From assembly GCA_026005055.1 (NCBI GenBank), contig BPKI01000001.1, positions 62,001 to 126,000 on the forward strand: a stretch of 64,000 nucleotides of DNA. Reading direction: 5' to 3'. Every line of letters begins with the position of its first letter. Within the stretch, counting starts at the first letter, position 1. The stretch is from Lysobacterales bacterium (GTDB taxonomy: Bacteria; Pseudomonadota; Gammaproteobacteria; Xanthomonadales; BPKI01). Shown one piece after another: positions 1 to 64,000 of the stretch. The notes below the pieces were generated by a model. It ran no database searches. It was not told the DNA's origin and saw only the letters and a list, made by a program, of their open reading frames with translations. The position numbers were made by a program, and so were the translations under genes.

Positions 1-123
1 GATCCCAAGCCTCGCCCCCGCTGCGACCAAGATGCGGGCCTTGCGCAGTGCGAGCTCGCCGCCCCCCAACAGGATCACTTGGCGGCCCTCGAGGTCGAGT
101 TGGACGGGAAGGGTGTGGGGCAT
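1..123 (-). CDS. cysG: Siroheme synthase, N-terminal fragment (cut by window edge)
   Basis: Reading the minus strand from the ATG at 123 gives a 41-codon open frame that runs off the left edge. It contains the glycine-rich nucleotide-binding segment LLGGGELALRKARILV, typical of the precorrin-2 dehydrogenase/ferrochelatase domain at the start of CysG/Cys2-type siroheme synthases, which make the haem cofactor of sulfite reductase. The ORF track misses it because it is short and truncated. It is divergent from a CysB-type regulator, which supports a sulfur-assimilation role. Whether the C-terminal methyltransferase domain is present cannot be seen. Confidence 0.82.
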   Translation of the reverse strand, partial: MPHTLPVQLDLEGRQVILLGGGELALRKARILVAAGARLGI

Positions 124-273
124 CGCAAATCGTCGGAATCGCCGTCATACCATCCTGCCGCCCCCCCATCGCCGGCCGAAATAAGCGATCGGCAAGGCGC
201 GATACGCTTTGCGCATGATCACCCTAAGCGGCGCTGGCACAATCGCCAGTCTCGCGGAAGACAGCTTCGCCCC

Positions 274-1242
274 ATGACGCTCACCCAGCTCCGCTACTTC
301 GTCGCCATCGTCGACGCCGGGCTCAACATCACCCTCGCGGCGGAGCGCGTGCATGCCACCCAACCGGGCCTCTCGCGCCAGATCAAGCACCTCGAGGACG
401 AGTTGGGAGTCAAGCTGTTCAACCGGGGCCAGCGGAGCCTCGATGCGCTCACCCCGGCCGGCCGGGAAGTGCTCGCGCGAGCACGGCGGATCCTCGCCGA
501 GGCCGACAGCATCCGCGCCTTCGCCGCCAACGAACGCGGCGCCATCGATGGCCGCCTGACCGTCCTCACCACGCATACCCAGGCGCGCTACGTGCTGCCC
601 GAGGCGCTCGCCGCGATCAAACGCGACTGGCCTCTGCTCAGCGTTCAGATCGAGTCGGTCGGCGACGAAGAAATCGGCGGCAGACTCGAGCGCGGGATCG
701 CCGATCTGGCGCTGGTCAGCAGCGCCACCCACCCCCCCACCGGTGGGCTGGTCGTCCCGCTTTTTCGCTGGCGACGAGTGCTGCTCATTCGCCGCGACGA
801 TTCGCGTTTCGCCGTCGGGTTACCACCGAGGATGACCGACCTTGCCCGTCATCCGCTGGTCACCTACGAATCGGCGCTGCGTCCGGAGTCGTCCCTGCGG
901 CGCGCTTTCTCCGCATTCGGTCTGGAGCCGGACATCGCGGTGACGGCTCGCGATGCAGACCTGATCAAAACCTACGTACGGGTCGGTCTCGGCATCGGTA
1001 TCGTCGCCGAGATGGCGGTCGATCCGGACGATCCCGAGCTGATCGTCCTGCCCGCCCCGCCGGAGATTCCCGAGTGCACGGCCTACGGCGTGCTGCCGGA
1101 GCAGCGGGTCGCACGCGACTACACCCTCGCCCTGCTGCGGGCGATCGCGCCCCATCTCGATCGTCACGACCTGCGCCGGGCGGCGAGCGGGGCGGCGCAG
1201 CCGAGGTGGCCCGAGCCCCCGCCTTGGTCCGCGCGTCTATAA
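274..1242 (+). CDS. LysR-family transcriptional regulator, CysB/Cbl type
   Basis: A 322-residue LysR protein. The winged HTH occupies about residues 1-60 (MTLTQLRYFVAIVDAGLNIT, then ATQPGLSRQIKHLEDELG). The CysB-type signature TTHTQARYVLP lies at residues 99-109, and GIGIVAEMA is near the C-terminal effector domain. CysB proteins control cysteine and sulfate assimilation and bind N- or O-acetylserine. The neighbouring divergent cysG is a plausible target. I take the ATG at 274 because LysR proteins begin with this MTLTQLR-type helix; the longer frame from 79 would overlap the divergent cysG. The 150-base gap between the two genes must hold both promoters, but no clear -35/-10 pair is visible. 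Confidence 0.9.
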   Translation: MTLTQLRYFVAIVDAGLNITLAAERVHATQPGLSRQIKHLEDELGVKLFNRGQRSLDALTPAGREVLARARRILAEADSIRAFAANERGAIDGRLTVLTTHTQARYVLPEALAAIKRDWPLLSVQIESVGDEEIGGRLERGIADLALVSSATHPPTGGLVVPLFRWRRVLLIRRDDSRFAVGLPPRMTDLARHPLVTYESALRPESSLRRAFSAFGLEPDIAVTARDADLIKTYVRVGLGIGIVAEMAVDPDDPELIVLPAPPEIPECTAYGVLPEQRVARDYTLALLRAIAPHLDRHDLRRAASGAAQPRWPEPPPWSARL

Positions 1243-1243
1243 T
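1238..1243 (+). promoter_or_regulatory. Consensus -10 box TATAAT before the envelope operon
   Basis: A perfect TATAAT overlaps the stop codon of the LysR gene and lies 27 nt upstream of the ATG at 1271. No convincing -35 is seen at 16-18 nt spacing, so this is a candidate promoter for the four-gene operon that follows. Confidence 0.45.
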
Positions 1244-1270
1244 CCGCTTCTCCCGCGAGTATCGCCGCCC

Positions 1271-1489
1271 ATGCGCCGCAATCCAGCCGAGGAGCCCAGC
1301 ACGCCCGCCAATGCCGAAAGGCGCTACGAGGTCCGGCCGGAGGACTTGCCGCTCTCCTGCCCGATGCCGGGCATGAGCCTTTGGAACTCGCATCCGCGGG
1401 TGTATCTCCCGATCGAAGCGACGGGCGAGGCGCGCTGCCCCTATTGCGGCGCGGTTTACGTGCTCCGCCGGGAGCGGCAAGCCGCCTGA
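1271..1489 (+). CDS. Small zinc-finger protein, zf-CHCC type
   Basis: A 72-residue soluble protein. The C-terminal half holds C-x(n)-H-x-R-V-Y-L followed by CPYCGAVYVL, the Cys/His spacing of the zf-CHCC family. Relatives include mitochondrial NDUFS6 and many small proteobacterial proteins of unknown role. It ends one base before the GTG of the glycosyltransferase, so it appears to be the first gene of the envelope operon. The family call is good; the cellular role is unknown. Confidence 0.8.
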   Translation: MRRNPAEEPSTPANAERRYEVRPEDLPLSCPMPGMSLWNSHPRVYLPIEATGEARCPYCGAVYVLRRERQAA

Positions 1490-1490
1490 G

Positions 1491-2600
1491 GTGAGCCGCC
1501 CGCTCACCGTCATCCAGCTTCTGCCCGCGCTCCGCGGGGGCGGCGCCGAACGAAGCGCCATCGAGATCGCCGCCGCCCTGCGCCGAGCAGGGCACCGCGC
1601 CATCGTCATTTCGGCAGGAGGGGCGCTCGAGCGCGAGCTCAGGAACGAAGGCGGCGAGCACCTCACCCTCGACATCGGCAGCAAACGCATCGCGACGTGG
1701 TTCCGAGCGCGCGCCTTGGCCCGCGTGTTCGCCGAACTCAAGCCCGACATCGTGCACGCCCGCTCTCGTCTGCCGGCTTGGCTGGGCTGGCGCGCGATCC
1801 GCCGCCTGCCGCCGCCCCGCCCGCATTTCCTCACCACCGCCCATGGGCTTTACCGCCCTGGCTGGTGGTCTTCGATCATGACCCGCGGCGAGCGGGTGAT
1901 CGCGGTCTCGGAGACGGTGCGAGCGCATTTGCTCCAACATTGGCCGCGCCTCGATCCTGAACGCATCCGGGTCATTCCCCGCGGCATCAATCCGCTCGCG
2001 TGGCCCTACGGCTACCGGCCGATGGCCGAGTGGCTTGCCACCTTTCACCGGGAATATCCTGCGCTCGCGGGCGGGCCGCTGATGACCCTGCCCGCCCGCG
2101 GGACCCGCCGCAAAGGCCATGCCGTGGCCATCCGGCTGCTGGCCAAGCTCAGAGGAAGCGGCCTCGACGTCAGATTGCTGCTCCTCGGCGTGCTCGAGGG
2201 GGCGCGCTCCTCCTACCGCCAAGAGCTCGAGCGGCTCACCGATCGGCTCAGGCTCCGACCTTGGGTGGTCTTCGCGCCGATGCGTCAGGACATCCGCGAG
2301 ATTTACGCCACCAGCGCGCTCGTGCTCCAGCTCTCGACCGAACCCGAGGCCTTCGGTCGCACGGTCATCGAGGCGCTCGCGCTCGGCCGCCCCGTGATCG
2401 GCTTTGCCCACGGCGGAGTGGGAGAGCTCCTCGCTGAGCTCTATCCGCCAGGGATCGTCCCCGCCTGCGATGAGGGCGCGCTCGCCGAGCGCGCGCAGGC
2501 CCTGCTCAACGCGCCCCCGCCGGTTCCCCGCTTCTCGGGCTACACCGTGGCCGCGATGCAGCAGGCGACGCTCGCCGTGTACGAGGAGCTCATCCGATGA
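1491..2600 (+). CDS. Glycosyltransferase family 4 protein
   Basis: A 369-residue GT-B fold glycosyltransferase. The N-terminus LLPALRGGGAERSAIEIAAAL is the acceptor-side glycine loop of GT4 enzymes. The C-terminal donor site has the retaining GT4 E-x7-E pattern in EPEAFGRTVIEALALGRPVI. It likely transfers a sugar from a nucleotide donor onto an LPS-core or O-antigen precursor at the inner membrane. It starts with GTG and its stop overlaps the start of the O-antigen-ligase-like gene by 4 nt. The exact sugar cannot be predicted. Confidence 0.88.
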   Translation: MSRPLTVIQLLPALRGGGAERSAIEIAAALRRAGHRAIVISAGGALERELRNEGGEHLTLDIGSKRIATWFRARALARVFAELKPDIVHARSRLPAWLGWRAIRRLPPPRPHFLTTAHGLYRPGWWSSIMTRGERVIAVSETVRAHLLQHWPRLDPERIRVIPRGINPLAWPYGYRPMAEWLATFHREYPALAGGPLMTLPARGTRRKGHAVAIRLLAKLRGSGLDVRLLLLGVLEGARSSYRQELERLTDRLRLRPWVVFAPMRQDIREIYATSALVLQLSTEPEAFGRTVIEALALGRPVIGFAHGGVGELLAELYPPGIVPACDEGALAERAQALLNAPPPVPRFSGYTVAAMQQATLAVYEELIR

Positions 2601-3805
2601 TCGCCCGATACGGCGTTGGTGTGCTTCTCGTCTTCCTCGCCCTGTTGCCTTTCGGGCGGGCCTCGGAGCTTGCTTTGCTGCTCGGCGCTGCGCTCGGGCT
2701 CGTCGTCTTTTTTGCGAAGGATCGTCATCTGCGCAACGATCCGCGCCTGCCCTTGCTGCTCGCGCTCTTTCTCGGCTACTGGCTACCTCAGCTCTTCTCC
2801 GCCTTCGATGCCGTGGCCCCGGCGAAGGCCTGGAGCGAGGTCCTCGCCGACCTTCGCCTGCTGCCCTTCGGCTTCTTCGCGCTCGCCGCCTTGCCCGATC
2901 GAATCGCCCTTCGCCGGCTGATGCTTGGCGCGGGGCTGATCCTCGCGGTCTTCACCGTGGATGCGCTCATCGCCGCGGTCGCAGGCCGCGGGCTGGGCGG
3001 TCCCGAGGCGGCCGATCGCCTCTCGGGTATCTTCGGCGCCGACAACCTCAAGCTCGGCCCCACCCTCGCCGTGCTCTCCCCACTACTGCTCTGGCCCCTG
3101 TCCGAGCGCTTCGGTGTGCGGGGCGGCGCCATCGCCCTGCTCGCGCTCGGCATGGTCGTGCTGCTCGCCGGGGCGCGGGCCGGCTGGCTGATGTTCGCGC
3201 TCGTGAGCCTCGCGTGGCTCTTCGCATTCTCGCCGCGCGCGAAGCGGCCTTTCGCGCTGATCGGAGCGCTTCTTATCGGGGGCGGCGTGGTCGTGCTCGC
3301 CGCTACGCTCTCCGAGCGATTCGCCGCCCGCATCGAGCGCACGGCCTTGATCCTCCGCGGCGAAACCGCTGCCGTGGACGAAGCGCTCGCCCACCGGCTT
3401 CCGATCTGGCGGGCAGCGCTTGCGATGTATGCCGAGCATCCGCTCAACGGGGTTGGGGTTCGCGGCTTCCGTTACGCCTATCCTCGTCACGCCGAGCCAG
3501 AGGATCGCTGGGTGGGCTTTTCCGGCGATCCCGCGCAGGGCGCTTTTCACGCGCATCAACTCGTGCTCGAGCTTGCGAGCGAGACGGGCACGCTCGGTTT
3601 GGCCTGCTGGCTGATCGCCTTGCTCAAGGCGATCCGCGCCTGGCGGCAAAGCCATCCGGAAGTTCGCCGCGATGCGTGGCCCTTCGCGCTGGTCCTCCTC
3701 GTGATGCTTTTTCCGCTCAACACCCACTTCGCCTTCTATTCGAGCTTCTGGGGCACCCTCTTCTGGTGGCTTCTTGCGCTTTATGCCGCCGCCCTGCGCC
3801 GATGA
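2597..3805 (+). CDS. O-antigen ligase / polymerase-like membrane protein
   Basis: A 402-residue protein with about ten hydrophobic segments across most of its length. Near residue 280 is a large polar segment containing ALAMYAEHPLNGVGVRGF, the pattern of the Wzy_C/WaaL family periplasmic loop, followed by HAHQLVLELASETGTLGL. Such proteins join O-antigen to lipid A-core or polymerise glycans. It overlaps both neighbours by 4 nt, between a GT4 and a lipid A acyltransferase homologue, which favours LPS assembly. Ligase and polymerase cannot be separated by sequence alone. Confidence 0.82.
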   Translation: MIARYGVGVLLVFLALLPFGRASELALLLGAALGLVVFFAKDRHLRNDPRLPLLLALFLGYWLPQLFSAFDAVAPAKAWSEVLADLRLLPFGFFALAALPDRIALRRLMLGAGLILAVFTVDALIAAVAGRGLGGPEAADRLSGIFGADNLKLGPTLAVLSPLLLWPLSERFGVRGGAIALLALGMVVLLAGARAGWLMFALVSLAWLFAFSPRAKRPFALIGALLIGGGVVVLAATLSERFAARIERTALILRGETAAVDEALAHRLPIWRAALAMYAEHPLNGVGVRGFRYAYPRHAEPEDRWVGFSGDPAQGAFHAHQLVLELASETGTLGLACWLIALLKAIRAWRQSHPEVRRDAWPFALVLLVMLFPLNTHFAFYSSFWGTLFWWLLALYAAALRR

Positions 3806-4683
3806 GGGATCGCTGCCTCGCTTTCGCCCCCTTCGCTTGGCTGCTCCAAGCGCTCGCCCGCCTGCCATGGCCGATGCTCATGGGCTTCGGGCGGCTGCTC
3901 GGCGCACTCGCCTGGCGGCTTGCCCGCAGCCGGCGCCGGGTGGTCGAGGAAAATCTGCGCCTGGCATTTCCTGAGCTCTCCGAGCAGGAGAGAAAGCGCC
4001 TCGCCCGACGGAATCTGATCGCGACCGGCGTCGCGCTGGCCGAGCACCTCGCGGCCTGGTTCAGGCCGCGCCTGCCCGCGGGACTGGCGCGGATCGAGGG
4101 CCTAGAGCGACTTTCCGGGCAAGGGCCGGTCCTGCTCCTCTCCGGGCATTTCCTACCCCTCGAGCTCGCCGCGCGCCTCCTCGCCGAAGCGAGCGGCGAG
4201 CGCTACCACCTCCTCGCCCGGCCTTACCGCCCTAGTCTGGAGCGGCTGATCCGACGCGGACGAACGCGCTACGCGGCCTCGGTGATCGCCAAGGACGACG
4301 CTCGAAGCCTGCTTCGTCTCCTGCGCGCGGGACCGGGGCTCTTCTATGCCCCCGATCAGCGCGGCGGAGCGCGGGCACCCAAGCTTTCTTTTTTCGGGAT
4401 CGAGGCCCCGAGCCACGTGGCCACGGCCAAGCTCGCCGCTCGCGCGGGCGCTCGCGTTCTGCTGTTCTCCTTTCGCCGCGAAGCCGATGGTCGCTACCGG
4501 CTACGGCTCGAAGCCGCCGACTGGCCGCTCGCCGACCCGATCGGCTTCACCAAGGCTTACCTCGCTTGGCTCGAAACCCGAATCCGCGAGGCGCCGGAGC
4601 AGTATCTCTGGGCGCATCGGCGTTTTCGCGACGCGGGCGGCGGACCGTACAGCCGCGCCGCCCTGCGCCGCAAGCACCGCTGA
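3802..4683 (+). CDS. Lipid A lauroyl/acyltransferase family protein (LpxL/HtrB-like)
   Basis: A 293-residue protein of the LpxL/LpxM family, which adds secondary acyl chains to Kdo2-lipid IVA at the inner membrane. An N-terminal hydrophobic stretch is followed by VVEENLRLAFPELSEQER, typical of this family. The catalytic HX4E motif is SGHFLPLELAAR, with H116 and E121. The chosen ATG at 3802 overlaps the preceding stop (ATGA). The much longer track ORF from 2404 is read-through in the wrong frame of the upstream genes. Length is close to E. coli LpxL. It ends the envelope operon and is convergent with the protease gene. Confidence 0.87.
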   Translation: MRDRCLAFAPFAWLLQALARLPWPMLMGFGRLLGALAWRLARSRRRVVEENLRLAFPELSEQERKRLARRNLIATGVALAEHLAAWFRPRLPAGLARIEGLERLSGQGPVLLLSGHFLPLELAARLLAEASGERYHLLARPYRPSLERLIRRGRTRYAASVIAKDDARSLLRLLRAGPGLFYAPDQRGGARAPKLSFFGIEAPSHVATAKLAARAGARVLLFSFRREADGRYRLRLEAADWPLADPIGFTKAYLAWLETRIREAPEQYLWAHRRFRDAGGGPYSRAALRRKHR

Positions 4684-4693
4684 GGAGCGGCGC

Positions 4694-6694
4694 TCAGAAC
4701 TGCAGGCTCCAGGCGTCGATGTAGCCATTGTCGCCAGTCGCGCCGTCGTAGACCTCGAGACGCCAAGTGCCATTGGCCGGCACCGAGGAGGCATTGACGG
4801 TATAGCTCGCGATCAGGTTGCGGATGCTACCACCCGTGCGGTTGTGGAGCGTCCAAGCCATTCCATTGGGGGCGAGCAGACGCACCCTGAGATCGCCGAT
4901 GTAGGTGTGCTTGATGTCCACGTTGACCCGCAGATTGCTCGGGGCGTTGCCGCTGCGTCCGCTCACCGTGATCGGGCTGGTGGTGGTGCTGAAATCGCGG
5001 ATCGCGTAGTCCGCGGTGTTCTGGAAGAGGCTCGGCGCAGAGGAAGCCGTGGTCGCCTCGGCAATGGCCGAATACGCGCTGACGTTGCCGGCGTTGTCGT
5101 AGGCGCGGATGCGATAACGATAAGTGGTGCCGGCGGAGAGGCCGCTGTCCGAATAACTGGTGCCGGTGACGGTCGCGATCTGCGCGAAGCCTGTGCAGCC
5201 CGCCCCCGTACAGCGTTCGATGCGATAGCCAGCGAGCCCCGAGCCGCCGCTGTCCGTCGAGGCACTCCAAGAGAGGTTGATCGCCGAGCTGCCGCTCGCG
5301 CTGGCACTGAGACCGCTCGGGGTGGTGGGCGGGGTGGTGTCAGGCGGCGGGCTGCTCGCGCGGTAGCCATCGAGGAACTGAACGCCCGACCCGATCGGAT
5401 CGAGCCAGTCGGAAAGACGGGTCGAGCTGCTGCCGCCACCGGTCCAGGAGACCGACAGCCGCCCGTACCAGTCCGGATCGTCGTTGCCGCAGGCGGCGTA
5501 GCCGCCGTGGAGCTGCCCGATCAGGCGCTTGTTGGGATCCCACAGACCCGAGCCGGAGGAACCGCCCTCGGTCGTGCCCTGATCCCAGTCGGCGACCCGC
5601 CAATGGGTGGTGCCGCTGCCCGTGGCACCGAGATAGCTCGCCACCGTGAGCGGATGGTTCTCCACTGAGATCCGCTTCTCGTGACCGGAGGGATGATGGA
5701 TGCCCACCGCCGAGGATGGGGTCGCACCGCTACGGTCCCAGCCGGACCAGAAGGGGTTGGCTCCGGTCGGTACCGCGGTGTTGAGCTCAAGCAGCGCGAA
5801 GTCGCTCGCCGCGTTGTTGGCGCGCAGCGTCGCACCCGACTGCGAATGGCTGGCGATGCTGCGCGAAAGCGGCGTGCCGCTCGCGCTCGAACCCGGGGTG
5901 CGGCAGGTGCTGCTCTGATAGTTCCAGTACACCACGACCGTGTTCGCCACCGAATTGCTGCTGATGCAGTGGTTGGCGGTGAGGAACAGCGGCCGGGTGG
6001 TGCGCTGAGTGTTTGCGATCAGCGTGCCGGTGCAGACGTAGCCGCTGCCGCTCTTGGTGAAGGTGTAGTGCCCGACCGAATCGATCTGGTCGCGCCAGCC
6101 ATCGCCGGCGGGACAAGCCACGTCCACGTTGCAGGCGCCCGATTTCTGGATCGGCTCGGCGGACTCGAATAGCCCCCGATAGCCATGCATCACCGCGCCG
6201 AGCTCGAGCGCCACGGCATGGCGCAGGGACTCTGGCACCCTGAGCTCGAGCAGGGCGCGCTCGCCGGCAATGTAGGGCGAATAGAAGCTCGCGCCCGAGA
6301 GATCGCGGGCGGTGATGCGCCGCTCGTTGCCCTTGCCATCGCCGATGATCCGAAGCTCGGCGCCGAGGGGAAGCTCCAAGCGCGAGAAATGGAAGTCGAG
6401 GGTGCGGGCGCCGGGGGAGACGAGCTCGAAGCGCCACACTGCCATCCCCTTCTCACGCGACCAACGCCCGAAGCCGGGCTGGCCGAGCCGCAAGCCTTCG
6501 ACCGGAATGGCGACGCCGTAGCGGTAGGGACCGCCTTGCGCCTTCTCGTCCTCGAGCCGGATTTTGGCCAAGTCGGGCGCTGGGAGGACGAAAGCCTCAC
6601 CCATCGAGAACGCTTCGTCGGCCTCGCCGTTGCGGGCGAAAGCATGGGAGGCGAGCGCGGTCAGGACCGCAATGGCAAGGATGGAACGGCGCAT
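4694..6694 (-). CDS. Secreted lysyl endopeptidase-like serine protease with Fn3 and P domains
   Basis: A 666-residue exoprotein. A signal peptide covers about residues 1-20 (RSILAIAVLTALASHAFA) and a propeptide follows to about 185. The trypsin-fold domain has catalytic H242 (FLTANHC), D298 (SDFALLEL) and S380 (TEGGSSGSGLW). NDDPDWYGRLSVSWTGG matches the region that gives Achromobacter protease I/Lys-C its lysine specificity; D408 is the likely S1 aspartate. A proline-rich linker leads to a fibronectin type III domain (about 455-545), then a C-terminal proprotein-convertase P domain (about 565-666), common in Lysobacter and Xanthomonas secreted proteases. Lysine specificity is inferred by alignment from memory. 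It lies about 100 bp downstream of a CRP-like palindrome. Confidence 0.9.
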   Translation of the reverse strand: MRRSILAIAVLTALASHAFARNGEADEAFSMGEAFVLPAPDLAKIRLEDEKAQGGPYRYGVAIPVEGLRLGQPGFGRWSREKGMAVWRFELVSPGARTLDFHFSRLELPLGAELRIIGDGKGNERRITARDLSGASFYSPYIAGERALLELRVPESLRHAVALELGAVMHGYRGLFESAEPIQKSGACNVDVACPAGDGWRDQIDSVGHYTFTKSGSGYVCTGTLIANTQRTTRPLFLTANHCISSNSVANTVVVYWNYQSSTCRTPGSSASGTPLSRSIASHSQSGATLRANNAASDFALLELNTAVPTGANPFWSGWDRSGATPSSAVGIHHPSGHEKRISVENHPLTVASYLGATGSGTTHWRVADWDQGTTEGGSSGSGLWDPNKRLIGQLHGGYAACGNDDPDWYGRLSVSWTGGGSSSTRLSDWLDPIGSGVQFLDGYRASSPPPDTTPPTTPSGLSASASGSSAINLSWSASTDSGGSGLAGYRIERCTGAGCTGFAQIATVTGTSYSDSGLSAGTTYRYRIRAYDNAGNVSAYSAIAEATTASSAPSLFQNTADYAIRDFSTTTSPITVSGRSGNAPSNLRVNVDIKHTYIGDLRVRLLAPNGMAWTLHNRTGGSIRNLIASYTVNASSVPANGTWRLEVYDGATGDNGYIDAWSLQF

Positions 6695-6797
6695 GGAATC
6701 CCCTGTGGTGGCAACGGTGTCGTGAGCCTACGGACGAGCCGCGGGGCTTGTGCCGTGGCATCCGACCCCGCGCGGCCGATGGGCAGCGCACCGTAAA

Positions 6798-6813
6798 CGT
6801 GAGCTCGGTCACG
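6798..6813. promoter_or_regulatory. Candidate CRP/Clp-binding palindrome
   Basis: CGTGAGCTCGGTCACG is a palindromic arrangement CGTGA-N6-TCACG. It matches the CRP-family consensus TGTGA-N6-TCACA except at the outermost bases. It lies about 104 bp upstream of the protease ATG and close to the 3' end of the RimK-type gene. Clp, the CRP homologue of Xanthomonadaceae, activates exoenzyme genes, and a Clp-type gene is at 59924. The functional link is inference. Confidence 0.45.
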
Positions 6814-6852
6814 GTCAATGTGCACCGCAACATGCGGCGAAAAGCGCGCGTC

Positions 6853-8337
6853 TCAGCGGCCCACACCCAAACGTTTGCGTTCCAGCCGCCGCAAAAACTC
6901 CTCCATGATCCGCCGGTAGAGATCCTCGCCCAGGTAGGCATCCTCGACCCCGGACTCGATCGAGGGATTGTCGTTGACCTCGATGATCACCGTGCGGTCG
7001 CCGATCTGCTTCAGGTCCACCCCATAGAGTCCGTCGCCGATGAACTGACAGGCCCTGAGCGCGAGCTTGACGACCTCCGAGGGAGCCTCACGCACGGCCA
7101 TCGTTTTCCATTTACCGTGGCGGCGGATGCCGCTCGCCGCGTGGTTGTAGATCTGCCAATGCCCGCGCGACATGAAATACTGGCAGGCATAGAGCGCCTG
7201 CCCGTTGAGCACCCCGACCCGCCAATCAAAATCGGTGTAGAGATATTCCTGCGCGAGCAGTAGGGCGGTGTGCTCGAACAGGCGTCCGGCGCCGGCGAGC
7301 AGCTCTTCCATGTTGTCGGCTTTGACGATGCCGCGGGAGAAGGAGCCATCGGGAATCTTGAGCACGATGGGAAACCCGAGGAGATCGGGCAGGGCCCGCA
7401 GCCGCTCCGCGTCCTCGCGGTCCACGATCTCGGTGCGCGGCGCAGGCAGCTTACGGCTCTTGAGGAGATCGGCGAGGTAAATCTTGTTCGTGCACTTGAG
7501 GATGGAGGTCGGATCATCGATCACCACCATGCCTTCGCGCTCGGCCTTGTGAGCGAAGCGGTAGGTGTGATGATCCAGCGCCGTGGTCTCGCGAATGAAC
7601 AGGGCGTCGTATTCGGCGAGCCGCGCGTAGTCATGGCGGGTGATGGGATCGACGTCGACCCCGAGCGCGCGGCCGGCGCGCACGAAGTTGGCGAGCGCCT
7701 TGCGGTCCGAGGGCGGCCACTCCTCCTCGGGGTTGTGGAGCATGGCGAGGTCGTAGCGATAGCGCCGCCGCGCTCGCGGCTTGCGCCAAATCTTGCGGCT
7801 GAAACGCTCCAAGGCGGCGGCGAAGGCATCTTCCTGCTCGTCGTGCAGTGCGGCCAGGCCCACGGGACGAATCTGACTGATCTGCCAAAGCTTCTGCCGC
7901 TCGAAGGAGATGCGGAGAATCGGCGCCGGAAAGGCCTCGAAGATCTGCCGTGCGAGGTCGGAAAGCTCGCCGGATGCAGTCTCGCCGAAGTACACCAAGA
8001 GCGAGAACTCGGTCGCATCCCGTCCCTCGGCCGGCAGGTACCGCTTGAGTCGGCTGTTGAGATCGGCGACGTCCAGGCCGTAGAGCGATTTACGGCGTAG
8101 ATCGTTGAGCGTGCGCACCGAGGGAATCACCCGGTGACCGCGCGCCTCGGCGAGCAGCGAGACGTAGTAGCCGAGGCCGAGGTAACGCGAGCTGCGGCAG
8201 AGATTGATGACCTGCGTGCGCGGCTCCTCGCCACCGATGGGCATCCGCAGATATTCCAAGGCGGGAATGACGTTCTCCGACGGGTGGTAGGCACCCCAAT
8301 CGGACATCCGCTCGACGACGATCAGCAGCCGACTCAT
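6853..8337 (-). CDS. RimK-like ATP-grasp ligase with RLAN N-terminal domain
   Basis: A 494-residue protein. The N-terminal half (MSRLLIVVERMSDWGAYHPS, then LCRSSRYLGLGYYVSLLAEARGH) matches the RimK-like ATP-grasp N-terminal (RLAN) domain. The C-terminal half is an ATP-grasp fold, with FPIVLKIPDGSFSRGIVKAD in the nucleotide site and IEVNDNPSIESG as the metal-binding end. Such enzymes form amide bonds between a carboxylate and an amine, as RimK does with glutamates; the substrate here is unknown. ATG 8337 is chosen; the track start 126 nt upstream would run into the divergent GNAT gene. In many genomes this ligase neighbours a GNAT/C39-peptidase protein; here a GNAT gene is divergent. Confidence 0.85.
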   Translation of the reverse strand: MSRLLIVVERMSDWGAYHPSENVIPALEYLRMPIGGEEPRTQVINLCRSSRYLGLGYYVSLLAEARGHRVIPSVRTLNDLRRKSLYGLDVADLNSRLKRYLPAEGRDATEFSLLVYFGETASGELSDLARQIFEAFPAPILRISFERQKLWQISQIRPVGLAALHDEQEDAFAAALERFSRKIWRKPRARRRYRYDLAMLHNPEEEWPPSDRKALANFVRAGRALGVDVDPITRHDYARLAEYDALFIRETTALDHHTYRFAHKAEREGMVVIDDPTSILKCTNKIYLADLLKSRKLPAPRTEIVDREDAERLRALPDLLGFPIVLKIPDGSFSRGIVKADNMEELLAGAGRLFEHTALLLAQEYLYTDFDWRVGVLNGQALYACQYFMSRGHWQIYNHAASGIRRHGKWKTMAVREAPSEVVKLALRACQFIGDGLYGVDLKQIGDRTVIIEVNDNPSIESGVEDAYLGEDLYRRIMEEFLRRLERKRLGVGR

Positions 8338-8383
8338 GGGGCTCGCAGTGTGGCAGAAATCGGCCCGCGGCTGGGTCAGCGGA

Positions 8384-8389
8384 TAGAAT
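8384..8389 (+). promoter_or_regulatory. -10-like TAGAAT, 7 nt before the GNAT start
   Basis: TAGAAT ends 7 nt upstream of the ATG at 8397, with no Shine-Dalgarno between. If used, transcription would begin at or next to the start codon. It overlaps the alternative ATG at 8388, which argues for the downstream start. Confidence 0.4.
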
Positions 8390-8396
8390 GGCACCC

Positions 8397-8906
8397 ATGC
8401 CGCAGAGGGCGTCGGTACGGGTGCGCAGGGCAGGACCTGCCGATCTTCCGGCGCTCCTCGCACTGGAGCACCACGCCTTCGCCAGCGATCGCATGAGCCC
8501 CCGTCAGTTCCGCTACCACCTGCGCCATCCGCGCAACCGCCTCCTCGTCGCCGAGGCGGAGGGCCTCCTGCTCGGGGCGGCCCTGCTCATGCTCCGACGC
8601 GGGGCCCGAAGCGCGAGGCTCTATTCCATCGCCGTCGCGGAGTCCGCGCGCGGACGCGGCATCGGGCGGAGACTCCTCAGTCGCTGCGAGCAGGAGGCGC
8701 GGGCGGCCGGCGCCGAGCGGATGGTGCTCGAAGTGCGCAGCGACAACGAGGCGGCGCTGGCGCTCTACCGAAAGATGGGTTACCAGCCATTCGCGCATCG
8801 CCGCCATTACTACGAGGATGGCGCGGATGCGATCCGCCTGCGCAAAGCGCTCCCGAGGAGGGCCGCCCGCGCCGGGCAAAAAAGCGCGGCGGAGATGCGG
8901 CGATGA
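8397..8906 (+). CDS. GNAT-family N-acetyltransferase (RimI-like)
   Basis: A 169-residue GNAT protein. Strand beta-4 and the pyrophosphate loop are clear: YSIAVAESARGRGIGRRLLSRC, with the acetyl-CoA-binding R/Q-x-x-G-x-G/A pattern in RGRGIG, followed by VLEVRSDNEAALALYRKMGYQP as in RimI-type enzymes. The substrate is likely a protein N-terminus or amine, but unknown. It is divergent from the RimK/RLAN ligase. In many proteobacteria the corresponding GNAT is fused to a C39-like peptidase domain, which is absent here. ATG 8397 is preferred over 8388 because the latter overlaps a TAGAAT box. Its stop overlaps the next start by 4 nt. Confidence 0.85.
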   Translation: MPQRASVRVRRAGPADLPALLALEHHAFASDRMSPRQFRYHLRHPRNRLLVAEAEGLLLGAALLMLRRGARSARLYSIAVAESARGRGIGRRLLSRCEQEARAAGAERMVLEVRSDNEAALALYRKMGYQPFAHRRHYYEDGADAIRLRKALPRRAARAGQKSAAEMRR

Positions 8907-9130
8907 GCCCTGGCAAGAGCGCGCCCGCGGTGCGCGGCGCGATCTACAGCTGGCTTCGCGAGAAGGGCGAAGTGAAAATCGGCGCCGAGACCTCGCCCGA
9001 GGCCATCAAAGCGCGCTTCGGAATCACGCCGACACGCTTCTGGCACACCATCGAGGCGCTCCGGCGCGATCGCGAGCTCGTGGTCGAGGGCGGCCGCATC
9101 CGCTTCCTCGAACCCCACGAGCGCTGGTGA
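8903..9130 (+). CDS. Small winged-helix-like protein of unknown function
   Basis: A 75-residue basic protein whose start overlaps the GNAT stop (ATGA), so the two are probably co-translated. The sequence alternates predicted helices (VRGAIYSWLREKG; SPEAIKARFG; TRFWHTIEALRRDRELVVE) with a short beta ending in GGRIRFLEPHERW, which looks like a single winged-helix DNA-binding unit. I do not recognise a named family. The context (GNAT, RimK-type ligase) suggests it could be a regulator of, or accessory to, that module, but this is inference. Confidence 0.6.
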   Translation: MSPGKSAPAVRGAIYSWLREKGEVKIGAETSPEAIKARFGITPTRFWHTIEALRRDRELVVEGGRIRFLEPHERW

Positions 9131-9188
9131 GCGCAAACGGGCCGCGGCTATCCTTGCTCGCACCCCCCAGCGCCAGCCGGAAGAACCC

Positions 9189-11264
9189 ATGTCTGCCCTT
9201 CTGCTGCTCCTCGCGATGAACCTGACCGAAACTCTCTCGTCCGAGGACCCTTATCTCTGGCTCGAAGAGGTCGAGGGCGAACGCGCGCTCGAATGGGCGA
9301 AAGCGCGAAGCGCCGAGACCATGGCCCAATTCGAGCGAGAGGAAGCCTTCCGCACGCTGCGCGATCAGCTGCTGGCCATCCTCGACACGGAGGCGCGCAT
9401 CCCTTACGTGACCTGGCATCGCGGCAAGCTCTACAACTTCTGGCGCGACGCCAAGAACCGGCGCGGGCTTTGGCGGCGCACCACGCTCGATGAGTATCGA
9501 AAGCCGGAACCGTCTTGGGAGATCGTGCTCGATCTCGATCGGCTCGCCGAGGAAGAAAAGGAAAACTGGGTCTGGGCTGGCGCCGAGATGCTGCCCGATG
9601 GCGACCGCGCCTTGATCCGGCTTTCTCGGGGCGGCGCCGATGCCACGGTCGTGCGCGAGTTCGACCTTGAAGAAAAGCGTTTCGTCGAGGGCGGCTTCTC
9701 CCTTCCTGAGGCCAAGAGCTGGGTGAGCTGGCGCAATCGCGACGAGCTGTTCGTCGGGACTGATTTCGGGCCGGGCAGCCTCACGAGCTCGGGCTATCCG
9801 CGCACCTCGCGGCTGTGGAAGCGGAACACGCCGCTCAGCGACGCGCCCGAGGTCTTCGCCGGCGAGAGCAGCGATGTCTTCGCCGGTGTGAGCGTGGTTC
9901 GAAGCCGAGGCAAGAGCTATGAGCTCGCGCTGCGGCGCGTGGGCTTCTTTACCAGCCGCTACTTCCTGCGCGAGGAAGACGGGAGCCTGCGCCCGATCGA
10001 GGTGCCGGAAGACGCCGAGATCGGCTTCGCCGGCGATCAGCTCCTGATCGAACTCAAGAGCGATTGGACGATCGGCGAGCGGCGCTGGCCCCAGGGCGCG
10101 CTCCTTGCGATACCGCTGGCCGATTTCCTCGAGGGAAAACGCGAGTTCACGATGCTCTTCACCCCCGGCCCGCGGCGCTCGCTCGGAGGCTACGCGGTCA
10201 CGAAGAACGCGGTGATCGTACACGAGCTCGACAACGTGCTCTCCAAGCTCTACGAGTGGCGCCTCGGGGAGGAGGGTTGGCAGCGGCGCGCGCTTGCGGT
10301 GCCACCTGCCTCGCTCAGCATCACCGCCCTGGACGACGAGCACAGCGATACCTACTTCGTCAACGCCGCGAGCTTTCTCGAGCCGGACACCCTGTATCTC
10401 GCCGAGGTCGGTCAGGACGGATGGGAGAAGCTCAAGGCGCTGCCCGCCCAATTCGACGCCACGGGCCTCTCGGTCACACAGTACGAGGCGACGAGCAAGG
10501 ATGGGACGCGCATCCCCTATTTCCTGATCGCTCGCAAGGACCTGCCGCTCAATGGCGACAATCCCACCCTGCTTTACGGCTACGGCGGCTTCGAGGTCGC
10601 CTTGCGACCTGCATATGCGCCGCTCGTCGGCAAGGGCTGGCTCGAGAAGGGCGGCGTCTATGCGGTGGCCAACATCCGAGGCGGCGGGGAATTCGGTCCC
10701 GCCTGGCATCGCGCCGCGCTCAAGGAGAACCGCCAGCGCGCCTACGATGATTTCATCGCCGTGGCCGAGGATTTGATCGCGCGCAAGATCACCTCGCCCA
10801 AGCGCTTGGGCATCCGCGGGGGATCCAATGGCGGGCTTCTCACCGGCGTGATGCTCACCCAGCGCCCGGATCTGTTCGGGGCGGTGGTGATCCAGGTGCC
10901 GCTCTTGGACATGCGCCGCTACCACCTGCTGCTCGCCGGCGCGAGTTGGATGGCCGAATACGGCAATCCCGACGATCCCAACGAGTGGGCCTACATCGCC
11001 CGCTATTCGCCCTATCAGAACCTCAGGCCCGATGTGGCCTATCCGCCGGTGCTCCTGACGACTTCCACCCGCGATGATCGGGTCCATCCCGGCCACGCGC
11101 GCAAGTTCGTCGCCCGCCTCCTTGAATTCGGCAAGGACGTGACCTATTACGAGAACACCGAGGGCGGGCATGGCGGTGCCGCCGACAACCCGCAACGGGC
11201 CACGATGGAAGCGCTGACTTACGCCTGGCTCGCCAAGCAGCTCGGGCTCAAGCCGCCTGGCTGA
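9189..11264 (+). CDS. Prolyl oligopeptidase family (S9) serine peptidase
   Basis: A 691-residue S9 peptidase. The N-terminal region DPYLWLEEVEGERALEWAKA is characteristic, then a long beta-propeller, then the alpha/beta-hydrolase domain. The catalytic serine is in GIRGGSNGGLLTG (about residue 545), the aspartate in TSTRDDRVHPGH, and the histidine in EGGHGGAADN. It probably hydrolyses short peptides. The hydrophobic N-terminus SALLLLLAM is too short for a normal signal peptide, so the ATG at 9216 (MNLTETLSSEDPYLW) may be the true start of a cytosolic enzyme. A second S9 peptidase follows 89 nt downstream with its own likely promoter. Confidence 0.9.
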   Translation: MSALLLLLAMNLTETLSSEDPYLWLEEVEGERALEWAKARSAETMAQFEREEAFRTLRDQLLAILDTEARIPYVTWHRGKLYNFWRDAKNRRGLWRRTTLDEYRKPEPSWEIVLDLDRLAEEEKENWVWAGAEMLPDGDRALIRLSRGGADATVVREFDLEEKRFVEGGFSLPEAKSWVSWRNRDELFVGTDFGPGSLTSSGYPRTSRLWKRNTPLSDAPEVFAGESSDVFAGVSVVRSRGKSYELALRRVGFFTSRYFLREEDGSLRPIEVPEDAEIGFAGDQLLIELKSDWTIGERRWPQGALLAIPLADFLEGKREFTMLFTPGPRRSLGGYAVTKNAVIVHELDNVLSKLYEWRLGEEGWQRRALAVPPASLSITALDDEHSDTYFVNAASFLEPDTLYLAEVGQDGWEKLKALPAQFDATGLSVTQYEATSKDGTRIPYFLIARKDLPLNGDNPTLLYGYGGFEVALRPAYAPLVGKGWLEKGGVYAVANIRGGGEFGPAWHRAALKENRQRAYDDFIAVAEDLIARKITSPKRLGIRGGSNGGLLTGVMLTQRPDLFGAVVIQVPLLDMRRYHLLLAGASWMAEYGNPDDPNEWAYIARYSPYQNLRPDVAYPPVLLTTSTRDDRVHPGHARKFVARLLEFGKDVTYYENTEGGHGGAADNPQRATMEALTYAWLAKQLGLKPPG

Positions 11265-11353
11265 GCGCTTCCCCGCCGGCGGCCGCCTTCACGGGGGCGG
11301 CCGTCGCCGTGGCTATACTGCAAACTTCAACCGTCGCCGACCGCGGTACGACG

Positions 11354-13537
11354 ATGCCGAAGTCCGCACTGTTCGTCCTGATCCTCTCTCTTGGCTCGTG
11401 GCTCGCCGGCTGCCAGCCGGCCTCGAACGAAGGAGGTGATGCGATGAAAAGCGCTGTACAACTGCGGCAAGCAGTCACCGACCCGACGCTTCCGCCGGAG
11501 CCGCAGGCCGCAAAACGGCCCTTCACGGTGACCTCGCCCAACGGGAACCGCCAGGATCCCTGGTACTGGCTGCGCGACGACGAGCGCAAGAATCCCGAGG
11601 TCTTGGCCTACCTCGAGGCCGAGAACGCCTGGGCCAAGGCCTTCGAAGCGCAATACGCCCCGCTGGTGGAGAAACTGTTCCAGGAGATCGTGGGCCGCAT
11701 CAAGCAAGACGATTCCACCGTGCCGGTGCGCGATCGCGGCTACTGGTACTACACGCGCTTCGAGGAGGGCAAGGAATACCCGATCCATTGTCGGCGCCGC
11801 GACGCTGCCGGCGCGCTCGAGGAAGTGCTCCTCGACGTCAATCAGATGGCCGCGGGCCATGCCTTTTTCCAAGTTGGCGATTTCGAGGTCTCCGACGACA
11901 ACCGCCTGATCGCGTGGCTGGAGGACACCGTCGGTCGTCGGCAATACGTGCTCAAGGTCAGGGACCTCGAGAGCGGCGAAATCCTCTTGCCCGGCATCGA
12001 GCGGGTCTCGAGCTTCGCCTGGGCCGCCGACAATCGCACCCTGTTCTACGTCGAGAACCACCCGGTCACCCTGCTCTCGTACCGGGTGAAGAAGCACGTG
12101 CTCGGCACCGACCCGGCTTCCGACCCGGTGGTTTACGAAGAGCAGGATCCGAGCTTTTACACCGCCGTCGGCCGCAGCGGCTCGCGCCGCTTTTTGCTCA
12201 TCGGCCTCTCCAGCACCGAGGCCAGCGAGTTTCGCTTCCTCGAGGCCGACCGGCCCAATGGCGCCTTTCGCGTGTTCCTGCCGCGCGAGCGCGGGCACCT
12301 CTATCAGCCTGAGCATGTCGGCGATGCCTGGTTCGTGCGCAGCAATTGGCAGGCGCCCAATTTCCGCATCATGCGCGTACCGCTAGGCAGCGAGGGACAG
12401 CGCGAGCGCTGGCAAGATTTCGTGCCGCATCGGGAGGACGCCTTCATCGACGGCTTCCAAGCCTTCAGCCGTTTCCTCCTGGTGGCCGAGCGCTCGGATG
12501 GGCTCAGGCAGCTTCGCATCAAGCCGATGGATGGAAGCTCCTGGCTGATCGCCGCGGATGATCCGGCCTACACGATGGCGCTCGGGGACAACCGCGAGCA
12601 GGACACCGACAAGGTGCGTTACCTCTACACCTCGCTCACCACGCCGAACTCGGTCTTCGAGCTCGATGTGCGCAGCGGCGAACGGACCTTGCTCAAGCAA
12701 GACCCGGTGCTCGGGGATTTTTCTCCGGCCAACTACCAGAGCGAGCGCCTCTGGGTTCCGGCCCGTGACGGCGAGAAGATTCCGGTCTCGCTGGTCTATC
12801 GCAAGGGCTTCCGCCGCAACGGCAGCGCCCCGCTTTATTTGCATGCCTACGGATCCTATGGCTCGAGCCGGGACCCCACCTTCAGCTCGACGCGGCTTTC
12901 CCTCCTCGACCGCGGCTTCGTCTTCGCCATCGCCCACGTCCGCGGCGGGCAGGAGCTGGGCCGGCGCTGGTACGAAGCCGGCCGGCTGCTCAACAAGATG
13001 AACACCTTCACCGACTTCATCGACGTCGCCGAGTATCTGGTGAAGGAGGGCTATGCCGCCAAAGACAAGGTCTTCGCCATGGGCGGCTCGGCGGGCGGAC
13101 TCCTGATCGGCGCGGTGGCGAACATGGCGCCGCAACTCTTCGCCGGCATGGCCGCCCACGTGCCCTTCGTGGACGTGGTCACCACCATGCTCGATGAGTC
13201 GATCCCGCTCACCACCAACGAGTTCGACGAGTGGGGCAACCCCAAGGAGAAGGTGTACTACGAGTACATGCTGTCCTATAGCCCCTACGACAACGTGCGT
13301 CCGCAGGCCTATCCGCCCCTTTACGTGACCACCGGGCTTTGGGACTCGCAGGTGCAGTACTGGGAGCCGGCGAAGTGGGTGGCGAAGCTTCGCGCGACGC
13401 GCACGAACGATGCGCCGATTCTGTTCCGCACCCAGATGGAGGCGGGGCACGGCGGACGCTCCGGACGCTTCCAGAAGCTGCGCGAGGTGGCGGAGGAGTA
13501 CGCCTTCTTCCTCCATCTCGCCGGCATTCGCGAGTAA
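11354..13537 (+). CDS. ptrB: Oligopeptidase B-like S9 peptidase, apparent lipoprotein
   Basis: An S9A peptidase of 727 residues from the ATG at 11354. That start gives a lipoprotein signal (KSALFVLILSLGSWLAGC, lipobox LAGC). The enzyme proper begins at PFTVTSPNGNRQDPWYWLRDDERKN, the oligopeptidase B signature. The catalytic serine is in MGGSAGGLLIG, the aspartate in GLWDSQVQYWEPAKW and the histidine in MEAGHGGRSGR. Oligopeptidase B cleaves after Lys/Arg in short peptides. An in-frame ATG at 11444 has a near-perfect Shine-Dalgarno and would yield a 697-residue cytosolic form without the signal. A TATACT box near 11314 may be its promoter. The further-upstream track start at 11309 lacks support. 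Confidence 0.88.
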   Translation: MPKSALFVLILSLGSWLAGCQPASNEGGDAMKSAVQLRQAVTDPTLPPEPQAAKRPFTVTSPNGNRQDPWYWLRDDERKNPEVLAYLEAENAWAKAFEAQYAPLVEKLFQEIVGRIKQDDSTVPVRDRGYWYYTRFEEGKEYPIHCRRRDAAGALEEVLLDVNQMAAGHAFFQVGDFEVSDDNRLIAWLEDTVGRRQYVLKVRDLESGEILLPGIERVSSFAWAADNRTLFYVENHPVTLLSYRVKKHVLGTDPASDPVVYEEQDPSFYTAVGRSGSRRFLLIGLSSTEASEFRFLEADRPNGAFRVFLPRERGHLYQPEHVGDAWFVRSNWQAPNFRIMRVPLGSEGQRERWQDFVPHREDAFIDGFQAFSRFLLVAERSDGLRQLRIKPMDGSSWLIAADDPAYTMALGDNREQDTDKVRYLYTSLTTPNSVFELDVRSGERTLLKQDPVLGDFSPANYQSERLWVPARDGEKIPVSLVYRKGFRRNGSAPLYLHAYGSYGSSRDPTFSSTRLSLLDRGFVFAIAHVRGGQELGRRWYEAGRLLNKMNTFTDFIDVAEYLVKEGYAAKDKVFAMGGSAGGLLIGAVANMAPQLFAGMAAHVPFVDVVTTMLDESIPLTTNEFDEWGNPKEKVYYEYMLSYSPYDNVRPQAYPPLYVTTGLWDSQVQYWEPAKWVAKLRATRTNDAPILFRTQMEAGHGGRSGRFQKLREVAEEYAFFLHLAGIRE
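11430..11437 (+). promoter_or_regulatory. Strong internal Shine-Dalgarno in the oligopeptidase B gene
   Basis: AAGGAGGT, followed by GATGCG and then ATG (11444), is nearly fully complementary to the 16S 3' end at ideal spacing. It lies inside the coding region just after the lipobox, in frame with an ATG. It therefore offers a second, cytosolic start for the peptidase. Confidence 0.6.
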
Positions 13538-13544
13538 GGGGTGT

Positions 13545-14216
13545 TCAAAAACCCAGGCGACGAAGCTCCGCGGCGGTCCGCTCGTCCTCGGGGACGGCGC
13601 TAAATCCGCCTTGGGGGCCGATCAGCACGCGATAGCGCGCACCGTCGAACAGGGGCATGAACACGCCCGATCCGAACTCGTTCTCGATGAAGCCGAACAT
13701 GCGGGGCAGCTGCGCCGCCAGAAGGGCGAGGTCCAAACCTTCCCCCGCAAGTTCGAGCACTTGCGCCACTTCCCGCTGCTCGCGTGCTGCGCTCGTGAAG
13801 CGACCGGAAAGGCGCTCGAGCCGATAGAGCGGGCTGAAGCCGAGGCGCCTGGCCCAGCCCGAGAAGCGCACCACCCGTCCCTCGAGCCGCCACTGCTCGG
13901 CCTCGAGCGTGAAGCCCCGGACGCGGCCGTCTGCCGCCGTGAGCTGCAGGTAGAAGCGCGAGGGGCCCACCGCGCGCACCGCGACCCGAGCCGCTTCTTG
14001 CTCGGCAAGAAGCCGCTCGTACGAGCGGCTCGCCAAGGCCAGCGTTCCGGCATAAGCCGCCAGCGCGAGGCCGAGAACGGCGAAGCCCAGGCGCAGGACC
14101 GAGCGAAGCCAGCGCCGCCGCCGCGCGTGCGCGAACATCGAAAAGCCCATCCACACGGCGAAGGACGAAGCGAGCAGCGCGACCGTCAGGGACGAGGCGA
14201 AGAGCGATGAGAACAT
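13545..14216 (-). CDS. Conserved membrane protein of unknown function
   Basis: A 223-residue protein with an N-terminal hydrophobic helix (SLFASSLTVALLASSFAVWMGF), a basic loop HARRRRWLR and a second helix (VLRLGFAVLGLALAAYAGTLAL). A soluble domain of about 150 residues with alternating strands follows, probably periplasmic. Segments such as SRFYLQLTAADGRVRGFTLEAEQWRLEG suggest beta structure. I do not recognise a characterised family. The ATG at 14216 is preferred over 14234 because it begins the membrane helix. It is convergent with the S9 peptidase (8 bp apart) and divergent from lptM. Confidence 0.65.
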   Translation of the reverse strand: MFSSLFASSLTVALLASSFAVWMGFSMFAHARRRRWLRSVLRLGFAVLGLALAAYAGTLALASRSYERLLAEQEAARVAVRAVGPSRFYLQLTAADGRVRGFTLEAEQWRLEGRVVRFSGWARRLGFSPLYRLERLSGRFTSAAREQREVAQVLELAGEGLDLALLAAQLPRMFGFIENEFGSGVFMPLFDGARYRVLIGPQGGFSAVPEDERTAAELRRLGF

Positions 14217-14259
14217 GGCGCGTTCTCGCGGCAACCGGCGGAGAAAGGTTCTCCGGCAC

Positions 14260-14265
14260 TATACT
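14260..14265 (+). promoter_or_regulatory. -10-like TATACT, 9 nt before lptM
   Basis: TATACT lies 9 nt upstream of the lptM ATG. No Shine-Dalgarno lies between and no good -35 is seen. Transcription would start about 2-3 nt before the ATG, giving a near-leaderless mRNA. Confidence 0.45.
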
Positions 14266-14274
14266 GGCCGCGCC

Positions 14275-14436
14275 ATGCCCGCGCGCATCCGCCATCGTCT
14301 CCTCATCCTGCTGCTGGTGCCCTTTTTGCTCTCGGCCTGCGGCAATCGCGGCGATCTCTACTTGCCGCCCGAGGAACCGCCGCCCGCGGAGACGCCGAAG
14401 CCGGAGCCTGCTGAACCGCCGAAGGCCGATGAGTAA
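14275..14436 (+). CDS. lptM: LptM (YifL) small outer-membrane lipoprotein
   Basis: A 53-residue lipoprotein: signal RHRLLILLLVPFLLSAC, lipidated cysteine, then GNRGDLYLPPEEPPP. This matches the LptM pattern of a Cys followed by G-x-x-G-x-L-Y-x-P, with a proline-rich tail. LptM stabilises the LptD-LptE lipopolysaccharide translocon. It is directly upstream of dapF and overlaps it, the usual gammaproteobacterial order. The longer track ORF from 14215 adds a non-signal N-terminus and is rejected. Confidence 0.88.
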   Translation: MPARIRHRLLILLLVPFLLSACGNRGDLYLPPEEPPPAETPKPEPAEPPKADE

Positions 14437-15373
14437 GCCGCTGTCTTACGGCCTGCTCTCGGCAGCGGGCAACCGCATCCTGATCCTCGATGCGAGCGGG
14501 GCGGAGCGAAGGAGGCTTGATTTCGCCGCGCTCGCGCCGAGGCTCGAACCGGGCTGGTCCTTCGACCAGCTCATGCTCCTCTCGCGTGGGCAGGATGGAT
14601 GGCAGGTGCAGATCTACAATCGCGACGGCTCTCCGGCGGAACAATGCGGCAATGGCATGCGCTGTCTCGCCGCTTGGCTCGATCGGCAGGGGCTGCTCGA
14701 TCACGGCTCGACCACGGTCCACACCCCCGCAGGCAGGGTGCGACTCGAAAAGCGCGACGGTCGAGGCTTTTTCGTGGCGCTCCCGCCGCCTTCCTTCGAT
14801 CGGCAGGCCGTCCGGTATGCGGGCCCGTTCGTGCACGATCCCATGCTCCGCCTCGACCGTGGCGTGATCGCCATCGCCGAGCTCGGCCCTGTTGTTCGCC
14901 GCGTGCTCCCTGCCGAGTCCGAAATCGCCTTCGATCTCGTGTCGATGGGCAACCCGCACGCCATCATCTGGATCGGTCACGCGGACACCGCTCATCAGGA
15001 CGAATCGCTGCGAAGCGACGATGCGCCGAGCGACGACACCCTGCTCGCTCGGTATCCCCTCGCCGCGGTCGCCCAGGCGATCGAGGCGCGCTCGCTCTTC
15101 GAGCGTGGGGTCAACCTGAGCGTCGCCCTTCGGCCGAAACCCAATACCGACCGCATCCACGCCCGCGCCCACGAGCGCGGGGCCGGCGAAACCCAAGCCT
15201 GCGGCAGTGCCGCCTGTGCGATCGCGGCTTCGGCGCGGATCCGTGGCTGGATCGGAAGCCGAAGCGAGATCGTCTTTCCCGGTGGAACGCTCGAAGTGAT
15301 CTGGAAAGGCCCGGGCGATCTCATTTGGCTCGGCGGTCGAGTGGACTGGATCCTGGAAGGTGAGCTTCGATGA
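14429..15373 (+). CDS. dapF: Diaminopimelate epimerase
   Basis: A 314-residue epimerase that interconverts LL- and meso-diaminopimelate for lysine and peptidoglycan synthesis. Both catalytic cysteines are visible: EQCGNGMRCLAAW in the first half and ETQACGSAACAIAAS in the second. The ATG at 14429 overlaps the lptM stop. It is slightly longer than E. coli DapF (274), mainly through an insertion containing DTAHQDESLRSDDAPSDD. It overlaps the DUF484 gene by 4 nt in the lptM-dapF-DUF484-xerC operon. Confidence 0.93.
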   Translation: MSKPLSYGLLSAAGNRILILDASGAERRRLDFAALAPRLEPGWSFDQLMLLSRGQDGWQVQIYNRDGSPAEQCGNGMRCLAAWLDRQGLLDHGSTTVHTPAGRVRLEKRDGRGFFVALPPPSFDRQAVRYAGPFVHDPMLRLDRGVIAIAELGPVVRRVLPAESEIAFDLVSMGNPHAIIWIGHADTAHQDESLRSDDAPSDDTLLARYPLAAVAQAIEARSLFERGVNLSVALRPKPNTDRIHARAHERGAGETQACGSAACAIAASARIRGWIGSRSEIVFPGGTLEVIWKGPGDLIWLGGRVDWILEGELR

Positions 15374-16047
15374 ACGAGCAACCGAGAGGCCCGAGCGCCC
15401 AAGAGGTCGCAGCCTATCTGCGGCGACACCCCGATTTCCTCATCGAGCATCCGGATCTCGCGCTCACCCTTCGCATCCCGCGCCAGAACGGTCCGGCGAC
15501 CTCGCTGGCCGCCTATCAGCTCGAGGTGCTGCGCGAGCACAACGCCGAGCTCAAACGCCGCCTCCAGGAGCTGGTGCAGCTCGCCCATGAGAACGAGCGT
15601 TTGAGCCTGCGAATCCACGCCTTCGCCCTCTCTCTTTTGCGTGCGCGCTCGCGCGGGGAGGCCCTTTCGCGGACGGTGGCGGCCCTGCGCGAGGACTTCG
15701 CCACCGAAGCGGTCCGCATCGCCCTTTACGACGTCGAGCCAGGGCTCGGCGACGGGGACTGGTTGATCCATCTGCCGCGCACCGATCCCCGCTTCTCGCT
15801 TTTTCACGACACAGTCGAGCGCCGAGCCGTGCTCTGCGGACGCTTGAAGCCGGAGAAGCTCGAGGTGCTCTTCGTTCATCGAGCCGGAGAGATCCGCTCG
15901 GCCGCCCTGCTGCCGTTGCCGGCGGCGGGCCTGCTCGCGATCGGCAGCACCGATCCCGAGCGCTTTCATCCGGGGATCGGGACCTTCTTCCTCGAGCGGC
16001 TGGCCGAGATCGTCGCGGCGGCGCTCGCGCGTTTCGAGGCGGCATGA
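15370..16047 (+). CDS. DUF484 family protein (YigA-like)
   Basis: A 225-residue cytoplasmic protein with the DUF484 opening AQEVAAYLRRHPDFLIEHPDL, a coiled-coil-like helix (QLEVLREHNAELKRRLQELV), then a GAF-like alpha/beta domain (AALLPLPAAGLLAIGSTDPERFHPGIGTFFLERL). Its function is not established, but the gene is almost always between dapF and xerC. It overlaps both neighbours by 4 nt. Confidence 0.9.
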   Translation: MNEQPRGPSAQEVAAYLRRHPDFLIEHPDLALTLRIPRQNGPATSLAAYQLEVLREHNAELKRRLQELVQLAHENERLSLRIHAFALSLLRARSRGEALSRTVAALREDFATEAVRIALYDVEPGLGDGDWLIHLPRTDPRFSLFHDTVERRAVLCGRLKPEKLEVLFVHRAGEIRSAALLPLPAAGLLAIGSTDPERFHPGIGTFFLERLAEIVAAALARFEAA

Positions 16048-16976
16048 GCCTGGCCGAGGCGCTGGCGGCCTTTCTCGATCATCTCGCGCTCGAAAAACGC
16101 GCCTCGGCGCACACCGTGGCCGCTTACCGGCGCGATCTCGAGTTTCTTCTCGCCTACCTAAGCGAAGCCGGCATCGCCGAACCGCAAGCGATCCGCACGT
16201 CTCACTTGCGGGCTTTTCTCGCCGAGCAGCACCGCGCGGGCTTGAGCGGGCGCACCCTTGCGCGCCGTCTGGCGGCGATCCGCGCTTGGTTCCGCTACTT
16301 GCTCCGCCGCCACGGACTGCCCGCTGACCCCAGCCGCGGCGTGCGTGCACCGAAGACCGTGCGCCGGCTGCCGGAGGTCTTGGATGTCGATGAGGCCATC
16401 CGCGCCGTCGAGATTCCGGTCGCGGATGCGCTCGATCTGCGCGATCGGGCGATCTTCGAGCTGCTTTACTCCTCCGGACTGCGCCTGTCGGAGCTGGTCG
16501 CCCTGAACTGGGAGGACCTCGATCTCGCGCGCGGGCTCGTTCGGGTGCTCGGCAAGCGCGCCAAGGTGCGCGTCGTGCCGGTCGGAAGTCATGCGCTCGC
16601 GGCGCTCAAGGACCTGGCCGAGGCGAGCGGCCGCTGCGAGGGCCCGATCTTCCTCAGTCGGCGCGGGGAGAGGCTATCGGCGCGAAGCGTTCAGGCGCGT
16701 CTTCGCCTCCACGGACTGCGGCGTGGATTCGGCCGGCGCCTGCATCCGCACCTGTTCCGCCATTCCTGCGCCAGCCACCTGCTCGAATCCTCAGGCGATC
16801 TGCGGGCGGTCCAGGAGCTGCTCGGCCACGCCGATCTCGCCACCACCCAGATCTATACCCACCTCGATTTCCAGCACCTCGCTCAGACCTACGATCGAGC
16901 CCATCCACGCGCGAAGCGCAAAGGCATGGCTTCGCCCGGCCCCTCCTTGGCAGAGGGGGAACCGAGCAAGCGATAA
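16044..16976 (+). CDS. xerC: Tyrosine recombinase XerC
   Basis: A 310-residue site-specific recombinase that with XerD resolves chromosome dimers at dif. The N-terminal SAM-like domain (DHLALEKRASAHTVAAYRRD) is followed by the catalytic domain, with the first Arg in LLYSSGLRLSELVALNW, HxxR in HPHLFRHSCASHLLES, and the nucleophile Tyr in TTQIYTHLDF. The order dapF-DUF484-xerC is classical and favours XerC over XerD. Its last 88 nt overlap the 3' end of the convergent YgjP-like gene, an unusually large tail-to-tail overlap. Confidence 0.93.
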   Translation: MSLAEALAAFLDHLALEKRASAHTVAAYRRDLEFLLAYLSEAGIAEPQAIRTSHLRAFLAEQHRAGLSGRTLARRLAAIRAWFRYLLRRHGLPADPSRGVRAPKTVRRLPEVLDVDEAIRAVEIPVADALDLRDRAIFELLYSSGLRLSELVALNWEDLDLARGLVRVLGKRAKVRVVPVGSHALAALKDLAEASGRCEGPIFLSRRGERLSARSVQARLRLHGLRRGFGRRLHPHLFRHSCASHLLESSGDLRAVQELLGHADLATTQIYTHLDFQHLAQTYDRAHPRAKRKGMASPGPSLAEGEPSKR

Positions 16977-17731
16977 AGCTCCGCCTTGAGCCGAATCCCT
17001 TGGCTGCGGATCCACTCGCGGGCGTGCTCGAACTCGGGATCGAGCTCGGCCACGAGCTGCCAGAAACGCGAAGAGTGGCTGCGGATCTTCAAGTGCGCGA
17101 GCTCATGCGCGATCACGTAGTGGAGTACCGCAGGCGGCGCATGGATCAAGGCCAGGTCGAGCGACATCCGCCGCGCGGCGCTCAGGCTACCCCAAAGCGA
17201 GCGGAGCGGGCGGATGCGGAGGGCGGCAGGCGCGACACCGAGCCGCGCCGCGAGCTTGCGCCCGATCCGTAGCGCATCACGCCGCAGTTCAGCCGATAAG
17301 AAGTCCCTGAGCAGCGAACGGGCGAGGGGAAGCTCGGCATCGTTCAGCCGCGCCACATGAAGCTCGAGCCACCCGGGCTGACTGAGCAGTCGCGGCTCGG
17401 CCGAGACTCGCCAAACCAGGGGCCAAGGCCGCCCCCGGAGCAGGAACTCATCGCCCACTCCCACCTTGAGCGGCGCCCTGCGCGCCCCGAGGGCATCGAG
17501 CTCGGCGAGACGGGCGATGATCCAACCTCGACTCTCGGCGAGAAATCGCTCCACCGAACGCGATGCCACGCGCGGCGGCAGGGTCAGACGGAGAACCCCT
17601 TCCGGCTCCACGCTGAGCCGAAGCCGCCGTGCGCGGCGGCTCGGGACCCGCCTCATCCACGCCACACGTCCGCCGCCGAGCTCGACGCTCAGCCAACTGC
17701 TCGCGTTCGAGGGCCTCGCCGGCCGGCTCAT
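16889..17731 (-). CDS. YgjP-like (DUF45) metal-dependent peptidase
   Basis: A 280-residue protein of the YgjP/DUF45 (SprT-like) family. The zinc-binding HExxH is VIAHELAHLKIRSHSSRFW, with the downstream histidine in SHSSRFWQLV, exactly as in the family. The upstream core SLWGSLSAARRMSLDLALIHAPP is also typical. Start: its ATG overlaps the rdgC stop by 4 nt, and the two are probably co-translated. The C-terminal 29 codons lie antisense to the end of xerC; the true stop cannot be earlier in this frame. The substrate is unknown. Confidence 0.85.
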   Translation of the reverse strand: MSRPARPSNASSWLSVELGGGRVAWMRRVPSRRARRLRLSVEPEGVLRLTLPPRVASRSVERFLAESRGWIIARLAELDALGARRAPLKVGVGDEFLLRGRPWPLVWRVSAEPRLLSQPGWLELHVARLNDAELPLARSLLRDFLSAELRRDALRIGRKLAARLGVAPAALRIRPLRSLWGSLSAARRMSLDLALIHAPPAVLHYVIAHELAHLKIRSHSSRFWQLVAELDPEFEHAREWIRSQGIRLKAELYRLLGSPSAKEGPGEAMPLRFARGWARS

Positions 17732-18645
17732 CGGACGGAAAGCGGAGTCGGGATGGCCTTTTCATTTTCCTCCGCCTCGGCGATCTCGAACAAGCGCTGA
17801 AGCTCCCCGAACAGGAGCGAGAGTTCACCCGCCTCGAGCGCGAACTGCGACGCGAGCCGATCTTCTCCGCTTTCATCCTCCGAAAACTCGCCGACCATGC
17901 GGATCCGCGCGAGGCTGAGGTCTTCGCGAAGCTCGAAGACCAAACGCTCCCGAAATCCGAGCTCGAGACGCACGACCCGCAAGCCCTCCGCGAGATACGC
18001 GCGGATCGCCTCACCCCGCGGCACGCTTCCCTGGATCCGCACCCTCGCCCCATCCTCCCCGCGAAGCAGGGCGCCTTCGCCGAGGGAGAATCCGGCCGGA
18101 AGGGCCTCCCCGGAAACCCAGGCGGTGAAACGCGCCGCCGGATCGCGCCGCGGCCGGATCGGCCGGGCGGGCAGATGACCGAGCGCGCTTCGAAGCAAGG
18201 ACAGCGCCTCTTCGGCACGCGCGCGCGAGGATGCGGCAAGGGCGATCCAACCCGCGCCGCGGTCGAGCAGGACCCAGCCGCTTCGCCGCCGCACGAGAGC
18301 CCGCGGTAAGAGTTCGGCGAGCTTTTCCGCCCGCCATCGCCGGCGAAGGCTGCGCGCCGGATCGCGACCCTCTGCACGGCGGAAAGCCGCGGCGAGATCC
18401 TCCACCGCCGCCGCGAGCACGCTCGCAGGAAGCACGCGCTCGGCGCGGACGAAGCGCAGCAGAAGCCGCGGGCCGCTCGCAAGGACGAGTCGCTCGTCCG
18501 CTCCACCCCAGGGCGAGGCGAATCCGAGGCAGAAAGGCTCGAGCGCACCGGGCTCGCGGATACTCGCCGAAGCAAGCGCTCGCTCGAGCTCGGCATCGGA
18601 AGGAAGGGCGGGAGAGCGGTAGAGGAACAGCGTTCGGAACAGCAT
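17728..18645 (-). CDS. rdgC: Recombination-associated protein RdgC
   Basis: A 305-residue RdgC homologue. The opening MLFRTLFLYRSPALPSDAEL and the C-terminal LASQFALEAGELSLLFGELQ match the family pattern of a ring-shaped dimer that binds duplex DNA and limits RecA filament formation. The chosen ATG at 18645 gives the canonical start; the track version adds five residues. It sits between ttcA and the YgjP-like gene. Length is normal (about 300). Confidence 0.88.
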   Translation of the reverse strand: MLFRTLFLYRSPALPSDAELERALASASIREPGALEPFCLGFASPWGGADERLVLASGPRLLLRFVRAERVLPASVLAAAVEDLAAAFRRAEGRDPARSLRRRWRAEKLAELLPRALVRRRSGWVLLDRGAGWIALAASSRARAEEALSLLRSALGHLPARPIRPRRDPAARFTAWVSGEALPAGFSLGEGALLRGEDGARVRIQGSVPRGEAIRAYLAEGLRVVRLELGFRERLVFELREDLSLARIRMVGEFSEDESGEDRLASQFALEAGELSLLFGELQRLFEIAEAEENEKAIPTPLSVR

Positions 18646-18699
18646 CGGAGCTCCGCGCAAAGGAGAGGGGTGGGCGCAATCGGCAAGCGCGAGGGGCGT

Positions 18700-19584
18700 T
18701 CAAGCTCGGTCGGCGCTTCCACCGAGCCATGCCGCCGCATCGGGGGGTGCCGCCGAGAAAGCCCTCAGGGCGCCGAAATCGAAGAGCCTTCGGTCGAGCA
18801 GTTGCGAGGGTCGCACCTCGCCTAGCGCCCGCAGGATGTTCTCCACCCGGCCGGGATGACGACGATCCCATTCGGCGAGCATCCGCTTGACCACCTGGCG
18901 CTCGAGGCCCTCCTGCGAGCCGCAGAGATGGCAAGGCAGGATCGGAAACCCGCGCTCGGCCGCATAGCGGGCAATGTCGCGCTCGCGGCAATAGGCAAGC
19001 GGCCTGATCACGATGTGTTTGCCATCGTCCGAACGGAGCTTGGGCGGCATCGCCGCCATTCGCCCGTGGAAAAACAGGTTGAGAAAAAAGGTCTCGAGGA
19101 TGTCATCGGCGTGGTGGCCGAGCGCGATCTTGGTGAAACCCTCGCGCTCGGCGCAGGCATAAAGCGCCCCCCGGCGTAGCCTGGAGCACAGCCCGCACAT
19201 GGTCTTGCCCGCAGGCACGACCCGCTTGACCACGGAATAGGTGTCCTGCTCGAGGATCAGGAACGGCATCCCTTCCGCTTCGAGGTAACGGGGCAAGATG
19301 GTGGGGTCGTAACCAGGCTGCTTCTGATCGAGGTGCACCGCTACCAGCTCGAAGCGCACCGGCGCCTTGCGCTGGAGCTGCCGCAAGATATCGAGCAGGG
19401 TGTAGCTGTCCTTGCCGCCGGAGAGGCAGACCATCACCCGGTCGCCCTCCTCGATCATCCCGTAGTCGGCGATCGCCTGTCCGACCAAGCGGCGCAGGCG
19501 CTTGTTGAGCTTCGCGCGCTCGCGTTCGGCCTTGCGCGGATCGCGCGGAGCCGGCGATTTCAAAGGAATCACGGCGGGTTCCAT
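18700..19584 (-). CDS. ttcA: tRNA 2-thiocytidine(32) synthetase TtcA
   Basis: A 294-residue PP-loop ATPase that thiolates C32 of some tRNAs. The PP-loop [13 protein letters not shown] is at residues 52-64. The Fe-S cysteine pair is in [15 protein letters not shown], the [12 protein letters not shown] segment is as in TtcA, and the later cysteine pair is [15 protein letters not shown]. The ATG at 19584 is preceded by a TACAAT box at 7 nt and no Shine-Dalgarno, suggesting a leaderless message. The long track extension to 19809 is rejected because it passes through the divergent gene. Confidence 0.93.
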
Positions 19585-19591
19585 GGCCGAG

Positions 19592-19597
19592 ATTGTA
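19592..19597 (-). promoter_or_regulatory. -10-like TACAAT, 7 nt before ttcA
   Basis: On the minus strand TACAAT is followed by 7 nt and then the ttcA ATG, with no Shine-Dalgarno between. No clear -35 is present. Confidence 0.45.
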
Positions 19598-19698
19598 AGC
19601 CCCCGCAAGCGGGCCCTCCGGGGGAGCATGCAAGCCCATGTCCTCTTTCGCGACGAAGCCGCGCATTTCAGGGACGGGTTTCCTCTCAACGTGCGCTC

Positions 19699-21462
19699 AT
19701 GCTCATCGGACTGTCGGTCGTCTCGCTGCTGTTCGCGCTTGCCTGGGTCGACGAGGGCGGTCATCAGCCGCCGGAAGGCAAAGCCTCGCACGACGCCCTC
19801 CAGCGTCAACTCGACGCCCGCGCGAGGGCGACTTTCGCCCGCACCGTGCCTTTCGGCTCGCCTGAGGCGCGGAAAGAAACCGTACTCCCCGAGGTCGTGG
19901 CGAAAGCCGGCAGCATCGGCGGCCGGGACGGCGATCTCGATCAGCAGATCCGCGTCTTCACCGTCACGAATGAACCCGGCATCTCCCGTTACATCGCCGA
20001 CTATGGCGGCCGTCCGCCAGTGGCCACCGCGTATGCCGTCGGCCAGACCAGCGGCCTTCGCATCGTGCTCGCGGGTCAGGCCGGACTGCCCTCAGGCTCG
20101 TTCCCGACTCGAATCGGCATCATCCAGTTCCGCAATGACGGCACGATCGATCCCGATTTCTCGGTCAGCGACATCGGCCGCCAATACGTCGACATTTCCA
20201 ATCCGCAGCTTCACCTTGTGAGCGGGCTGGCCGTGCTCGACGAGACCATCGGCACGAGTTTCCTGCATCGCATCTACCTCCTCGCCGAGGACCGCAGCAA
20301 TCCGAGCCAGTACAACTTCGCGCTGCTCTGCTTCCGCCGTCCCCTCGACGATCCGAGCGCGGCGTTCACCGTCTGCCCCGGCTTCGAGCCCGCGGGAGTT
20401 CGCTATTACAACGCGAACCTCGCCTCGAGCTGCCCCAGCAATCACAGCCGTCCGGGAGCGATCGCCCTCGGCATCAATGCCGCCAACCTGCCGGTCATCT
20501 ATCTCGGCGGCAGCGTGCAGCGGACTTTCAACGCCTGCGGGGACTACGACATGGCCGTGCTCCAGGTCAACATCGCCGGCGACCCGCAGACCGGCTTCGG
20601 CCCATTCGGCACCGGCTGGGCGACCGCTTTCGTGAGCCACAGCGCGGGCAATCCGCCCTACGTCGGCGTCGCGCGCGCGCTCTTCGGCTTGCCGGCGGGG
20701 ACCGGGGTCTTCTTCGGCGGATCGGTGCGCAATGGGGCCGGCAGTGAGCACGCCATCCTCGGGCGATTCAACGGTTCGGGAAGTCTGGTCAGCAGTTTCT
20801 GCGCCGCAAGCGACACGAGCTGCGACTCGCCGAGCAGCTATCGCAACGGCTTCCGCGGCTTCTCAAGCCTGCCGAACGGCGAAGTCGCCGCGGTCGCTCC
20901 GCTTTCCTTCGCATCCGGCGGACGGATCGCACTGGTCCGAGCGCGAACGACTTCATCCGACGCGGCGCGCGCACAACTGATCAACGCGAACGGCGGCTGC
21001 TCCACGCCCCTCCCCTGCAACGAGGTCGTGCTCGCACCCGCTTTCGGCGACGGACCGCTCTATCCGGCGGCCATCCTACCGCGCCTCGATACGAACGGCA
21101 TCATCGATCCTCGTTTCTTCGTCCTGGTGGGCTGGGGCATGGTCAGCGACCCCTTGAGTCCCACCGACGGCAAGGCTTTCGCGATCGCCCTGCGCGACAA
21201 CGAGACGGGAAGTCTCGTACTGGATGCGGGATTCGCCAGCACCCCCGGTGCCGGTCACCGCAATGTGATCACCTGGCCCAACAACTCAGGGCCGAGCGCG
21301 GTGCGCGACACCCGAATCCACGCCGCCCATCGCGACCGGCAGGGGCGCATCCTCCTCGCGGGCAGCAATCGCGCCACCGAGGACTCGGGCGGCGAGTACG
21401 ACATGGGCTTCGCCCGACTCCAAGGTGGCCGCGTCTTCTCCGACGGTTTCGAATCGCCCTGA
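19699..21462 (+). CDS. Secreted propeller-like protein with C-terminal DGFE tag
   Basis: A 587-residue protein with an N-terminal hydrophobic signal ([16 protein letters not shown]). Repeating segments resemble degenerate delta-60-type propeller repeats ([62 protein letters not shown]). Paired cysteines ([29 protein letters not shown]) suit an oxidised, extracytoplasmic location. It ends in [10 protein letters not shown], a tag shared with the secreted operon at 43628. The ATG at 19699 begins the signal; the track start at 19333 lies antisense in ttcA. Function unknown. A strong terminator follows at 21480. Confidence 0.7.
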
Positions 21463-21479
21463 GGGGCGATCTTTCGCCT

Positions 21480-21515
21480 CCCGCGGTCGAACCCCCGCGA
21501 CCGCGGGATTTTTTT
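21480..21515 (+). terminator. Rho-independent terminator
   Basis: A perfect 10-bp stem CCCGCGGTCG/CGACCGCGGG with an 8-nt loop is followed by ATTTTTTT. It closes the secreted-protein gene at 21462 and insulates the DUF465 gene. Confidence 0.92.
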
Positions 21516-21539
21516 CTTCCGGCCGCAGGCGCCGATGGC

Positions 21540-21545
21540 TAGACT
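21540..21545 (+). promoter_or_regulatory. -10-like TAGACT, 9 nt before the DUF465 gene
   Basis: TAGACT lies just after the terminator and 9 nt before the ATG at 21555, with no Shine-Dalgarno between. It is the only visible promoter element for this gene. Confidence 0.45.
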
Positions 21546-21554
21546 GGATGCGCG

Positions 21555-21758
21555 ATGCAGCGCGATCCCGCCGAGCTCAGTCGTCTGCTCTACCGTCTGC
21601 GCGAGGAGCACCGCGACCTCGACCGGATGATCGCCCGGCTGGTCGAGGATCCCGGCTTCGATGAGCTGGCTCTCAAGCGCATGAAGAAGCGAAAGCTCCT
21701 GCTCAAGGATCAGATCGCGCGCCTCGAGAGCATGCTCATCCCGGACCTCGATGCATGA
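21555..21758 (+). CDS. DUF465 (YdcH-like) small coiled-coil protein
   Basis: A 67-residue helical protein. The DUF465 core is clear: LLYRLREEHRDLDRMIARLV and LKRMKKRKLLLKDQIARLES. The pattern DP-x-F-x-x-L-x-x-K-R-x-K-K-x-K-L-x-L-K-D-x-I is family-diagnostic. These proteins are widespread in proteobacteria with no settled function. It is isolated between a terminator and a convergent gene. Confidence 0.88.
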   Translation: MQRDPAELSRLLYRLREEHRDLDRMIARLVEDPGFDELALKRMKKRKLLLKDQIARLESMLIPDLDA

Positions 21759-21768
21759 TCGCGATCGC

Positions 21769-22338
21769 TCAGCCGAGCGAGCTCACCGTGAGCCGCTGTC
21801 GGCGCGCCCAGTCCTCGATCGCAGGGCCGAGCTCTTCCACGCGTGGGTCGAGTTGGCCGCGCATCGCGAGCAGAATCTGCCTCCGCACCACGAAGGAGCC
21901 TTCCTCGTCGAGCCGAACCAGGGCGAGGTGACGGTCCTCGGCAAAGAGCAGCGGTGCCATCGCTTCGGCGAAGGCATCGCGTCTTGCGGCGAAGCCGACG
22001 AGCAGAAGCTCCGCCTCTTCTCCTTCGGCGCGCTTCCACAGTGAGGCAAAGTCGATCGTCGGCAGTTCTTGCCCGAGGATCACCGCGACCGCGGGTGGGG
22101 AAGGATGAGGCTTTCCGCGCTCGCGCTCGTGGGCGCGGCGGATGAGGGCGCCGTAGCGGGACGCAAGCGGCCTGCCCAACGCGAAAAGCTCCGGCCGCTG
22201 CCGACCCAGCTTGCGAAGGAAGGACCAGGCTTCCTTCGGCGAGCTTTCGATCAGCCGCTCGGCCTCAGCCAAGGCCTGCTCCGGATCGGCTGGAAGCGGA
22301 GACCGGCCCGAAAACAACGATTTGAGAAACTCCCACAT
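21769..22338 (-). CDS. Unknown protein downstream of plsB
   Basis: A 189-residue soluble protein beginning MWEFLKSLFSGRSPLPADPEQ and rich in Ala, Arg and Glu. Predicted helices (EQALAEAERLIESSPKEAWSFLRKL) precede an alpha/beta region with AVAVILGQELPTIDFASLWK and EEAELLLVGFAARRDAFAEAM. I do not recognise a domain. It starts 30 nt after the plsB stop on the same strand, so it is probably the third gene of the lipoprotein-plsB operon. A possible role with PlsB is only contextual. Confidence 0.6.
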   Translation of the reverse strand: MWEFLKSLFSGRSPLPADPEQALAEAERLIESSPKEAWSFLRKLGRQRPELFALGRPLASRYGALIRRAHERERGKPHPSPPAVAVILGQELPTIDFASLWKRAEGEEAELLLVGFAARRDAFAEAMAPLLFAEDRHLALVRLDEEGSFVVRRQILLAMRGQLDPRVEELGPAIEDWARRQRLTVSSLG

Positions 22339-22368
22339 CGCTCGATCCTCGAGGAAGTCATGTGCTGG

Positions 22369-24933
22369 TCAACCATCGCTTGGCGCCTCGACGGGCGGCT
22401 CCAGTCGGGCCCGCGCCTCTGGGCTGAGCTTCTGCACGGCATGGCGAAGTTCGCGCCGGAGAATCAGACGAGCGTCCTCGACCACCTGCGCGAGCTCATC
22501 GCCGAAGACCAGGCGACCGTCCTCATCGAGCTCGATCACCCCACGGTTCTTGAGCTCCTGCAAGAAAGCCCGGAACAGTGAGCGGTCGAAGTACTCCGGC
22601 GCGTTCATCTCGTAGACGAGCGTCAGCCGCTGTGCCGTCAGATGGCAAAGCTGCTCGACTTCGGCCATGGTCAGCGTGCCCGAGCCGTTCTTGACGAGCA
22701 CACTGAGAGCGAGGTAGTAGCGTTCGAAGGCTTGAAGCAGTCCGCGCGCGATCAGACGTAGCCGGAAAGCCCCGTCGGTCTGTCCTGCTTCACGCGACAG
22801 GATGCGACCCCCGCGGCTCTCGATGAGCAGTCCTCGTCGAACGTAGAAGCGGATGACCGCATCGAGCCGATCGCTCCAGCCATCCTCGTCCCAGGGCAGG
22901 AACAGCTCGTTGCGGATGTAGGGATAAACCAGTCGTCCCAGCCTGTGGATCGCCGCCCGGCTCATGCGCCGATTGTTGCTAAAGCAAAGGGCTACCCACG
23001 CGGCGTCGGCGATGAGGTGAAGCACGTTGTTGCGGTAGTAGCTCGCCAGGATCGCCTGGCGTTCCTCCATGGCGATCACATCGCCCAGCGGATGCTGGAT
23101 GCGGCGGAGCAGTCCGAGCGCTTCGCCGCGGGCGATGATGCCTCGCGCGTCCTGCTCGCACACGGTCACTCGATCGGAGAACGGGACCGAGCGGAAGAAA
23201 TCCCGCAAGAGCTCGAGATGAGCCGCGAGATCGCTCTCGGGCAGGGCCGCCTTCGGTGCCGAGAGCAAGGCAAGGGCGAGCAAGGCGACCGGATTGACGT
23301 CGGCCGCCTGATTGATGTTCTGAAGGATCCGCCGACCGAGCTGTTCGAGCACGGCTCCCCACCAGCTCGGCCGATCCTCACCCAGGGGCTGATCGCGCCA
23401 CCCGGGCGCCCAGCGATCGAGGATCTCCTCGAGCGGCACCGGTTCGCCGAAGTTCACCGTCACCGAGCCGTGGCGTCGGCGCAGGATGCGGAGAGAGCGG
23501 AGCAGCCCCCACCAGGACTCCCGCCTCTTCGGCTGTCCGGACAGCTCGCCGATGTAGCTCTCGACCTCGAAAACCTTCTCGTAGCCGAAGTAGACCGGCT
23601 GGAAGACCACTGGGCGCCGCGGAGAGGCCAGCGCGCCCCTCACCGTGATGCCGAGCATCCCGAGCCGAGGCGGAAGCAGGCGACCGGTACGCGATCGCCC
23701 CCCCTCGATGAAGTACTCGAGCGCCACCCCGCGCCGTACGAGCGCTGCCACGTACTCCGAAAAGACGGTGGAGTAGAGCGCGTTCGCCTTGAAGCTGCGT
23801 CGCAGGAAGAAGGCGCCGCCCCGCCTGAGCAGCGGTCCGAGCACGGGCAGATTGAGGTTGATCCCGGCCGCGATGTGCGGCGGCACCAATCCCCGCACGT
23901 AGAGCACGTAGCTCAGCAGCAAGTAGTCGATGTGACTGCGGTGACAGGGCACATAGACCATCTCCCGCCCCGGTGCGATCTCGCGCACGGTCTCGAAATG
24001 GTTGACCGCCACACCCTCGTAAATCCGGTTCCAGAAGGCGGTGAGCAGGAAATACATGCTGCGCACGAAGGGGTGCGAGTAATCGGCGGCGATCTCCCAG
24101 GCGTAGCGGCGAGCGCGCCGCGCCGCACGCTCGAGCGGGATGCGCTCCCGCTCCGCAGTCTGCTCGATCGCCGCGCGAACCGCCGGTGCGCGCATCAGTT
24201 CTCCGATCAGGGTCCGGCGGTGCGAGAGATCGGGGCCGATGACGGCGGAGCGCACGTTGCGGAAGTGCATTCGCAGGAGACGCGCGAGCCTGAGCTTCGC
24301 CCGCTCGGGGGGGAGCCCAGCCAGGCTCTCGCTCAGGTGGATCGGCGCACCGAACCGGATGTAGGTGTCTCGGCCATTGAGAAGGATCGCGAAGAAACGG
24401 CGAAAACGGCCGGCGAGCGGCCAGTTTTCGGCGAAGAGCACGCGAAACCACCCGCGCTGCCGCTGCGGTGCGCGTCCGACGAAGACCGAGACTGGCACCA
24501 GCGAGACATCGGACAGCACACCCTCCGCGTGCCGTTCGAGGATCAGTTGCAGTCGGCGAGAGCGCAGGAAAGACCGGCCCCGACGGAAGAGGCGCGGCCG
24601 CTTGAGCACCGCGAGCCACGCGCGCAGTCGAGGCGCGTTCGTGAGGAGGAAGGAAAAAGGCGAGGGTAGGCCGCGCTCACGGCACAACCGCTCGAGGATG
24701 AGGAGCGAGGAAAGACCCTCGCGCTCGAGCACATAGACGACCCGCCCCGGGGGAACTCGACGGTCGGCGTCGGGCGGGTCGCAATGGTATCGAATGAGGG
24801 GCTTCAGAAGCCCGCCGAGCAGGCGCAGCGGCCACGGCGGTCGCCCGACCGAGCCCTGCTCCCGCGAGCCGAGCTCCACGCCGCGCCCCTCGGACACCGC
24901 CTCATGCTGGCCGAGGCTGCCCCCCGAGCTCAC
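22369..24933 (-). CDS. plsB: Glycerol-3-phosphate 1-O-acyltransferase PlsB
   Basis: An 854-residue enzyme that acylates sn-glycerol-3-phosphate, the first step of phospholipid synthesis, at the inner membrane. The acyltransferase motif I HX4D is in PCHRSHIDYLLLSYVL (near residue 330). The glycerol-phosphate-binding motif is FIEGGRSRTGRLLPPRLGM, and AGINLNLPVLGPLLRRGGAFFLRR is motif II. Length suits the large gammaproteobacterial PlsB. The start overlaps the stop of the upstream lipoprotein gene by 4 nt, so translation of the pair is likely coupled. Confidence 0.94.
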   Translation of the reverse strand: MSSGGSLGQHEAVSEGRGVELGSREQGSVGRPPWPLRLLGGLLKPLIRYHCDPPDADRRVPPGRVVYVLEREGLSSLLILERLCRERGLPSPFSFLLTNAPRLRAWLAVLKRPRLFRRGRSFLRSRRLQLILERHAEGVLSDVSLVPVSVFVGRAPQRQRGWFRVLFAENWPLAGRFRRFFAILLNGRDTYIRFGAPIHLSESLAGLPPERAKLRLARLLRMHFRNVRSAVIGPDLSHRRTLIGELMRAPAVRAAIEQTAERERIPLERAARRARRYAWEIAADYSHPFVRSMYFLLTAFWNRIYEGVAVNHFETVREIAPGREMVYVPCHRSHIDYLLLSYVLYVRGLVPPHIAAGINLNLPVLGPLLRRGGAFFLRRSFKANALYSTVFSEYVAALVRRGVALEYFIEGGRSRTGRLLPPRLGMLGITVRGALASPRRPVVFQPVYFGYEKVFEVESYIGELSGQPKRRESWWGLLRSLRILRRRHGSVTVNFGEPVPLEEILDRWAPGWRDQPLGEDRPSWWGAVLEQLGRRILQNINQAADVNPVALLALALLSAPKAALPESDLAAHLELLRDFFRSVPFSDRVTVCEQDARGIIARGEALGLLRRIQHPLGDVIAMEERQAILASYYRNNVLHLIADAAWVALCFSNNRRMSRAAIHRLGRLVYPYIRNELFLPWDEDGWSDRLDAVIRFYVRRGLLIESRGGRILSREAGQTDGAFRLRLIARGLLQAFERYYLALSVLVKNGSGTLTMAEVEQLCHLTAQRLTLVYEMNAPEYFDRSLFRAFLQELKNRGVIELDEDGRLVFGDELAQVVEDARLILRRELRHAVQKLSPEARARLEPPVEAPSDG

Positions 24934-25814
24934 TCGGCCGCTTGCGGCTCCGCCATGCGCGCCTGGGCGATCTGCGCCAGGAGATCGCGGCCATACCAGC
25001 CGCCATCACGCCGGACCATGACCCCCTCCGAAACGATCGGTACACCGAGCATATTGAAGGTGGTGCGGACGGTCGCCTCGTCGCCCTTCTCGGCGATGAC
25101 TTCGACCTTGAGACTGTCGAGGGACTGATCGACGGAAAAGTCGAAGGCTTCCAGCAGACGCTTGAGGCCGGCGAGGACGATGCCGGACTTGAGAAGCAAC
25201 TGCTCGAACGACATGGCCTTGAGCTCCTCGAGATCTCGCATCCCGAGCTGCTCGGCCGTGGCCGCCGCCGCCTCGACGGCCTTGCGGATGCGGGCGCGGT
25301 CGTTGAAGGGGGTCTTGATCGCCCACTGGCTCATCGCTTCCATGATTTGCCGAGCCTGCTTCTTCTGCTCCGGCGAGAGATTCTCGTCTTGCTCGATCAT
25401 CGAGATGGCGAGACCGCTGCCCATCATGATCGCCATCGGCAACTGCGCCATCTGCTGATCGAGCTGCTGCAACTGTGGCTCGAGGGTCGTCATGATCGCA
25501 TCCACCGCACCCTTCTGGGTGAGGGTGGCCATGGCGGCACCGAATTGAGCCCGCTCCTCGTCGCTGAAACTCATCTCGGCGCGGATGCGATCCCACTGGG
25601 TGCTGAGCTCGGCGTACTCCGAGGGCGGCAGCGCCGCCTTGAGGAGCCCTGCCACGTCGTTGCGGCGGAATGCGGAATTGATCGAGCGAACGGCATCGAC
25701 CGGCGTGTCGAGCTTGGCCGGCGCCGCGGCATCCGCAGCCCCGTCCTGTTCGCGGCTACAGCCGAGGATCAGCAGAACGGAAAAGACGAGCAGGGCGGTG
25801 CGAAGACGAACCAT
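24930..25814 (-). CDS. Predicted lipoprotein coupled to plsB
   Basis: A 294-residue lipoprotein. The signal is RLRTALLVFSVLLILGC with lipidated Cys, followed by an acidic Ala-rich linker. The body is helical and Met/Gln-rich (QLQQLDQQMAQLPMAIMMGS, SPEQKKQARQIMEAMSQW). It ends in a small beta region (VRTTFNMLGVPIVSEGVMVRRDGGWYGRD) reminiscent of DUF4878/NTF2-like lipoproteins, but I cannot assign it. The ATG at 25814 begins the lipoprotein signal; the track start at 25988 crosses a strong terminator. An RNA hairpin (25815-25843) abuts the start codon. Confidence 0.72.
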   Translation of the reverse strand: MVRLRTALLVFSVLLILGCSREQDGAADAAAPAKLDTPVDAVRSINSAFRRNDVAGLLKAALPPSEYAELSTQWDRIRAEMSFSDEERAQFGAAMATLTQKGAVDAIMTTLEPQLQQLDQQMAQLPMAIMMGSGLAISMIEQDENLSPEQKKQARQIMEAMSQWAIKTPFNDRARIRKAVEAAAATAEQLGMRDLEELKAMSFEQLLLKSGIVLAGLKRLLEAFDFSVDQSLDSLKVEVIAEKGDEATVRTTFNMLGVPIVSEGVMVRRDGGWYGRDLLAQIAQARMAEPQAAE

Positions 25815-25843
25815 TGGGGGAACCCCGGAGGAGAGAACCCCCA
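25815..25843 (-). promoter_or_regulatory. 5'-UTR inverted repeat directly abutting a start codon
   Basis: TGGGGG (25815-25820) and CCCCCA (25838-25843) can form a 6-bp stem around a 17-nt loop. It ends at the base next to the lipoprotein ATG. It may affect translation of the lipoprotein-plsB operon. No typical Shine-Dalgarno is seen here. Confidence 0.35.
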
Positions 25844-25881
25844 TTCTCTCCGCTCGATCGAGAGGCCCGCAAGGGGTCGAG

Positions 25882-25915
25882 AAAAAACCCCGGTCGGCGT
25901 GGGTTCCGACCGGGG
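25882..25915 (-). terminator. Rho-independent terminator after pyrF
   Basis: On the minus strand, CCCCGGTCGG/CCGACCGGGG forms a perfect 10-bp stem with an 8-nt loop, followed by TTTTTT. It terminates the rep-pyrF transcript about 120 nt beyond the pyrF stop and separates it from the lipoprotein-plsB operon. Confidence 0.92.
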
Positions 25916-26038
25916 CCCGGCGCATCGCCGGAGTGGGAACGCATTGTCGTCGGTCACCGCTACTTCCGTAGCGAGCTTCAACATACACTCGCGGAAAGTT
26001 TTTTGCAAGTCTTCTCAGGAAGAATCGCTATCTAACTG

Positions 26039-26755
26039 TTATGAAAGTGCTTTTTTTATTCGATCGGAGAGCTCCGCCACGGCTCGCCGGGGATCGGGCG
26101 CATCCCGGATCGGCCGGCCGATCACCAGGTAGTCCGCGCCCGCGGAGATCGCCTCGGCGACATCGACCGTTCGTTTCTGATCGTCGAGGTTGGCCACCGG
26201 ACGGATCCCAGGGCATACCAAGATCAGCGAGGTTCCGAAGCAGGCCCTTACCGAGGCCACCTCCAGCCCCGAACTGACGATGCCATCGCAACCCGCCGCG
26301 ATCGCAGCCCGTGCGCGCGAAAGCACCAGCTGCTCGACCTCGCACGCGAAGCCCAGCGCCTGGAGATCGGCGCGATCGAGGCTGGTCAGGGCCGTGACCG
26401 CGAGAACCTTGAGCGATCCCTTCGCCTCGGCTGCGGCCCGCAGCATCCCGTCGTTGCCATGGACGGTGACGAACTCCACCGGATAGCGCGAGAGCCCGCG
26501 GACCGCCCGGCCTACGGTCGCCGGCACGTCGAAGAACTTGAGGTCGGCGAAGACCTTCTTGCCGCGAGCATGGAGCTCCTCGATCAAGCGGAAGTAGTCG
26601 CCGCTGGTCAACAGCTCCATACCCAGCTTGTAGAAGCTCACGGCCTCTCCAAGCCGCTCGACCAGATCGAGCGCTTGTCCACGATCGGGCACATCGAGCG
26701 CGACGATGATCCGCTCTTCTGGGCGCAGCTCCGGGGTGGCGTTCGGCAGGCGCAT
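26039..26755 (-). CDS. pyrF: Orotidine 5'-phosphate decarboxylase
   Basis: A 238-residue TIM-barrel enzyme giving UMP in pyrimidine synthesis. The catalytic D-x-K-x-x-D array is VFADLKFFDVPATVGR, and the early Asp-containing strand is IIVALDVPDRGQALDLV. The phosphate-gripping end is LVCPGIRP...ISAGADYLVIGRPI. It starts 9 nt after the rep stop, so rep-pyrF is a likely operon, closed by the terminator at 25882. Confidence 0.94.
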   Translation of the reverse strand: MRLPNATPELRPEERIIVALDVPDRGQALDLVERLGEAVSFYKLGMELLTSGDYFRLIEELHARGKKVFADLKFFDVPATVGRAVRGLSRYPVEFVTVHGNDGMLRAAAEAKGSLKVLAVTALTSLDRADLQALGFACEVEQLVLSRARAAIAAGCDGIVSSGLEVASVRACFGTSLILVCPGIRPVANLDDQKRTVDVAEAISAGADYLVIGRPIRDAPDPRRAVAELSDRIKKALS

Positions 26756-26764
26756 GCTCGATCC

Positions 26765-28717
26765 TCAGGAGGGGGCGTCGGCCGCGAGCAACTGCCGGAT
26801 GCGTTCCCGGTGCCAGGCGGCCTCCGCCGCGGCGCTCGAGGGCTCCGGGTTCCCCTCGCGCAATAACGCGGCGGGAATCTCCGCGAGGAAGCGGCTGGGT
26901 TCACTCCGGCTCCAAGTGCCGCCCGCGCGGCGCATCTCCGCGCGGCTGAGGATGAGATGCTCGCGTGCTCGGGTGATGGCCACGTAAAGCAACCGGCGCT
27001 CCTCCTCCAACTGACCTTCCGCGAGCGCGTGGTCATGGGGAAGGATTCCCTCCTCGAGGCCCGCCACGTACACCACGGCGAACTCGAGCCCTTTTGCGGC
27101 GTGGATGGTCGAGAGCAGGACCGAATCATCGGATTCCTCTCCATCCTCCCGCGACATGAGAGCGAGCTCGTTGAGGCCCGCCTCCCCTTGTAGCCCGCGC
27201 CGCTCGAGGAAAAGGACGAACTGCTCCAGCCGCTGACGTTTCCGCCTGCCCCGCTCTTGATCGCGATCCCGAGCGAAGGCATCGAGCATCCCGCTCTCGC
27301 TCAGGATCATCCTCGCCAAAGCGGCGAGGGAAACGGAGCGAGCGGCGGATCGCCAGCGCTCGATGGCTGCCACGAACTCGGCGAGACCGCGCAGACGTGA
27401 ATCCGCGCGCTCGGCGAGGAGACGATGCGCGCCGGCGAACAAACCCTCTTCGGCACCGAGAGCGGCCAGACGCTCGATCGTTCCCTCCCCCACCGCTCGC
27501 CGAGGGCAGCAGACCGCACGCAGGAAGGCCACGTCATCGCGCGGGTTGCAGACGAGACGGAGATAGGCGGTCAGATCGCGGATCTCGCGATGCTCGAAAA
27601 AGGAGATGCCGCCGCTCACCCGATAGGGGATCCGGTGCAGACGAAAAGCCTCTTCGATCGGTCGCGACTGATGGTTGCTCCGGTAGAGCACGGCGAAATC
27701 GCGAGGCCGGCGTCCCTCCACCTCGATTCGCCGCGACAGATCGAGAGCGATGCGCTCGCCTTCCTCCTCCGGCGTGCGACAGCGCCACAGCGCCGGTGGC
27801 TCCCCGCCATCGGCCACGCTGCGCAGTTGCTTCTCGAACAGATGCCGGTTGTGCGCGATCAGGGCATTGGCCGCCCGCACGATGGCGGCGGTGGAGCGAT
27901 AGTTGCGCTCGAGCTTGATCACCCTGAGCTTCGGAAAATCCTCGGCGAGCAGCCGCAAGTTCTCCGGATGCGCACCGCGCCAGGCATAGATCGACTGATC
28001 GTCATCACCGACCACGGTGAAAGGCTTTCCGTCGCCGACGAGCTCACGGAACAAGCCATACTGGGCCAGATTCGTGTCCTGCCATTCGTCCACGAGCAGG
28101 TGATCGAACCGGGATCGCAAGCGTTGGCGAAGCGAGGCGTCGGCGCGGCAAGCGCGAAGCGGGCGAAGGATGAGATCGTCGAAGTCGATGGCATTCAAGG
28201 TCTCTAAGCGAGCCACGTAGTCCCGGTGGAGGCGCATCGCCTCGAGCGTGATGCCATGCGCTTCGGCGATCGCAGGCTCCGCTGACGGATCCTTTTGCCG
28301 CTGGCGCGAGACCTCGGCGAGGAGCGCGGACAAGGCCGAACCCTCAAGACCCGCGATCTCGGCGAGCAAGCGCCTCGCATCCTCGGCATCGAGCAAGGAG
28401 AAACCGCGGCGCAGGCCGAAGCACGCGGGGGATTCGCTCAGGAGCGAGAGGCCGAAGGCGTGGAAAGTACCCACGCGGACGGCGTTCGCCCGCTCGCCGA
28501 TGGCCGAGCGCAACCGCTCGACCATCTCGCGCGCGGCTTTGCGAGTGAAGGTGAGCGCCAGCACCCGCCTGGGCTCCACACCCTGCGCACCGATGAGGTG
28601 CGCCACCTTGGCCGTGATGAGCCGGGTCTTCCCCGAGCCCGCACCGGCCAAGACCAGGACCGGACGCGAGCATTCGCGCACCGCCTCGCGCTGTTCGGCG
28701 TTGAGATCCAGGGCCAT
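26765..28717 (-). CDS. rep: ATP-dependent DNA helicase Rep (UvrD family)
   Basis: A 650-residue SF1A 3'-5' helicase. Motif I is [20 protein letters not shown], motif Ia [13 protein letters not shown], motif [19 protein letters not shown], motif [18 protein letters not shown], motif [10 protein letters not shown], and motif V/VI include [16 protein letters not shown] and [12 protein letters not shown]. Length fits Rep (673 in E. coli) better than UvrD (720). Rep clears proteins ahead of replication forks. A TAGGAT box ends 9 nt before the ATG, with no Shine-Dalgarno. Confidence 0.92.
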
Positions 28718-28726
28718 CGGCGAGGC

Positions 28727-28732
28727 ATCCTA
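28727..28732 (-). promoter_or_regulatory. -10-like TAGGAT, 9 nt before rep
   Basis: Minus-strand TAGGAT is followed by 9 nt and the rep ATG, again without a Shine-Dalgarno or clear -35. Confidence 0.4.
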
Positions 28733-28774
28733 TCCTTGCCTGATCTCCCTCGCCACCATCCATCCAGCAGGCGC

Positions 28775-29419
28775 ATGGCCAAGCTCTACTTCTACTACTC
28801 GGCGATGAACGCCGGAAAGACCACCGTTCTACTCCAAAGCGCGCACAACTACCGCGAGCGCGGCATGCGCACCCTCATTCTGGTGCCCCGCTGCGACACC
28901 CGTTACGGTGAGGGCATCGTCGCTTCCCGAATCGGGCTCAGCGCCCGCGGCACCCCCTTCGACCGCGACGACGATCTCGAAAGCCTGGTCCGCGCCGATC
29001 TGGCCGCGCACGGCCCTCTGCACTGCGTCCTCGTCGATGAGGCGCAGTTTCTCACCAAAGCTCAAGTCTGGCAGCTCAGCGAAGTCGTCGATGCGCTCGG
29101 CATCCCGGTGCTCACCTATGGGCTTCGCACCGATTTTCGCGGCGAGCTCTTCGAGGGCAGCCAGTATTTGCTCGCCTGGGCGGATGAGCTCGTCGAGATC
29201 AAGACCATCTGCCACACCGGCCGCAAAGCGACGATGGTCGTGCGGGTGGACGAGCAGGGCCGCGCCCTCTCCGAGGGTCCTCAGATCGAAATCGGCGGCA
29301 ACGAGCGCTACGTCTCGGTCTGCCGCGCCGAGTTCAAGCGCATTCTGCGCGGTGAGAGCCGGATCGAGCCGCTGCAACCACCGCTGCCCTTGCCCGCTCC
29401 TGATCCTGCTCAACGCTGA
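28775..29419 (+). CDS. tdk: Thymidine kinase (type II)
   Basis: A 214-residue TK1-type kinase that salvages thymidine to dTMP. The P-loop is [15 protein letters not shown], the Asp/Glu catalytic strand [14 protein letters not shown], and the thymidine lasso region [14 protein letters not shown]. The lid/zinc region reads [12 protein letters not shown]; as I remember the E. coli enzyme has CHCGRKA there, so one zinc-ligand cysteine appears replaced by Thr. It is divergent from rep, and its last 10 nt overlap the end of convergent mutM. The long track ORF from 28295 is antisense to rep. Confidence 0.92.
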
Positions 29420-30222
29420 CAGCGCGGGCACCACGCCGTCATCCTCCCTGCAATGCGCATCGCTTTCAGGGTCGTGCCGCAGATCCGGCAGGGCTCTCCG
29501 CCGCGACCATAGACGAAAAGCTCTTGCTCGAAATACCCGGGCTTGCCATCCGGGGCGAGGAAATCCCTGAGGGTGGTACCGCCTCGGCGGATCGCATACG
29601 AAAGCCGCTCGCGGATGGCCGCGACCAGCCGCTCGAGGCGAGCGAGCGAGATCTGCCCCGCCGAACGCTGCGGGCGGATGCCGGCGCAAAAGAGCGCCTC
29701 CTGCGCGTAGATGTTGCCGACACCCACGACGATGTGTGGATCCATGATCAAGCTCTTGATCGGGGCGATCCGGCCGCGGCTTCGCCGCCATAGGTAAGCG
29801 CCATCGAAGACGGGGTCGAAAGGTTCCGGCCCGAGAGCGGCGAGCGCCGGATGCAGCGTCCCCTGCGGCTGCCACAGCCAGCAGCCGAAGCGCCGAGGAT
29901 CCGTGAAGCGCAGCACGATCCCGCCCTCGAGCATCAGGTCGAGATGATCATGAGCCCCCGCCGGAGCGGCTTCTGGATAGAGCCGCAGCGTGCCCGACAT
30001 ACCAAGGTGCACGATCGCCGCGCCGCGCTCGACTTCGATCAGCAGATACTTCCCGCGGCGCCCGACCGCCTGCACGCGCTGCCCTGCGAGAACTTCTGGG
30101 AGCTCCTCGGGCACCGGCACCCGAAGCCTTCGCTCGCGGACGAGAAGGCGCTCGATCCGTCGTCCGCGAAGGAAAGGCTCGATGCCCGCGCGGGTGGTCT
30201 CGACCTCGGGGAGTTCTGGCAT
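29410..30222 (-). CDS. mutM: Formamidopyrimidine-DNA glycosylase
   Basis: A 270-residue base-excision enzyme removing 8-oxoguanine. It begins [17 protein letters not shown], with the catalytic N-terminal Pro and Glu. K57 ([10 protein letters not shown]), the H2TH region ([17 protein letters not shown]) and the C-terminal zinc finger ([11 protein letters not shown]...WCPRC) are intact. Length is standard. It is convergent with tdk and divergent from the desaturase gene. Confidence 0.95.
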
Positions 30223-30286
30223 AGGCGGCTGGCGCGAGGCGCTGAAGCAGCGTATCGTAGCGGCTCGCCCTCACGACCTCTGCTTT

Positions 30287-31501
30287 GTGCCAGACGCGCT
30301 TCTCGACTTTCTGAGCAGCGGGCTCTTCTCGCCCAGTCTGCTCCTCCTCGGCCTATGGCTGCTTTTGAGCATCGAGCTCACCATCCTCACCGTCACCCTT
30401 TATCTCCACCGCAGCCAAGCTCATCGCGCGGTGGACTTCCATCCCGCTCTCGCGCATGTCTTCCGCTTCTGGAACTGGTTGAGCACGGGGATGGTGGTGC
30501 GCGAGTGGGTGGCGGTCCACCGCAAGCACCACGCCCGCTGCGAGACGGAGGAAGACCCGCACAGCCCCGCGATCCACGGCATGCCGCGCGTGCTCTGGCA
30601 CGGGGTGAGCCTCTATCAGCGCGCCAAGCGGGAGCCGGGCTTACTGAGCAAATATGGGCGCGGCGCGCCCGAGGATCGCCTCGAGCGATGGCTTTATGGC
30701 CGGCGAAGCTCAATCGGTCCTGCGCTATATCTCCTCATCGAGTTCCTCGCATTCGGCGTCCCTGGTATCGCCATCTGGGCACTTCAGATGCTCGCGATCC
30801 CGGTGCTTGCGGCCGGCGTGGTCAACGGCCTCGGCCACGGTGTCGGCTACCGCAACTTCGAGACCGAGGATCGCTCGACCAACCTCCTGCCTCTCGGCTT
30901 GTTCCTCGGTGGCGAAGAGCTTCACAACAATCACCACGCCTTTCCCACCTCGGCCCGCTTCGCGCTGCGAAGAGGCGAGATCGATCTCGGCTATCTGATC
31001 CTGAGGGGCCTTCAGCGCCTTGGGCTCGCGAATATCCTCCGCGAGGCGCCCCAGGTCGGCGAGCGAGCCGGCATCACCTCACCGGATCAGGAGACGCTGC
31101 GCGCTCTGCTGATCGACCGCTTCGGAGTCATGAGCCGCTATTTCCGCGAAGTCACGCTGCCCACCTTGCGCCAGGAACTCGCCTCGCGCGGCGGGCGTCT
31201 GCGCGCGCTTCCCCGGCGGATGCGCAGGGCGCTGGCGAGCGGCCCGCATTGGCTGGATGCGGCAAACCGCGAACGCTTCCGCCTTTGGCTCTCCGAATGC
31301 CCGCTCACGGCCCGATGCGTCGAGTATCGGCAACGTCTGCGTCTGCTGATCGCACGCGGTTCCGCCGACGCCGAAGCGCTGCGACTGGCCTTGCGCGATT
31401 GGATGCGCGAGGCCGAAGCGAGCGGCATCGAGGCTCTCGCCCGCTTTGCCAGCCGGCTCGCGGCCCTGAGTCCCGTGCCCCTGAGGGCAAGCGGCGGCTG
31501 A
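30287..31501 (+). CDS. Fatty-acid (acyl) desaturase, membrane-bound
   Basis: A 404-residue integral-membrane di-iron desaturase. The three histidine boxes are visible: LYLHRSQAHRAV (HX4H), VAVHRKHHAR (HXXHH) and EELHNNHHAFP (HXXHH). Hydrophobic pairs lie before and between them. It likely introduces a cis double bond into phospholipid or acyl-CoA chains, like aerobic DesA/DesB-type enzymes. The C-terminal 120 residues form an extra helical, Arg-rich soluble part. A GTG at 30287 gives a sensible short N-terminus (VPDALLDFL); the track start at 29990 lies antisense within mutM. Confidence 0.85.
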   Translation: MPDALLDFLSSGLFSPSLLLLGLWLLLSIELTILTVTLYLHRSQAHRAVDFHPALAHVFRFWNWLSTGMVVREWVAVHRKHHARCETEEDPHSPAIHGMPRVLWHGVSLYQRAKREPGLLSKYGRGAPEDRLERWLYGRRSSIGPALYLLIEFLAFGVPGIAIWALQMLAIPVLAAGVVNGLGHGVGYRNFETEDRSTNLLPLGLFLGGEELHNNHHAFPTSARFALRRGEIDLGYLILRGLQRLGLANILREAPQVGERAGITSPDQETLRALLIDRFGVMSRYFREVTLPTLRQELASRGGRLRALPRRMRRALASGPHWLDAANRERFRLWLSECPLTARCVEYRQRLRLLIARGSADAEALRLALRDWMREAEASGIEALARFASRLAALSPVPLRASGG

Positions 31502-31577
31502 ACGCGAATCGTATCGCCGCTTGTCAGCCGACCGGCATTGGTGTTCGCTGTAGCGGTCTTGGCTTCGGATTTTCCCC

Positions 31578-31934
31578 GTGCGTCTCCTGCGCTACCTCCC
31601 CGTCCTCGTCGGCATCCTCGCCCATGCGAGCCTCTCGGCCCGTGAGCGCGGAAGCGTCGTGCTGATCAACGAATCCTCCTTCGCCATCGTTCAGCTCTTC
31701 ATCTCGCCGAGCGACCGATTTCTGTGGGGCGAGGATCGCCTCGGCTGGGACGTTCTCGAATCCGGCGGCCGCGTTCGCATCCGGGACGTCCCATGCGGCC
31801 GATACGACGTCCGCCTCGTCGACGAGGACGGCGATGCCTGCGTGGTCTATGGGGTCTCGATCTGCGGCAAGCGTACGGAATGGGTCATCCGCGATGGGGA
31901 TCTCCTCGCCTGCCAGTGGCTGAGCTTCGAATGA
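31578..31934 (+). CDS. Small secreted protein of unknown function
   Basis: A 118-residue protein with a GTG start and a signal peptide (RLLRYLPVLVGILAHASLSA). The mature part is a compact beta-rich domain: VVLINESSFAIVQLFISPSD, RLGWDVL, then VPCGRYDVRLVDEDGDACVV. The Cys residues (PCGRYD, DACVV, SICGK, LLACQW) suggest disulfides. Similar NESS-x(n)-CGRYDIRLVDEDGD proteins exist in several bacteria but have no function I know. It follows the desaturase by 76 nt and may be separate. Confidence 0.65.
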   Translation: MRLLRYLPVLVGILAHASLSARERGSVVLINESSFAIVQLFISPSDRFLWGEDRLGWDVLESGGRVRIRDVPCGRYDVRLVDEDGDACVVYGVSICGKRTEWVIRDGDLLACQWLSFE

Positions 31935-32189
31935 GCGAGGCGAAAGGCGGCCGAAGCGGTCGAACCGCGTGGGAGCCGCACGAAGAGGACCCGCGGCGGA
32001 GAGGCCGGCACACGGAGCTGTGGCGCCTTCACCGAGACGACCGAGGGTCTTCGGGAATCGAACATCCGCCACAGCAGCGAGGAGGTGCACCCCGTCCTTT
32101 CACCGTTCCGGCTTTTCCCTGATCGCCGCAAACACGCCGCGTTCCCCGCGCGCGGCAGACAGGGGCCTCCGTTCCGCCTCAGGATGAGA

Positions 32190-32354
32190 TCACTTGATCT
32201 TCGCCTCTTTGTAGAGGACGTGCTTGCGCACCACCGGGTCGTACTTCTTGAACTCGAGTTTGTTCGGCGTGTTCTTCTTGTTCTTGTCGGTGGTGTAGTA
32301 ATGCCCGGTTCCGGCGGAGGAGACGAGCTTGATCTTCTCGCGTTTGGATGCCAT
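32190..32354 (-). CDS. rpmG: 50S ribosomal protein L33
   Basis: A 54-residue frame too short for the ORF track. From the ATG at 32354 it reads [20 protein letters not shown], with a C-terminal [17 protein letters not shown], the standard bacterial L33 of the cysteine-free type. It begins 10 nt after the rpmB stop; rpmB-rpmG is the conserved pair. Confidence 0.96.
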
Positions 32355-32364
32355 CGGCGAACCC

Positions 32365-32601
32365 TCAGATCTTCTCGCCGCGCTTGCGAAGCTCGGCGAT
32401 CACCGCCTCGATGCCCTTCTTGTCGATCGTGCGCAAGCCGTGCGAGGACACCCGCAAACGGACGAAACGCTTCTCGCTCGGAACCCAGAAGCGATGCTCG
32501 TGGAGATTCGGCAGGAAACGGCGACGCGTCTTGTTGTTCGCGTGGGAAACGTTATTTCCGGTCCGCACCGTCTTGCCGGTGACTTGACAGACTCGGGCCA
32601 T
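32365..32601 (-). CDS. rpmB: 50S ribosomal protein L28
   Basis: A 78-residue ribosomal protein beginning [20 protein letters not shown], with [20 protein letters not shown] and [19 protein letters not shown]. This is the exact length and pattern of proteobacterial L28. The ATG at 32601 is used; the track ORF adds 38 residues upstream. It is followed by rpmG. Confidence 0.97.
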
Positions 32602-32748
32602 GGGGCACCTCTTCGGAATCTCATGCCAAGCCCGCGCCATCGGCAGCGGGCGAGCCAGAAAGCATAACGCCGCGCTTCGAGCACAGCAAGAGCGGCGGGT
32701 TGCAGCGGTCAGCACCTGCTGCCGCGAACGGCGCCACCGATGTGCGGG

Positions 32749-33600
32749 CTAGTGGATCCGGTCGAGCAGTCCCTGGAGCTGATCGAGATCGTAGAAATAC
32801 AGCACCAGACGCCCCTTCCCTCCGCGACCTTGGCGAATCTCGACGCGGGTGCCCAAACGCTCGCCGAGCTCCTCCGCGAGGCGTAGCACGTCCGCATCCG
32901 CTTTGCGCGCCCCCTTGCGCCGAGCTCCTGGCTGCGCGCGTACCCGGCGTTCGAGCTCGCGCACGCTCCAGCCCTTGGCCGAAGCCTCTCGGGCCAGGGC
33001 GATCGCGCGCTCTCGCGGCAGGGTCACCAAAGCACGGGCATGGCCCATCTCCAGCCCGCCTTCGGCGAGCAGTCGGCGGACCTCCTCCGGCAGATCGAGC
33101 AGGCGGAGGAGATTGCTCACCGAGGCGCGCGAGCGGCCCACCGCGCGAGCGAGCTGTTCATGAGTGAGACCGAACTCCTCGATCAGCCGCTCCAGTGCCT
33201 GCGCTTGCTCGATGGCGTTGAGATCCTCGCGTTGGATGTTCTCGACCAGGGCCATCGCGAGCGCCGTCCGGTCATCGGCCTCGCGGACCACGCAGGGCAC
33301 TTCGGTCAGCCCCGCGATCTGGGCCGCGCGCAGGCGACGCTCACCCGCGATCACCTCGTATCGGTGATCGTCCAGCCGCCGCACGATGATCGGCTGGATG
33401 ATGCCCTGGGCACGAATCGAATCGGCGAGCTCGGCGAGCGCCTGCTCGTCGAAGCGCTGTCGCGGCTGGAATCGGCCGGCGCTCAGCTTTCCGACCGGTA
33501 AGGTTTCGATTCGCCCCTCGCCCTCTTGCGCCGCTTCCCCCGCGCCGAGGTTCAGCAAGACGTCGAGGCCGCGACCGAGCTTCGGGCGCTTGCTGCTCAT
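32749..33600 (-). CDS. parB: Chromosome-partitioning protein ParB
   Basis: A 283-residue ParB/Spo0J. It opens KRPKLGRGLDVLL. The CTPase/N-terminal domain includes QPRQRFDEQALAELADSI, GIIQPIIVRR and the arginine patch GERRLRAAQIAG. The HTH is FGLTHEQLARAVGRSRASVSN, and a C-terminal dimerisation tail is present. It would bind parS and cooperate with ParA to segregate origins. The ATG at 33600 overlaps the parA stop by 4 nt. No parS-like palindrome was seen in the window. Confidence 0.94.
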   Translation of the reverse strand: MSSKRPKLGRGLDVLLNLGAGEAAQEGEGRIETLPVGKLSAGRFQPRQRFDEQALAELADSIRAQGIIQPIIVRRLDDHRYEVIAGERRLRAAQIAGLTEVPCVVREADDRTALAMALVENIQREDLNAIEQAQALERLIEEFGLTHEQLARAVGRSRASVSNLLRLLDLPEEVRRLLAEGGLEMGHARALVTLPRERAIALAREASAKGWSVRELERRVRAQPGARRKGARKADADVLRLAEELGERLGTRVEIRQGRGGKGRLVLYFYDLDQLQGLLDRIH

Positions 33601-34388
33601 CGCGCGCTCCCAGCCGTCGCCCGCCAATCGCGCTCGCGCCGGATGAGCTCACCGGCCAGACCCAGGTAGGCCGCTGCACCGCGCGAGTCGCGGTCGTAAC
33701 GCAGGATCGAGCGGCCGTGACTCGGCGCCTCGGCGAGCCGCACGTTGCGCGGCACCACGGTATTGAATACGAGATCGCCGAAGTAGCGCACGATCTGCCC
33801 GGAGACCTCGGTGGCCAGATTGTTGCGCGCATCGAACATCGTTCGGAGCAGGCCGTCCACTTGCAGATCGGGATTGAGCCGCTTCTGAACCGCCTGGATG
33901 GTATGTAGGAGCGCAGTAAGCCCCTCGAGCGCGAAATACTCGCACTGCACCGGAATGATCACGCCGTCGGCGGCGGCCAGCGCATTGAGCGTGAGCAGAT
34001 TGAGGGCCGGAGGACAATCGACGAGGATCGTTTCGTAACGCGCTCGCACCGGCTCCAGCCGCTCTCGGAGACGGCGCTCCCTGGCCAGCGCGTCGAGCAG
34101 GCGTACTTCGACGGCGGTGAGATCGCTGTTGCCTGGAAGCAGATCGAAACCCTCCTCGGTACGCCGGATGGCGGCGGCCGCCTCGGCCTCCTCGAGGAGC
34201 ACCTCGCAGGCGCTCGGACGCGCCCGAGACTTGTCGACCCCGCAGGCCATGGTGGCATTGCCCTGAGGGTCCAGATCGACGAGCAGCACGCGCCGCCCCG
34301 CCTCGGCGAGGGCGGCGGCGAGGTTGACCGAGGTGGTGGTCTTGCCCACCCCGCCCTTCTGATTGGCCACCGCGACGATGCGAGTCAT
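33597..34388 (-). CDS. parA: Chromosome-partitioning ATPase ParA (Soj)
   Basis: A 263-residue deviant Walker ATPase: VANQKGGVGKTTTSVNLA (deviant Walker A with signature Lys), LLVDLDPQGNATMACG, and ILVDCPPALNLLTLNAL (Walker B). It uses the nucleoid as a scaffold for ParB-parS movement. It overlaps rsmG and parB by 4 nt each, so the three form one translationally coupled operon. Confidence 0.95.
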   Translation of the reverse strand: MTRIVAVANQKGGVGKTTTSVNLAAALAEAGRRVLLVDLDPQGNATMACGVDKSRARPSACEVLLEEAEAAAAIRRTEEGFDLLPGNSDLTAVEVRLLDALARERRLRERLEPVRARYETILVDCPPALNLLTLNALAAADGVIIPVQCEYFALEGLTALLHTIQAVQKRLNPDLQVDGLLRTMFDARNNLATEVSGQIVRYFGDLVFNTVVPRNVRLAEAPSHGRSILRYDRDSRGAAAYLGLAGELIRRERDWRATAGSAR

Positions 34389-35044
34389 GCCCCATTCTCG
34401 TCCGCCACCGGCCTCGATTGCTCGAGGACGAGCAGATGCCGCTCCGCGCGGAGGTCGGGAACCTCGATGCGATGGACGGCCGCGAGTCGCCAGCCGGCCG
34501 GCAACTCGCGCAACTCATCCTGCGGCAAATGGCCCTTCATCGCCAAGACCCGCCCGTGTGGCGCCAGGATCGGCGCAGCGAGACGAACGATCTCGGCCAG
34601 ACGGCCCAAGGCGCGCGCGACCACCACGTCCTCCCCGTGCTCCGCCCGCAGCGCCTCGGCCCGGCCCGCGAAGACCTCGACGTTCGTCAAAGCGAGATCG
34701 CGGACGACATGGCGCAGGAATCGGGCTTTCTTCTCCCGCGCCTCGACCAGCCGCACGCGGACATCGGGCCGGGCGAGCGCGATGGGGATTCCAGGCAATC
34801 CCGCGCCGCTGCCGAGATCGCTCAATCGAGATATCGCAGCGAGATGGGGCACCACCGCGAGACTGTCGAGAAGATGCGCGCCGAGCATTTTCCCCCGCTC
34901 TCGAACCGCGGTCAGGTTGACGACCCGGTTCCAACGTTCGAGCGCGTCGAGATAGTCGAGGAGCCGCGCGACCTGGGCATCGGCGAGCACGAGGCCGAGG
35001 GCCCGAGCCCCTCTCGCGAGCCGCAAAGCCTCATCACTCTTCAT
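34385..35044 (-). CDS. rsmG: 16S rRNA (guanine-527-N7)-methyltransferase
   Basis: A 219-residue SAM-dependent methyltransferase (GidB). The SAM site is LSDLGSGAGLPGIPIALARPD, followed by VEAREKKARFLRHVVRDLAL. The N-terminal WNRVVNLTAVRE and late VVARALGRLAEIVRLA are typical. Loss of RsmG gives low-level streptomycin resistance in other bacteria. It heads the rsmG-parA-parB operon; the usual upstream partner mnmG is not present here. Confidence 0.94.
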   Translation of the reverse strand: MKSDEALRLARGARALGLVLADAQVARLLDYLDALERWNRVVNLTAVRERGKMLGAHLLDSLAVVPHLAAISRLSDLGSGAGLPGIPIALARPDVRVRLVEAREKKARFLRHVVRDLALTNVEVFAGRAEALRAEHGEDVVVARALGRLAEIVRLAAPILAPHGRVLAMKGHLPQDELRELPAGWRLAAVHRIEVPDLRAERHLLVLEQSRPVADENGA

Positions 35045-35078
35045 CGGGACAGATTTCCGACCGCGCAGGGGCGGTCGC

Positions 35079-35600
35079 TCAGGGCGTCGGTACCAGGGCC
35101 AGATCGAGTTGCAGCCGGGTGATCATGATGCCCTGCGAGCGGAGAAGCCGGTTGATGCGCTGCTTGAGCGAGCGGGAAACGGACTCCGCAGGCTGCTCGC
35201 AAAGCGCCTCCGAGGACGCGGATCCCGCCAGCTCGGCGAGCGCGCGGGAGAGCTCCGCAGAAATGCGCTCGTGCGCCCGGGTGCCGCTCCTCGCAGCCTC
35301 CAGGGGATCTAGGAACTGGAAGAAGACGACCCCCTCGACGGCGATCGCCCGCAGATCGCCGCAGGCGAGCAACCGTCGCTCTAGCCTCATGCTGTGACCG
35401 GTGAGGCTGACCCGCCGCACCACGCGGTCGGCCAAAGGCAAGAGCACTCGCAGCCCGGGCGTGAGCACGCGCTCGCTGCGGCCGAAGCGGCGCACCGCCA
35501 ACACCTGCCCCTCGGGTACGCGCAACAACGCCCGCCGCCCCGCAAGGAAAAGGAGGAGGACGAACGAAGCGAATGCGGCCGTGATCCAGGCGGCGGACAT
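35079..35600 (-). CDS. Short membrane-anchored SPFH/band-7 protein
   Basis: A 173-residue protein with one N-terminal membrane helix (WITAAFASFVLLLFLAG), then an SPFH-type core. VPEGQVLAVRRFGRSERVLTPGLRVLLP matches the stomatin/prohibitin entry, followed by VSLTGHSMRLERRLLACGDL and AIAVEGVVFFQFLDPLEAA. It lacks the long coiled-coil tail of stomatins, so it is a minimal form. The role is unknown; SPFH proteins scaffold membrane microdomains and often partner proteases. An AT-rich palindromic region lies upstream. Confidence 0.7.
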   Translation of the reverse strand: MSAAWITAAFASFVLLLFLAGRRALLRVPEGQVLAVRRFGRSERVLTPGLRVLLPLADRVVRRVSLTGHSMRLERRLLACGDLRAIAVEGVVFFQFLDPLEAARSGTRAHERISAELSRALAELAGSASSEALCEQPAESVSRSLKQRINRLLRSQGIMITRLQLDLALVPTP

Positions 35601-35634
35601 GAAAAAGGTTCCCTGACAGACTCTTAGGATCGTA

Positions 35635-38607
<2,973 letters not shown>

Positions 38608-38626
38608 GCGCTTCGTTCCGAAGCGC
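38608..38626 (+). repeat. Hairpin between hemB and aroE
   Basis: GCGCTTCG-TTC-CGAAGCGC forms a perfect 8-bp stem with a 3-nt loop right after the hemB stop. No T-run follows, so it is more likely an RNA-stabilising or attenuating hairpin than a full terminator. Confidence 0.5.
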
Positions 38627-38673
38627 GCTCTCGCCTGCAAAGATATGCGCAAGCCCCCCGAAGGAGAGCCGCC

Positions 38674-39570
38674 GTGAGTGAGAGCCGATTGCTTTTCGAG
38701 GAGCAGCCCGTTCTGCACGAGGATCCCCAGCCTGGCCCGCTCTATGCGGTCTTCGGGCAGCCGGTGGCGCATTCCCTCTCGCCCATGATCCACCAGCGTT
38801 TCGCGGCGCAAACGCGAAAGTCGCTTCGCTATGAGGCGATCGAGGTCGCACCGGGCGGCCTCGCCGATGCGCTTTCGGCCTTTTCCGCCCGCGGCGGCGT
38901 GGGGGCCAACATCACCTTGCCGCTCAAGGCCGAAGCCTTGCGTATCGCCTCCGAAGCGAGCGAATTCGCGAAGCGGGTCGGCGCGGCCAATGTTTTGAGC
39001 CGCATCGCTTCGGGTTGGCGCGCCGAGAACACCGATGGCAAGGGTCTGATCGCCGATCTCGCCGAAAGGCATCGCCTCGATCTGCGCGGACGACGGGTGC
39101 TCCTGCTCGGCGCTGGCGGCGCCGCCCATGCCGCGGCTTTCGCCCTGCTCGATGCCGGGATCGGCGAGCTTTACATCGTCAATCGCACCCCCGAACGCGC
39201 CGACCGCCTGGCCGATCGCATCGGGGAGCCGGATCGGGTGCACACCCGCTACTGGCAAGACCTCGACCGCATCGGCGCCTTCGACCTGATCCTCAATGCC
39301 ACCTCGGCGGGTCACACTCATCAAACGCTCGCGCTGCCAAGCAGCATCATCGGCACCCGCTGCGTGTGCTACGACATGAGCTACAGCCTGGCCGCGGTTC
39401 CCTTCCTCGCCTGGGCGCGTGCGGCCGGCGCGCAGCTTGCGCTCGATGGGCTTGGGATGCTCGTGGAACAGGCCGCCGAAAGCTTCCTCATCTGGCACGG
39501 TGTGCGCCCGGACACCGAGGACGTGCTCGCCGAGCTTCGCGCTCACCTTCCCGCCCAGGCCGTCGAATGA
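38674..39570 (+). CDS. aroE: Shikimate dehydrogenase
   Basis: A 298-residue NADPH-dependent enzyme of the chorismate pathway. The substrate site is FGQPVAHSLSPMIHQRFA, with the catalytic Lys in ANITLPLKAEAL and Asp in ENTDGKGLIADL. The NADP fold follows (VLLLGAGGAAHAAAFALL...IVNRTPERADRLA). It starts with GTG behind a good AAGGAG site. The N-terminus is about 20 residues longer than in E. coli AroE. It overlaps the YkgJ-type gene by 4 nt. Confidence 0.93.
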   Translation: MSESRLLFEEQPVLHEDPQPGPLYAVFGQPVAHSLSPMIHQRFAAQTRKSLRYEAIEVAPGGLADALSAFSARGGVGANITLPLKAEALRIASEASEFAKRVGAANVLSRIASGWRAENTDGKGLIADLAERHRLDLRGRRVLLLGAGGAAHAAAFALLDAGIGELYIVNRTPERADRLADRIGEPDRVHTRYWQDLDRIGAFDLILNATSAGHTHQTLALPSSIIGTRCVCYDMSYSLAAVPFLAWARAAGAQLALDGLGMLVEQAAESFLIWHGVRPDTEDVLAELRAHLPAQAVE

Positions 39571-39848
39571 GCGCGGTCTTTGCATGCCGTCCCGGCTGCG
39601 CAGCCTGCTGCATCGCCCCATCGATCGCATCGCCGATCCCGGGCATGCCGCGCGGCAAACCCGCCGGCGTCCCTTGCGTGCAGCTCGATCGGGAAGGGCG
39701 CTGCCGACTTTACGGACGAAGCGAGCGACCGCTCGTCTGCGTGCGGCTGCGGCCGGAGCCGGCGATGTGCGGCAGCAGCCGCGAGGATGCGCTCAGGCGC
39801 CTCGAGCGCCTCGAGCGGATGACGGCGCCCGAGACGAGCAGAGGCTGA
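39567..39848 (+). CDS. YkgJ-family cysteine-cluster protein
   Basis: A 93-residue cysteine-rich protein: FACRPGCAACCIAPSI, GVPCVQLDREGRCRLYG and RPLVCVRLRPEPAMC. The C-x-x-C-C-x(n)-C-x(n)-C-x(n)-C arrangement is that of the YkgJ/UPF0153 family, thought to bind a metal or Fe-S cluster. The ATG at 39567 overlaps the aroE stop. Function unknown. Confidence 0.87.
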   Translation: MSAVFACRPGCAACCIAPSIASPIPGMPRGKPAGVPCVQLDREGRCRLYGRSERPLVCVRLRPEPAMCGSSREDALRRLERLERMTAPETSRG

Positions 39849-39885
39849 AACGGGCCCTCGCAATCGCCGCCAATCGCCCTAAAGT

Positions 39886-40422
39886 TCAGCCGCCCTCGCT
39901 CAGGTAGCGATCCTTGAGCGCCACGTAGTGACGGGCGCTGTAGTAAAGCGCCTCGATCTCGCGATCGCTCAAGCGGCGCTGAAAGCGCGCGGGGTTGCCC
40001 ACCCACAGCTCGCCCTCGCCCACCACCTTGCCGGGCCCCACCACCGCCCCGGCCCCCACCAAGGCGTGCCGGCAGACCCGCGCCCCATCGAGCACGATCG
40101 CGCCCATGCCGATCAGGCAGGCGTCCTCGATGGTGCAGGCGTGGATGATCGCGCCATGGCCGATGGTCACATCGGCACCGATGAGGGCTGGAAAGCCGCC
40201 TGGGGTGTAGGGTCCGTCATGGGTGACATGCACCACGGTCCCATCCTGAATGTTGCTCCGTGCTCCGACTCGAATGCGGTGCACGTCGCCGCGCAGCACC
40301 GCACCCGGCCACACCGAGGCATCCTCACCGAGCTCGACATCGCCGATGACGAGCGCGCTCTCGGCGATGTACACGCGCGCGCCGAGGCGCGGTTCGATGC
40401 CAGCGAAGACGCGTACGGGCAT
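39886..40422 (-). CDS. Gamma carbonic anhydrase-family protein (YrdA-like)
   Basis: A 178-residue left-handed beta-helix protein with hexapeptide repeats (ALVIGDVELGEDASVWPGAVLRGDV...). The gamma-carbonic-anhydrase-like pieces are RIRVGARSNIQDGTVVHVTHD and TIGHGAIIHACTIEDACLIGMGA, whose His residues form the metal site. YrdA-like proteins are of uncertain activity. ATG 40422 (MPVRVFAGIEPRLG) is chosen; an in-frame ATG seven codons upstream is possible. Confidence 0.9.
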   Translation of the reverse strand: MPVRVFAGIEPRLGARVYIAESALVIGDVELGEDASVWPGAVLRGDVHRIRVGARSNIQDGTVVHVTHDGPYTPGGFPALIGADVTIGHGAIIHACTIEDACLIGMGAIVLDGARVCRHALVGAGAVVGPGKVVGEGELWVGNPARFQRRLSDREIEALYYSARHYVALKDRYLSEGG

Positions 40423-40452
40423 GGCTCGAAAGTGAAAGCGCAAAGCTTCGGC

Positions 40453-40458
40453 TAGACT
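40453..40458 (+). promoter_or_regulatory. -10-like TAGACT, 7 nt before the aldehyde dehydrogenase
   Basis: TAGACT, then 7 nt, then the ATG at 40466, with no Shine-Dalgarno. It lies in the short divergent gap with the carbonic anhydrase-like gene. Confidence 0.45.
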
Positions 40459-40465
40459 GCACCGA

Positions 40466-41878
40466 ATGGAGGTCGCGCTTCAACATCCAAGCGAGCAGGC
40501 GCTCGCCGAACGGCTGTCGGCCATGCGCGAGGCTCATCGCCGAAAGCCGCCGTCCTTGGCCGAACGCCGGGCGCGGCTCAAGGCCCTGCGCCGGCGCTTC
40601 GCCGCCTCGCTCGATGCGATGTGCCAGGTGGTGGCGGCGGACTTCGGCCGGCGCTCGCGCCACGAGACGCTGCTTGCCGATGGCATGACCGTGCTCGATG
40701 AGCTCGATCATGCCATCCGCCATCTGCCGCGCTGGGCGCGCGCGCGAGGGGTGTTTCCCGGATTCAAGCTTTGGCCCGCTTCCGCCCGACTGCTGCCCGA
40801 GCCGCTCGGGGTGGTGGGGATCCTCGCTCCCTGGAACTACCCGGTCAATCTCAGCCTCATTCCTCTGGTTGCCGCCTACGCCGCCGGCAACCACGTGCTC
40901 CTCAAGCCTTCGGAGTACGCCCCGCGCACTGCGCAATGGCTCGCCGCGCTTCTCGGCGAGCTTTTTCCGCCGGAACAAGTGAGCGTGGTGCTGGGGGATG
41001 CCACGGTCGCCAAGGCCTTCGTCCGCCTGCCCTTCGATCATTTGTTCTTCACCGGCTCCACTGCGATCGGCCGCGAGGTGATGCGCGCGGCCGCCGAGCA
41101 TCTGGTGCCGGTGACCCTCGAGCTCGGCGGCAAATCGCCGGCGATCGTCGCTCCCGGCTATCCGATCGCGCACGCCGCCGAACGCATCGCCGCTGGCAAG
41201 TGTTTCAACGCCGGGCAAACCTGCATCGCGCCGGACTATGCCCTGCTGCCCGAGGAGGCGCTCAGGCCCTTTGCCGAGGCCTTCCGCGAGACGGTGAGGC
41301 GGCGCTACCCCGAAGGCGCTCGAAGCCCCGATTACACGGCCATCATCCACGAACGGCAGTACCAGCGCCTCGAGGCGTGGCTGGCCGAGGCCGAGCGCGA
41401 AGGGGCGGAGATCGTGCGCTGCTTCGAGGGCGATGCCGAGGCGCGGATCTTCCCCCCTACGCTCGTGCTCGAGCCCCCGCCGCCGATTCGCCTCAGCTGC
41501 GAGGAAATCTTCGGGCCGATCCTGCCGCTCGTGCCCTACCGCCGTTACGAGGAGGCGCTGCGCCACGTCGAGGAACGTCCTCGTCCGCTCGCTCTGTACT
41601 TTTTTGACCAGGACCGAGGCCGGCTCGCCACCGCGCTCGCGCGGCTGCCCGCGGGTGGGGTCACGGTGAACGACACCATGCTGCACGTGGCAAGCCCCAA
41701 GCTTCCCTTCGGCGGCATCGGCCCGAGCGGCATGGGCGTCTATCACGGCGAGGCCGGTTTCCGCACCTTCAGCCATTTCAAGCCGATTCTTCATCAGCCG
41801 CGGCTGAATGCGCTGCGCTGGCTGGTGCCGCCTTATCGCGGCCTCGCCGATCGGTTGATCCGCCTGATCGTGCGGTGA
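40466..41878 (+). CDS. Aldehyde dehydrogenase, coniferyl-aldehyde-dehydrogenase type
   Basis: A 470-residue NAD(P)-dependent aldehyde dehydrogenase. The cofactor site is APWNYPVNLSLIPLVAAYAAGN and FFTGSTAIGREVMRAAAEHL, the general base VTLELGGKSPAIV, and the catalytic cysteine CFNAGQTCIAPDYALLP. The membrane-proximal C-terminus (VPPYRGLADRLIRLIVR) resembles class-3/coniferyl aldehyde dehydrogenases that act on long or aromatic aldehydes. The substrate here is uncertain. Confidence 0.9.
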   Translation: MEVALQHPSEQALAERLSAMREAHRRKPPSLAERRARLKALRRRFAASLDAMCQVVAADFGRRSRHETLLADGMTVLDELDHAIRHLPRWARARGVFPGFKLWPASARLLPEPLGVVGILAPWNYPVNLSLIPLVAAYAAGNHVLLKPSEYAPRTAQWLAALLGELFPPEQVSVVLGDATVAKAFVRLPFDHLFFTGSTAIGREVMRAAAEHLVPVTLELGGKSPAIVAPGYPIAHAAERIAAGKCFNAGQTCIAPDYALLPEEALRPFAEAFRETVRRRYPEGARSPDYTAIIHERQYQRLEAWLAEAEREGAEIVRCFEGDAEARIFPPTLVLEPPPPIRLSCEEIFGPILPLVPYRRYEEALRHVEERPRPLALYFFDQDRGRLATALARLPAGGVTVNDTMLHVASPKLPFGGIGPSGMGVYHGEAGFRTFSHFKPILHQPRLNALRWLVPPYRGLADRLIRLIVR

Positions 41879-41882
41879 AACG

Positions 41883-42365
41883 GTGTGGAAATCCGCTCTC
41901 CGCTGGCTTGGAGCGTGGTTCACGGCGGCGATGCTGGCCGCGGTGGCCTCGAGCCTGATCCAGACCCAGCTCAACCTCGCCGCACTCGCGAAGCTCGGCG
42001 TGGATTTGCCCTTGGCGGTCCGGCTCAAGGCGAGCGCCCACGATCTGCTCCACTTCGCGCCGCTCCTCGGCCTTCTCCTCGGGCTTGGGTTCTTGATCGC
42101 CTTCGCCGTGGCCGAGCTCATCGCGCGGCGCTGGCCGGCGGCGCGTCAGGTGCTCTTCCCGCTGGCTGGAGCGAGTGCCATGGGCGTGATGCTTCTCCTC
42201 CTCAAGCTCGCCTTGCCGGTGACGCTCATCGCCGCGGCGCGCAGCGCCTTCGGGGTCTTTCTGCTCCTTCTCGCCGGCGCCTTCGGCGGCTGGCTCTTCG
42301 AGCGCCTGCGCGCCTGGCAGGCCCTCGCCGCGGCCCTCGCTAACCGCTCCGGGAAAGGCCGATGA
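41883..42365 (+). CDS. Small four-helix membrane protein of unknown function
   Basis: A 160-residue hydrophobic protein with about four membrane segments ([76 protein letters not shown]). A GTG start is 4 nt after the aldehyde dehydrogenase stop, so the two are probably co-transcribed. It resembles uncharacterised conserved membrane proteins. Its last 26 nt overlap the convergent folE end. Confidence 0.65.
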
Positions 42366-42921
42366 AGGCGAGAAACTCGCCGCGCGTGCGCGGATCGTCG
42401 CGAAAAGCGCCGAGCATGTGCGAGGTGATCATGCTCACCCGCGGCTTGTTGACGCCACGCGTGGTCATGCACTGATGCACCGCCTCGATGACCACCCCCA
42501 CCCCCAGCGGATCGAGCGCATCCTGAATGCAGTGCGCGATCTCCGCGGTCATTTTCTCCTGCACCTGCAGGCGCCGCGCGTAGGCCTCGACCACTCGCGC
42601 GAGCTTGCTGATCCCCACCACCCGACGCCGCGGGAGATAGCCCACATGCGCTCGCCCGATGATCGGCGCCAAGTGATGCTCGCAATGCGAGGCGAACTCG
42701 ATGTCCCTGAGCACCACCATCTCGTCATAGCCCGCGACCTCCTCGAAGGTGCGAGCGAGATAAGCGCGCGGATCGATCCGATAGCCGGAAAACCACTCGC
42801 GGAAAGCATCGACCACGCGCTTGGGGGTATCGCGCAAGCCCTCGCGCGAGGGATCATCCCCTGCCCAGCGCAGGAGAACCCGCACCGCTTCCTCGGCTTG
42901 CTCGCGGCTCACTTCGCTCAT
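42340..42921 (-). CDS. folE: GTP cyclohydrolase I
   Basis: A 193-residue enzyme opening the tetrahydrofolate pathway from GTP. The zinc ligands are in [20 protein letters not shown] and [11 protein letters not shown], the substrate pocket in [17 protein letters not shown] and [15 protein letters not shown]. All key residues are intact. It follows blc by 7 nt on the same strand. Confidence 0.95.
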
Positions 42922-42928
42922 CGCTGTC

Positions 42929-43486
42929 TCACTGAAAACCCGGTTGGCCGATCTGCTCGGGCCGTTGCGGCACCCGCTTGAGCCGCGAGGGATCGTAGCC
43001 TTGCGCGGCGAGCCTTGCCAGCAGCGCCTGATAATCCTGCTCGGACATGTCGGGCGAGCGCGCCATCACCCAGGCGTATTCCCGCGAGGCGTGTCCGAGC
43101 AGGAGATGGCCGGTCTGAGGATCGAGGTAAAGCACCTCGAAATCGAAAGTGAAAGGCCAGTAGAAGCGGCTTCGCCAGCGCGTATACGTCGGCGGGTCGA
43201 GGGGCCATGCCACCCCTTTCAAAAGGCGTTCGGGCGCCGCGAAGTCACCCTTGCGCGAGTAATAGAGGTCATCGAAACGCCCATCGCCGCGCGGGCGATA
43301 CTCGACGCGCGAGCCGACTCGCCCGCGTTCGGCGAAGTAGGGAATGTTGGCGATCACGTACCAAGTGCCGACGAAATCGGAAAGCGCCACGCGCTCGGGG
43401 CGTTTCAGCGGGGGAAGATCGCCCGGCGAGCGGGCGGCGCAGGCCGAGAGCAGCGCGACGAGCAGGAGGAGCGGAAGCGGATGCAA
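42929..43486 (-). CDS. blc: Outer-membrane lipoprotein Blc (bacterial lipocalin)
   Basis: A bacterial lipocalin. The lipobox signal is [15 protein letters not shown]. The lipocalin opening is [21 protein letters not shown], with [20 protein letters not shown] and the late [21 protein letters not shown]. The best available start in this frame is a TTG at 43486, giving a normal lipoprotein signal of about 185 residues in total; no ATG or GTG is available near it. The longer track frame enters the divergent promoter region. Blc proteins bind lipids in the outer membrane. It is probably co-transcribed with folE. Confidence 0.82.
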
Positions 43487-43627
43487 GTTGCAGCACGAGC
43501 CAAGGAGACATACCGCCCGAGCATGGGCCAGCGAACGCCGAGGCGATGTGAAAACGTGATCGCCTCGTAACAACTGTGACGGCGATGCCTCTAGACTGAG
43601 GCCAACGGTCTTTCGCGAAGCTTCGGC

Positions 43628-45613
43628 ATGAGTCGGTTTCGCCCCTGGCGGGCGCTCGGCGCGGCAGCGACGCTGCTCGTCCCGCCTTCGCTTTCGGCGC
43701 AGCCGATCTTCGCCGATGGCTTCGAACAGCGGGTGCCACCCGCGGCCATGGCTTGGCATCAACACGCCGCCGATGCCGCACGGCGAAGCTACGTGGCCTC
43801 AGCGGTGCCCCTCCCTTGGCGCTGGAAATGGGCATGGAACGGACCCACGGAAAGCGGCGGCATCGTCCCCGGCAAGAGCTCGCTTCCTCGCAACGTCCAG
43901 CCGATCACCGGGAATGGACGGGTGTACGCGGCCGCCGGCCACCGGGGGCTCTTTGCCCTCTCGGCAGCCAGCGGCGAAGTGCTGTGGAACGCGAGCTTCG
44001 CCGGTCCTGCCCTTTCCACGCCCGCCTACCAACCCGGCGCCGATGCGCTTTTCGTCGCGAGCGGAGAGGGCCGCTTGCACCGGCTCGACGCGGCGACAGG
44101 GACGAGCCTGCTCAGCGTCCCCCTGGCCGGCCCGGCGCGCACCCCGCCCCTCCTCCTTCCCGACCGGGTCCTGGTGGCCGCGGGCACAGTGCTTCATGCC
44201 TTTCGCGCCAGCGATCTCACGCCGCTTTGGAGCCACGATGCCGGTCGCCTGATCGAAACCGCCCCGGCGGCGAGCGCCGATGGACGGGTGATCTTCGCCA
44301 CCGAGGATCTCGAGGTGCGCGCGGTCGATGTGAACAGCGGGCTTGAGCTCTGGCGCCGCAAACCCTCGCCGAGGCAACCCGCCCTCCACCCCGAAGGCTT
44401 GCCTTTCACCGCCGCGGAAGCGAGCTACCGCTTCGCCTGGCCGGTGATCGCGGATGCCCAGGGTCTCGTGTTGATCAAGCTCAGGCTCGATTGGCAAACG
44501 ATGTGGGACTACGGCGCGCAGACCAGCAATGCCTCGATCCGCGCGTTCTTCGCGGCCAATCCCGGGCAGCAGGCCCTTCACGCGCTTCGCTTGAGCGATG
44601 GGCAAACCGCCTTCATCGCCAACATCGGTCACGGCGGCTACGGCAACGGCGACTACATGCCGATGGGGCCGCAGCCGGTGATCCGGACCCTCGCGGATGG
44701 CACGCAGATCGCCTACGCGATCGTCCGCGGCCGTCACGATCTCGATCCGCGCTGGGATTCCTTCTTCGGCGAGCTCGTCCTCGATACGAGCCTGCCCGGA
44801 TTTCAGCCCGGGGACATCCGCTGGATCCGCTACCCCGGGATCGTGGACTTCCTGCTGACCGACGAGCAACCGAATCTCTCCATGGCCGGCGATCAGCTCT
44901 TCGGCGGGCATTGGATGGCGGGCTATGCCATCCGCCCCCTCGATCGAAGCCCCGCCTACGGCAGCTACGCCAACCCGATCCCCGCCGAACCGTTGCCTCA
45001 CATCGTCACCTCGAGCAACTCGGGAAGCTTCAGCCCCACGCACTGGTCGCCAGGACCGCTCGCGCAGGATGGGGATGCTCGGCTCTTCCCCTTCGGTTTC
45101 TACATCTACTGGAACCAGGGCCCGGTCTATGACGCCTACTGGAGCGAATACGCCGTCTGGGTGGTCTCCGAGGGGCTGGTGCTCTTCCGAAGCTGCGATG
45201 GGGCGATCGTCGCGCTCGAGCATGGATCGCCCACCGCCGCCCCCGCGGCGAAGGTTGCCGGCGCGTCGCCACCGCCGCCGCTGCCCGGGCCCGCTTGGGT
45301 GCGCGCCGAGGAGGCCCGGGCTCATGCCGGTCGGCGGACGAGCGTCGAGGGCCGTATCGCCCGAGTGTTCAACAACGGCAAGGCGATCCAGCTCTATTTC
45401 GCCTGGCCGCACAAAGGCCATTTCAAAGTGCTGATCGAGCGCCCCGACTGGCCGGCCTTCGGGCCGGGTCTCGGTTGGACGCGGGGCTACGATCGGGCAG
45501 GGCTCTATGCGCGCGGTCAGCGCGTTCGCGTCCATGGCCTGATCAGCTGGTACCAGGGCGATCCGGTCATCCGCATCGAGCGCCCCGAGGCGATCGAGGT
45601 GCTCGAGCGATGA
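43628..45613 (+). CDS. Secreted PQQ-type beta-propeller protein with N-terminal DGFE tag and OB-fold-like C-terminus
   Basis: A 661-residue exported protein. The signal peptide (RALGAAATLLVPPSLSA) is followed at once by QPIFADGFEQ, the tag that ends two other secreted proteins in the window. Residues about 55-250 hold PQQ-like propeller strands (NGRVYAAAGHRGLFALSAASGEVLW, DALFVASGEGRLHRLDAATG). Further propeller-like blades follow to about 540. A proline linker (SPPPPLPGPAW) leads to a C-terminal OB-fold-like domain (RTSVEGRIARVFNNGKAIQLYF). No PQQ-binding triad is obvious. It overlaps the next gene by 4 nt, so the two form an operon. Confidence 0.7.
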   Translation: MSRFRPWRALGAAATLLVPPSLSAQPIFADGFEQRVPPAAMAWHQHAADAARRSYVASAVPLPWRWKWAWNGPTESGGIVPGKSSLPRNVQPITGNGRVYAAAGHRGLFALSAASGEVLWNASFAGPALSTPAYQPGADALFVASGEGRLHRLDAATGTSLLSVPLAGPARTPPLLLPDRVLVAAGTVLHAFRASDLTPLWSHDAGRLIETAPAASADGRVIFATEDLEVRAVDVNSGLELWRRKPSPRQPALHPEGLPFTAAEASYRFAWPVIADAQGLVLIKLRLDWQTMWDYGAQTSNASIRAFFAANPGQQALHALRLSDGQTAFIANIGHGGYGNGDYMPMGPQPVIRTLADGTQIAYAIVRGRHDLDPRWDSFFGELVLDTSLPGFQPGDIRWIRYPGIVDFLLTDEQPNLSMAGDQLFGGHWMAGYAIRPLDRSPAYGSYANPIPAEPLPHIVTSSNSGSFSPTHWSPGPLAQDGDARLFPFGFYIYWNQGPVYDAYWSEYAVWVVSEGLVLFRSCDGAIVALEHGSPTAAPAAKVAGASPPPPLPGPAWVRAEEARAHAGRRTSVEGRIARVFNNGKAIQLYFAWPHKGHFKVLIERPDWPAFGPGLGWTRGYDRAGLYARGQRVRVHGLISWYQGDPVIRIERPEAIEVLER

Positions 45614-48600
45614 AGCGAAAAGCGCTCGTGGCCGCCCTCGCGCTCGCCGCCGCCCAGGCGAGCGGGCAAAACCTGCTCGAGAACGGCGGCTTCGAGCAGC
45701 TTTCCGGCAATCAAGCGAGCGGCTGGCCGGGGCTCACCACCGCCTATCTCAGCAGCACCATCGTGCGAAGCGGGCAGCGCGCGGTGGCGATCGAGCGCGA
45801 TCAAGCCGCCGATGGCCCTTCCTGGTCGCAGGGCTGGCTCCCCACCTCGGCCGGCGCTCGCTACAAGCTCATCGGCTATGTGCGCTGCGATGCCTTCGAG
45901 GGGCAGGGCTGGGGCCACGCCCTGCTTGGCATCGTCCACGCCGACTGGAGCGAGGAAAGGATCGCCCCGGAACGGCTCACCGCCTCTTGTGGCGATGGCA
46001 CGTGGCACGGATTCGCGTTGCGCTTCAACGCCAAACCCGGGGGTACGCTCGTGCGCTTTGGCGTCTTCGGGCCCAAAGAACGGGTGCGGCTTTACTTCGA
46101 CGACCTCGCCTTGGTACCGGCTTCCGCGCCGAACCAGCCGCCCTCGGGTCAGGCCAGCCTCAGCCCGCTCTCGGGCAGCGCGCCGCTGACCGTGAGCTTC
46201 GCCGCAAGCCTCGAGGATCGCGATGGCGCGGTCGCCGAGATCCGCTGGGACATGGGCGATGGGCGGCTTCATGAGCAGGCGTCGGGCAGCCACCTCTACC
46301 GCTTCGCGGGGCGTTATCCGGTGCGCCTGATCGCGCTCGATGATGAAGGCGGACGCTTCGAGCGAAGCTTCGAGGTGGTGGTCCATGATCCCGCCGCCCC
46401 GCGCCTGAGCGTGCTCGCCCCTGAGGATGGCAGCAGCACGGCGGCAGAGACGATCACGCTGAGCGGCAATGCCTTGCCTGCGATCCTCGATCCGGCACCG
46501 CTTGCGACCCTGGTCTGGGACAACCTCGACCTCGAGCCCGCGACCGCAGGCGCGATCCCGGCGAGCCCGAACTTCAGCCTGACGGTGCCGCTCAAGCCCG
46601 GCCGCAACCGGCTGCTTCTCACTTTGAGCGACCAGGCGGGGCGGATCGCCACGCAAAGGCTCACCGTTCATCGCACCCTGAGCGCGCCGGTGATCCGCGA
46701 ACTGTGGACCGCTCCTCGTGAGGTGGAGCGCTTCGCCACCTGGCGCGCCACCTTTCTGCTCGATACGGTCGCCGAGCAGCCTTTCTTCGATTACGACCCC
46801 GAAGCGCCCTCGCCCGAAGACGGCGTTGCCGGCGTCCGCGCCGAAGCCGAGATCACCCTCCCCAACGGTGTTCTGCTGCGACAGCCCGCCTTTCAGCGCG
46901 CCGACCTCATCGAGCGCGAGGGCCTTTGGCACGACCTGGGCAGCCGCCGTTTCGAGCTTCGCTACACGCCGCGCCTGGTCGGCACCCATGCCATCCGGCT
47001 CAAAATCAGGGATGCCTCGGGCGAAAGCACCCTCGATCTTGGCACCATCGAGGTCAGCGAGAGCAGCCGTCCCGGCTTCATCGGCCGCGCCAGCGACTCG
47101 CGCTACTTCGCCCGCGACTCCGGGCAGGCTTACATCCCCATCGGGCCGGCGCTCGATCCCCGGCATCATGAGAACCACGGTGCGCTCACATGGCGTCGGC
47201 CGTGGCTCGGCGGCTTTGGCGCCTTTTCCACCAACTGGTCGCGCTGGATCTCGAGCGCCGAGCGCCACGGCAACGAGGGCTTCATGGCCGCCCTCGAGTT
47301 CCGCGAGCGGCTACCGTGCCGCGAGCTTTCCTTCCCGCTCTTTTGCTCCGGAAGCTGTGGCGCGAGCGATGAAGACGGGGAAGGCTGGCGGCTGTGGCAG
47401 GGCTTCCTGCTCGAAGGGCAGACCGGTTTCCGCGTGGTGAGCGGGCGGCGTTACCGCCTGCTCATACGCCTCAAGCTCGATCCGCTCACCCCGCGAGCCG
47501 CCGCGCCCGCGGGCCTTGCCGTGCGCTTGCACGACTGGCCGCCTCCTGGCCAGAGCTGGCGGAGCTACCTCGAGAGCCTCGGGCCCGCGCATACCCTGCT
47601 CGCCCCCCTTTCCGGCCCGCGGCCCTGGCACACGGTGCTCGTCGATTTCACGGCCGCCATCACCGCCGAGGATCTCTCCTTGCACCTGCATGGCGTCGCC
47701 TCGGGGCGGGCTTGGCTCGATACGATTTCCCTGCGCGAGATCGACGCGCAGGGCCGCTATCTCAGCGGCGAGCTGCTCCGCAACCCCCGCGCCGATCACC
47801 ACCGCTACGTTGACGAGAAGGGTGCGCGCGAGATCGAGCATCTGCTCGAACGGGCCGAGGCGCAGCGCGTGGCGCTGCAGATGGTGGTGCAGGACAAGAA
47901 CGACTGGATCCCGCGCCATCTGAGCGATCTTGGGGTATTCTCGCCGCGCGGCGGCGGTTACTACCAAGGCGAGGGCACGCGCTGGCGTTGGCTCGCGCGC
48001 CAGTGGTGGCGGTACTTGGCTGCGCGCTACGGACCCTCGACCGCGATCTTCGCCTTCGAGCTCAACAACGAGGGCTCGCCGGATGATCGCGCCCATTGGC
48101 AAGCGGCGGAAGACTTCGCCCGCTTCTTCGCGCAGCAGGCGCATCCGCATCTGGCGAGCACCTCGTTCTGGTGCTGCTGGCGCCCGGCCTTCTGGGGTGA
48201 TCATCAGAACTTCCCGCACCTCGGCTACGCCGACCTTCACGAGTACAGCAACGACGGAGAGCTTGGGAGTCAGCGTGAGGCGCTGGAGGCGGATTTCGCC
48301 GCCATGCACCTCTTCCGGGTGGCGAAAGTGCGGCAAAGCCCGGTGGGGCGGCCGGTGATCCGCGCCGAATCCGGGCTCGAGCCGGGCACCAGCCATTTCG
48401 AGCTGCTCGCCAACCAGCCCAATCCCGGCATCTGGTTCCACAATCTGCTCTGGGCGCAGCTCGATGGCTCAGGCGTCTTCGATCCCGGGTATTGGTGGCA
48501 GGAGCATTTCGAGGCGGTCGATCGCTATCTGCTTGGAAGCGCTCAGGCCGGGGTTTCGCGCGCCTTGCTCGCCGCGCCTTATGCCGCCTTCGTCGCCAGC

Positions 48601-48987
48601 CTCGGCCGCGAGGCCGGCGGCTTCGTCGATCTCGACGCCGAAGTGCAAGGCGAACTGAGGGTCATCGGCCAACGCCACCTGGGCCGCGGCGAAGCGCATC
48701 TTTGGGTGCAGAACCCGCACTCGACGTGGAAACGCTGGATGCTTCAACCCGCGACGGTGACGCCGACGCAGGGCAGCGTGCGCATCGGCCTTGGCCAGGC
48801 CGGGCGCTATCGCATCGAGCGCTTCGACACCTGGCAGGGCGGAGTGATCGAAAGCTTCGTGCAAGATAGCGACGCCCAGGGGCGCATCCTGCTCACGGTG
48901 AGCGGGCTTCTCCGCGATACCGCCTTCCGCATCATCCGGCTCGGCGGCGCCGAGGGCATCTTCGCCGACGGTTTCGAGGCGCCGTGA
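45610..48987 (+). CDS. Secreted 1125-residue glycoside-hydrolase-like protein with PKD and DUF5060 domains and C-terminal DGFE tag
   Basis: A 1125-residue exoprotein. The signal KALVAALALAAAQASG is followed by NLLENGGFEQ, a carbohydrate-binding (CBM4_9-like) opening. A PKD domain is at about 176-265 (RWDMGDG), a DUF5060-like immunoglobulin domain at about 365-480, then a TIM-barrel-like region. FAFELNNEGSP (acid/base E821) and VIRAESGLEPG (nucleophile E920) are about 100 residues apart, as in clan GH-A hydrolases. It ends IFADGFEAP. The ATG at 45610 overlaps the propeller gene's stop. The substrate is unknown, probably a polysaccharide. Confidence 0.7.
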   Translation: MKRKALVAALALAAAQASGQNLLENGGFEQLSGNQASGWPGLTTAYLSSTIVRSGQRAVAIERDQAADGPSWSQGWLPTSAGARYKLIGYVRCDAFEGQGWGHALLGIVHADWSEERIAPERLTASCGDGTWHGFALRFNAKPGGTLVRFGVFGPKERVRLYFDDLALVPASAPNQPPSGQASLSPLSGSAPLTVSFAASLEDRDGAVAEIRWDMGDGRLHEQASGSHLYRFAGRYPVRLIALDDEGGRFERSFEVVVHDPAAPRLSVLAPEDGSSTAAETITLSGNALPAILDPAPLATLVWDNLDLEPATAGAIPASPNFSLTVPLKPGRNRLLLTLSDQAGRIATQRLTVHRTLSAPVIRELWTAPREVERFATWRATFLLDTVAEQPFFDYDPEAPSPEDGVAGVRAEAEITLPNGVLLRQPAFQRADLIEREGLWHDLGSRRFELRYTPRLVGTHAIRLKIRDASGESTLDLGTIEVSESSRPGFIGRASDSRYFARDSGQAYIPIGPALDPRHHENHGALTWRRPWLGGFGAFSTNWSRWISSAERHGNEGFMAALEFRERLPCRELSFPLFCSGSCGASDEDGEGWRLWQGFLLEGQTGFRVVSGRRYRLLIRLKLDPLTPRAAAPAGLAVRLHDWPPPGQSWRSYLESLGPAHTLLAPLSGPRPWHTVLVDFTAAITAEDLSLHLHGVASGRAWLDTISLREIDAQGRYLSGELLRNPRADHHRYVDEKGAREIEHLLERAEAQRVALQMVVQDKNDWIPRHLSDLGVFSPRGGGYYQGEGTRWRWLARQWWRYLAARYGPSTAIFAFELNNEGSPDDRAHWQAAEDFARFFAQQAHPHLASTSFWCCWRPAFWGDHQNFPHLGYADLHEYSNDGELGSQREALEADFAAMHLFRVAKVRQSPVGRPVIRAESGLEPGTSHFELLANQPNPGIWFHNLLWAQLDGSGVFDPGYWWQEHFEAVDRYLLGSAQAGVSRALLAAPYAAFVASLGREAGGFVDLDAEVQGELRVIGQRHLGRGEAHLWVQNPHSTWKRWMLQPATVTPTQGSVRIGLGQAGRYRIERFDTWQGGVIESFVQDSDAQGRILLTVSGLLRDTAFRIIRLGGAEGIFADGFEAP

Positions 48988-49019
48988 GCCCATCGGGACT
49001 TGGGAAGCACTCTTCACGA

Positions 49020-49048
49020 TTGACCGAAGTATTTGTCGGGCCTATAGT
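49020..49048 (+). promoter_or_regulatory. Sigma-70 promoter of the zapB-like/zapA operon
   Basis: TTGACC, a 17-nt spacer and TATAGT form the best -35/-10 pair seen in the window. The -10 ends 8 nt before the ATG at 49057, so the transcript should begin within about 2 nt of the start codon. Confidence 0.8.
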
Positions 49049-49056
49049 TCCAAGCG

Positions 49057-49278
49057 ATGGGACCTGGGGAGGAATTGTGGCTTCGATTGGAGCGCCTCGA
49101 GCGCAAGCTCGAGCGGCTGCTTGAGCTTTGCCGCCGCCTGCAGGAAGAGAATCACAGTCTGCGGCGCAGTCAGGAGCAACTGGTCCATGAACGGGCCGAA
49201 CTCATCTCGCGCAACGATCAGGCGCGAGCGCGGGTGGAGGCCATGATCGCTCGCCTGAAGACGATGGAGCAGGGTTGA
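49057..49278 (+). CDS. ZapB-like coiled-coil protein (TIGR02449 type)
   Basis: A 73-residue fully helical protein. The heptads LRLERLERKLERLLELCRRLQEENHSLRRSQEQL and HERAELISRNDQARARVEAM fit the TIGR02449 family found immediately before zapA in pseudomonads and xanthomonads, related to the Z-ring stabiliser ZapB. It overlaps zapA by 4 nt. No Shine-Dalgarno precedes the ATG. A TTG seven codons in has a purine-rich stretch in front but is too close to it. Confidence 0.8.
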   Translation: MGPGEELWLRLERLERKLERLLELCRRLQEENHSLRRSQEQLVHERAELISRNDQARARVEAMIARLKTMEQG

Positions 49279-49583
49279 TGAGCGAGCCCGTCAACGTCCG
49301 TATCCTCGATCGCGACTACCTCGTCGCCTGCGAGCCCGAGCACCGACCGCGCCTGCTCGAAGCGGCCGCCATGCTCGACGCTCGCTTGCGCGAGCTCAAG
49401 GCCGGTGCGCGCGGCGTGCCACCGCTGGAGCGCATGGCCGTCCTCGCCGCGCTCAATCTGGCCAACGAATTGATCGAGGCGCGCCAGGCCCTCGCTCGCA
49501 CGCAAAGCGCGCTCGAGCGCATCGAAGCGCAAATCGCGCCCCGTATCGACCGTCTCCTCGAAGAGAGTTCCGGGGCGCGCTGA
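49275..49583 (+). CDS. zapA: Cell division protein ZapA
   Basis: A 102-residue ZapA homologue: VNVRILDRDYLVACEPEHRP (beta part), LLEAAAMLDARLRELKAG, and LERMAVLAALNLANELIEAR with a terminal coiled coil. ZapA cross-links FtsZ filaments at midcell. It is directly followed by 6S RNA and the 5-formyl-THF cyclo-ligase gene, the conserved order. Confidence 0.92.
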   Translation: MMSEPVNVRILDRDYLVACEPEHRPRLLEAAAMLDARLRELKAGARGVPPLERMAVLAALNLANELIEARQALARTQSALERIEAQIAPRIDRLLEESSGAR

Positions 49584-49597
49584 GCGAGCCATTCGGG

Positions 49598-49603
49598 TAG
49601 AAT
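49598..49603 (+). promoter_or_regulatory. -10 box TAGAAT for 6S RNA
   Basis: TAGAAT lies 15 nt after the zapA stop and places the transcription start near 49610, exactly where the predicted 6S closing stem begins. Confidence 0.5.
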
Positions 49604-49610
49604 GTTCGCC

Positions 49611-49801
49611 AGGCGTCCTCTGCGGTGTGCGACAGCGCGCTCAACAGTGTGCCTTGACCCTATCGACGACCTCGGGAAAGCGAGATCGCGTCCGGTGTGC
49701 AGGTCCGCTGCGAGCGGAAAGCCTGAAGGACACGTGAGCTTGCCCACCTGATCCCAGGGATCAAGGTCGTTTTGCGTGCACCGGCATCGCGGAGGGTGCC
49801 A
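49611..49801 (+). ncRNA. ssrS: 6S RNA
   Basis: About 190 nt between zapA and the 5-formyl-THF cyclo-ligase gene, the usual locus. The ends pair into a long closing stem: GGCGTCCTCTGCGGTGT (from 49612) with GGCATCGCGGAGGGTGCC (to 49800), 17 contiguous pairs including wobbles. Near the 3' end ACCTGATCCCAGGGATCAAGGT forms the expected small hairpin. The interior has the open-bubble character of 6S. It would bind sigma-70 RNA polymerase and repress transcription in stationary phase. Ends are accurate to a few bases. Confidence 0.88.
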
Positions 49802-49825
49802 CTCGGAATCGATGCGGAGCGCTCG

Positions 49826-50428
49826 GTGAGCGATCGTCAGCTTTTGCGCCGGCGGATGCGCGCCTACCGCCGCACGCTGTCGGCGCGGGAGCGCGCCGAG
49901 GCCGCCGACGCGATCGCCTACCATCTGCTCGCTCTCCCGGGTCTCGACGAGATGAAAGCCGTCGCGGGCTATTTCGCCGTCGATGGCGAGCTGCCCTTGT
50001 CGTCGGTCGCGAGCCGGCTGATCGCGCTCGGCAAGCGTTATTACCTGCCGGTGCTCGAGCCCGGACAACGCCTCTCCTTCCGCCGATTCGACGCCGACGC
50101 GCCCTTGGTGCCGAACCGCTTCGGCATCCCCGAACCGAGCACGGGCGAGTCGCTCGCGCCGGAATGCCTCGACCTCGTTTTTCTGCCGCTGATCGCGTTC
50201 GATGCGCTCGGTAACCGGCTCGGCAGCGGCGCAGGTTATTACGACCGGACCTTCGCCTTCCGCCGTCATGCGGCGACCGACCGCCCTCTGCTCGTCGGAG
50301 TGGGCTACGCCTTCCAGCAGCGCCCTCTGTTGCCTGCGGCCGACTGGGACATTCCGCTGGATTTCGTGCTCACCGATCGCTCCCTCATCGACTGCCGGTC
50401 CCTCCGTCTCGAGGAGGCGGCGCGATGA
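49826..50428 (+). CDS. 5-formyltetrahydrofolate cyclo-ligase
   Basis: A 200-residue MTHFS/YgfA protein. It contains [34 protein letters not shown], the substrate-binding region [23 protein letters not shown], and the ATP site [16 protein letters not shown]. It converts 5-formyl-THF to methenyl-THF. A GTG at 49826 is chosen, since the track start lies within 6S RNA. In E. coli the ssrS-ygfA transcript is dicistronic; the same layout holds here. It overlaps the EVE gene by 4 nt. Confidence 0.9.
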
Positions 50429-50886
50429 GTCGCTGGCTGCTCAAGACCGAGCCCTCGGAGTTTTCGATCGAGGATCTCGCCGCGCGCGGGGAGGAAGCCT
50501 GGACCGGGGTGCGCAATTACCAGGCGCGCAATTTTCTGCGGAGCATGCGCCCAGGAGATCTCGCGCTGATCTATCACTCAAGCTGCGCGCGGCCGGCGGT
50601 GGTCGGCATCGGCCGGGTCCAAAGCGAAGCTTTTCCCGACCCCACCCAGTTCGATCCGGAAAGTCCATACTTCGATCCGCGCAGCCGTCCCGAGGCGCCG
50701 CGCTGGTATGCGGTGAACATCGCGTTCGAGCGGCGTACCGAGCGGCCGATCGCGCTTGCCGCGATCAAAGCGCAACCCGCGCTCGCCGCGGACTTCCCCC
50801 TCACCCGCCGCGGCAATCGCCTGTCGGTGATGCCGGTGACCGAAGCGCAATGGCGAGCGATCCTCGCCTTGGAGAGAGTCCGATGA
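50425..50886 (+). CDS. EVE-domain protein
   Basis: A 153-residue single-domain EVE (PUA-like) protein: [47 protein letters not shown], then [20 protein letters not shown]. This matches the thymocyte nuclear protein 1 family, which reads modified bases in DNA or RNA. It overlaps the cyclo-ligase and rpiA genes by 4 nt each. Confidence 0.92.
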
Positions 50887-51545
50887 GCGAGGATCCGCGC
50901 GAGCGCGGCAAGCGGCTATCGGCGCTCAAGGCGCTCGATTGGGTCGAGGAGGGCATGGTGGTGGGGGTCGGCACCGGCTCCACCGTGGCCTACTTCATCG
51001 AGGCCCTGGCCAAGCGCCGCCACGACATCGAGGGCGCGGTGGCGAGCTCGCGCGATACGGCGGCCAAGCTCGAATCCCGCGGCATCCGCTTGATCGATCT
51101 CAACGCGGCGGGCGACATCCCGCTCTACGTGGATGGCGCCGATGAATGCGACCCCTACGGCCGCTTGATCAAAGGCGGCGGCGGGGCGTTGACCCGCGAG
51201 AAGATCATCGCCGAGGCTGCAGCCCGCTTCGTCTGCATTCTCGATGCGAGCAAGCAAGTCGAGCTGCTTGGGCGATTTCCATTGCCGGTCGAAGTGATCC
51301 CGATGGCGCGCTCCTTGGTCGCGCGCAAGCTCAGGGCGCTCGGCGGCCTTCCCGTCTGGCGGGAGGGCTACGTGACCGACAATGGCCACTGGATCCTCGA
51401 TGTCCATGGATTGAGCATCCTCGATCCCGTGGCGCTCGAGCGCGAGATCAATCAGATTCCCGGGGTGGTGACCGTGGGGCTCTTCGCCCGCCGGCCGGCG
51501 GATCTGATCGTCGTGGACGGCGAAGTGAGACACCCCGGCCGCTGA
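50883..51545 (+). CDS. rpiA: Ribose-5-phosphate isomerase A
   Basis: A 220-residue RpiA of the pentose-phosphate pathway. [17 protein letters not shown] (phosphate loop), [30 protein letters not shown] (active-site Asp and Lys), and [11 protein letters not shown] are intact. The ATG at 50883 overlaps the EVE stop; the track frame from 50202 is read-through. Length equals E. coli RpiA (219). Confidence 0.95.
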
Positions 51546-51551
51546 GCCGAG

Positions 51552-52628
51552 CTAGCTGCCCTCGCCGCGAGCACCCTGTTCGGCGGCGATGACCTTGAGC
51601 AGTCCGGACAGACCACCCTGCAAAGCGTAGGCATCGAAGCCGATCTTGCTCAGGATGAACGCCGCGGCACCGCTTCGCTCGCCGGTGTTGCAATAGACGA
51701 CCACCTTGCGTTTCTTATCGAGCGTCGCCAGAGCCTTCTCGCGCAGGACGAACAGCGGCGCGTTGATCGCGCCCTTGATCGCACCTTGCGCGAACTCATC
51801 GGGCATCCGCACGTCCACGATCTGGGCACCCTGACGGGCCATGATCGAGGCCTTGGCCGGCGTCAGCCAAGCCACCGCCGGCGGCTTGAGGACCTCATCG
51901 AAAGCGGCCTTGGAGAGCCGCATGAGTCGGCAAGGCTCAAGGGTGCTGACCGATGCATTCCTCACGGTGTTCGCGAGAAAGGCATCCTCGCCGAAACTGT
52001 CGCCGACACGCAGCGTCGCGAGGACCGTATCGCGGCCACCGATCATGCGCGAGACCGCGACCGATCCTTCTCGGATCACGTAAAAATAATCCGGCGCGTC
52101 TCCCTCCCGGATGACCGTCTCCCCGGCCGGCACCCGGATTTCCTCGAAACGCTGAAACATGCGCTCCAGATTGGCCGAGGGCAGCTTGTGCATGGCCCGG
52201 CAACGCAGAAGTTGGAAGACCCAGCGATTGGCGTCGGGCGAAGGGTCGTAGTGCTTGAAGTTTTCGCTGCGGCTGAGCTGATCCCACACGAGGATCTTCT
52301 CGAGCAACCTGCGATCGAAACGCAGCACTCGCGCCCGCTTGCTCTCGACCACGGCGGTGAAGCGCCGCGGCCTGGTATCGCCCAAGGGGTAGCGCCCCTG
52401 CAACGCATTCGCATCGTGCGACTTGGCCCGGCCGTCGGGATAGTCGCACCGGATGCTGCCATCGACCACGTAGATCGTGTCTTCGTCCTCCTCCCCGGCG
52501 GAGAACAGAACCTCGCCCTTCTCATGAGTGGCGGGACGCGCGACCTCGTCGGCGAGGAACGCGAGGTGTTCCTCGCGCATCCCGTCGAACGGGTAAAACC
52601 GGCGCAGGTCTGCGATGGCGATGCTCAC
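51552..52628 (-). CDS. Tandem cyclic-nucleotide-binding-like domains fused to a rhodanese
   Basis: A 358-residue cytosolic protein starting at GTG. Residues about 10-125 form a cNMP-binding-like beta-roll (GEVLFSAGEEDEDTIYVVDGSI). Residues about 150-255 form a second, better-conserved one (GETVIREGDAPDYFYVIREGSVAV, VGDSFGEDAFLANTVRNAS). A C-terminal rhodanese domain has the active Cys in VVVYCNTGERSGAAAFIL. No DNA-binding domain is present. It may couple a nucleotide or redox signal to sulfur transfer. The start is at 52628 (GTG), with GGGGGA upstream. Confidence 0.85.
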   Translation of the reverse strand: MSIAIADLRRFYPFDGMREEHLAFLADEVARPATHEKGEVLFSAGEEDEDTIYVVDGSIRCDYPDGRAKSHDANALQGRYPLGDTRPRRFTAVVESKRARVLRFDRRLLEKILVWDQLSRSENFKHYDPSPDANRWVFQLLRCRAMHKLPSANLERMFQRFEEIRVPAGETVIREGDAPDYFYVIREGSVAVSRMIGGRDTVLATLRVGDSFGEDAFLANTVRNASVSTLEPCRLMRLSKAAFDEVLKPPAVAWLTPAKASIMARQGAQIVDVRMPDEFAQGAIKGAINAPLFVLREKALATLDKKRKVVVYCNTGERSGAAAFILSKIGFDAYALQGGLSGLLKVIAAEQGARGEGS

Positions 52629-52700
52629 GGCGGAATCCCCCTTGGGCCAGAAGGCGATGAAAGTGTAGCGGCTCCGGTCATCGGTGCCAGCGTGCCCCCC

Positions 52701-53285
52701 TCAGTCTCGAAGCGCGGCCAGGAAGGACTCCACGGCAGGCAGGTCCCGGTCGTAGAAGAACTCTTCCGCCGCGAGGTAGAGCAGATAGCCCAGACGCCCT
52801 CGATCGTCGAGCGAGGCGACCGCGAGGGCGCGATAGCGCAGGCCCTCCTCGTCGGCCATGCGCAACTCGAAGCGCACGGCGCGTCGCCCTTTCCAGCGAC
52901 TGGGCTGGGGAGGACCGAAGACCTCCACGCCCACGAAACCTTCGGCACCGAGCGCATCGGCGAACAGCTCCGGGAGATCGAGCAGGCCGAGCGCGGAACG
53001 AACGGTCGCGCCGCCCTGCCGCTCGAATCGCCACATCCCCGACAGGACTTCGCGTCCCTTGCCGAGCCCATCGGCGATCAGGATCAGGTTGAGGCTCGGC
53101 CCGTCTCGGCTCAAGATCCAGATCGGTGCGCGACTCAGCACCGACCAATCGACCGGGCTGACGACATCGGCACCCAACACGCGAAACGGGCGGTCGGCCA
53201 CGACGTAGCTCGGCGCGCATCCCGTGGCGAATGCGAGCGCGACGATGGCGAAGACGAATCCCCCGAGCGAGCGATGAAGGCTCAT
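52701..53285 (-). CDS. Predicted lipoprotein, last gene of an envelope operon
   Basis: A 194-residue lipoprotein (signal SLGGFVFAIVALAFATGC, then APSYVVADRPFRVLG). The mature part alternates strands: IWILSRDGPSLNLILIADGL, AVRFELRMADEEGLRYRALAVASLDDRGRLGYLLYLAA. I do not recognise the family. The ATG at 53285 overlaps the M48 peptidase stop by 4 nt, so it belongs to the three-gene operon. Confidence 0.68.
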   Translation of the reverse strand: MSLHRSLGGFVFAIVALAFATGCAPSYVVADRPFRVLGADVVSPVDWSVLSRAPIWILSRDGPSLNLILIADGLGKGREVLSGMWRFERQGGATVRSALGLLDLPELFADALGAEGFVGVEVFGPPQPSRWKGRRAVRFELRMADEEGLRYRALAVASLDDRGRLGYLLYLAAEEFFYDRDLPAVESFLAALRD

Positions 53286-54409
53286 TGCATCTCCCACTCG
53301 ATGAGGGCTCGGTCGGGCGCCTCGGGCTCGAGCTCGAGATACCGTCGAAACGCCTCCCGCGCCTTGGCCTGATCGCCTCGAGCCTTCGCCACCTGGCCGA
53401 GCAGTCGCCATGCGCGCGCCGAGGCCTGGCCTTCCTCGACCAAGGCTTCGAGAAGCCTCGCGGCCTCGGCGAGATCCTCGGGCTTGCCGCTGCGGCGCAG
53501 GATCTCCGCGCGCCGCGGACGCAGGATCTCGGGCGGGTCGCCCGAGCGCTCGAGGCGCTCGAGCAAAACCAGCGAGTCGGCCCGCGAACGGCGCCCGAGC
53601 TCGTCATCGAGCCAAGCCTCGAGATGACGTGCGCGCAGCGACCTCCACCTCGACCCATCGCGCGGCACCGCGATCTCGGGGGCACTCGCAGCCAGCCGCT
53701 CGAGCGTTCGAACCCGCTCGCGGGTGGGCGGGTGAGTGGCGAACAAGGTCGGAATCGCGGTCGGACGCGCCCGTTCCTCGGCGAGCAGTCCGGCGAAAAG
53801 CTCGGCGCCGGCCCGCAGCGGATAGCCCGCGGCCGTCATCCGCTCGACCGCGAAGCGGTCCGCTTCTCGCTCTTGATCGCGCGAGTAGGCGAAAAGCGCA
53901 GCGACGATGCCGAATTCGGCGATCGCGCCGGCCTGATACTCGCCCGTAGCCCCAGCCGCGAAGGCGACGAGGTTGAGGAGGTTGCCGGTCCGGTGGAGCG
54001 TAGTCCAGCGCTCCTCGGAGTGCCGCTCGGCGTAATGACCGATCTCGTGGGCGATGACGAAGGCGAGCTCCGCCTCCTCCACGGTCCTCAGCATGAGGCC
54101 GGTGAACAACGCCATCGCCCCGTTGGGGAGCATGAAGGCGTTGGCCTGGGGCGAGCGCAGCACGTAGAGCCGAAGCCCTCCGCAGCGCTTTTCATCGAGC
54201 ACGCAGACGAGCTCCCGCAGATGGACCACCAGCTCGTGATCCTCGGGCAGACGACGAGGCGAATCCCGCAGCCGTTGTTCCAAACGCTCGGCCTCGGCGG
54301 TCAGAGCCCCGGAGGAGTCGGCGTGGACCGGTGTCGCGAGCAGGATCAGGACCAGCAGACCGAGGGCTGGAGGTGCCGCCAGGCATCGCGAAAGAAAGCG
54401 GCCGTTCAT
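53282..54409 (-). CDS. M48-family periplasmic metalloprotease (BepA-like)
   Basis: A 375-residue exported peptidase. The signal is CLAAPPALGLLVLILLATPVHA. The zinc motif HEXXH is AFVIAHEIGHYAERHSEERW, preceded by LPNGAMALFTGLMLRTVEEAE, and the third ligand region is YSRDQEREADRFAVERMTAAG. TPR-like helices follow to the C-terminus (KARGDQAKAREAFRRYLELEP). BepA-type peptidases survey outer-membrane protein assembly. It is flanked by two lipoprotein genes with 1- and 4-nt overlaps. Confidence 0.9.
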   Translation of the reverse strand: MNGRFLSRCLAAPPALGLLVLILLATPVHADSSGALTAEAERLEQRLRDSPRRLPEDHELVVHLRELVCVLDEKRCGGLRLYVLRSPQANAFMLPNGAMALFTGLMLRTVEEAELAFVIAHEIGHYAERHSEERWTTLHRTGNLLNLVAFAAGATGEYQAGAIAEFGIVAALFAYSRDQEREADRFAVERMTAAGYPLRAGAELFAGLLAEERARPTAIPTLFATHPPTRERVRTLERLAASAPEIAVPRDGSRWRSLRARHLEAWLDDELGRRSRADSLVLLERLERSGDPPEILRPRRAEILRRSGKPEDLAEAARLLEALVEEGQASARAWRLLGQVAKARGDQAKAREAFRRYLELEPEAPDRALIEWEMQ

Positions 54410-55104
54410 CAGAGCGGAGCTTTGTTCAGTACTTTGCGCACCACCTCATCGGCAGGCCCGGGACTGCGCAGGTCGCCGCCCATGCTGAGCAAGCGGTTCG
54501 TCCAGACGACCGACCCGTCCTCGAGGTCGATCAGGTGGACGTAAACGAACTGCTGACCCAAAGGCACGTTCACGCCGAGGAAGAGTCCTGCGATCATCAT
54601 CGCCTTGCGCGCGTCGCTGGAATAGCTATCCCGGACCAGCATGAACAGGGCATAACGCGCATCCGGATCCAAGATGCGCACCCCCGGGCCGACGGTCCAG
54701 TCGAGCTTGCCGCGCTTGTGGGGCAAGCGCAGATTCGGATCGACCAAGGTCTCAGCCAGACGGCGGTTGAGCAGCCAGTACTGTCGCGCCCGGTCCTGAT
54801 CGTCCTCGGGCGGTCGAAGCGCGACGCGGAAACGAGCGCCGCGCCGCTTCAGTTCCGCTCCGAGGGCGCGCTCGATGTTCCTCAGCGCCTGCTCGGTCCA
54901 ATCGCGCCGGAGCACCGGTACGCCACTCGTGGGCAGCTCGTAGACCAACACGTCCGGCGCGAGCAAGACGATCTCGGCGTTGGCGCCGAGTTTCGCACCC
55001 TTCGCATCCTCCGCCACCCGCGGGGCGGTCGTGGCGCACCCCGCCACCAGCCCGAACGCGAGGACCGCGGCCAGCGGGCCGAACCACTCGCCTCGCCAAG
55101 GCAT
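54409..55104 (-). CDS. Predicted lipoprotein (DUF799/LpoB-like?), first gene of the M48 operon
   Basis: A 231-residue lipoprotein (signal WFGPLAAVLAFGLVAGC). The body contains ELPTSGVPVLRRDWTEQALRNIERALGAEL and late KAMMIAGLFLGVNVPLGQQFVYVHLIDLEDGSVVWTNRL. That pattern (an alpha/beta fold ending in a G-G-Q-x-x-x-x-L-x-D-L-x-x-G-x-x-x-W strand) recalls the DUF799/CsgG-LpoB group, but the match is from memory and weak. It overlaps the M48 gene by 1 nt. A TATAGT box about 27 nt upstream of the ATG may be the operon promoter. Confidence 0.6.
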   Translation of the reverse strand: MPWRGEWFGPLAAVLAFGLVAGCATTAPRVAEDAKGAKLGANAEIVLLAPDVLVYELPTSGVPVLRRDWTEQALRNIERALGAELKRRGARFRVALRPPEDDQDRARQYWLLNRRLAETLVDPNLRLPHKRGKLDWTVGPGVRILDPDARYALFMLVRDSYSSDARKAMMIAGLFLGVNVPLGQQFVYVHLIDLEDGSVVWTNRLLSMGGDLRSPGPADEVVRKVLNKAPL

Positions 55105-55655
55105 CGCGTTTTCTCCGGGACTTCGACTCTCCGAGACTATAGCGCGCCGCGGGACCGTCGGGCGCGCTCGCACCCGCGGAGCACCCGATGAGGGGACCAG
55201 GGCGGAGGATGAGGGCGCGCCGCCTGCAGGCGGGCGGAGGAATTTTCACCCGCTTCGCTCGCTCTCACCGGCGCATCGCCTCGAGGACGCCACCGCGGAT
55301 GCCACTGCTCCGAGGCTGCGCGGGCGTTCGCATCGCTCCCAGGCCCCGAGACGGGATCGGTGCTCTTTTGTCGAAAAGCCCAAGCCCTCGTGGCTCGATC
55401 CTCGCCGAAGCGGGGACGAGGCGCTCATTCGCCCGCGCGATGAGGCGACTGAGGCCTCCGGGGGCCGCACCCGGCATCGGATCCATACGTCTGTCTCGGC
55501 CGAGCGATGATGGACCGATCGCCGCTCGATTCGGCTTACGGGCGCTCCGCCTCAGCGGCCTGAGAGCGGTTCGGCGGGGATCATCCGCGTTCGATCCCCC
55601 AGCGCCCCCTGCCGACGAGGGCAGTAGACGAGGAGCAGGGCTCGCCGGAGGGGAA
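55105..55655. other. Gene-poor stretch between the M48 operon and tRNA-Gln
   Basis: About 550 bases in which I support no gene. The open frames here (for example 55188-55670) are Arg/Pro/Ser-rich and look like GC-driven shadows. The first 40 bases hold the TATAGT element of the minus-strand operon. A perfect 14-bp palindrome CCGCCTGCAGGCGG lies at 55220-55233. No T-run terminator for the tRNA was found. Confidence 0.5.
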
Positions 55656-55729
55656 TGGCTGGGGGACTAGGATTCGAACCTAGACTGGCGGAGTCAGAGT
55701 CCGCTGTCCTACCGTTAGACGATCCCCCA
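55656..55729 (-). tRNA. tRNA-Gln (anticodon CTG)
   Basis: The 74-nt minus-strand sequence begins TGGGGGATCGTCTAACGG and ends with CCCCCAGCCA, so the CCA end is encoded. The acceptor stem TGGGGGA pairs with TCCCCCA, the T-arm contains GGTTCGAATCC, and the anticodon loop CTCTGAC presents CTG, reading CAG. It lies 50 nt downstream of rpsI on the same strand. A minus-strand TACAAT about 12 nt upstream may be its own -10. Confidence 0.96.
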
Positions 55730-55779
55730 GCGGACCGCACGATTGTAAGCCGCGCAAGCCGACTTCAGCAGCCCCGACC

Positions 55780-56172
55780 TCAGCGCTTGGAGTACTGGGT
55801 CGCGCGGCGGGCCTTGTGCAAGCCGACCTTCTTGCGCTCCACCTCGCGCGCGTCGCGCGTCATGAAGCCCGCAGCGCGGAGCTTCGGCTTCAGCGATTCG
55901 TCGTAGGCGACGAGCGCGCGGGCGAGACCCAAACGAATCGCGCCGGCCTGACCCGACAGACCGCCGCCAGAGACCGTGGCATAGACGTCGAAGCGATCGC
56001 TCAGCTGGGTGAGGACCAACGGCTGCCGCACGATCATCGACGCCGTCTCACGCCCGAAGAATTCATCGAGCGGGCGATCGTTGACCGTGATCCTTCCGGT
56101 GCCGGGCCGCAGGAAGACGCGAGCGGTGGAGGTTTTGCGCCGACCAGTGCCGTAATACTGTGTGGAGGCCAT
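55780..56172 (-). CDS. rpsI: 30S ribosomal protein S9
   Basis: A 130-residue ribosomal protein. [38 protein letters not shown], and the C-terminal [17 protein letters not shown] tail that reaches the P-site tRNA are all typical. It begins 8 nt after rplM, the standard rplM-rpsI operon. Confidence 0.97.
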
Positions 56173-56180
56173 GGCGATCC

Positions 56181-56609
56181 TCAGAGATCGAGCGGCTGCG
56201 GCTGTTGCGCCGCATGCGGGTGTTCGGGGCCGCGATAGACCTTGAGCTTGCGGAACATCGCGCGGCCGAGCGGGTTCTTGGGCAGCATCCCCTTCACGGC
56301 GAGCTCGATCACTCGCTCCGGATGCTTCGCCAGCATCTCGCGCAACGAAGCGCTCTTCAGGTTGCCCACGTAACCCGTGTGACGGTAGTAACGTTTGTCG
56401 TCGAGCTTGCGGCCAGTAACCGCGACCTTCTCGGCGTTGACCACGACGATGCAGTCGCCGGTATCCACGTGCGGCGTGTAGATGGGCTTGTGCTTGCCGC
56501 GCAGCCGGCGCGCGATCTCGGCGCAGAGACGACCGAGGACTTTGCCGCTCGCATCGACCACGAACCAGTCGCGACGAACCGTTCCGGGTTTGGCGCTGAA
56601 GGTGCTCAT
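56181..56609 (-). CDS. rplM: 50S ribosomal protein L13
   Basis: A 142-residue L13, the family's normal length, from the ATG at 56609 ([20 protein letters not shown]). [28 protein letters not shown] and [21 protein letters not shown] are diagnostic. The track ORF adds seven upstream residues. It heads the rplM-rpsI operon. Confidence 0.97.
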
Positions 56610-56696
56610 GTCGAAAGTCCCGATGCTCAAGGGGACGAAAGACCCGACATTATCATCGAGAGCGAATCCTGACGCAAGTTTGGGATCGCGAGATGA

Positions 56697-56702
56697 TAGG
56701 AT
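56697..56702 (+). promoter_or_regulatory. -10-like TAGGAT, 8 nt before the Fe-S protein start
   Basis: TAGGAT overlaps the track's ATG region (56693) and ends 8 nt before the ATG at 56711. It supports the downstream ATG as the start of a near-leaderless mRNA. Confidence 0.35.
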
Positions 56703-56710
56703 CGGCGCCG

Positions 56711-57874
56711 ATGGCCGCGCCCGCGCCCGATTCCGAGCTCCTCCGCCTCACCGATCTCTGCGTACGCTGCGGGTTGTGCCTGCCCCACTGCCCGACCTAC
56801 CGCATCGCTCGCGAAGAGGGCGAGTCTCCCAGGGGCCGGATCGCCCTCGCCGCCGCGCTGGCCGCCGACGGCGCCTTGAAGGCGGATGCGACCTTGAGAC
56901 GCCATCTCGATCAGTGCCTGCTCTGCCGCGCCTGCGAGCAGGTCTGTCCTGCAGAGGTTCCCTTCGCGCGGATCATGAGCCGGGCACGCGAACGACTCGG
57001 CCCACGTCGCGATCGTCCGCTCCCCTACCGGCTGATCCTCGGTCTGCTTGCCCGACCCCGCCTATGGCGCCTCGCCCTCGCCCTCCTCCATGCGGGCGAG
57101 CGCCTCGGCTCATCACGCCTTCTCGCAAGCCTTCGTCTGCGTCCGCCGCTCGCGATCCTGCCCCGCCTCCCGCCGCGGTGGCGCCCACGCCGCGCGAGCG
57201 ATGGTGCAGCCGTCTATCTTTTCGAGGGCTGTTCCACCTCGCGCCTGGCCAGCGATGCCTGCCGTGCCGCCGAGGCGATCCTGAGGCGTCTTGGGTTCCG
57301 TGTGCTCGCCGCTGCCAAGCCCCATTGCTGCGGCGCAGCCCTCCGCCACGAGGGGCTGTTGCAGCCAGCCGAAAGGCTGGCGAAAGCGCTGCACGCGGCC
57401 TTCCCCGAACCGGTGCCGGTGCTGGTTCTCGACAGCGGCTGCCTCGAGGCGGTGCGAAACGCGCTCGGCGAGCGCGCCCAGGATATCCACACCTTCCTGC
57501 TCGCTGAGGATTTGCCGCGGCGCGTGCGCTGGAAGGAAGGCCAGGTCGAGGCGCTCCTCCATCAGCCCTGCACGCTCAGGGCCGAGCCTTCGGCACGCGC
57601 GGCGCACGACCGTCTTCTCGCGTCCGTGCCGGGGCTCGTTCTCCGCGCCTTGCCGGAGCGCGCGCACTGCTGCGGCGCGGGTGGACTCCAGTTTCTCCTC
57701 GCCTCACCGACTTCGCTGCGCTTGCGCGAGGAGCTGGATGGCGCTCCCGAGATGCCGCTGATCACCGCGAATGTCGGCTGTCGGGCATGGTTCACCGCCG
57801 GCCGCTTCGCACGCTCCGGTTCTGGACGGGTCTATCATCCGCTCGAATCCATCGCCGAGCGTATCGAGAGATGA
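56711..57874 (+). CDS. Fe-S heterodisulfide/glycolate-oxidase-subunit-like protein (GlcF type)
   Basis: A 387-residue iron-sulfur protein. Two 4Fe-4S motifs are near the N-terminus ([14 protein letters not shown] and [16 protein letters not shown]). Two CCG domains follow ([13 protein letters not shown] and [13 protein letters not shown]). This is the layout of GlcF, the iron-sulfur subunit of glycolate oxidase, but no glcD or glcE is nearby, so it may serve another FAD dehydrogenase. ATG 56711 is preferred over 56693. It overlaps coq7 by 4 nt. Confidence 0.83.
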
Positions 57875-58536
57875 ACGTGCCGTCCGCGAAGCCGAGCCTC
57901 CGCCTGAGCGCGATCGACCATCTGCTCGCCGCCATCGGGCAGGGACTGATGCTCGCTCGAGCCGAGCGCCTGCCGGCGGCGCGGGCGAATCCCGCAGACG
58001 CCATCGCCGATGAGGCGGCGCTCTCCGAGGCCGAGCGGCGGCATGCTGCAGGCCTCATGAGGGTCAACCATGCCGGCGAGATCTGCGCGCAGGCTCTCTA
58101 CGCAGGGCAAGCCCTGCTCGCGCGCGACGCCGCTTTGCGGGCGCATTTGCTGGCCGCCGCCGACGAGGAGATCGATCACCTCGCCTGGTGCGCGGAGCGG
58201 CTATCCGAACTTGGCGAAGGACCCAGCCTGCTCAGCCCGCTGTGGTACTTCGGAAGCTATGCGATCGGGATGCTCGCCGCATCCTTCGGCGACCGACAGA
58301 GCCTCGGCTTCGTGGTCGAAACCGAGCGCCAGGTGGAAGCGCACCTCGACGAACATCTGGATCGCCTGCCGCCTTCAGACCGGCGCAGCCGGGCGATTTT
58401 GCGAGCGATGCAGGCAGAGGAGCGCCGTCACGCCGAGGAGGCTCTCGCCCGCGGTGCCGCATCGCTGCCCGATCCAGTGCCGCGGCTGATGGCCCTCGCT
58501 GCCCAGGTGATGAAGACGATCGCCTACCGCATCTGA
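57871..58536 (+). CDS. coq7: 2-polyprenyl-3-methyl-6-methoxy-1,4-benzoquinol hydroxylase Coq7
   Basis: A 221-residue di-iron hydroxylase for the penultimate ubiquinone step. The metal ligands are in [48 protein letters not shown] and [13 protein letters not shown], all intact. It overlaps the Fe-S protein gene by 4 nt and converges on speD. Confidence 0.93.
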
Positions 58537-58551
58537 GCGAGACCGCCGGAA

Positions 58552-59409
58552 TCAGGACAGATTCCGGCCGTGGAACAGCTCCTCGATCTCCTGCTTCAGT
58601 TCCTTCTCGATGCGCAGCCGTTCCTTGAAGGGGAGCTTGCGGGCGTCGATCTCGAAGAGATAGTTGTCGAGGTCGAAGTCCTTGATGTGCATCTTCGTAT
58701 GGAAGATGTTCTCCTGATAGACGTTCACATCGAACATCTCGTAGCGGTTCTTGATCGCCTTCGAGAGGTAGTCCTGGATCGAGTTGATGCGGTGGTCGAT
58801 GAAATGCTTGCGGCCCTTCACGTCGCGCGTGAACCCGCGCACCCGGTAATCCATGATCACAATGTCCGACTCGAAGCTCTCGATGAGGTGATTGAGCGCC
58901 TTGAGCGGTGAGATCACTCCGCAGGTCGCGACGTCGATGTCCGCCCGGAACGTGGCAATGCCATTGTGCGGATGGGTCTCGGGATAGGTGTGCACGGTGA
59001 TGTGGCTCTTGTCGAGGTGACCGACCACGCTCGTCTCCGAGGGGTGCTCGCGGATCGCGCCCTCCACCATCCGGTTGCCCGCCGCCTTGCGGTCGATGAC
59101 CGGCTGCTCGGAAATGAGGATGGTCACCGAGGCACCGCGCGGGTCGTAGTCCTGGCGAGCGATGTTGAGGATGTTGGCGCCGATGATCTCGGCGACCTCG
59201 GTCAGGATCTGGGTCAGGCGCTCGGCGTTGTAGGCCTCGTCGATGTACTCGATGTAGCGGGCCTGCTGCTCCGGCGTGATCGCGTAGCAAATGTCGTAGA
59301 TGTTGAAGCTGAGCGCCTTGGTGAGGTTGTTGAAGCCCTGCAGCTTCAAGCGCGGGAGCGGCTTGACGAGATTTTTCACTGGATCACAACGCACGAGCGA
59401 AACTACCAT
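58552..59409 (-). CDS. speD: S-adenosylmethionine decarboxylase proenzyme, SpeD type
   Basis: A 285-residue proenzyme supplying decarboxylated SAM for spermidine. [20 protein letters not shown] is the conserved opening. The autocleavage site is [14 protein letters not shown], where Ser135 becomes the pyruvoyl group. [20 protein letters not shown] and [18 protein letters not shown] are present. The ATG at 59409 adds about 20 residues relative to E. coli SpeD. Its place next to clp and trpC is conserved in Xanthomonadaceae. Confidence 0.94.
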
Positions 59410-59555
59410 GCCCCTGTCGGACGCCTGTCCCGCCCGACGACCTTCCCTCGTCCCCGTCCGGGCACGAGTCCACACCATTTTCCCTCAACGGTGCGTTTCG
59501 TGCATGATCGGCCGGGTGTCCCGGACCATTCACGCCCGCCGCAGGATCCAGCGGA

Positions 59556-59786
59556 TCACCGCTGCCGACGCGGCACGGCGGGGATCCGCCCAAGCTCCGC
59601 GGGTACACCCGGAAAGACCGCCGAGAGATGGCGCTCCGCCTCCCGGCGCGTGCGGAAGCGCCCCCTCAAGACGCCCGTGGCCGGATCGCGAACCTCGAAC
59701 CAAGTGCGCGGCCCCTCGCCAGCTTTGTGTTCCACCACCAGCTCGATCTCGTGGCCCGCATAGGACTGCAGTGCGATTCGTTCCAT
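59556..59786 (-). CDS. Small hypothetical protein
   Basis: A 76-residue soluble protein (MERIALQSYAGHEIELVVEH, then RTWFEVRDPATGVLRGRF and RTRREAERHLSAVFPGVP). The ATG at 59786 is preceded by GGGAGGTGTC, a good Shine-Dalgarno, which supports it as a real gene over the longer track frames. No family recognised. It is divergent from clp. Confidence 0.65.
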   Translation of the reverse strand: MERIALQSYAGHEIELVVEHKAGEGPRTWFEVRDPATGVLRGRFRTRREAERHLSAVFPGVPAELGRIPAVPRRQR

Positions 59787-59923
59787 GACACCTCCCGGAG
59801 ACATCACCGCCATGATGAGCGAGCGCGCCTTCGTTTTTCGTAAGGACCTTCTCGGACCGTTCGCCAGGCCTTCGGTTCCCGAGAGAAAGTGATACGCTCT
59901 GCGCACCGCGATCGAATCCGATC

Positions 59924-60682
59924 ATGACCGAGGCGATGCCCGTTCTCGCGCTTTCCTCCTCTGCTGACTCCTCCCCGCTTCGGCGGAGCTCGATGCTGGA
60001 ACTGGACGCCGCCGCGCTCGAACGCCTCCTCTCTCATTGGCGGCTCAAGCGCTACCCGAAACGAGCCCTCGTGATGCGGCCGGGGGATCCCGCCGACACC
60101 CTCGCCTATTTGATCCGCGGCTCGCTCGAGGTCTGCGCCGCCGACGACGAGGGCCGGGAGATCATCCTCGCGCGCGTGAACCCTGGTGAGTTCATCGGCG
60201 AACTCGGCCTCTTCCTCAACACCGGCCGACGCAGCGTGGCGGTACGGGCGCGGGCGAGCTCGCAGGTCGCGGAGATCACCTATCAGCGACTCTTCGAGCT
60301 CTTCGAGCGGGAGCTCGCTGCCGACTGTCCCCGCATTCTCTTCGCCATCGGTCGGCAGATCAGCCAACGACTGCTTCAGAGCCGGCGCAAGATCAGCCGG
60401 CTCGCTTCGCTGGATGTCATCTCCCGCATCTGGCAGACCCTGCTCGATCTCTGCGCCGAGCCGGATGCGATGAGCCATCCCCGCGGCACGCAAATCAAAG
60501 TGTCGAGGATCGAGCTCTCGCGCATGGTCGGCTGCTCGCGCGAGGTGGCAGGCCGCGCGCTCAAGCGGCTGCAGGAGCAGGGGCTCCTCGTGGCCGCGGG
60601 CAAGACGGTGATCGTGTTCGGCGTCAAGGCGGGCTCGGAACCCTCGCCGCAGATGCTCGCGCGTCCGAAAGAAGGCTCTTGA
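59924..60682 (+). CDS. clp: CRP/Clp-type global regulator
   Basis: A 252-residue CRP/FNR protein. The nucleotide-binding roll includes PGEFIGELGLFLNTGRRSVAVRA, the dimer helix IGRQISQRLLQSRRKISRLAS, and the HTH KVSRIELSRMVGCSREVAGRALKRL. In the dimer helix the Thr-Ser pair that contacts cAMP in E. coli CRP is replaced by Ser-Arg, as expected for Clp proteins, which in Xanthomonas respond to cyclic di-GMP. An N-terminal extension of about 25 residues precedes the roll. The last 59 nt overlap convergent trpC. Confidence 0.9.
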   Translation: MTEAMPVLALSSSADSSPLRRSSMLELDAAALERLLSHWRLKRYPKRALVMRPGDPADTLAYLIRGSLEVCAADDEGREIILARVNPGEFIGELGLFLNTGRRSVAVRARASSQVAEITYQRLFELFERELAADCPRILFAIGRQISQRLLQSRRKISRLASLDVISRIWQTLLDLCAEPDAMSHPRGTQIKVSRIELSRMVGCSREVAGRALKRLQEQGLLVAAGKTVIVFGVKAGSEPSPQMLARPKEGS

Positions 60683-61448
60683 GCGCGAGCCCGGGATCGG
60701 GCGCACGCATGAGGCGTTCGCCGATCAGGAAGGCGCGGATGCCATGTTCGGCCAAACGCCGCAGGTCGGTCCCGCTTGCGATCCCGCTTTCGGCGACCAC
60801 CATGCGCTGAGGCGGAATCTGGCGCACCAGCCGCTCGCTCACCGCGAGATCGACGCGAAAGCTGCGCAGGTCGCGGTGATTGATGCCGATCATCGCCTCG
60901 CCGGCCGCGAGCGCGGCGGCGAGCTCCTCCTCGCCATGCACCTCGATCAGCACCTCGAGGGCAAGCTCGCGAGCGAGCGCGGCGAGCTCGGTGAGTTCGC
61001 CCGCGCCGAGACAGGCTGCGATCAAGAGCACCGCATCCGCGCCCAGAAGCCGCGCCTCGTAGATCTGCCAGGGATCGATCAAGAAATCCTTGCGCAACGC
61101 CGGAAGGCCCGAAGCCGTCCGCGCCGCCATCAGAAACTCGGCGCGGCCTTCGAAGAAGCGCTCGTCGGTGAGCACCGACAACGCCGCGGCCCCGCCGGCC
61201 TGATACTGCCTCGCGTGCAGCACGGGATCGAAGTCCTCGCGGATGCGGCCTTGGCTCGGACTCGCGCGCTTGATCTCGGCGATCACCGCGAGCTCCGCTT
61301 CAGCGATCCGCGCCGCGAGCGCCGCCGCGAAAGGCCGCGGCGGAGGAAGATCGCGCACGCGCGCCCTGAGTTCGGCAAGAGGCAAGCGAAGACGCCGTTC
61401 GGCAAGCTCCTCGCGCTTGGTTGCGATGATGCGGGCCAAAACATCCAT
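60624..61448 (-). CDS. trpC: Indole-3-glycerol phosphate synthase
   Basis: A 274-residue TIM-barrel enzyme of tryptophan synthesis: LAVIAEIKRASPSQGRIRED, FEGRAEFLMAART, ALRKDFLIDPWQIYEARLLGAD and MIGINHRDLRSFRVDL, with the catalytic Lys/Glu residues intact. It lacks a fused TrpF. It begins 2 nt after trpD. The C-terminus overlaps the clp 3' end by 59 nt. Confidence 0.94.
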   Translation of the reverse strand: MDVLARIIATKREELAERRLRLPLAELRARVRDLPPPRPFAAALAARIAEAELAVIAEIKRASPSQGRIREDFDPVLHARQYQAGGAAALSVLTDERFFEGRAEFLMAARTASGLPALRKDFLIDPWQIYEARLLGADAVLLIAACLGAGELTELAALARELALEVLIEVHGEEELAAALAAGEAMIGINHRDLRSFRVDLAVSERLVRQIPPQRMVVAESGIASGTDLRRLAEHGIRAFLIGERLMRAPDPGLALKSLLSDARASAARVPSPP

Positions 61449-61450
61449 CG

Positions 61451-62500
61451 TCAGCCGCCTCCCACCGCCTGGCCGGCAAGGGCGCGCGTGAAGGCCACGT
61501 ACTCCTCGAGCTTGGCCAGCGCCTGGCCCGAGCGGATCGCCTCCCGCGCCCGTGCGACTCCCTCCGCGATGCTCGCGGCGATGCCGACGACGTAGAGGGC
61601 GGCGCCGGCATTCAGCACCACCGCATCCTGCGCCGGCCCCTCGGCGCCGGAGAGCGCCTCGAGCAGCTTCAGCCGCGAAGCCTCGACGTCGGAAACGGCC
61701 AGCGCCTCCCGCCTGGCCTCGGGCAGACCGAGCTCGCTCGCACTCAGGGTGTACTCGCGGATCGCACCCTCGTTCAGTTCTCCAACCAGAGTGGGCGCCC
61801 CCAGGCTCAGCTCATCGAGCCCATCCAGACCATGGACCACGAGCGCTCTTCGCGCACCCAGACGCGCCAGAACCCTGATCAAGATGCCGACGAGGTCCGG
61901 ATGGAACACGCCGAGCAGCACGTGGGGCGCATCCGCAGGATTGGTGAGCGGACCTAAGATGTTGAACAGGGTGCGCACTCCAAGCTCGCGGCGAACCGGC
62001 CCGAGCGCGCGCAAGGCGGGGTGGTGGACGGGCGCGAACATGAAGCCGATGCCGGTTTCGCTCAAGGCGCGCGCGACCTGCTCGGGTTCGAGCTCGATCG
62101 CCGCGCCGAGTGCCTCGAGCACATCGGCGCTGCCTGACTTCGAGGACACGCTGCGGTTTCCATGCTTGGCCACCCGCGCACCGCAGGCGGCGGCGACGAA
62201 CATCGCGGCGGTGGAGATGTTGAAGCTATGCGCACCGTCGCCCCCCGTGCCGACGATGTCCACCAGGTTCTCGCGGAGAGGAACCTCGACGCGCCGCGCG
62301 AGCGCGCGCATCACCCGCGCCGCGCCGGTGATCTCGCCCACCGTCTCCTTCTTGACGCGCAGGCCGATGATGAGCGCCGCGACCAGCGCCGGGCTGAGCG
62401 TCCCGCTCAGCACCTGGCGCATGAGCGCCTCCATCTCGTCCTCGAAGATCTCGCGGTGCTCGATGATGCGCTGAAGCGCCTGCTGCGCGCTGATGCTCAT
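61451..62500 (-). CDS. trpD: Anthranilate phosphoribosyltransferase
   Basis: A 349-residue enzyme. The PRPP loop is [20 protein letters not shown], followed by [24 protein letters not shown] and [25 protein letters not shown], all canonical. It is separate from trpG, which lies 10 nt upstream in the operon. Confidence 0.95.
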
Positions 62501-62510
62501 CGCAAGTTCC

Positions 62511-63104
62511 TCAGGCGGTCACCGCCGTGCCGGCGAGGAAATTGGCGAGCAAGCGGTGTCCATACTCGCTCAGGATCGATTCCGGATGGAACTGCACGCC
62601 AAACACGGGGTGCTGCCGGTGGCGCACGGCCATGATCTCCTCGCGCTTGCCCTCCTCATCGAGCGACCAGGCGGCGATTTCGAGCGCTTCGGGCACGCTT
62701 TCCGGCTCGATGACCAGCGAGTGATAGCGCGTGGCGACGAAGGGGCTCGGCAAACCCTGGAACACGTCTCGGCCGTCGTGCTCGATGCGCGAGGTCTTGC
62801 CGTGCATGACCCGCCGCGCGCGCACGATCCGCCCGCCGAAGGCCTGGCCGATGGCCTGATGACCGAGGCACACCCCGAGGATCGGAATCTCGCCGGCGAA
62901 GGCGCGCACCACCTCGAGCGAAATCCCCGCTTCATCCGGCGTGCAAGGGCCGGGCGAGATGACGATGTGACTGGGATCGAGCCGGCGGATCTCCTCGATC
63001 CCGATCGCATCGTTGCGGAAGACACGCACCTCCTCGCCGAGCTCGCCGAAATACTGCACGAGGTTGAAGGTGAAGCTGTCGTAGTTGTCGATCATCAGGA
63101 TCAT
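62511..63104 (-). CDS. trpG: Anthranilate synthase component II (glutamine amidotransferase)
   Basis: A 197-residue class I glutamine amidotransferase: [35 protein letters not shown], the nucleophile Cys in [16 protein letters not shown], and the late His/Glu in [15 protein letters not shown]. It supplies ammonia to TrpE and may also serve PabB. It starts 10 nt after the trpE stop. Confidence 0.94.
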
Positions 63105-63114
63105 GGCATTCGCC

Positions 63115-64000
63115 TCACAGGCCCGCGGCCGCTTCGGCCACCGCCCGGAACAAGGCGCGGCCTTTGTTCATCGTCTCCTCCCATTCGCGCTCGGGCACGG
63201 AATCGTGCACGATGCCGGCGCCCGCTTGGACGTGCAACATGCCCTCGCGCAGCACGGCCGTGCGGATGGCGATGGCGAGATCGGCATCGTCGTGCCAGCC
63301 GATGTAACCGACCGCGCCGGCGTAGATATCGCGCCGAACAGGCTCGAGTTCGCGGATGATCTCGAGCGCCCGCACTTTCGGCGCCCCGGAGACCGTGCCG
63401 GCGGGAAAGGTGGCGCGGAAGACGTCCATGAAATCAAGCCCAGGGCGGAGCCGGCCGCTCACTTCGCTCACCAGGTGCATGACGTGGCTGTAGCGCTCGA
63501 CCACGAACTGCTCGCCGACTTCGACGCTGCCTGGCACGGCGATCCGCCCGACGTCGTTCCGGCCGAGATCGACGAGCATGAGGTGCTCGGCGCGTTCCTT
63601 GGGATCGGCGAGGAGCTCCGCTTCGAGCCGGTCGTCTTCCTCCGGGGTCCGCCCGCGGGGCCGAGTTCCCGCGATGGGACGAACGGTGACCCGATCCCCT
63701 TGCTTGCGCACGAGGATCTCGGGCGAGGAGCCGATCACCTGGGTATCCCCGAAGTCGAGGTAGTAGAGGTAGGGCGAGGGATTGAGGGCGCGCAGCGCGC
63801 GGTACACATCCACCGGCCGTGCGCGAAATGGCAGCGACAGACGCTGGCTCAACACCACTTGGAAGGCGTCGCCGGCGGCGATGTAATCCTTGATCCGCTC
63901 CACCGCGCGCAGGAAATCCTCGCGCGGGAACGAGGTGCGAAAATCACTCTCGGCGAGCGCTTCCTTTCCGAGTAAGTCCGGATAGGCCGAGGCACCGTGA
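63115..64000 (-). CDS. trpE: Anthranilate synthase component I (N-terminus beyond window)
   Basis: The frame is open from the right edge: upstream of the track's GTG it continues [19 protein letters not shown] and [20 protein letters not shown], so the track start is internal. The C-terminal chorismate-binding domain has [45 protein letters not shown] and [20 protein letters not shown]. At least 295 residues are visible. It is the first gene of trpE-G-D-C; the leader and any attenuator lie outside the window. Confidence 0.95.

Follow-up and report, generated by a model that had tools for sequence, protein, structure and literature searches.

A DUF5060-linked predicted glycosidase and propeller operon carries a candidate docking address of secreted proteins across a bacterial order

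Analysis of a two-gene operon in a stretch of 64,000 nucleotides from a Lysobacterales bacterium (the window, analysed as a whole) uncovered a short peptide tag, built around the motif DGFE, that is carried by both of its products and by many other secreted proteins. We read the operon, with moderate confidence, as encoding a DUF5060-linked glycosidase and a propeller protein, and the tag as a docking address for secreted proteins that is used in one bacterial order, presumably Xanthomonadales/Lysobacterales. The tag likely acts in localisation, probably by specifying the destination of its carriers, in an export or surface-retention role.

The operon consists of two open reading frames on the + strand, 43628-45613 and 45610-48987, which overlap by 4 nt (ATGA). 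The products of both start with a clear Sec signal peptide, as assigned by hydropathy with no trained predictor, and the operon would yield two Sec-exported proteins. ORF and sequence inspection bear out the two-gene secreted operon, with its overlap and both signal peptides, that had been described in an earlier note on this DNA. Annotation of the neighbours also agrees with that note in finding no adjoining sugar transporter or regulator: the surrounding genes are housekeeping genes and encode an aldehyde dehydrogenase, folE, a lipocalin, zapA, a 6S RNA, 5-formyl-THF cyclo-ligase and an EVE protein. The 6S RNA (Rfam RF00013, 102.6 bits) lies just downstream of the operon, at window positions 49614-49799 (+), between zapA and the cyclo-ligase gene. 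The features of the operon are as follows.

43628..45613, + strand: gene 1, secreted PQQ/BamB-like beta-propeller, 661 aa (ORF; PQQ_2, E 7.4e-21; designed and BamB propellers in the PDB, E 5e-21)
43628..43699, + strand: gene 1 signal peptide MSRFRPWRALGAAATLLVPPSLSA (from the sequence; putative cleavage site)
43706..43726, + strand: gene 1 N-terminal tag IFADGFE, residues 27-33, directly behind the signal peptide, as in L084, L090, L125 and L132 (sequence and motif search)
43829..44374, + strand: gene 1 propeller repeats (PQQ_2 match)
45269..45610, + strand: gene 1 C-terminal tail, called OB-fold-like in the earlier note (no family or PDB match)
45610..48987, + strand: gene 2, secreted multidomain glycosidase-like protein, 1125 aa (ORF; domain and PDB matches)
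45610..45666, + strand: gene 2 signal peptide (from the sequence; putative cleavage site)
45667..46122, + strand: gene 2 opening domain with a putative CBM4_9-like start, NLLENGGFE (sequence; weak NCBIfam Mep72 match, E 0.004)
46162..46368, + strand: gene 2 PKD domain (PKD_4, E 6.5e-12)
46399..46674, + strand: gene 2 Glucodextranase-B-like Ig domain (Glucodextran_B; match under the Pfam cut-off)
46936..47148, + strand: gene 2 end of the DUF5060-like domain and start of the barrel (alignment to residues 85-157 of 9gmj)
48070..48072, + strand: gene 2 E821, predicted acid/base, in ELNNE821G (aligned with the Glu that is Gln in 9gpc; invariant in L038)
48367..48369, + strand: gene 2 E920, predicted nucleophile, in IRAE920SG (aligned with GEFGLD of 9gmj; invariant in L038)
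48958..48978, + strand: gene 2 C-terminal tag IFADGFE, residues 1117-1123, followed by AP and the stop codon (sequence and motif search)

The product of gene 1 is a PQQ/BamB-like beta-propeller, as proposed earlier; it matches the PQQ_2 family at E 7e-21 and propellers in the PDB at E 5e-21. Propeller repeats are common to this protein and to BamB and other PQQ-repeat propellers, but it differs from BamB in scoring far under the curated NCBIfam equivalog cut-off (49.6 vs 285.2 bits), in having no lipobox, and in its long unassigned C-terminal half. The OB-fold-like tail found no counterpart, as family-model and PDB searches with the last ~110 residues gave no match. Structure prediction from the single sequence yielded an unusable model (mean pLDDT 30.1).

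The C-terminal half of the gene 2 product is homologous to PDB 9gmj, a DUF5060-domain protein, at E 3.5e-10 with the single sequence and at E 1.7e-15, in three stretches, with a two-sequence profile. This homology covers the junction of the DUF5060 domain with the barrel as well as the barrel itself, and supports the DUF5060-like domain and barrel first read from the sequence. When the 775-aa catalytic half was scanned at E up to 10, the Pfam DUF5060 model did not appear among the matches, and the DUF5060 assignment rests on 9gmj. The barrel likewise rests on homology, since too few sequences were available for structure prediction to succeed: the AlphaFold model of the catalytic half, built from a two-sequence alignment, was unusable (mean pLDDT 35.5), and no fold search was run on it. 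The PKD domain was recovered as expected (E 6.5e-12); the carbohydrate-binding opening was not confirmed, with one weak NCBIfam match.

The two candidate glutamates of the earlier note, E821 and E920, stand exactly at the positions it gave, fall on the acid/base and probable nucleophile sites of 9gmj, and are both invariant in the homologue on contig L038. In 9gpc and its sister entries the glutamate at the E821 site is replaced by glutamine, which suggests that the depositors mutated it as a catalytic residue. The GEFGLD site aligned with E920 is the nucleophile position expected for clan GH-A. Judged by sequence, the protein is likely a retaining glycosidase; it would be a DUF5060-linked member of clan GH-A, with E821 as acid/base and E920 as nucleophile, together with carbohydrate-binding and PKD/Ig modules. 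It has the end of the DUF5060 domain, the barrel motifs and both catalytic-site glutamates in common with 9gmj/9gpc, but adds CBM-like, PKD and Ig modules in front and a long insertion in the barrel. Literature searches on DUF5060, 9gmj and DGFE returned nothing useful.

Relatives of this protein are scarce. Searched against 100 relatives in the order, full-length gene 2 matched essentially PKD/Ig-type regions alone, and its catalytic half had no relative among them. In the class sample (n=369) the catalytic half matched one other genome, on the divergent MAG contig L038, and no relatives were found in plasmids or viral contigs. The L038 contig (1-6436), labelled Gammaproteobacteria, carries several cohesin- or dockerin-like genes with single membrane anchors adjoining the homologue, and is probably a contaminant of another lineage. 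The operon contributes a rare, divergent DUF5060-linked predicted glycosidase.

The motif that the two proteins share is found far beyond the operon. In the whole genome of this bacterium (2.44 Mb), FxDGFE gives 19 matches and the reversed control pattern gives none, so the motif is far above chance. When read in frame, nearly all matches lie within 4 residues of a stop codon and most of their carriers have a signal peptide; the exceptions are gene 1, with its tag behind the signal peptide, and two chance matches in other contexts. The carriers include two S8 subtilases, an M28 aminopeptidase, an ExeM/NucH-type nuclease, a SpoIID/LytB protein, a GSDH, sortilin/BNR propellers and DUF5122/delta-60 proteins. 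Most tag carriers have a signal peptide by hydropathy. The window itself holds a further example.

21436..21453, + strand: tag FSDGFE, followed by SP and the stop codon, in a 587-aa protein (ORF 19699-21462, weak delta-60 repeat match; motif search and in-frame reading)

Homologous tagged proteins are the one thing that recurs beside tagged genes; no other recurrent neighbour was found. The tag also closes a cytochrome-peroxidase-like ORF at L048 (G000:C1:1704100-1711800), in whose frame no signal peptide is seen, possibly because of a frameshift or a more upstream start.

A sample of 94 matches was drawn from four genomes, each of a different family and selected in part for their high counts. 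The consensus is [DE]x[ILV]FxDGFE, located 0-13 residues before the stop codon in 82 of the 94. Two positions that were free in the search are constrained in these 82 tails: 81 have I, L or V at position -1 (background 20%) and 62 have D or E at position -3 (background 10%), with no conservation further upstream. The codons, on the other hand, vary freely: every codon for Gly (four) and for Phe, Asp and Glu (two each) is in use, and 56 of the 82 18-mers are distinct. The tag is conserved as a peptide, not as DNA, and since codons vary while the residues at -1 and -3 stay, it is under selection at the peptide level.

BLAST comparison of the carriers without their tags gives 48 clusters, of which 36 hold a single protein. 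Homologues of one S8 protease from other families terminate with the tag itself, with drifted forms of it (FANGFE, FQNGFE, FSNSFE, FHDGFD and FMHGFE), or just before it, and the tag behaves in this respect as a detachable module. Further variants take the forms FxNGFE, FxDSFE and FxDDFE. In about five proteins (gene 1, L084, L090, L125 and L132) the tag stands directly behind the signal peptide, and all four of these that are complete have no C-terminal tag. Two of them, L084 and L090, are 451-aa secreted orthologues from two families that are 57% identical, and both keep the N-terminal tag. At L153 (G070:C2:353350-366540) the tag occurs twice in tandem at the C-terminus, IFKDGFEGDLIFKDGFEGMTP.

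The tails bear neither a transmembrane helix nor a basic cluster: hydropathy reaches 1.6 over a 19-mer in just 3 of the 82 (median 0.74), and K or R after the tag is absent from 66 and occurs two or more times in 2. NCBIfam r20 and Pfam models gave no match to ten 35-residue tails at E up to 10, in searches whose HMMER filters are insensitive to so short a motif. The tag is unmentioned in the open-access literature searched, beyond which papers might mention it, and is apparently undescribed.

The expansion of the tag is confined to one bacterial order. The order was represented by 101 genomes, and in 51 of them the motif matches 8-77 times, while the reversed-pattern control gives 0-3; outside the order, in roughly 700 Pseudomonadota genomes of the class and phylum, the maximum is 7 matches and most genomes have 0-3. 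Within the order the distribution is patchy, with several genera of the same families nearly without the tag. These counts are conservative, as the strict pattern undercounts: genome G063 has 0 matches, yet its S8 protease carries FMHGFE.

Placed at the very C-terminus of the mature chain in most carriers and at its N-terminus in some, the tag probably forms a linear address label on dozens of unrelated secreted proteins. Once Sec export is complete, it would be recognised as a docking peptide and direct its carrier onto the outer membrane or through it; the type II secretion system is the most plausible route and the leading candidate machinery. Two features expected of type II cargo are present: most carriers have Sec signal peptides, and the genome encodes a type II system. 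The type II secretin GspD was found in 99 of the 101 genomes of the order, including many without the tag (the copy in this genome is at G000:C1:926431-928221), and is so nearly universal in the order that finding it in all tag-rich genomes carries no information. No secretin scored above the cut-off in G018 (family f8) and G001, which have 4 motif matches, none of them a terminal tag, and 1 match, respectively; these two genomes with neither GspD nor tag are consistent with a link to type II secretion, at a level that is not significant. Across the order, type II secretin matches seem to form two groups by score and length, with both kinds in many genomes. A link of the tag to the higher-scoring kind was considered and dropped, as the tag-rich genomes G004, G050, G064 and G071 seem to be without it.

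An alternative that we consider unlikely makes the tag a signal for retention or processing that a dedicated sortase-like enzyme would cut, with covalent fixing at the surface as for GlyGly-CTERM, MYXO-CTERM and type IX cargo. The tag resembles such signals in its many unrelated carriers, its C-terminal position, the signal peptides and the lineage-specific expansion, the same features that pointed the way to sortase, exosortase and rhombosortase (PMC3237569). In Wenzhouxiangella, moreover, no proteolytic activity was found in the medium, and the authors inferred proteases anchored in the outer membrane, perhaps via type II secretion (PMC7691419). What speaks against this alternative is that the tails are without a transmembrane helix (3/82 at hydropathy 1.6 or more) or basic cluster (2/82), and that the conserved N-terminal tag of some proteins clashes with C-terminal cleavage and transfer. 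Occurrence at either end, and the absence of both membrane helix and basic cluster, make non-covalent binding of the tag more likely than its cleavage and transfer.

The tag might instead be an element of structure or stability with no part in sorting, such as a beta-hairpin that caps chain ends or blocks tail-specific proteases. The sequence [ILV]F-x-DG-F could fold as a tight hairpin, and the tag often stands at chain ends after linkers. However, we think this improbable: the 48 clusters of carriers are unrelated to one another, tagless homologues do well in related genomes, and neither restriction to one order nor loss genus by genus would be expected of a cap.

Equally doubtful is the proposal of the earlier note that the operon encodes a dedicated extracellular complex of two proteins acting on one polysaccharide. 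The ATGA overlap, implying translational coupling, and the co-secretion of both products fit such a complex. The note held that a pair conserved together nowhere would count against it, and within the genomes searched the pair is conserved nowhere; on the L038 contig, which carries the one relative of the gene 2 catalytic half, no propeller is visible. DGFE is indeed common to both proteins, as had been noted, but it is no special mark of the pair, since the tag is spread genome- and order-wide and is a general tag rather than a sign of interaction. Finally, a spreading DNA repeat fused to gene ends would account for near-identical short sequences at many genes, but is so improbable, given free synonymous variation (56/82 distinct 18-mers) and conserved amino acids that include the unfixed -1 and -3 positions, that we reject it.

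Read as a docking address, the tag bears on an old open question, namely what signal directs proteins to type II secretion or Gram-negative surface display. A nine-residue tag that can stand at either end, occurs on dozens of proteins per genome and is easily transplanted would make this question directly testable. It would also offer a simple in-silico listing of the exoproteome for a large bacterial order.

Type IX secretion uses a folded domain as its signal. The tag is like the type IX C-terminal domain in marking, at the C-terminus, a varied set of cargo proteins that bear Sec signal peptides, but differs in showing no conservation upstream of position -3. To our knowledge, no cognate enzyme is known for the DGFE tag. 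Comparable enzymes of other bacteria are exported through type II secretion, and some of them bear a GlyGly-CTERM tag; in Vibrio, such Sec-exported enzymes are type II cargo with GlyGly-CTERM surface tags (PMC13393428, PMC3237569), while in Myxococcus they carry MYXO-CTERM (PMC11980579), and for proteins of both kinds type II secretion takes part in delivery to the surface (PMC13393428, PMC11980579). Like the signals of the GlyGly-CTERM/rhombosortase, LPXTG, PEP-CTERM and MYXO-CTERM systems, the DGFE tag is a short C-terminal sequence on unrelated secreted proteins, with many carriers per genome and a lineage-restricted distribution, and the cargo of GlyGly-CTERM-type systems overlaps its carriers in serine proteases and DNases. 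Of the features of a tripartite sorting signal, it shows the C-terminal signature on many unrelated signal-peptide proteins and lacks the helix and the basic cluster. Unlike GlyGly-CTERM-type signals, with their transmembrane helix and basic tail, it consists of about 9 residues and may also occupy the mature N-terminus.
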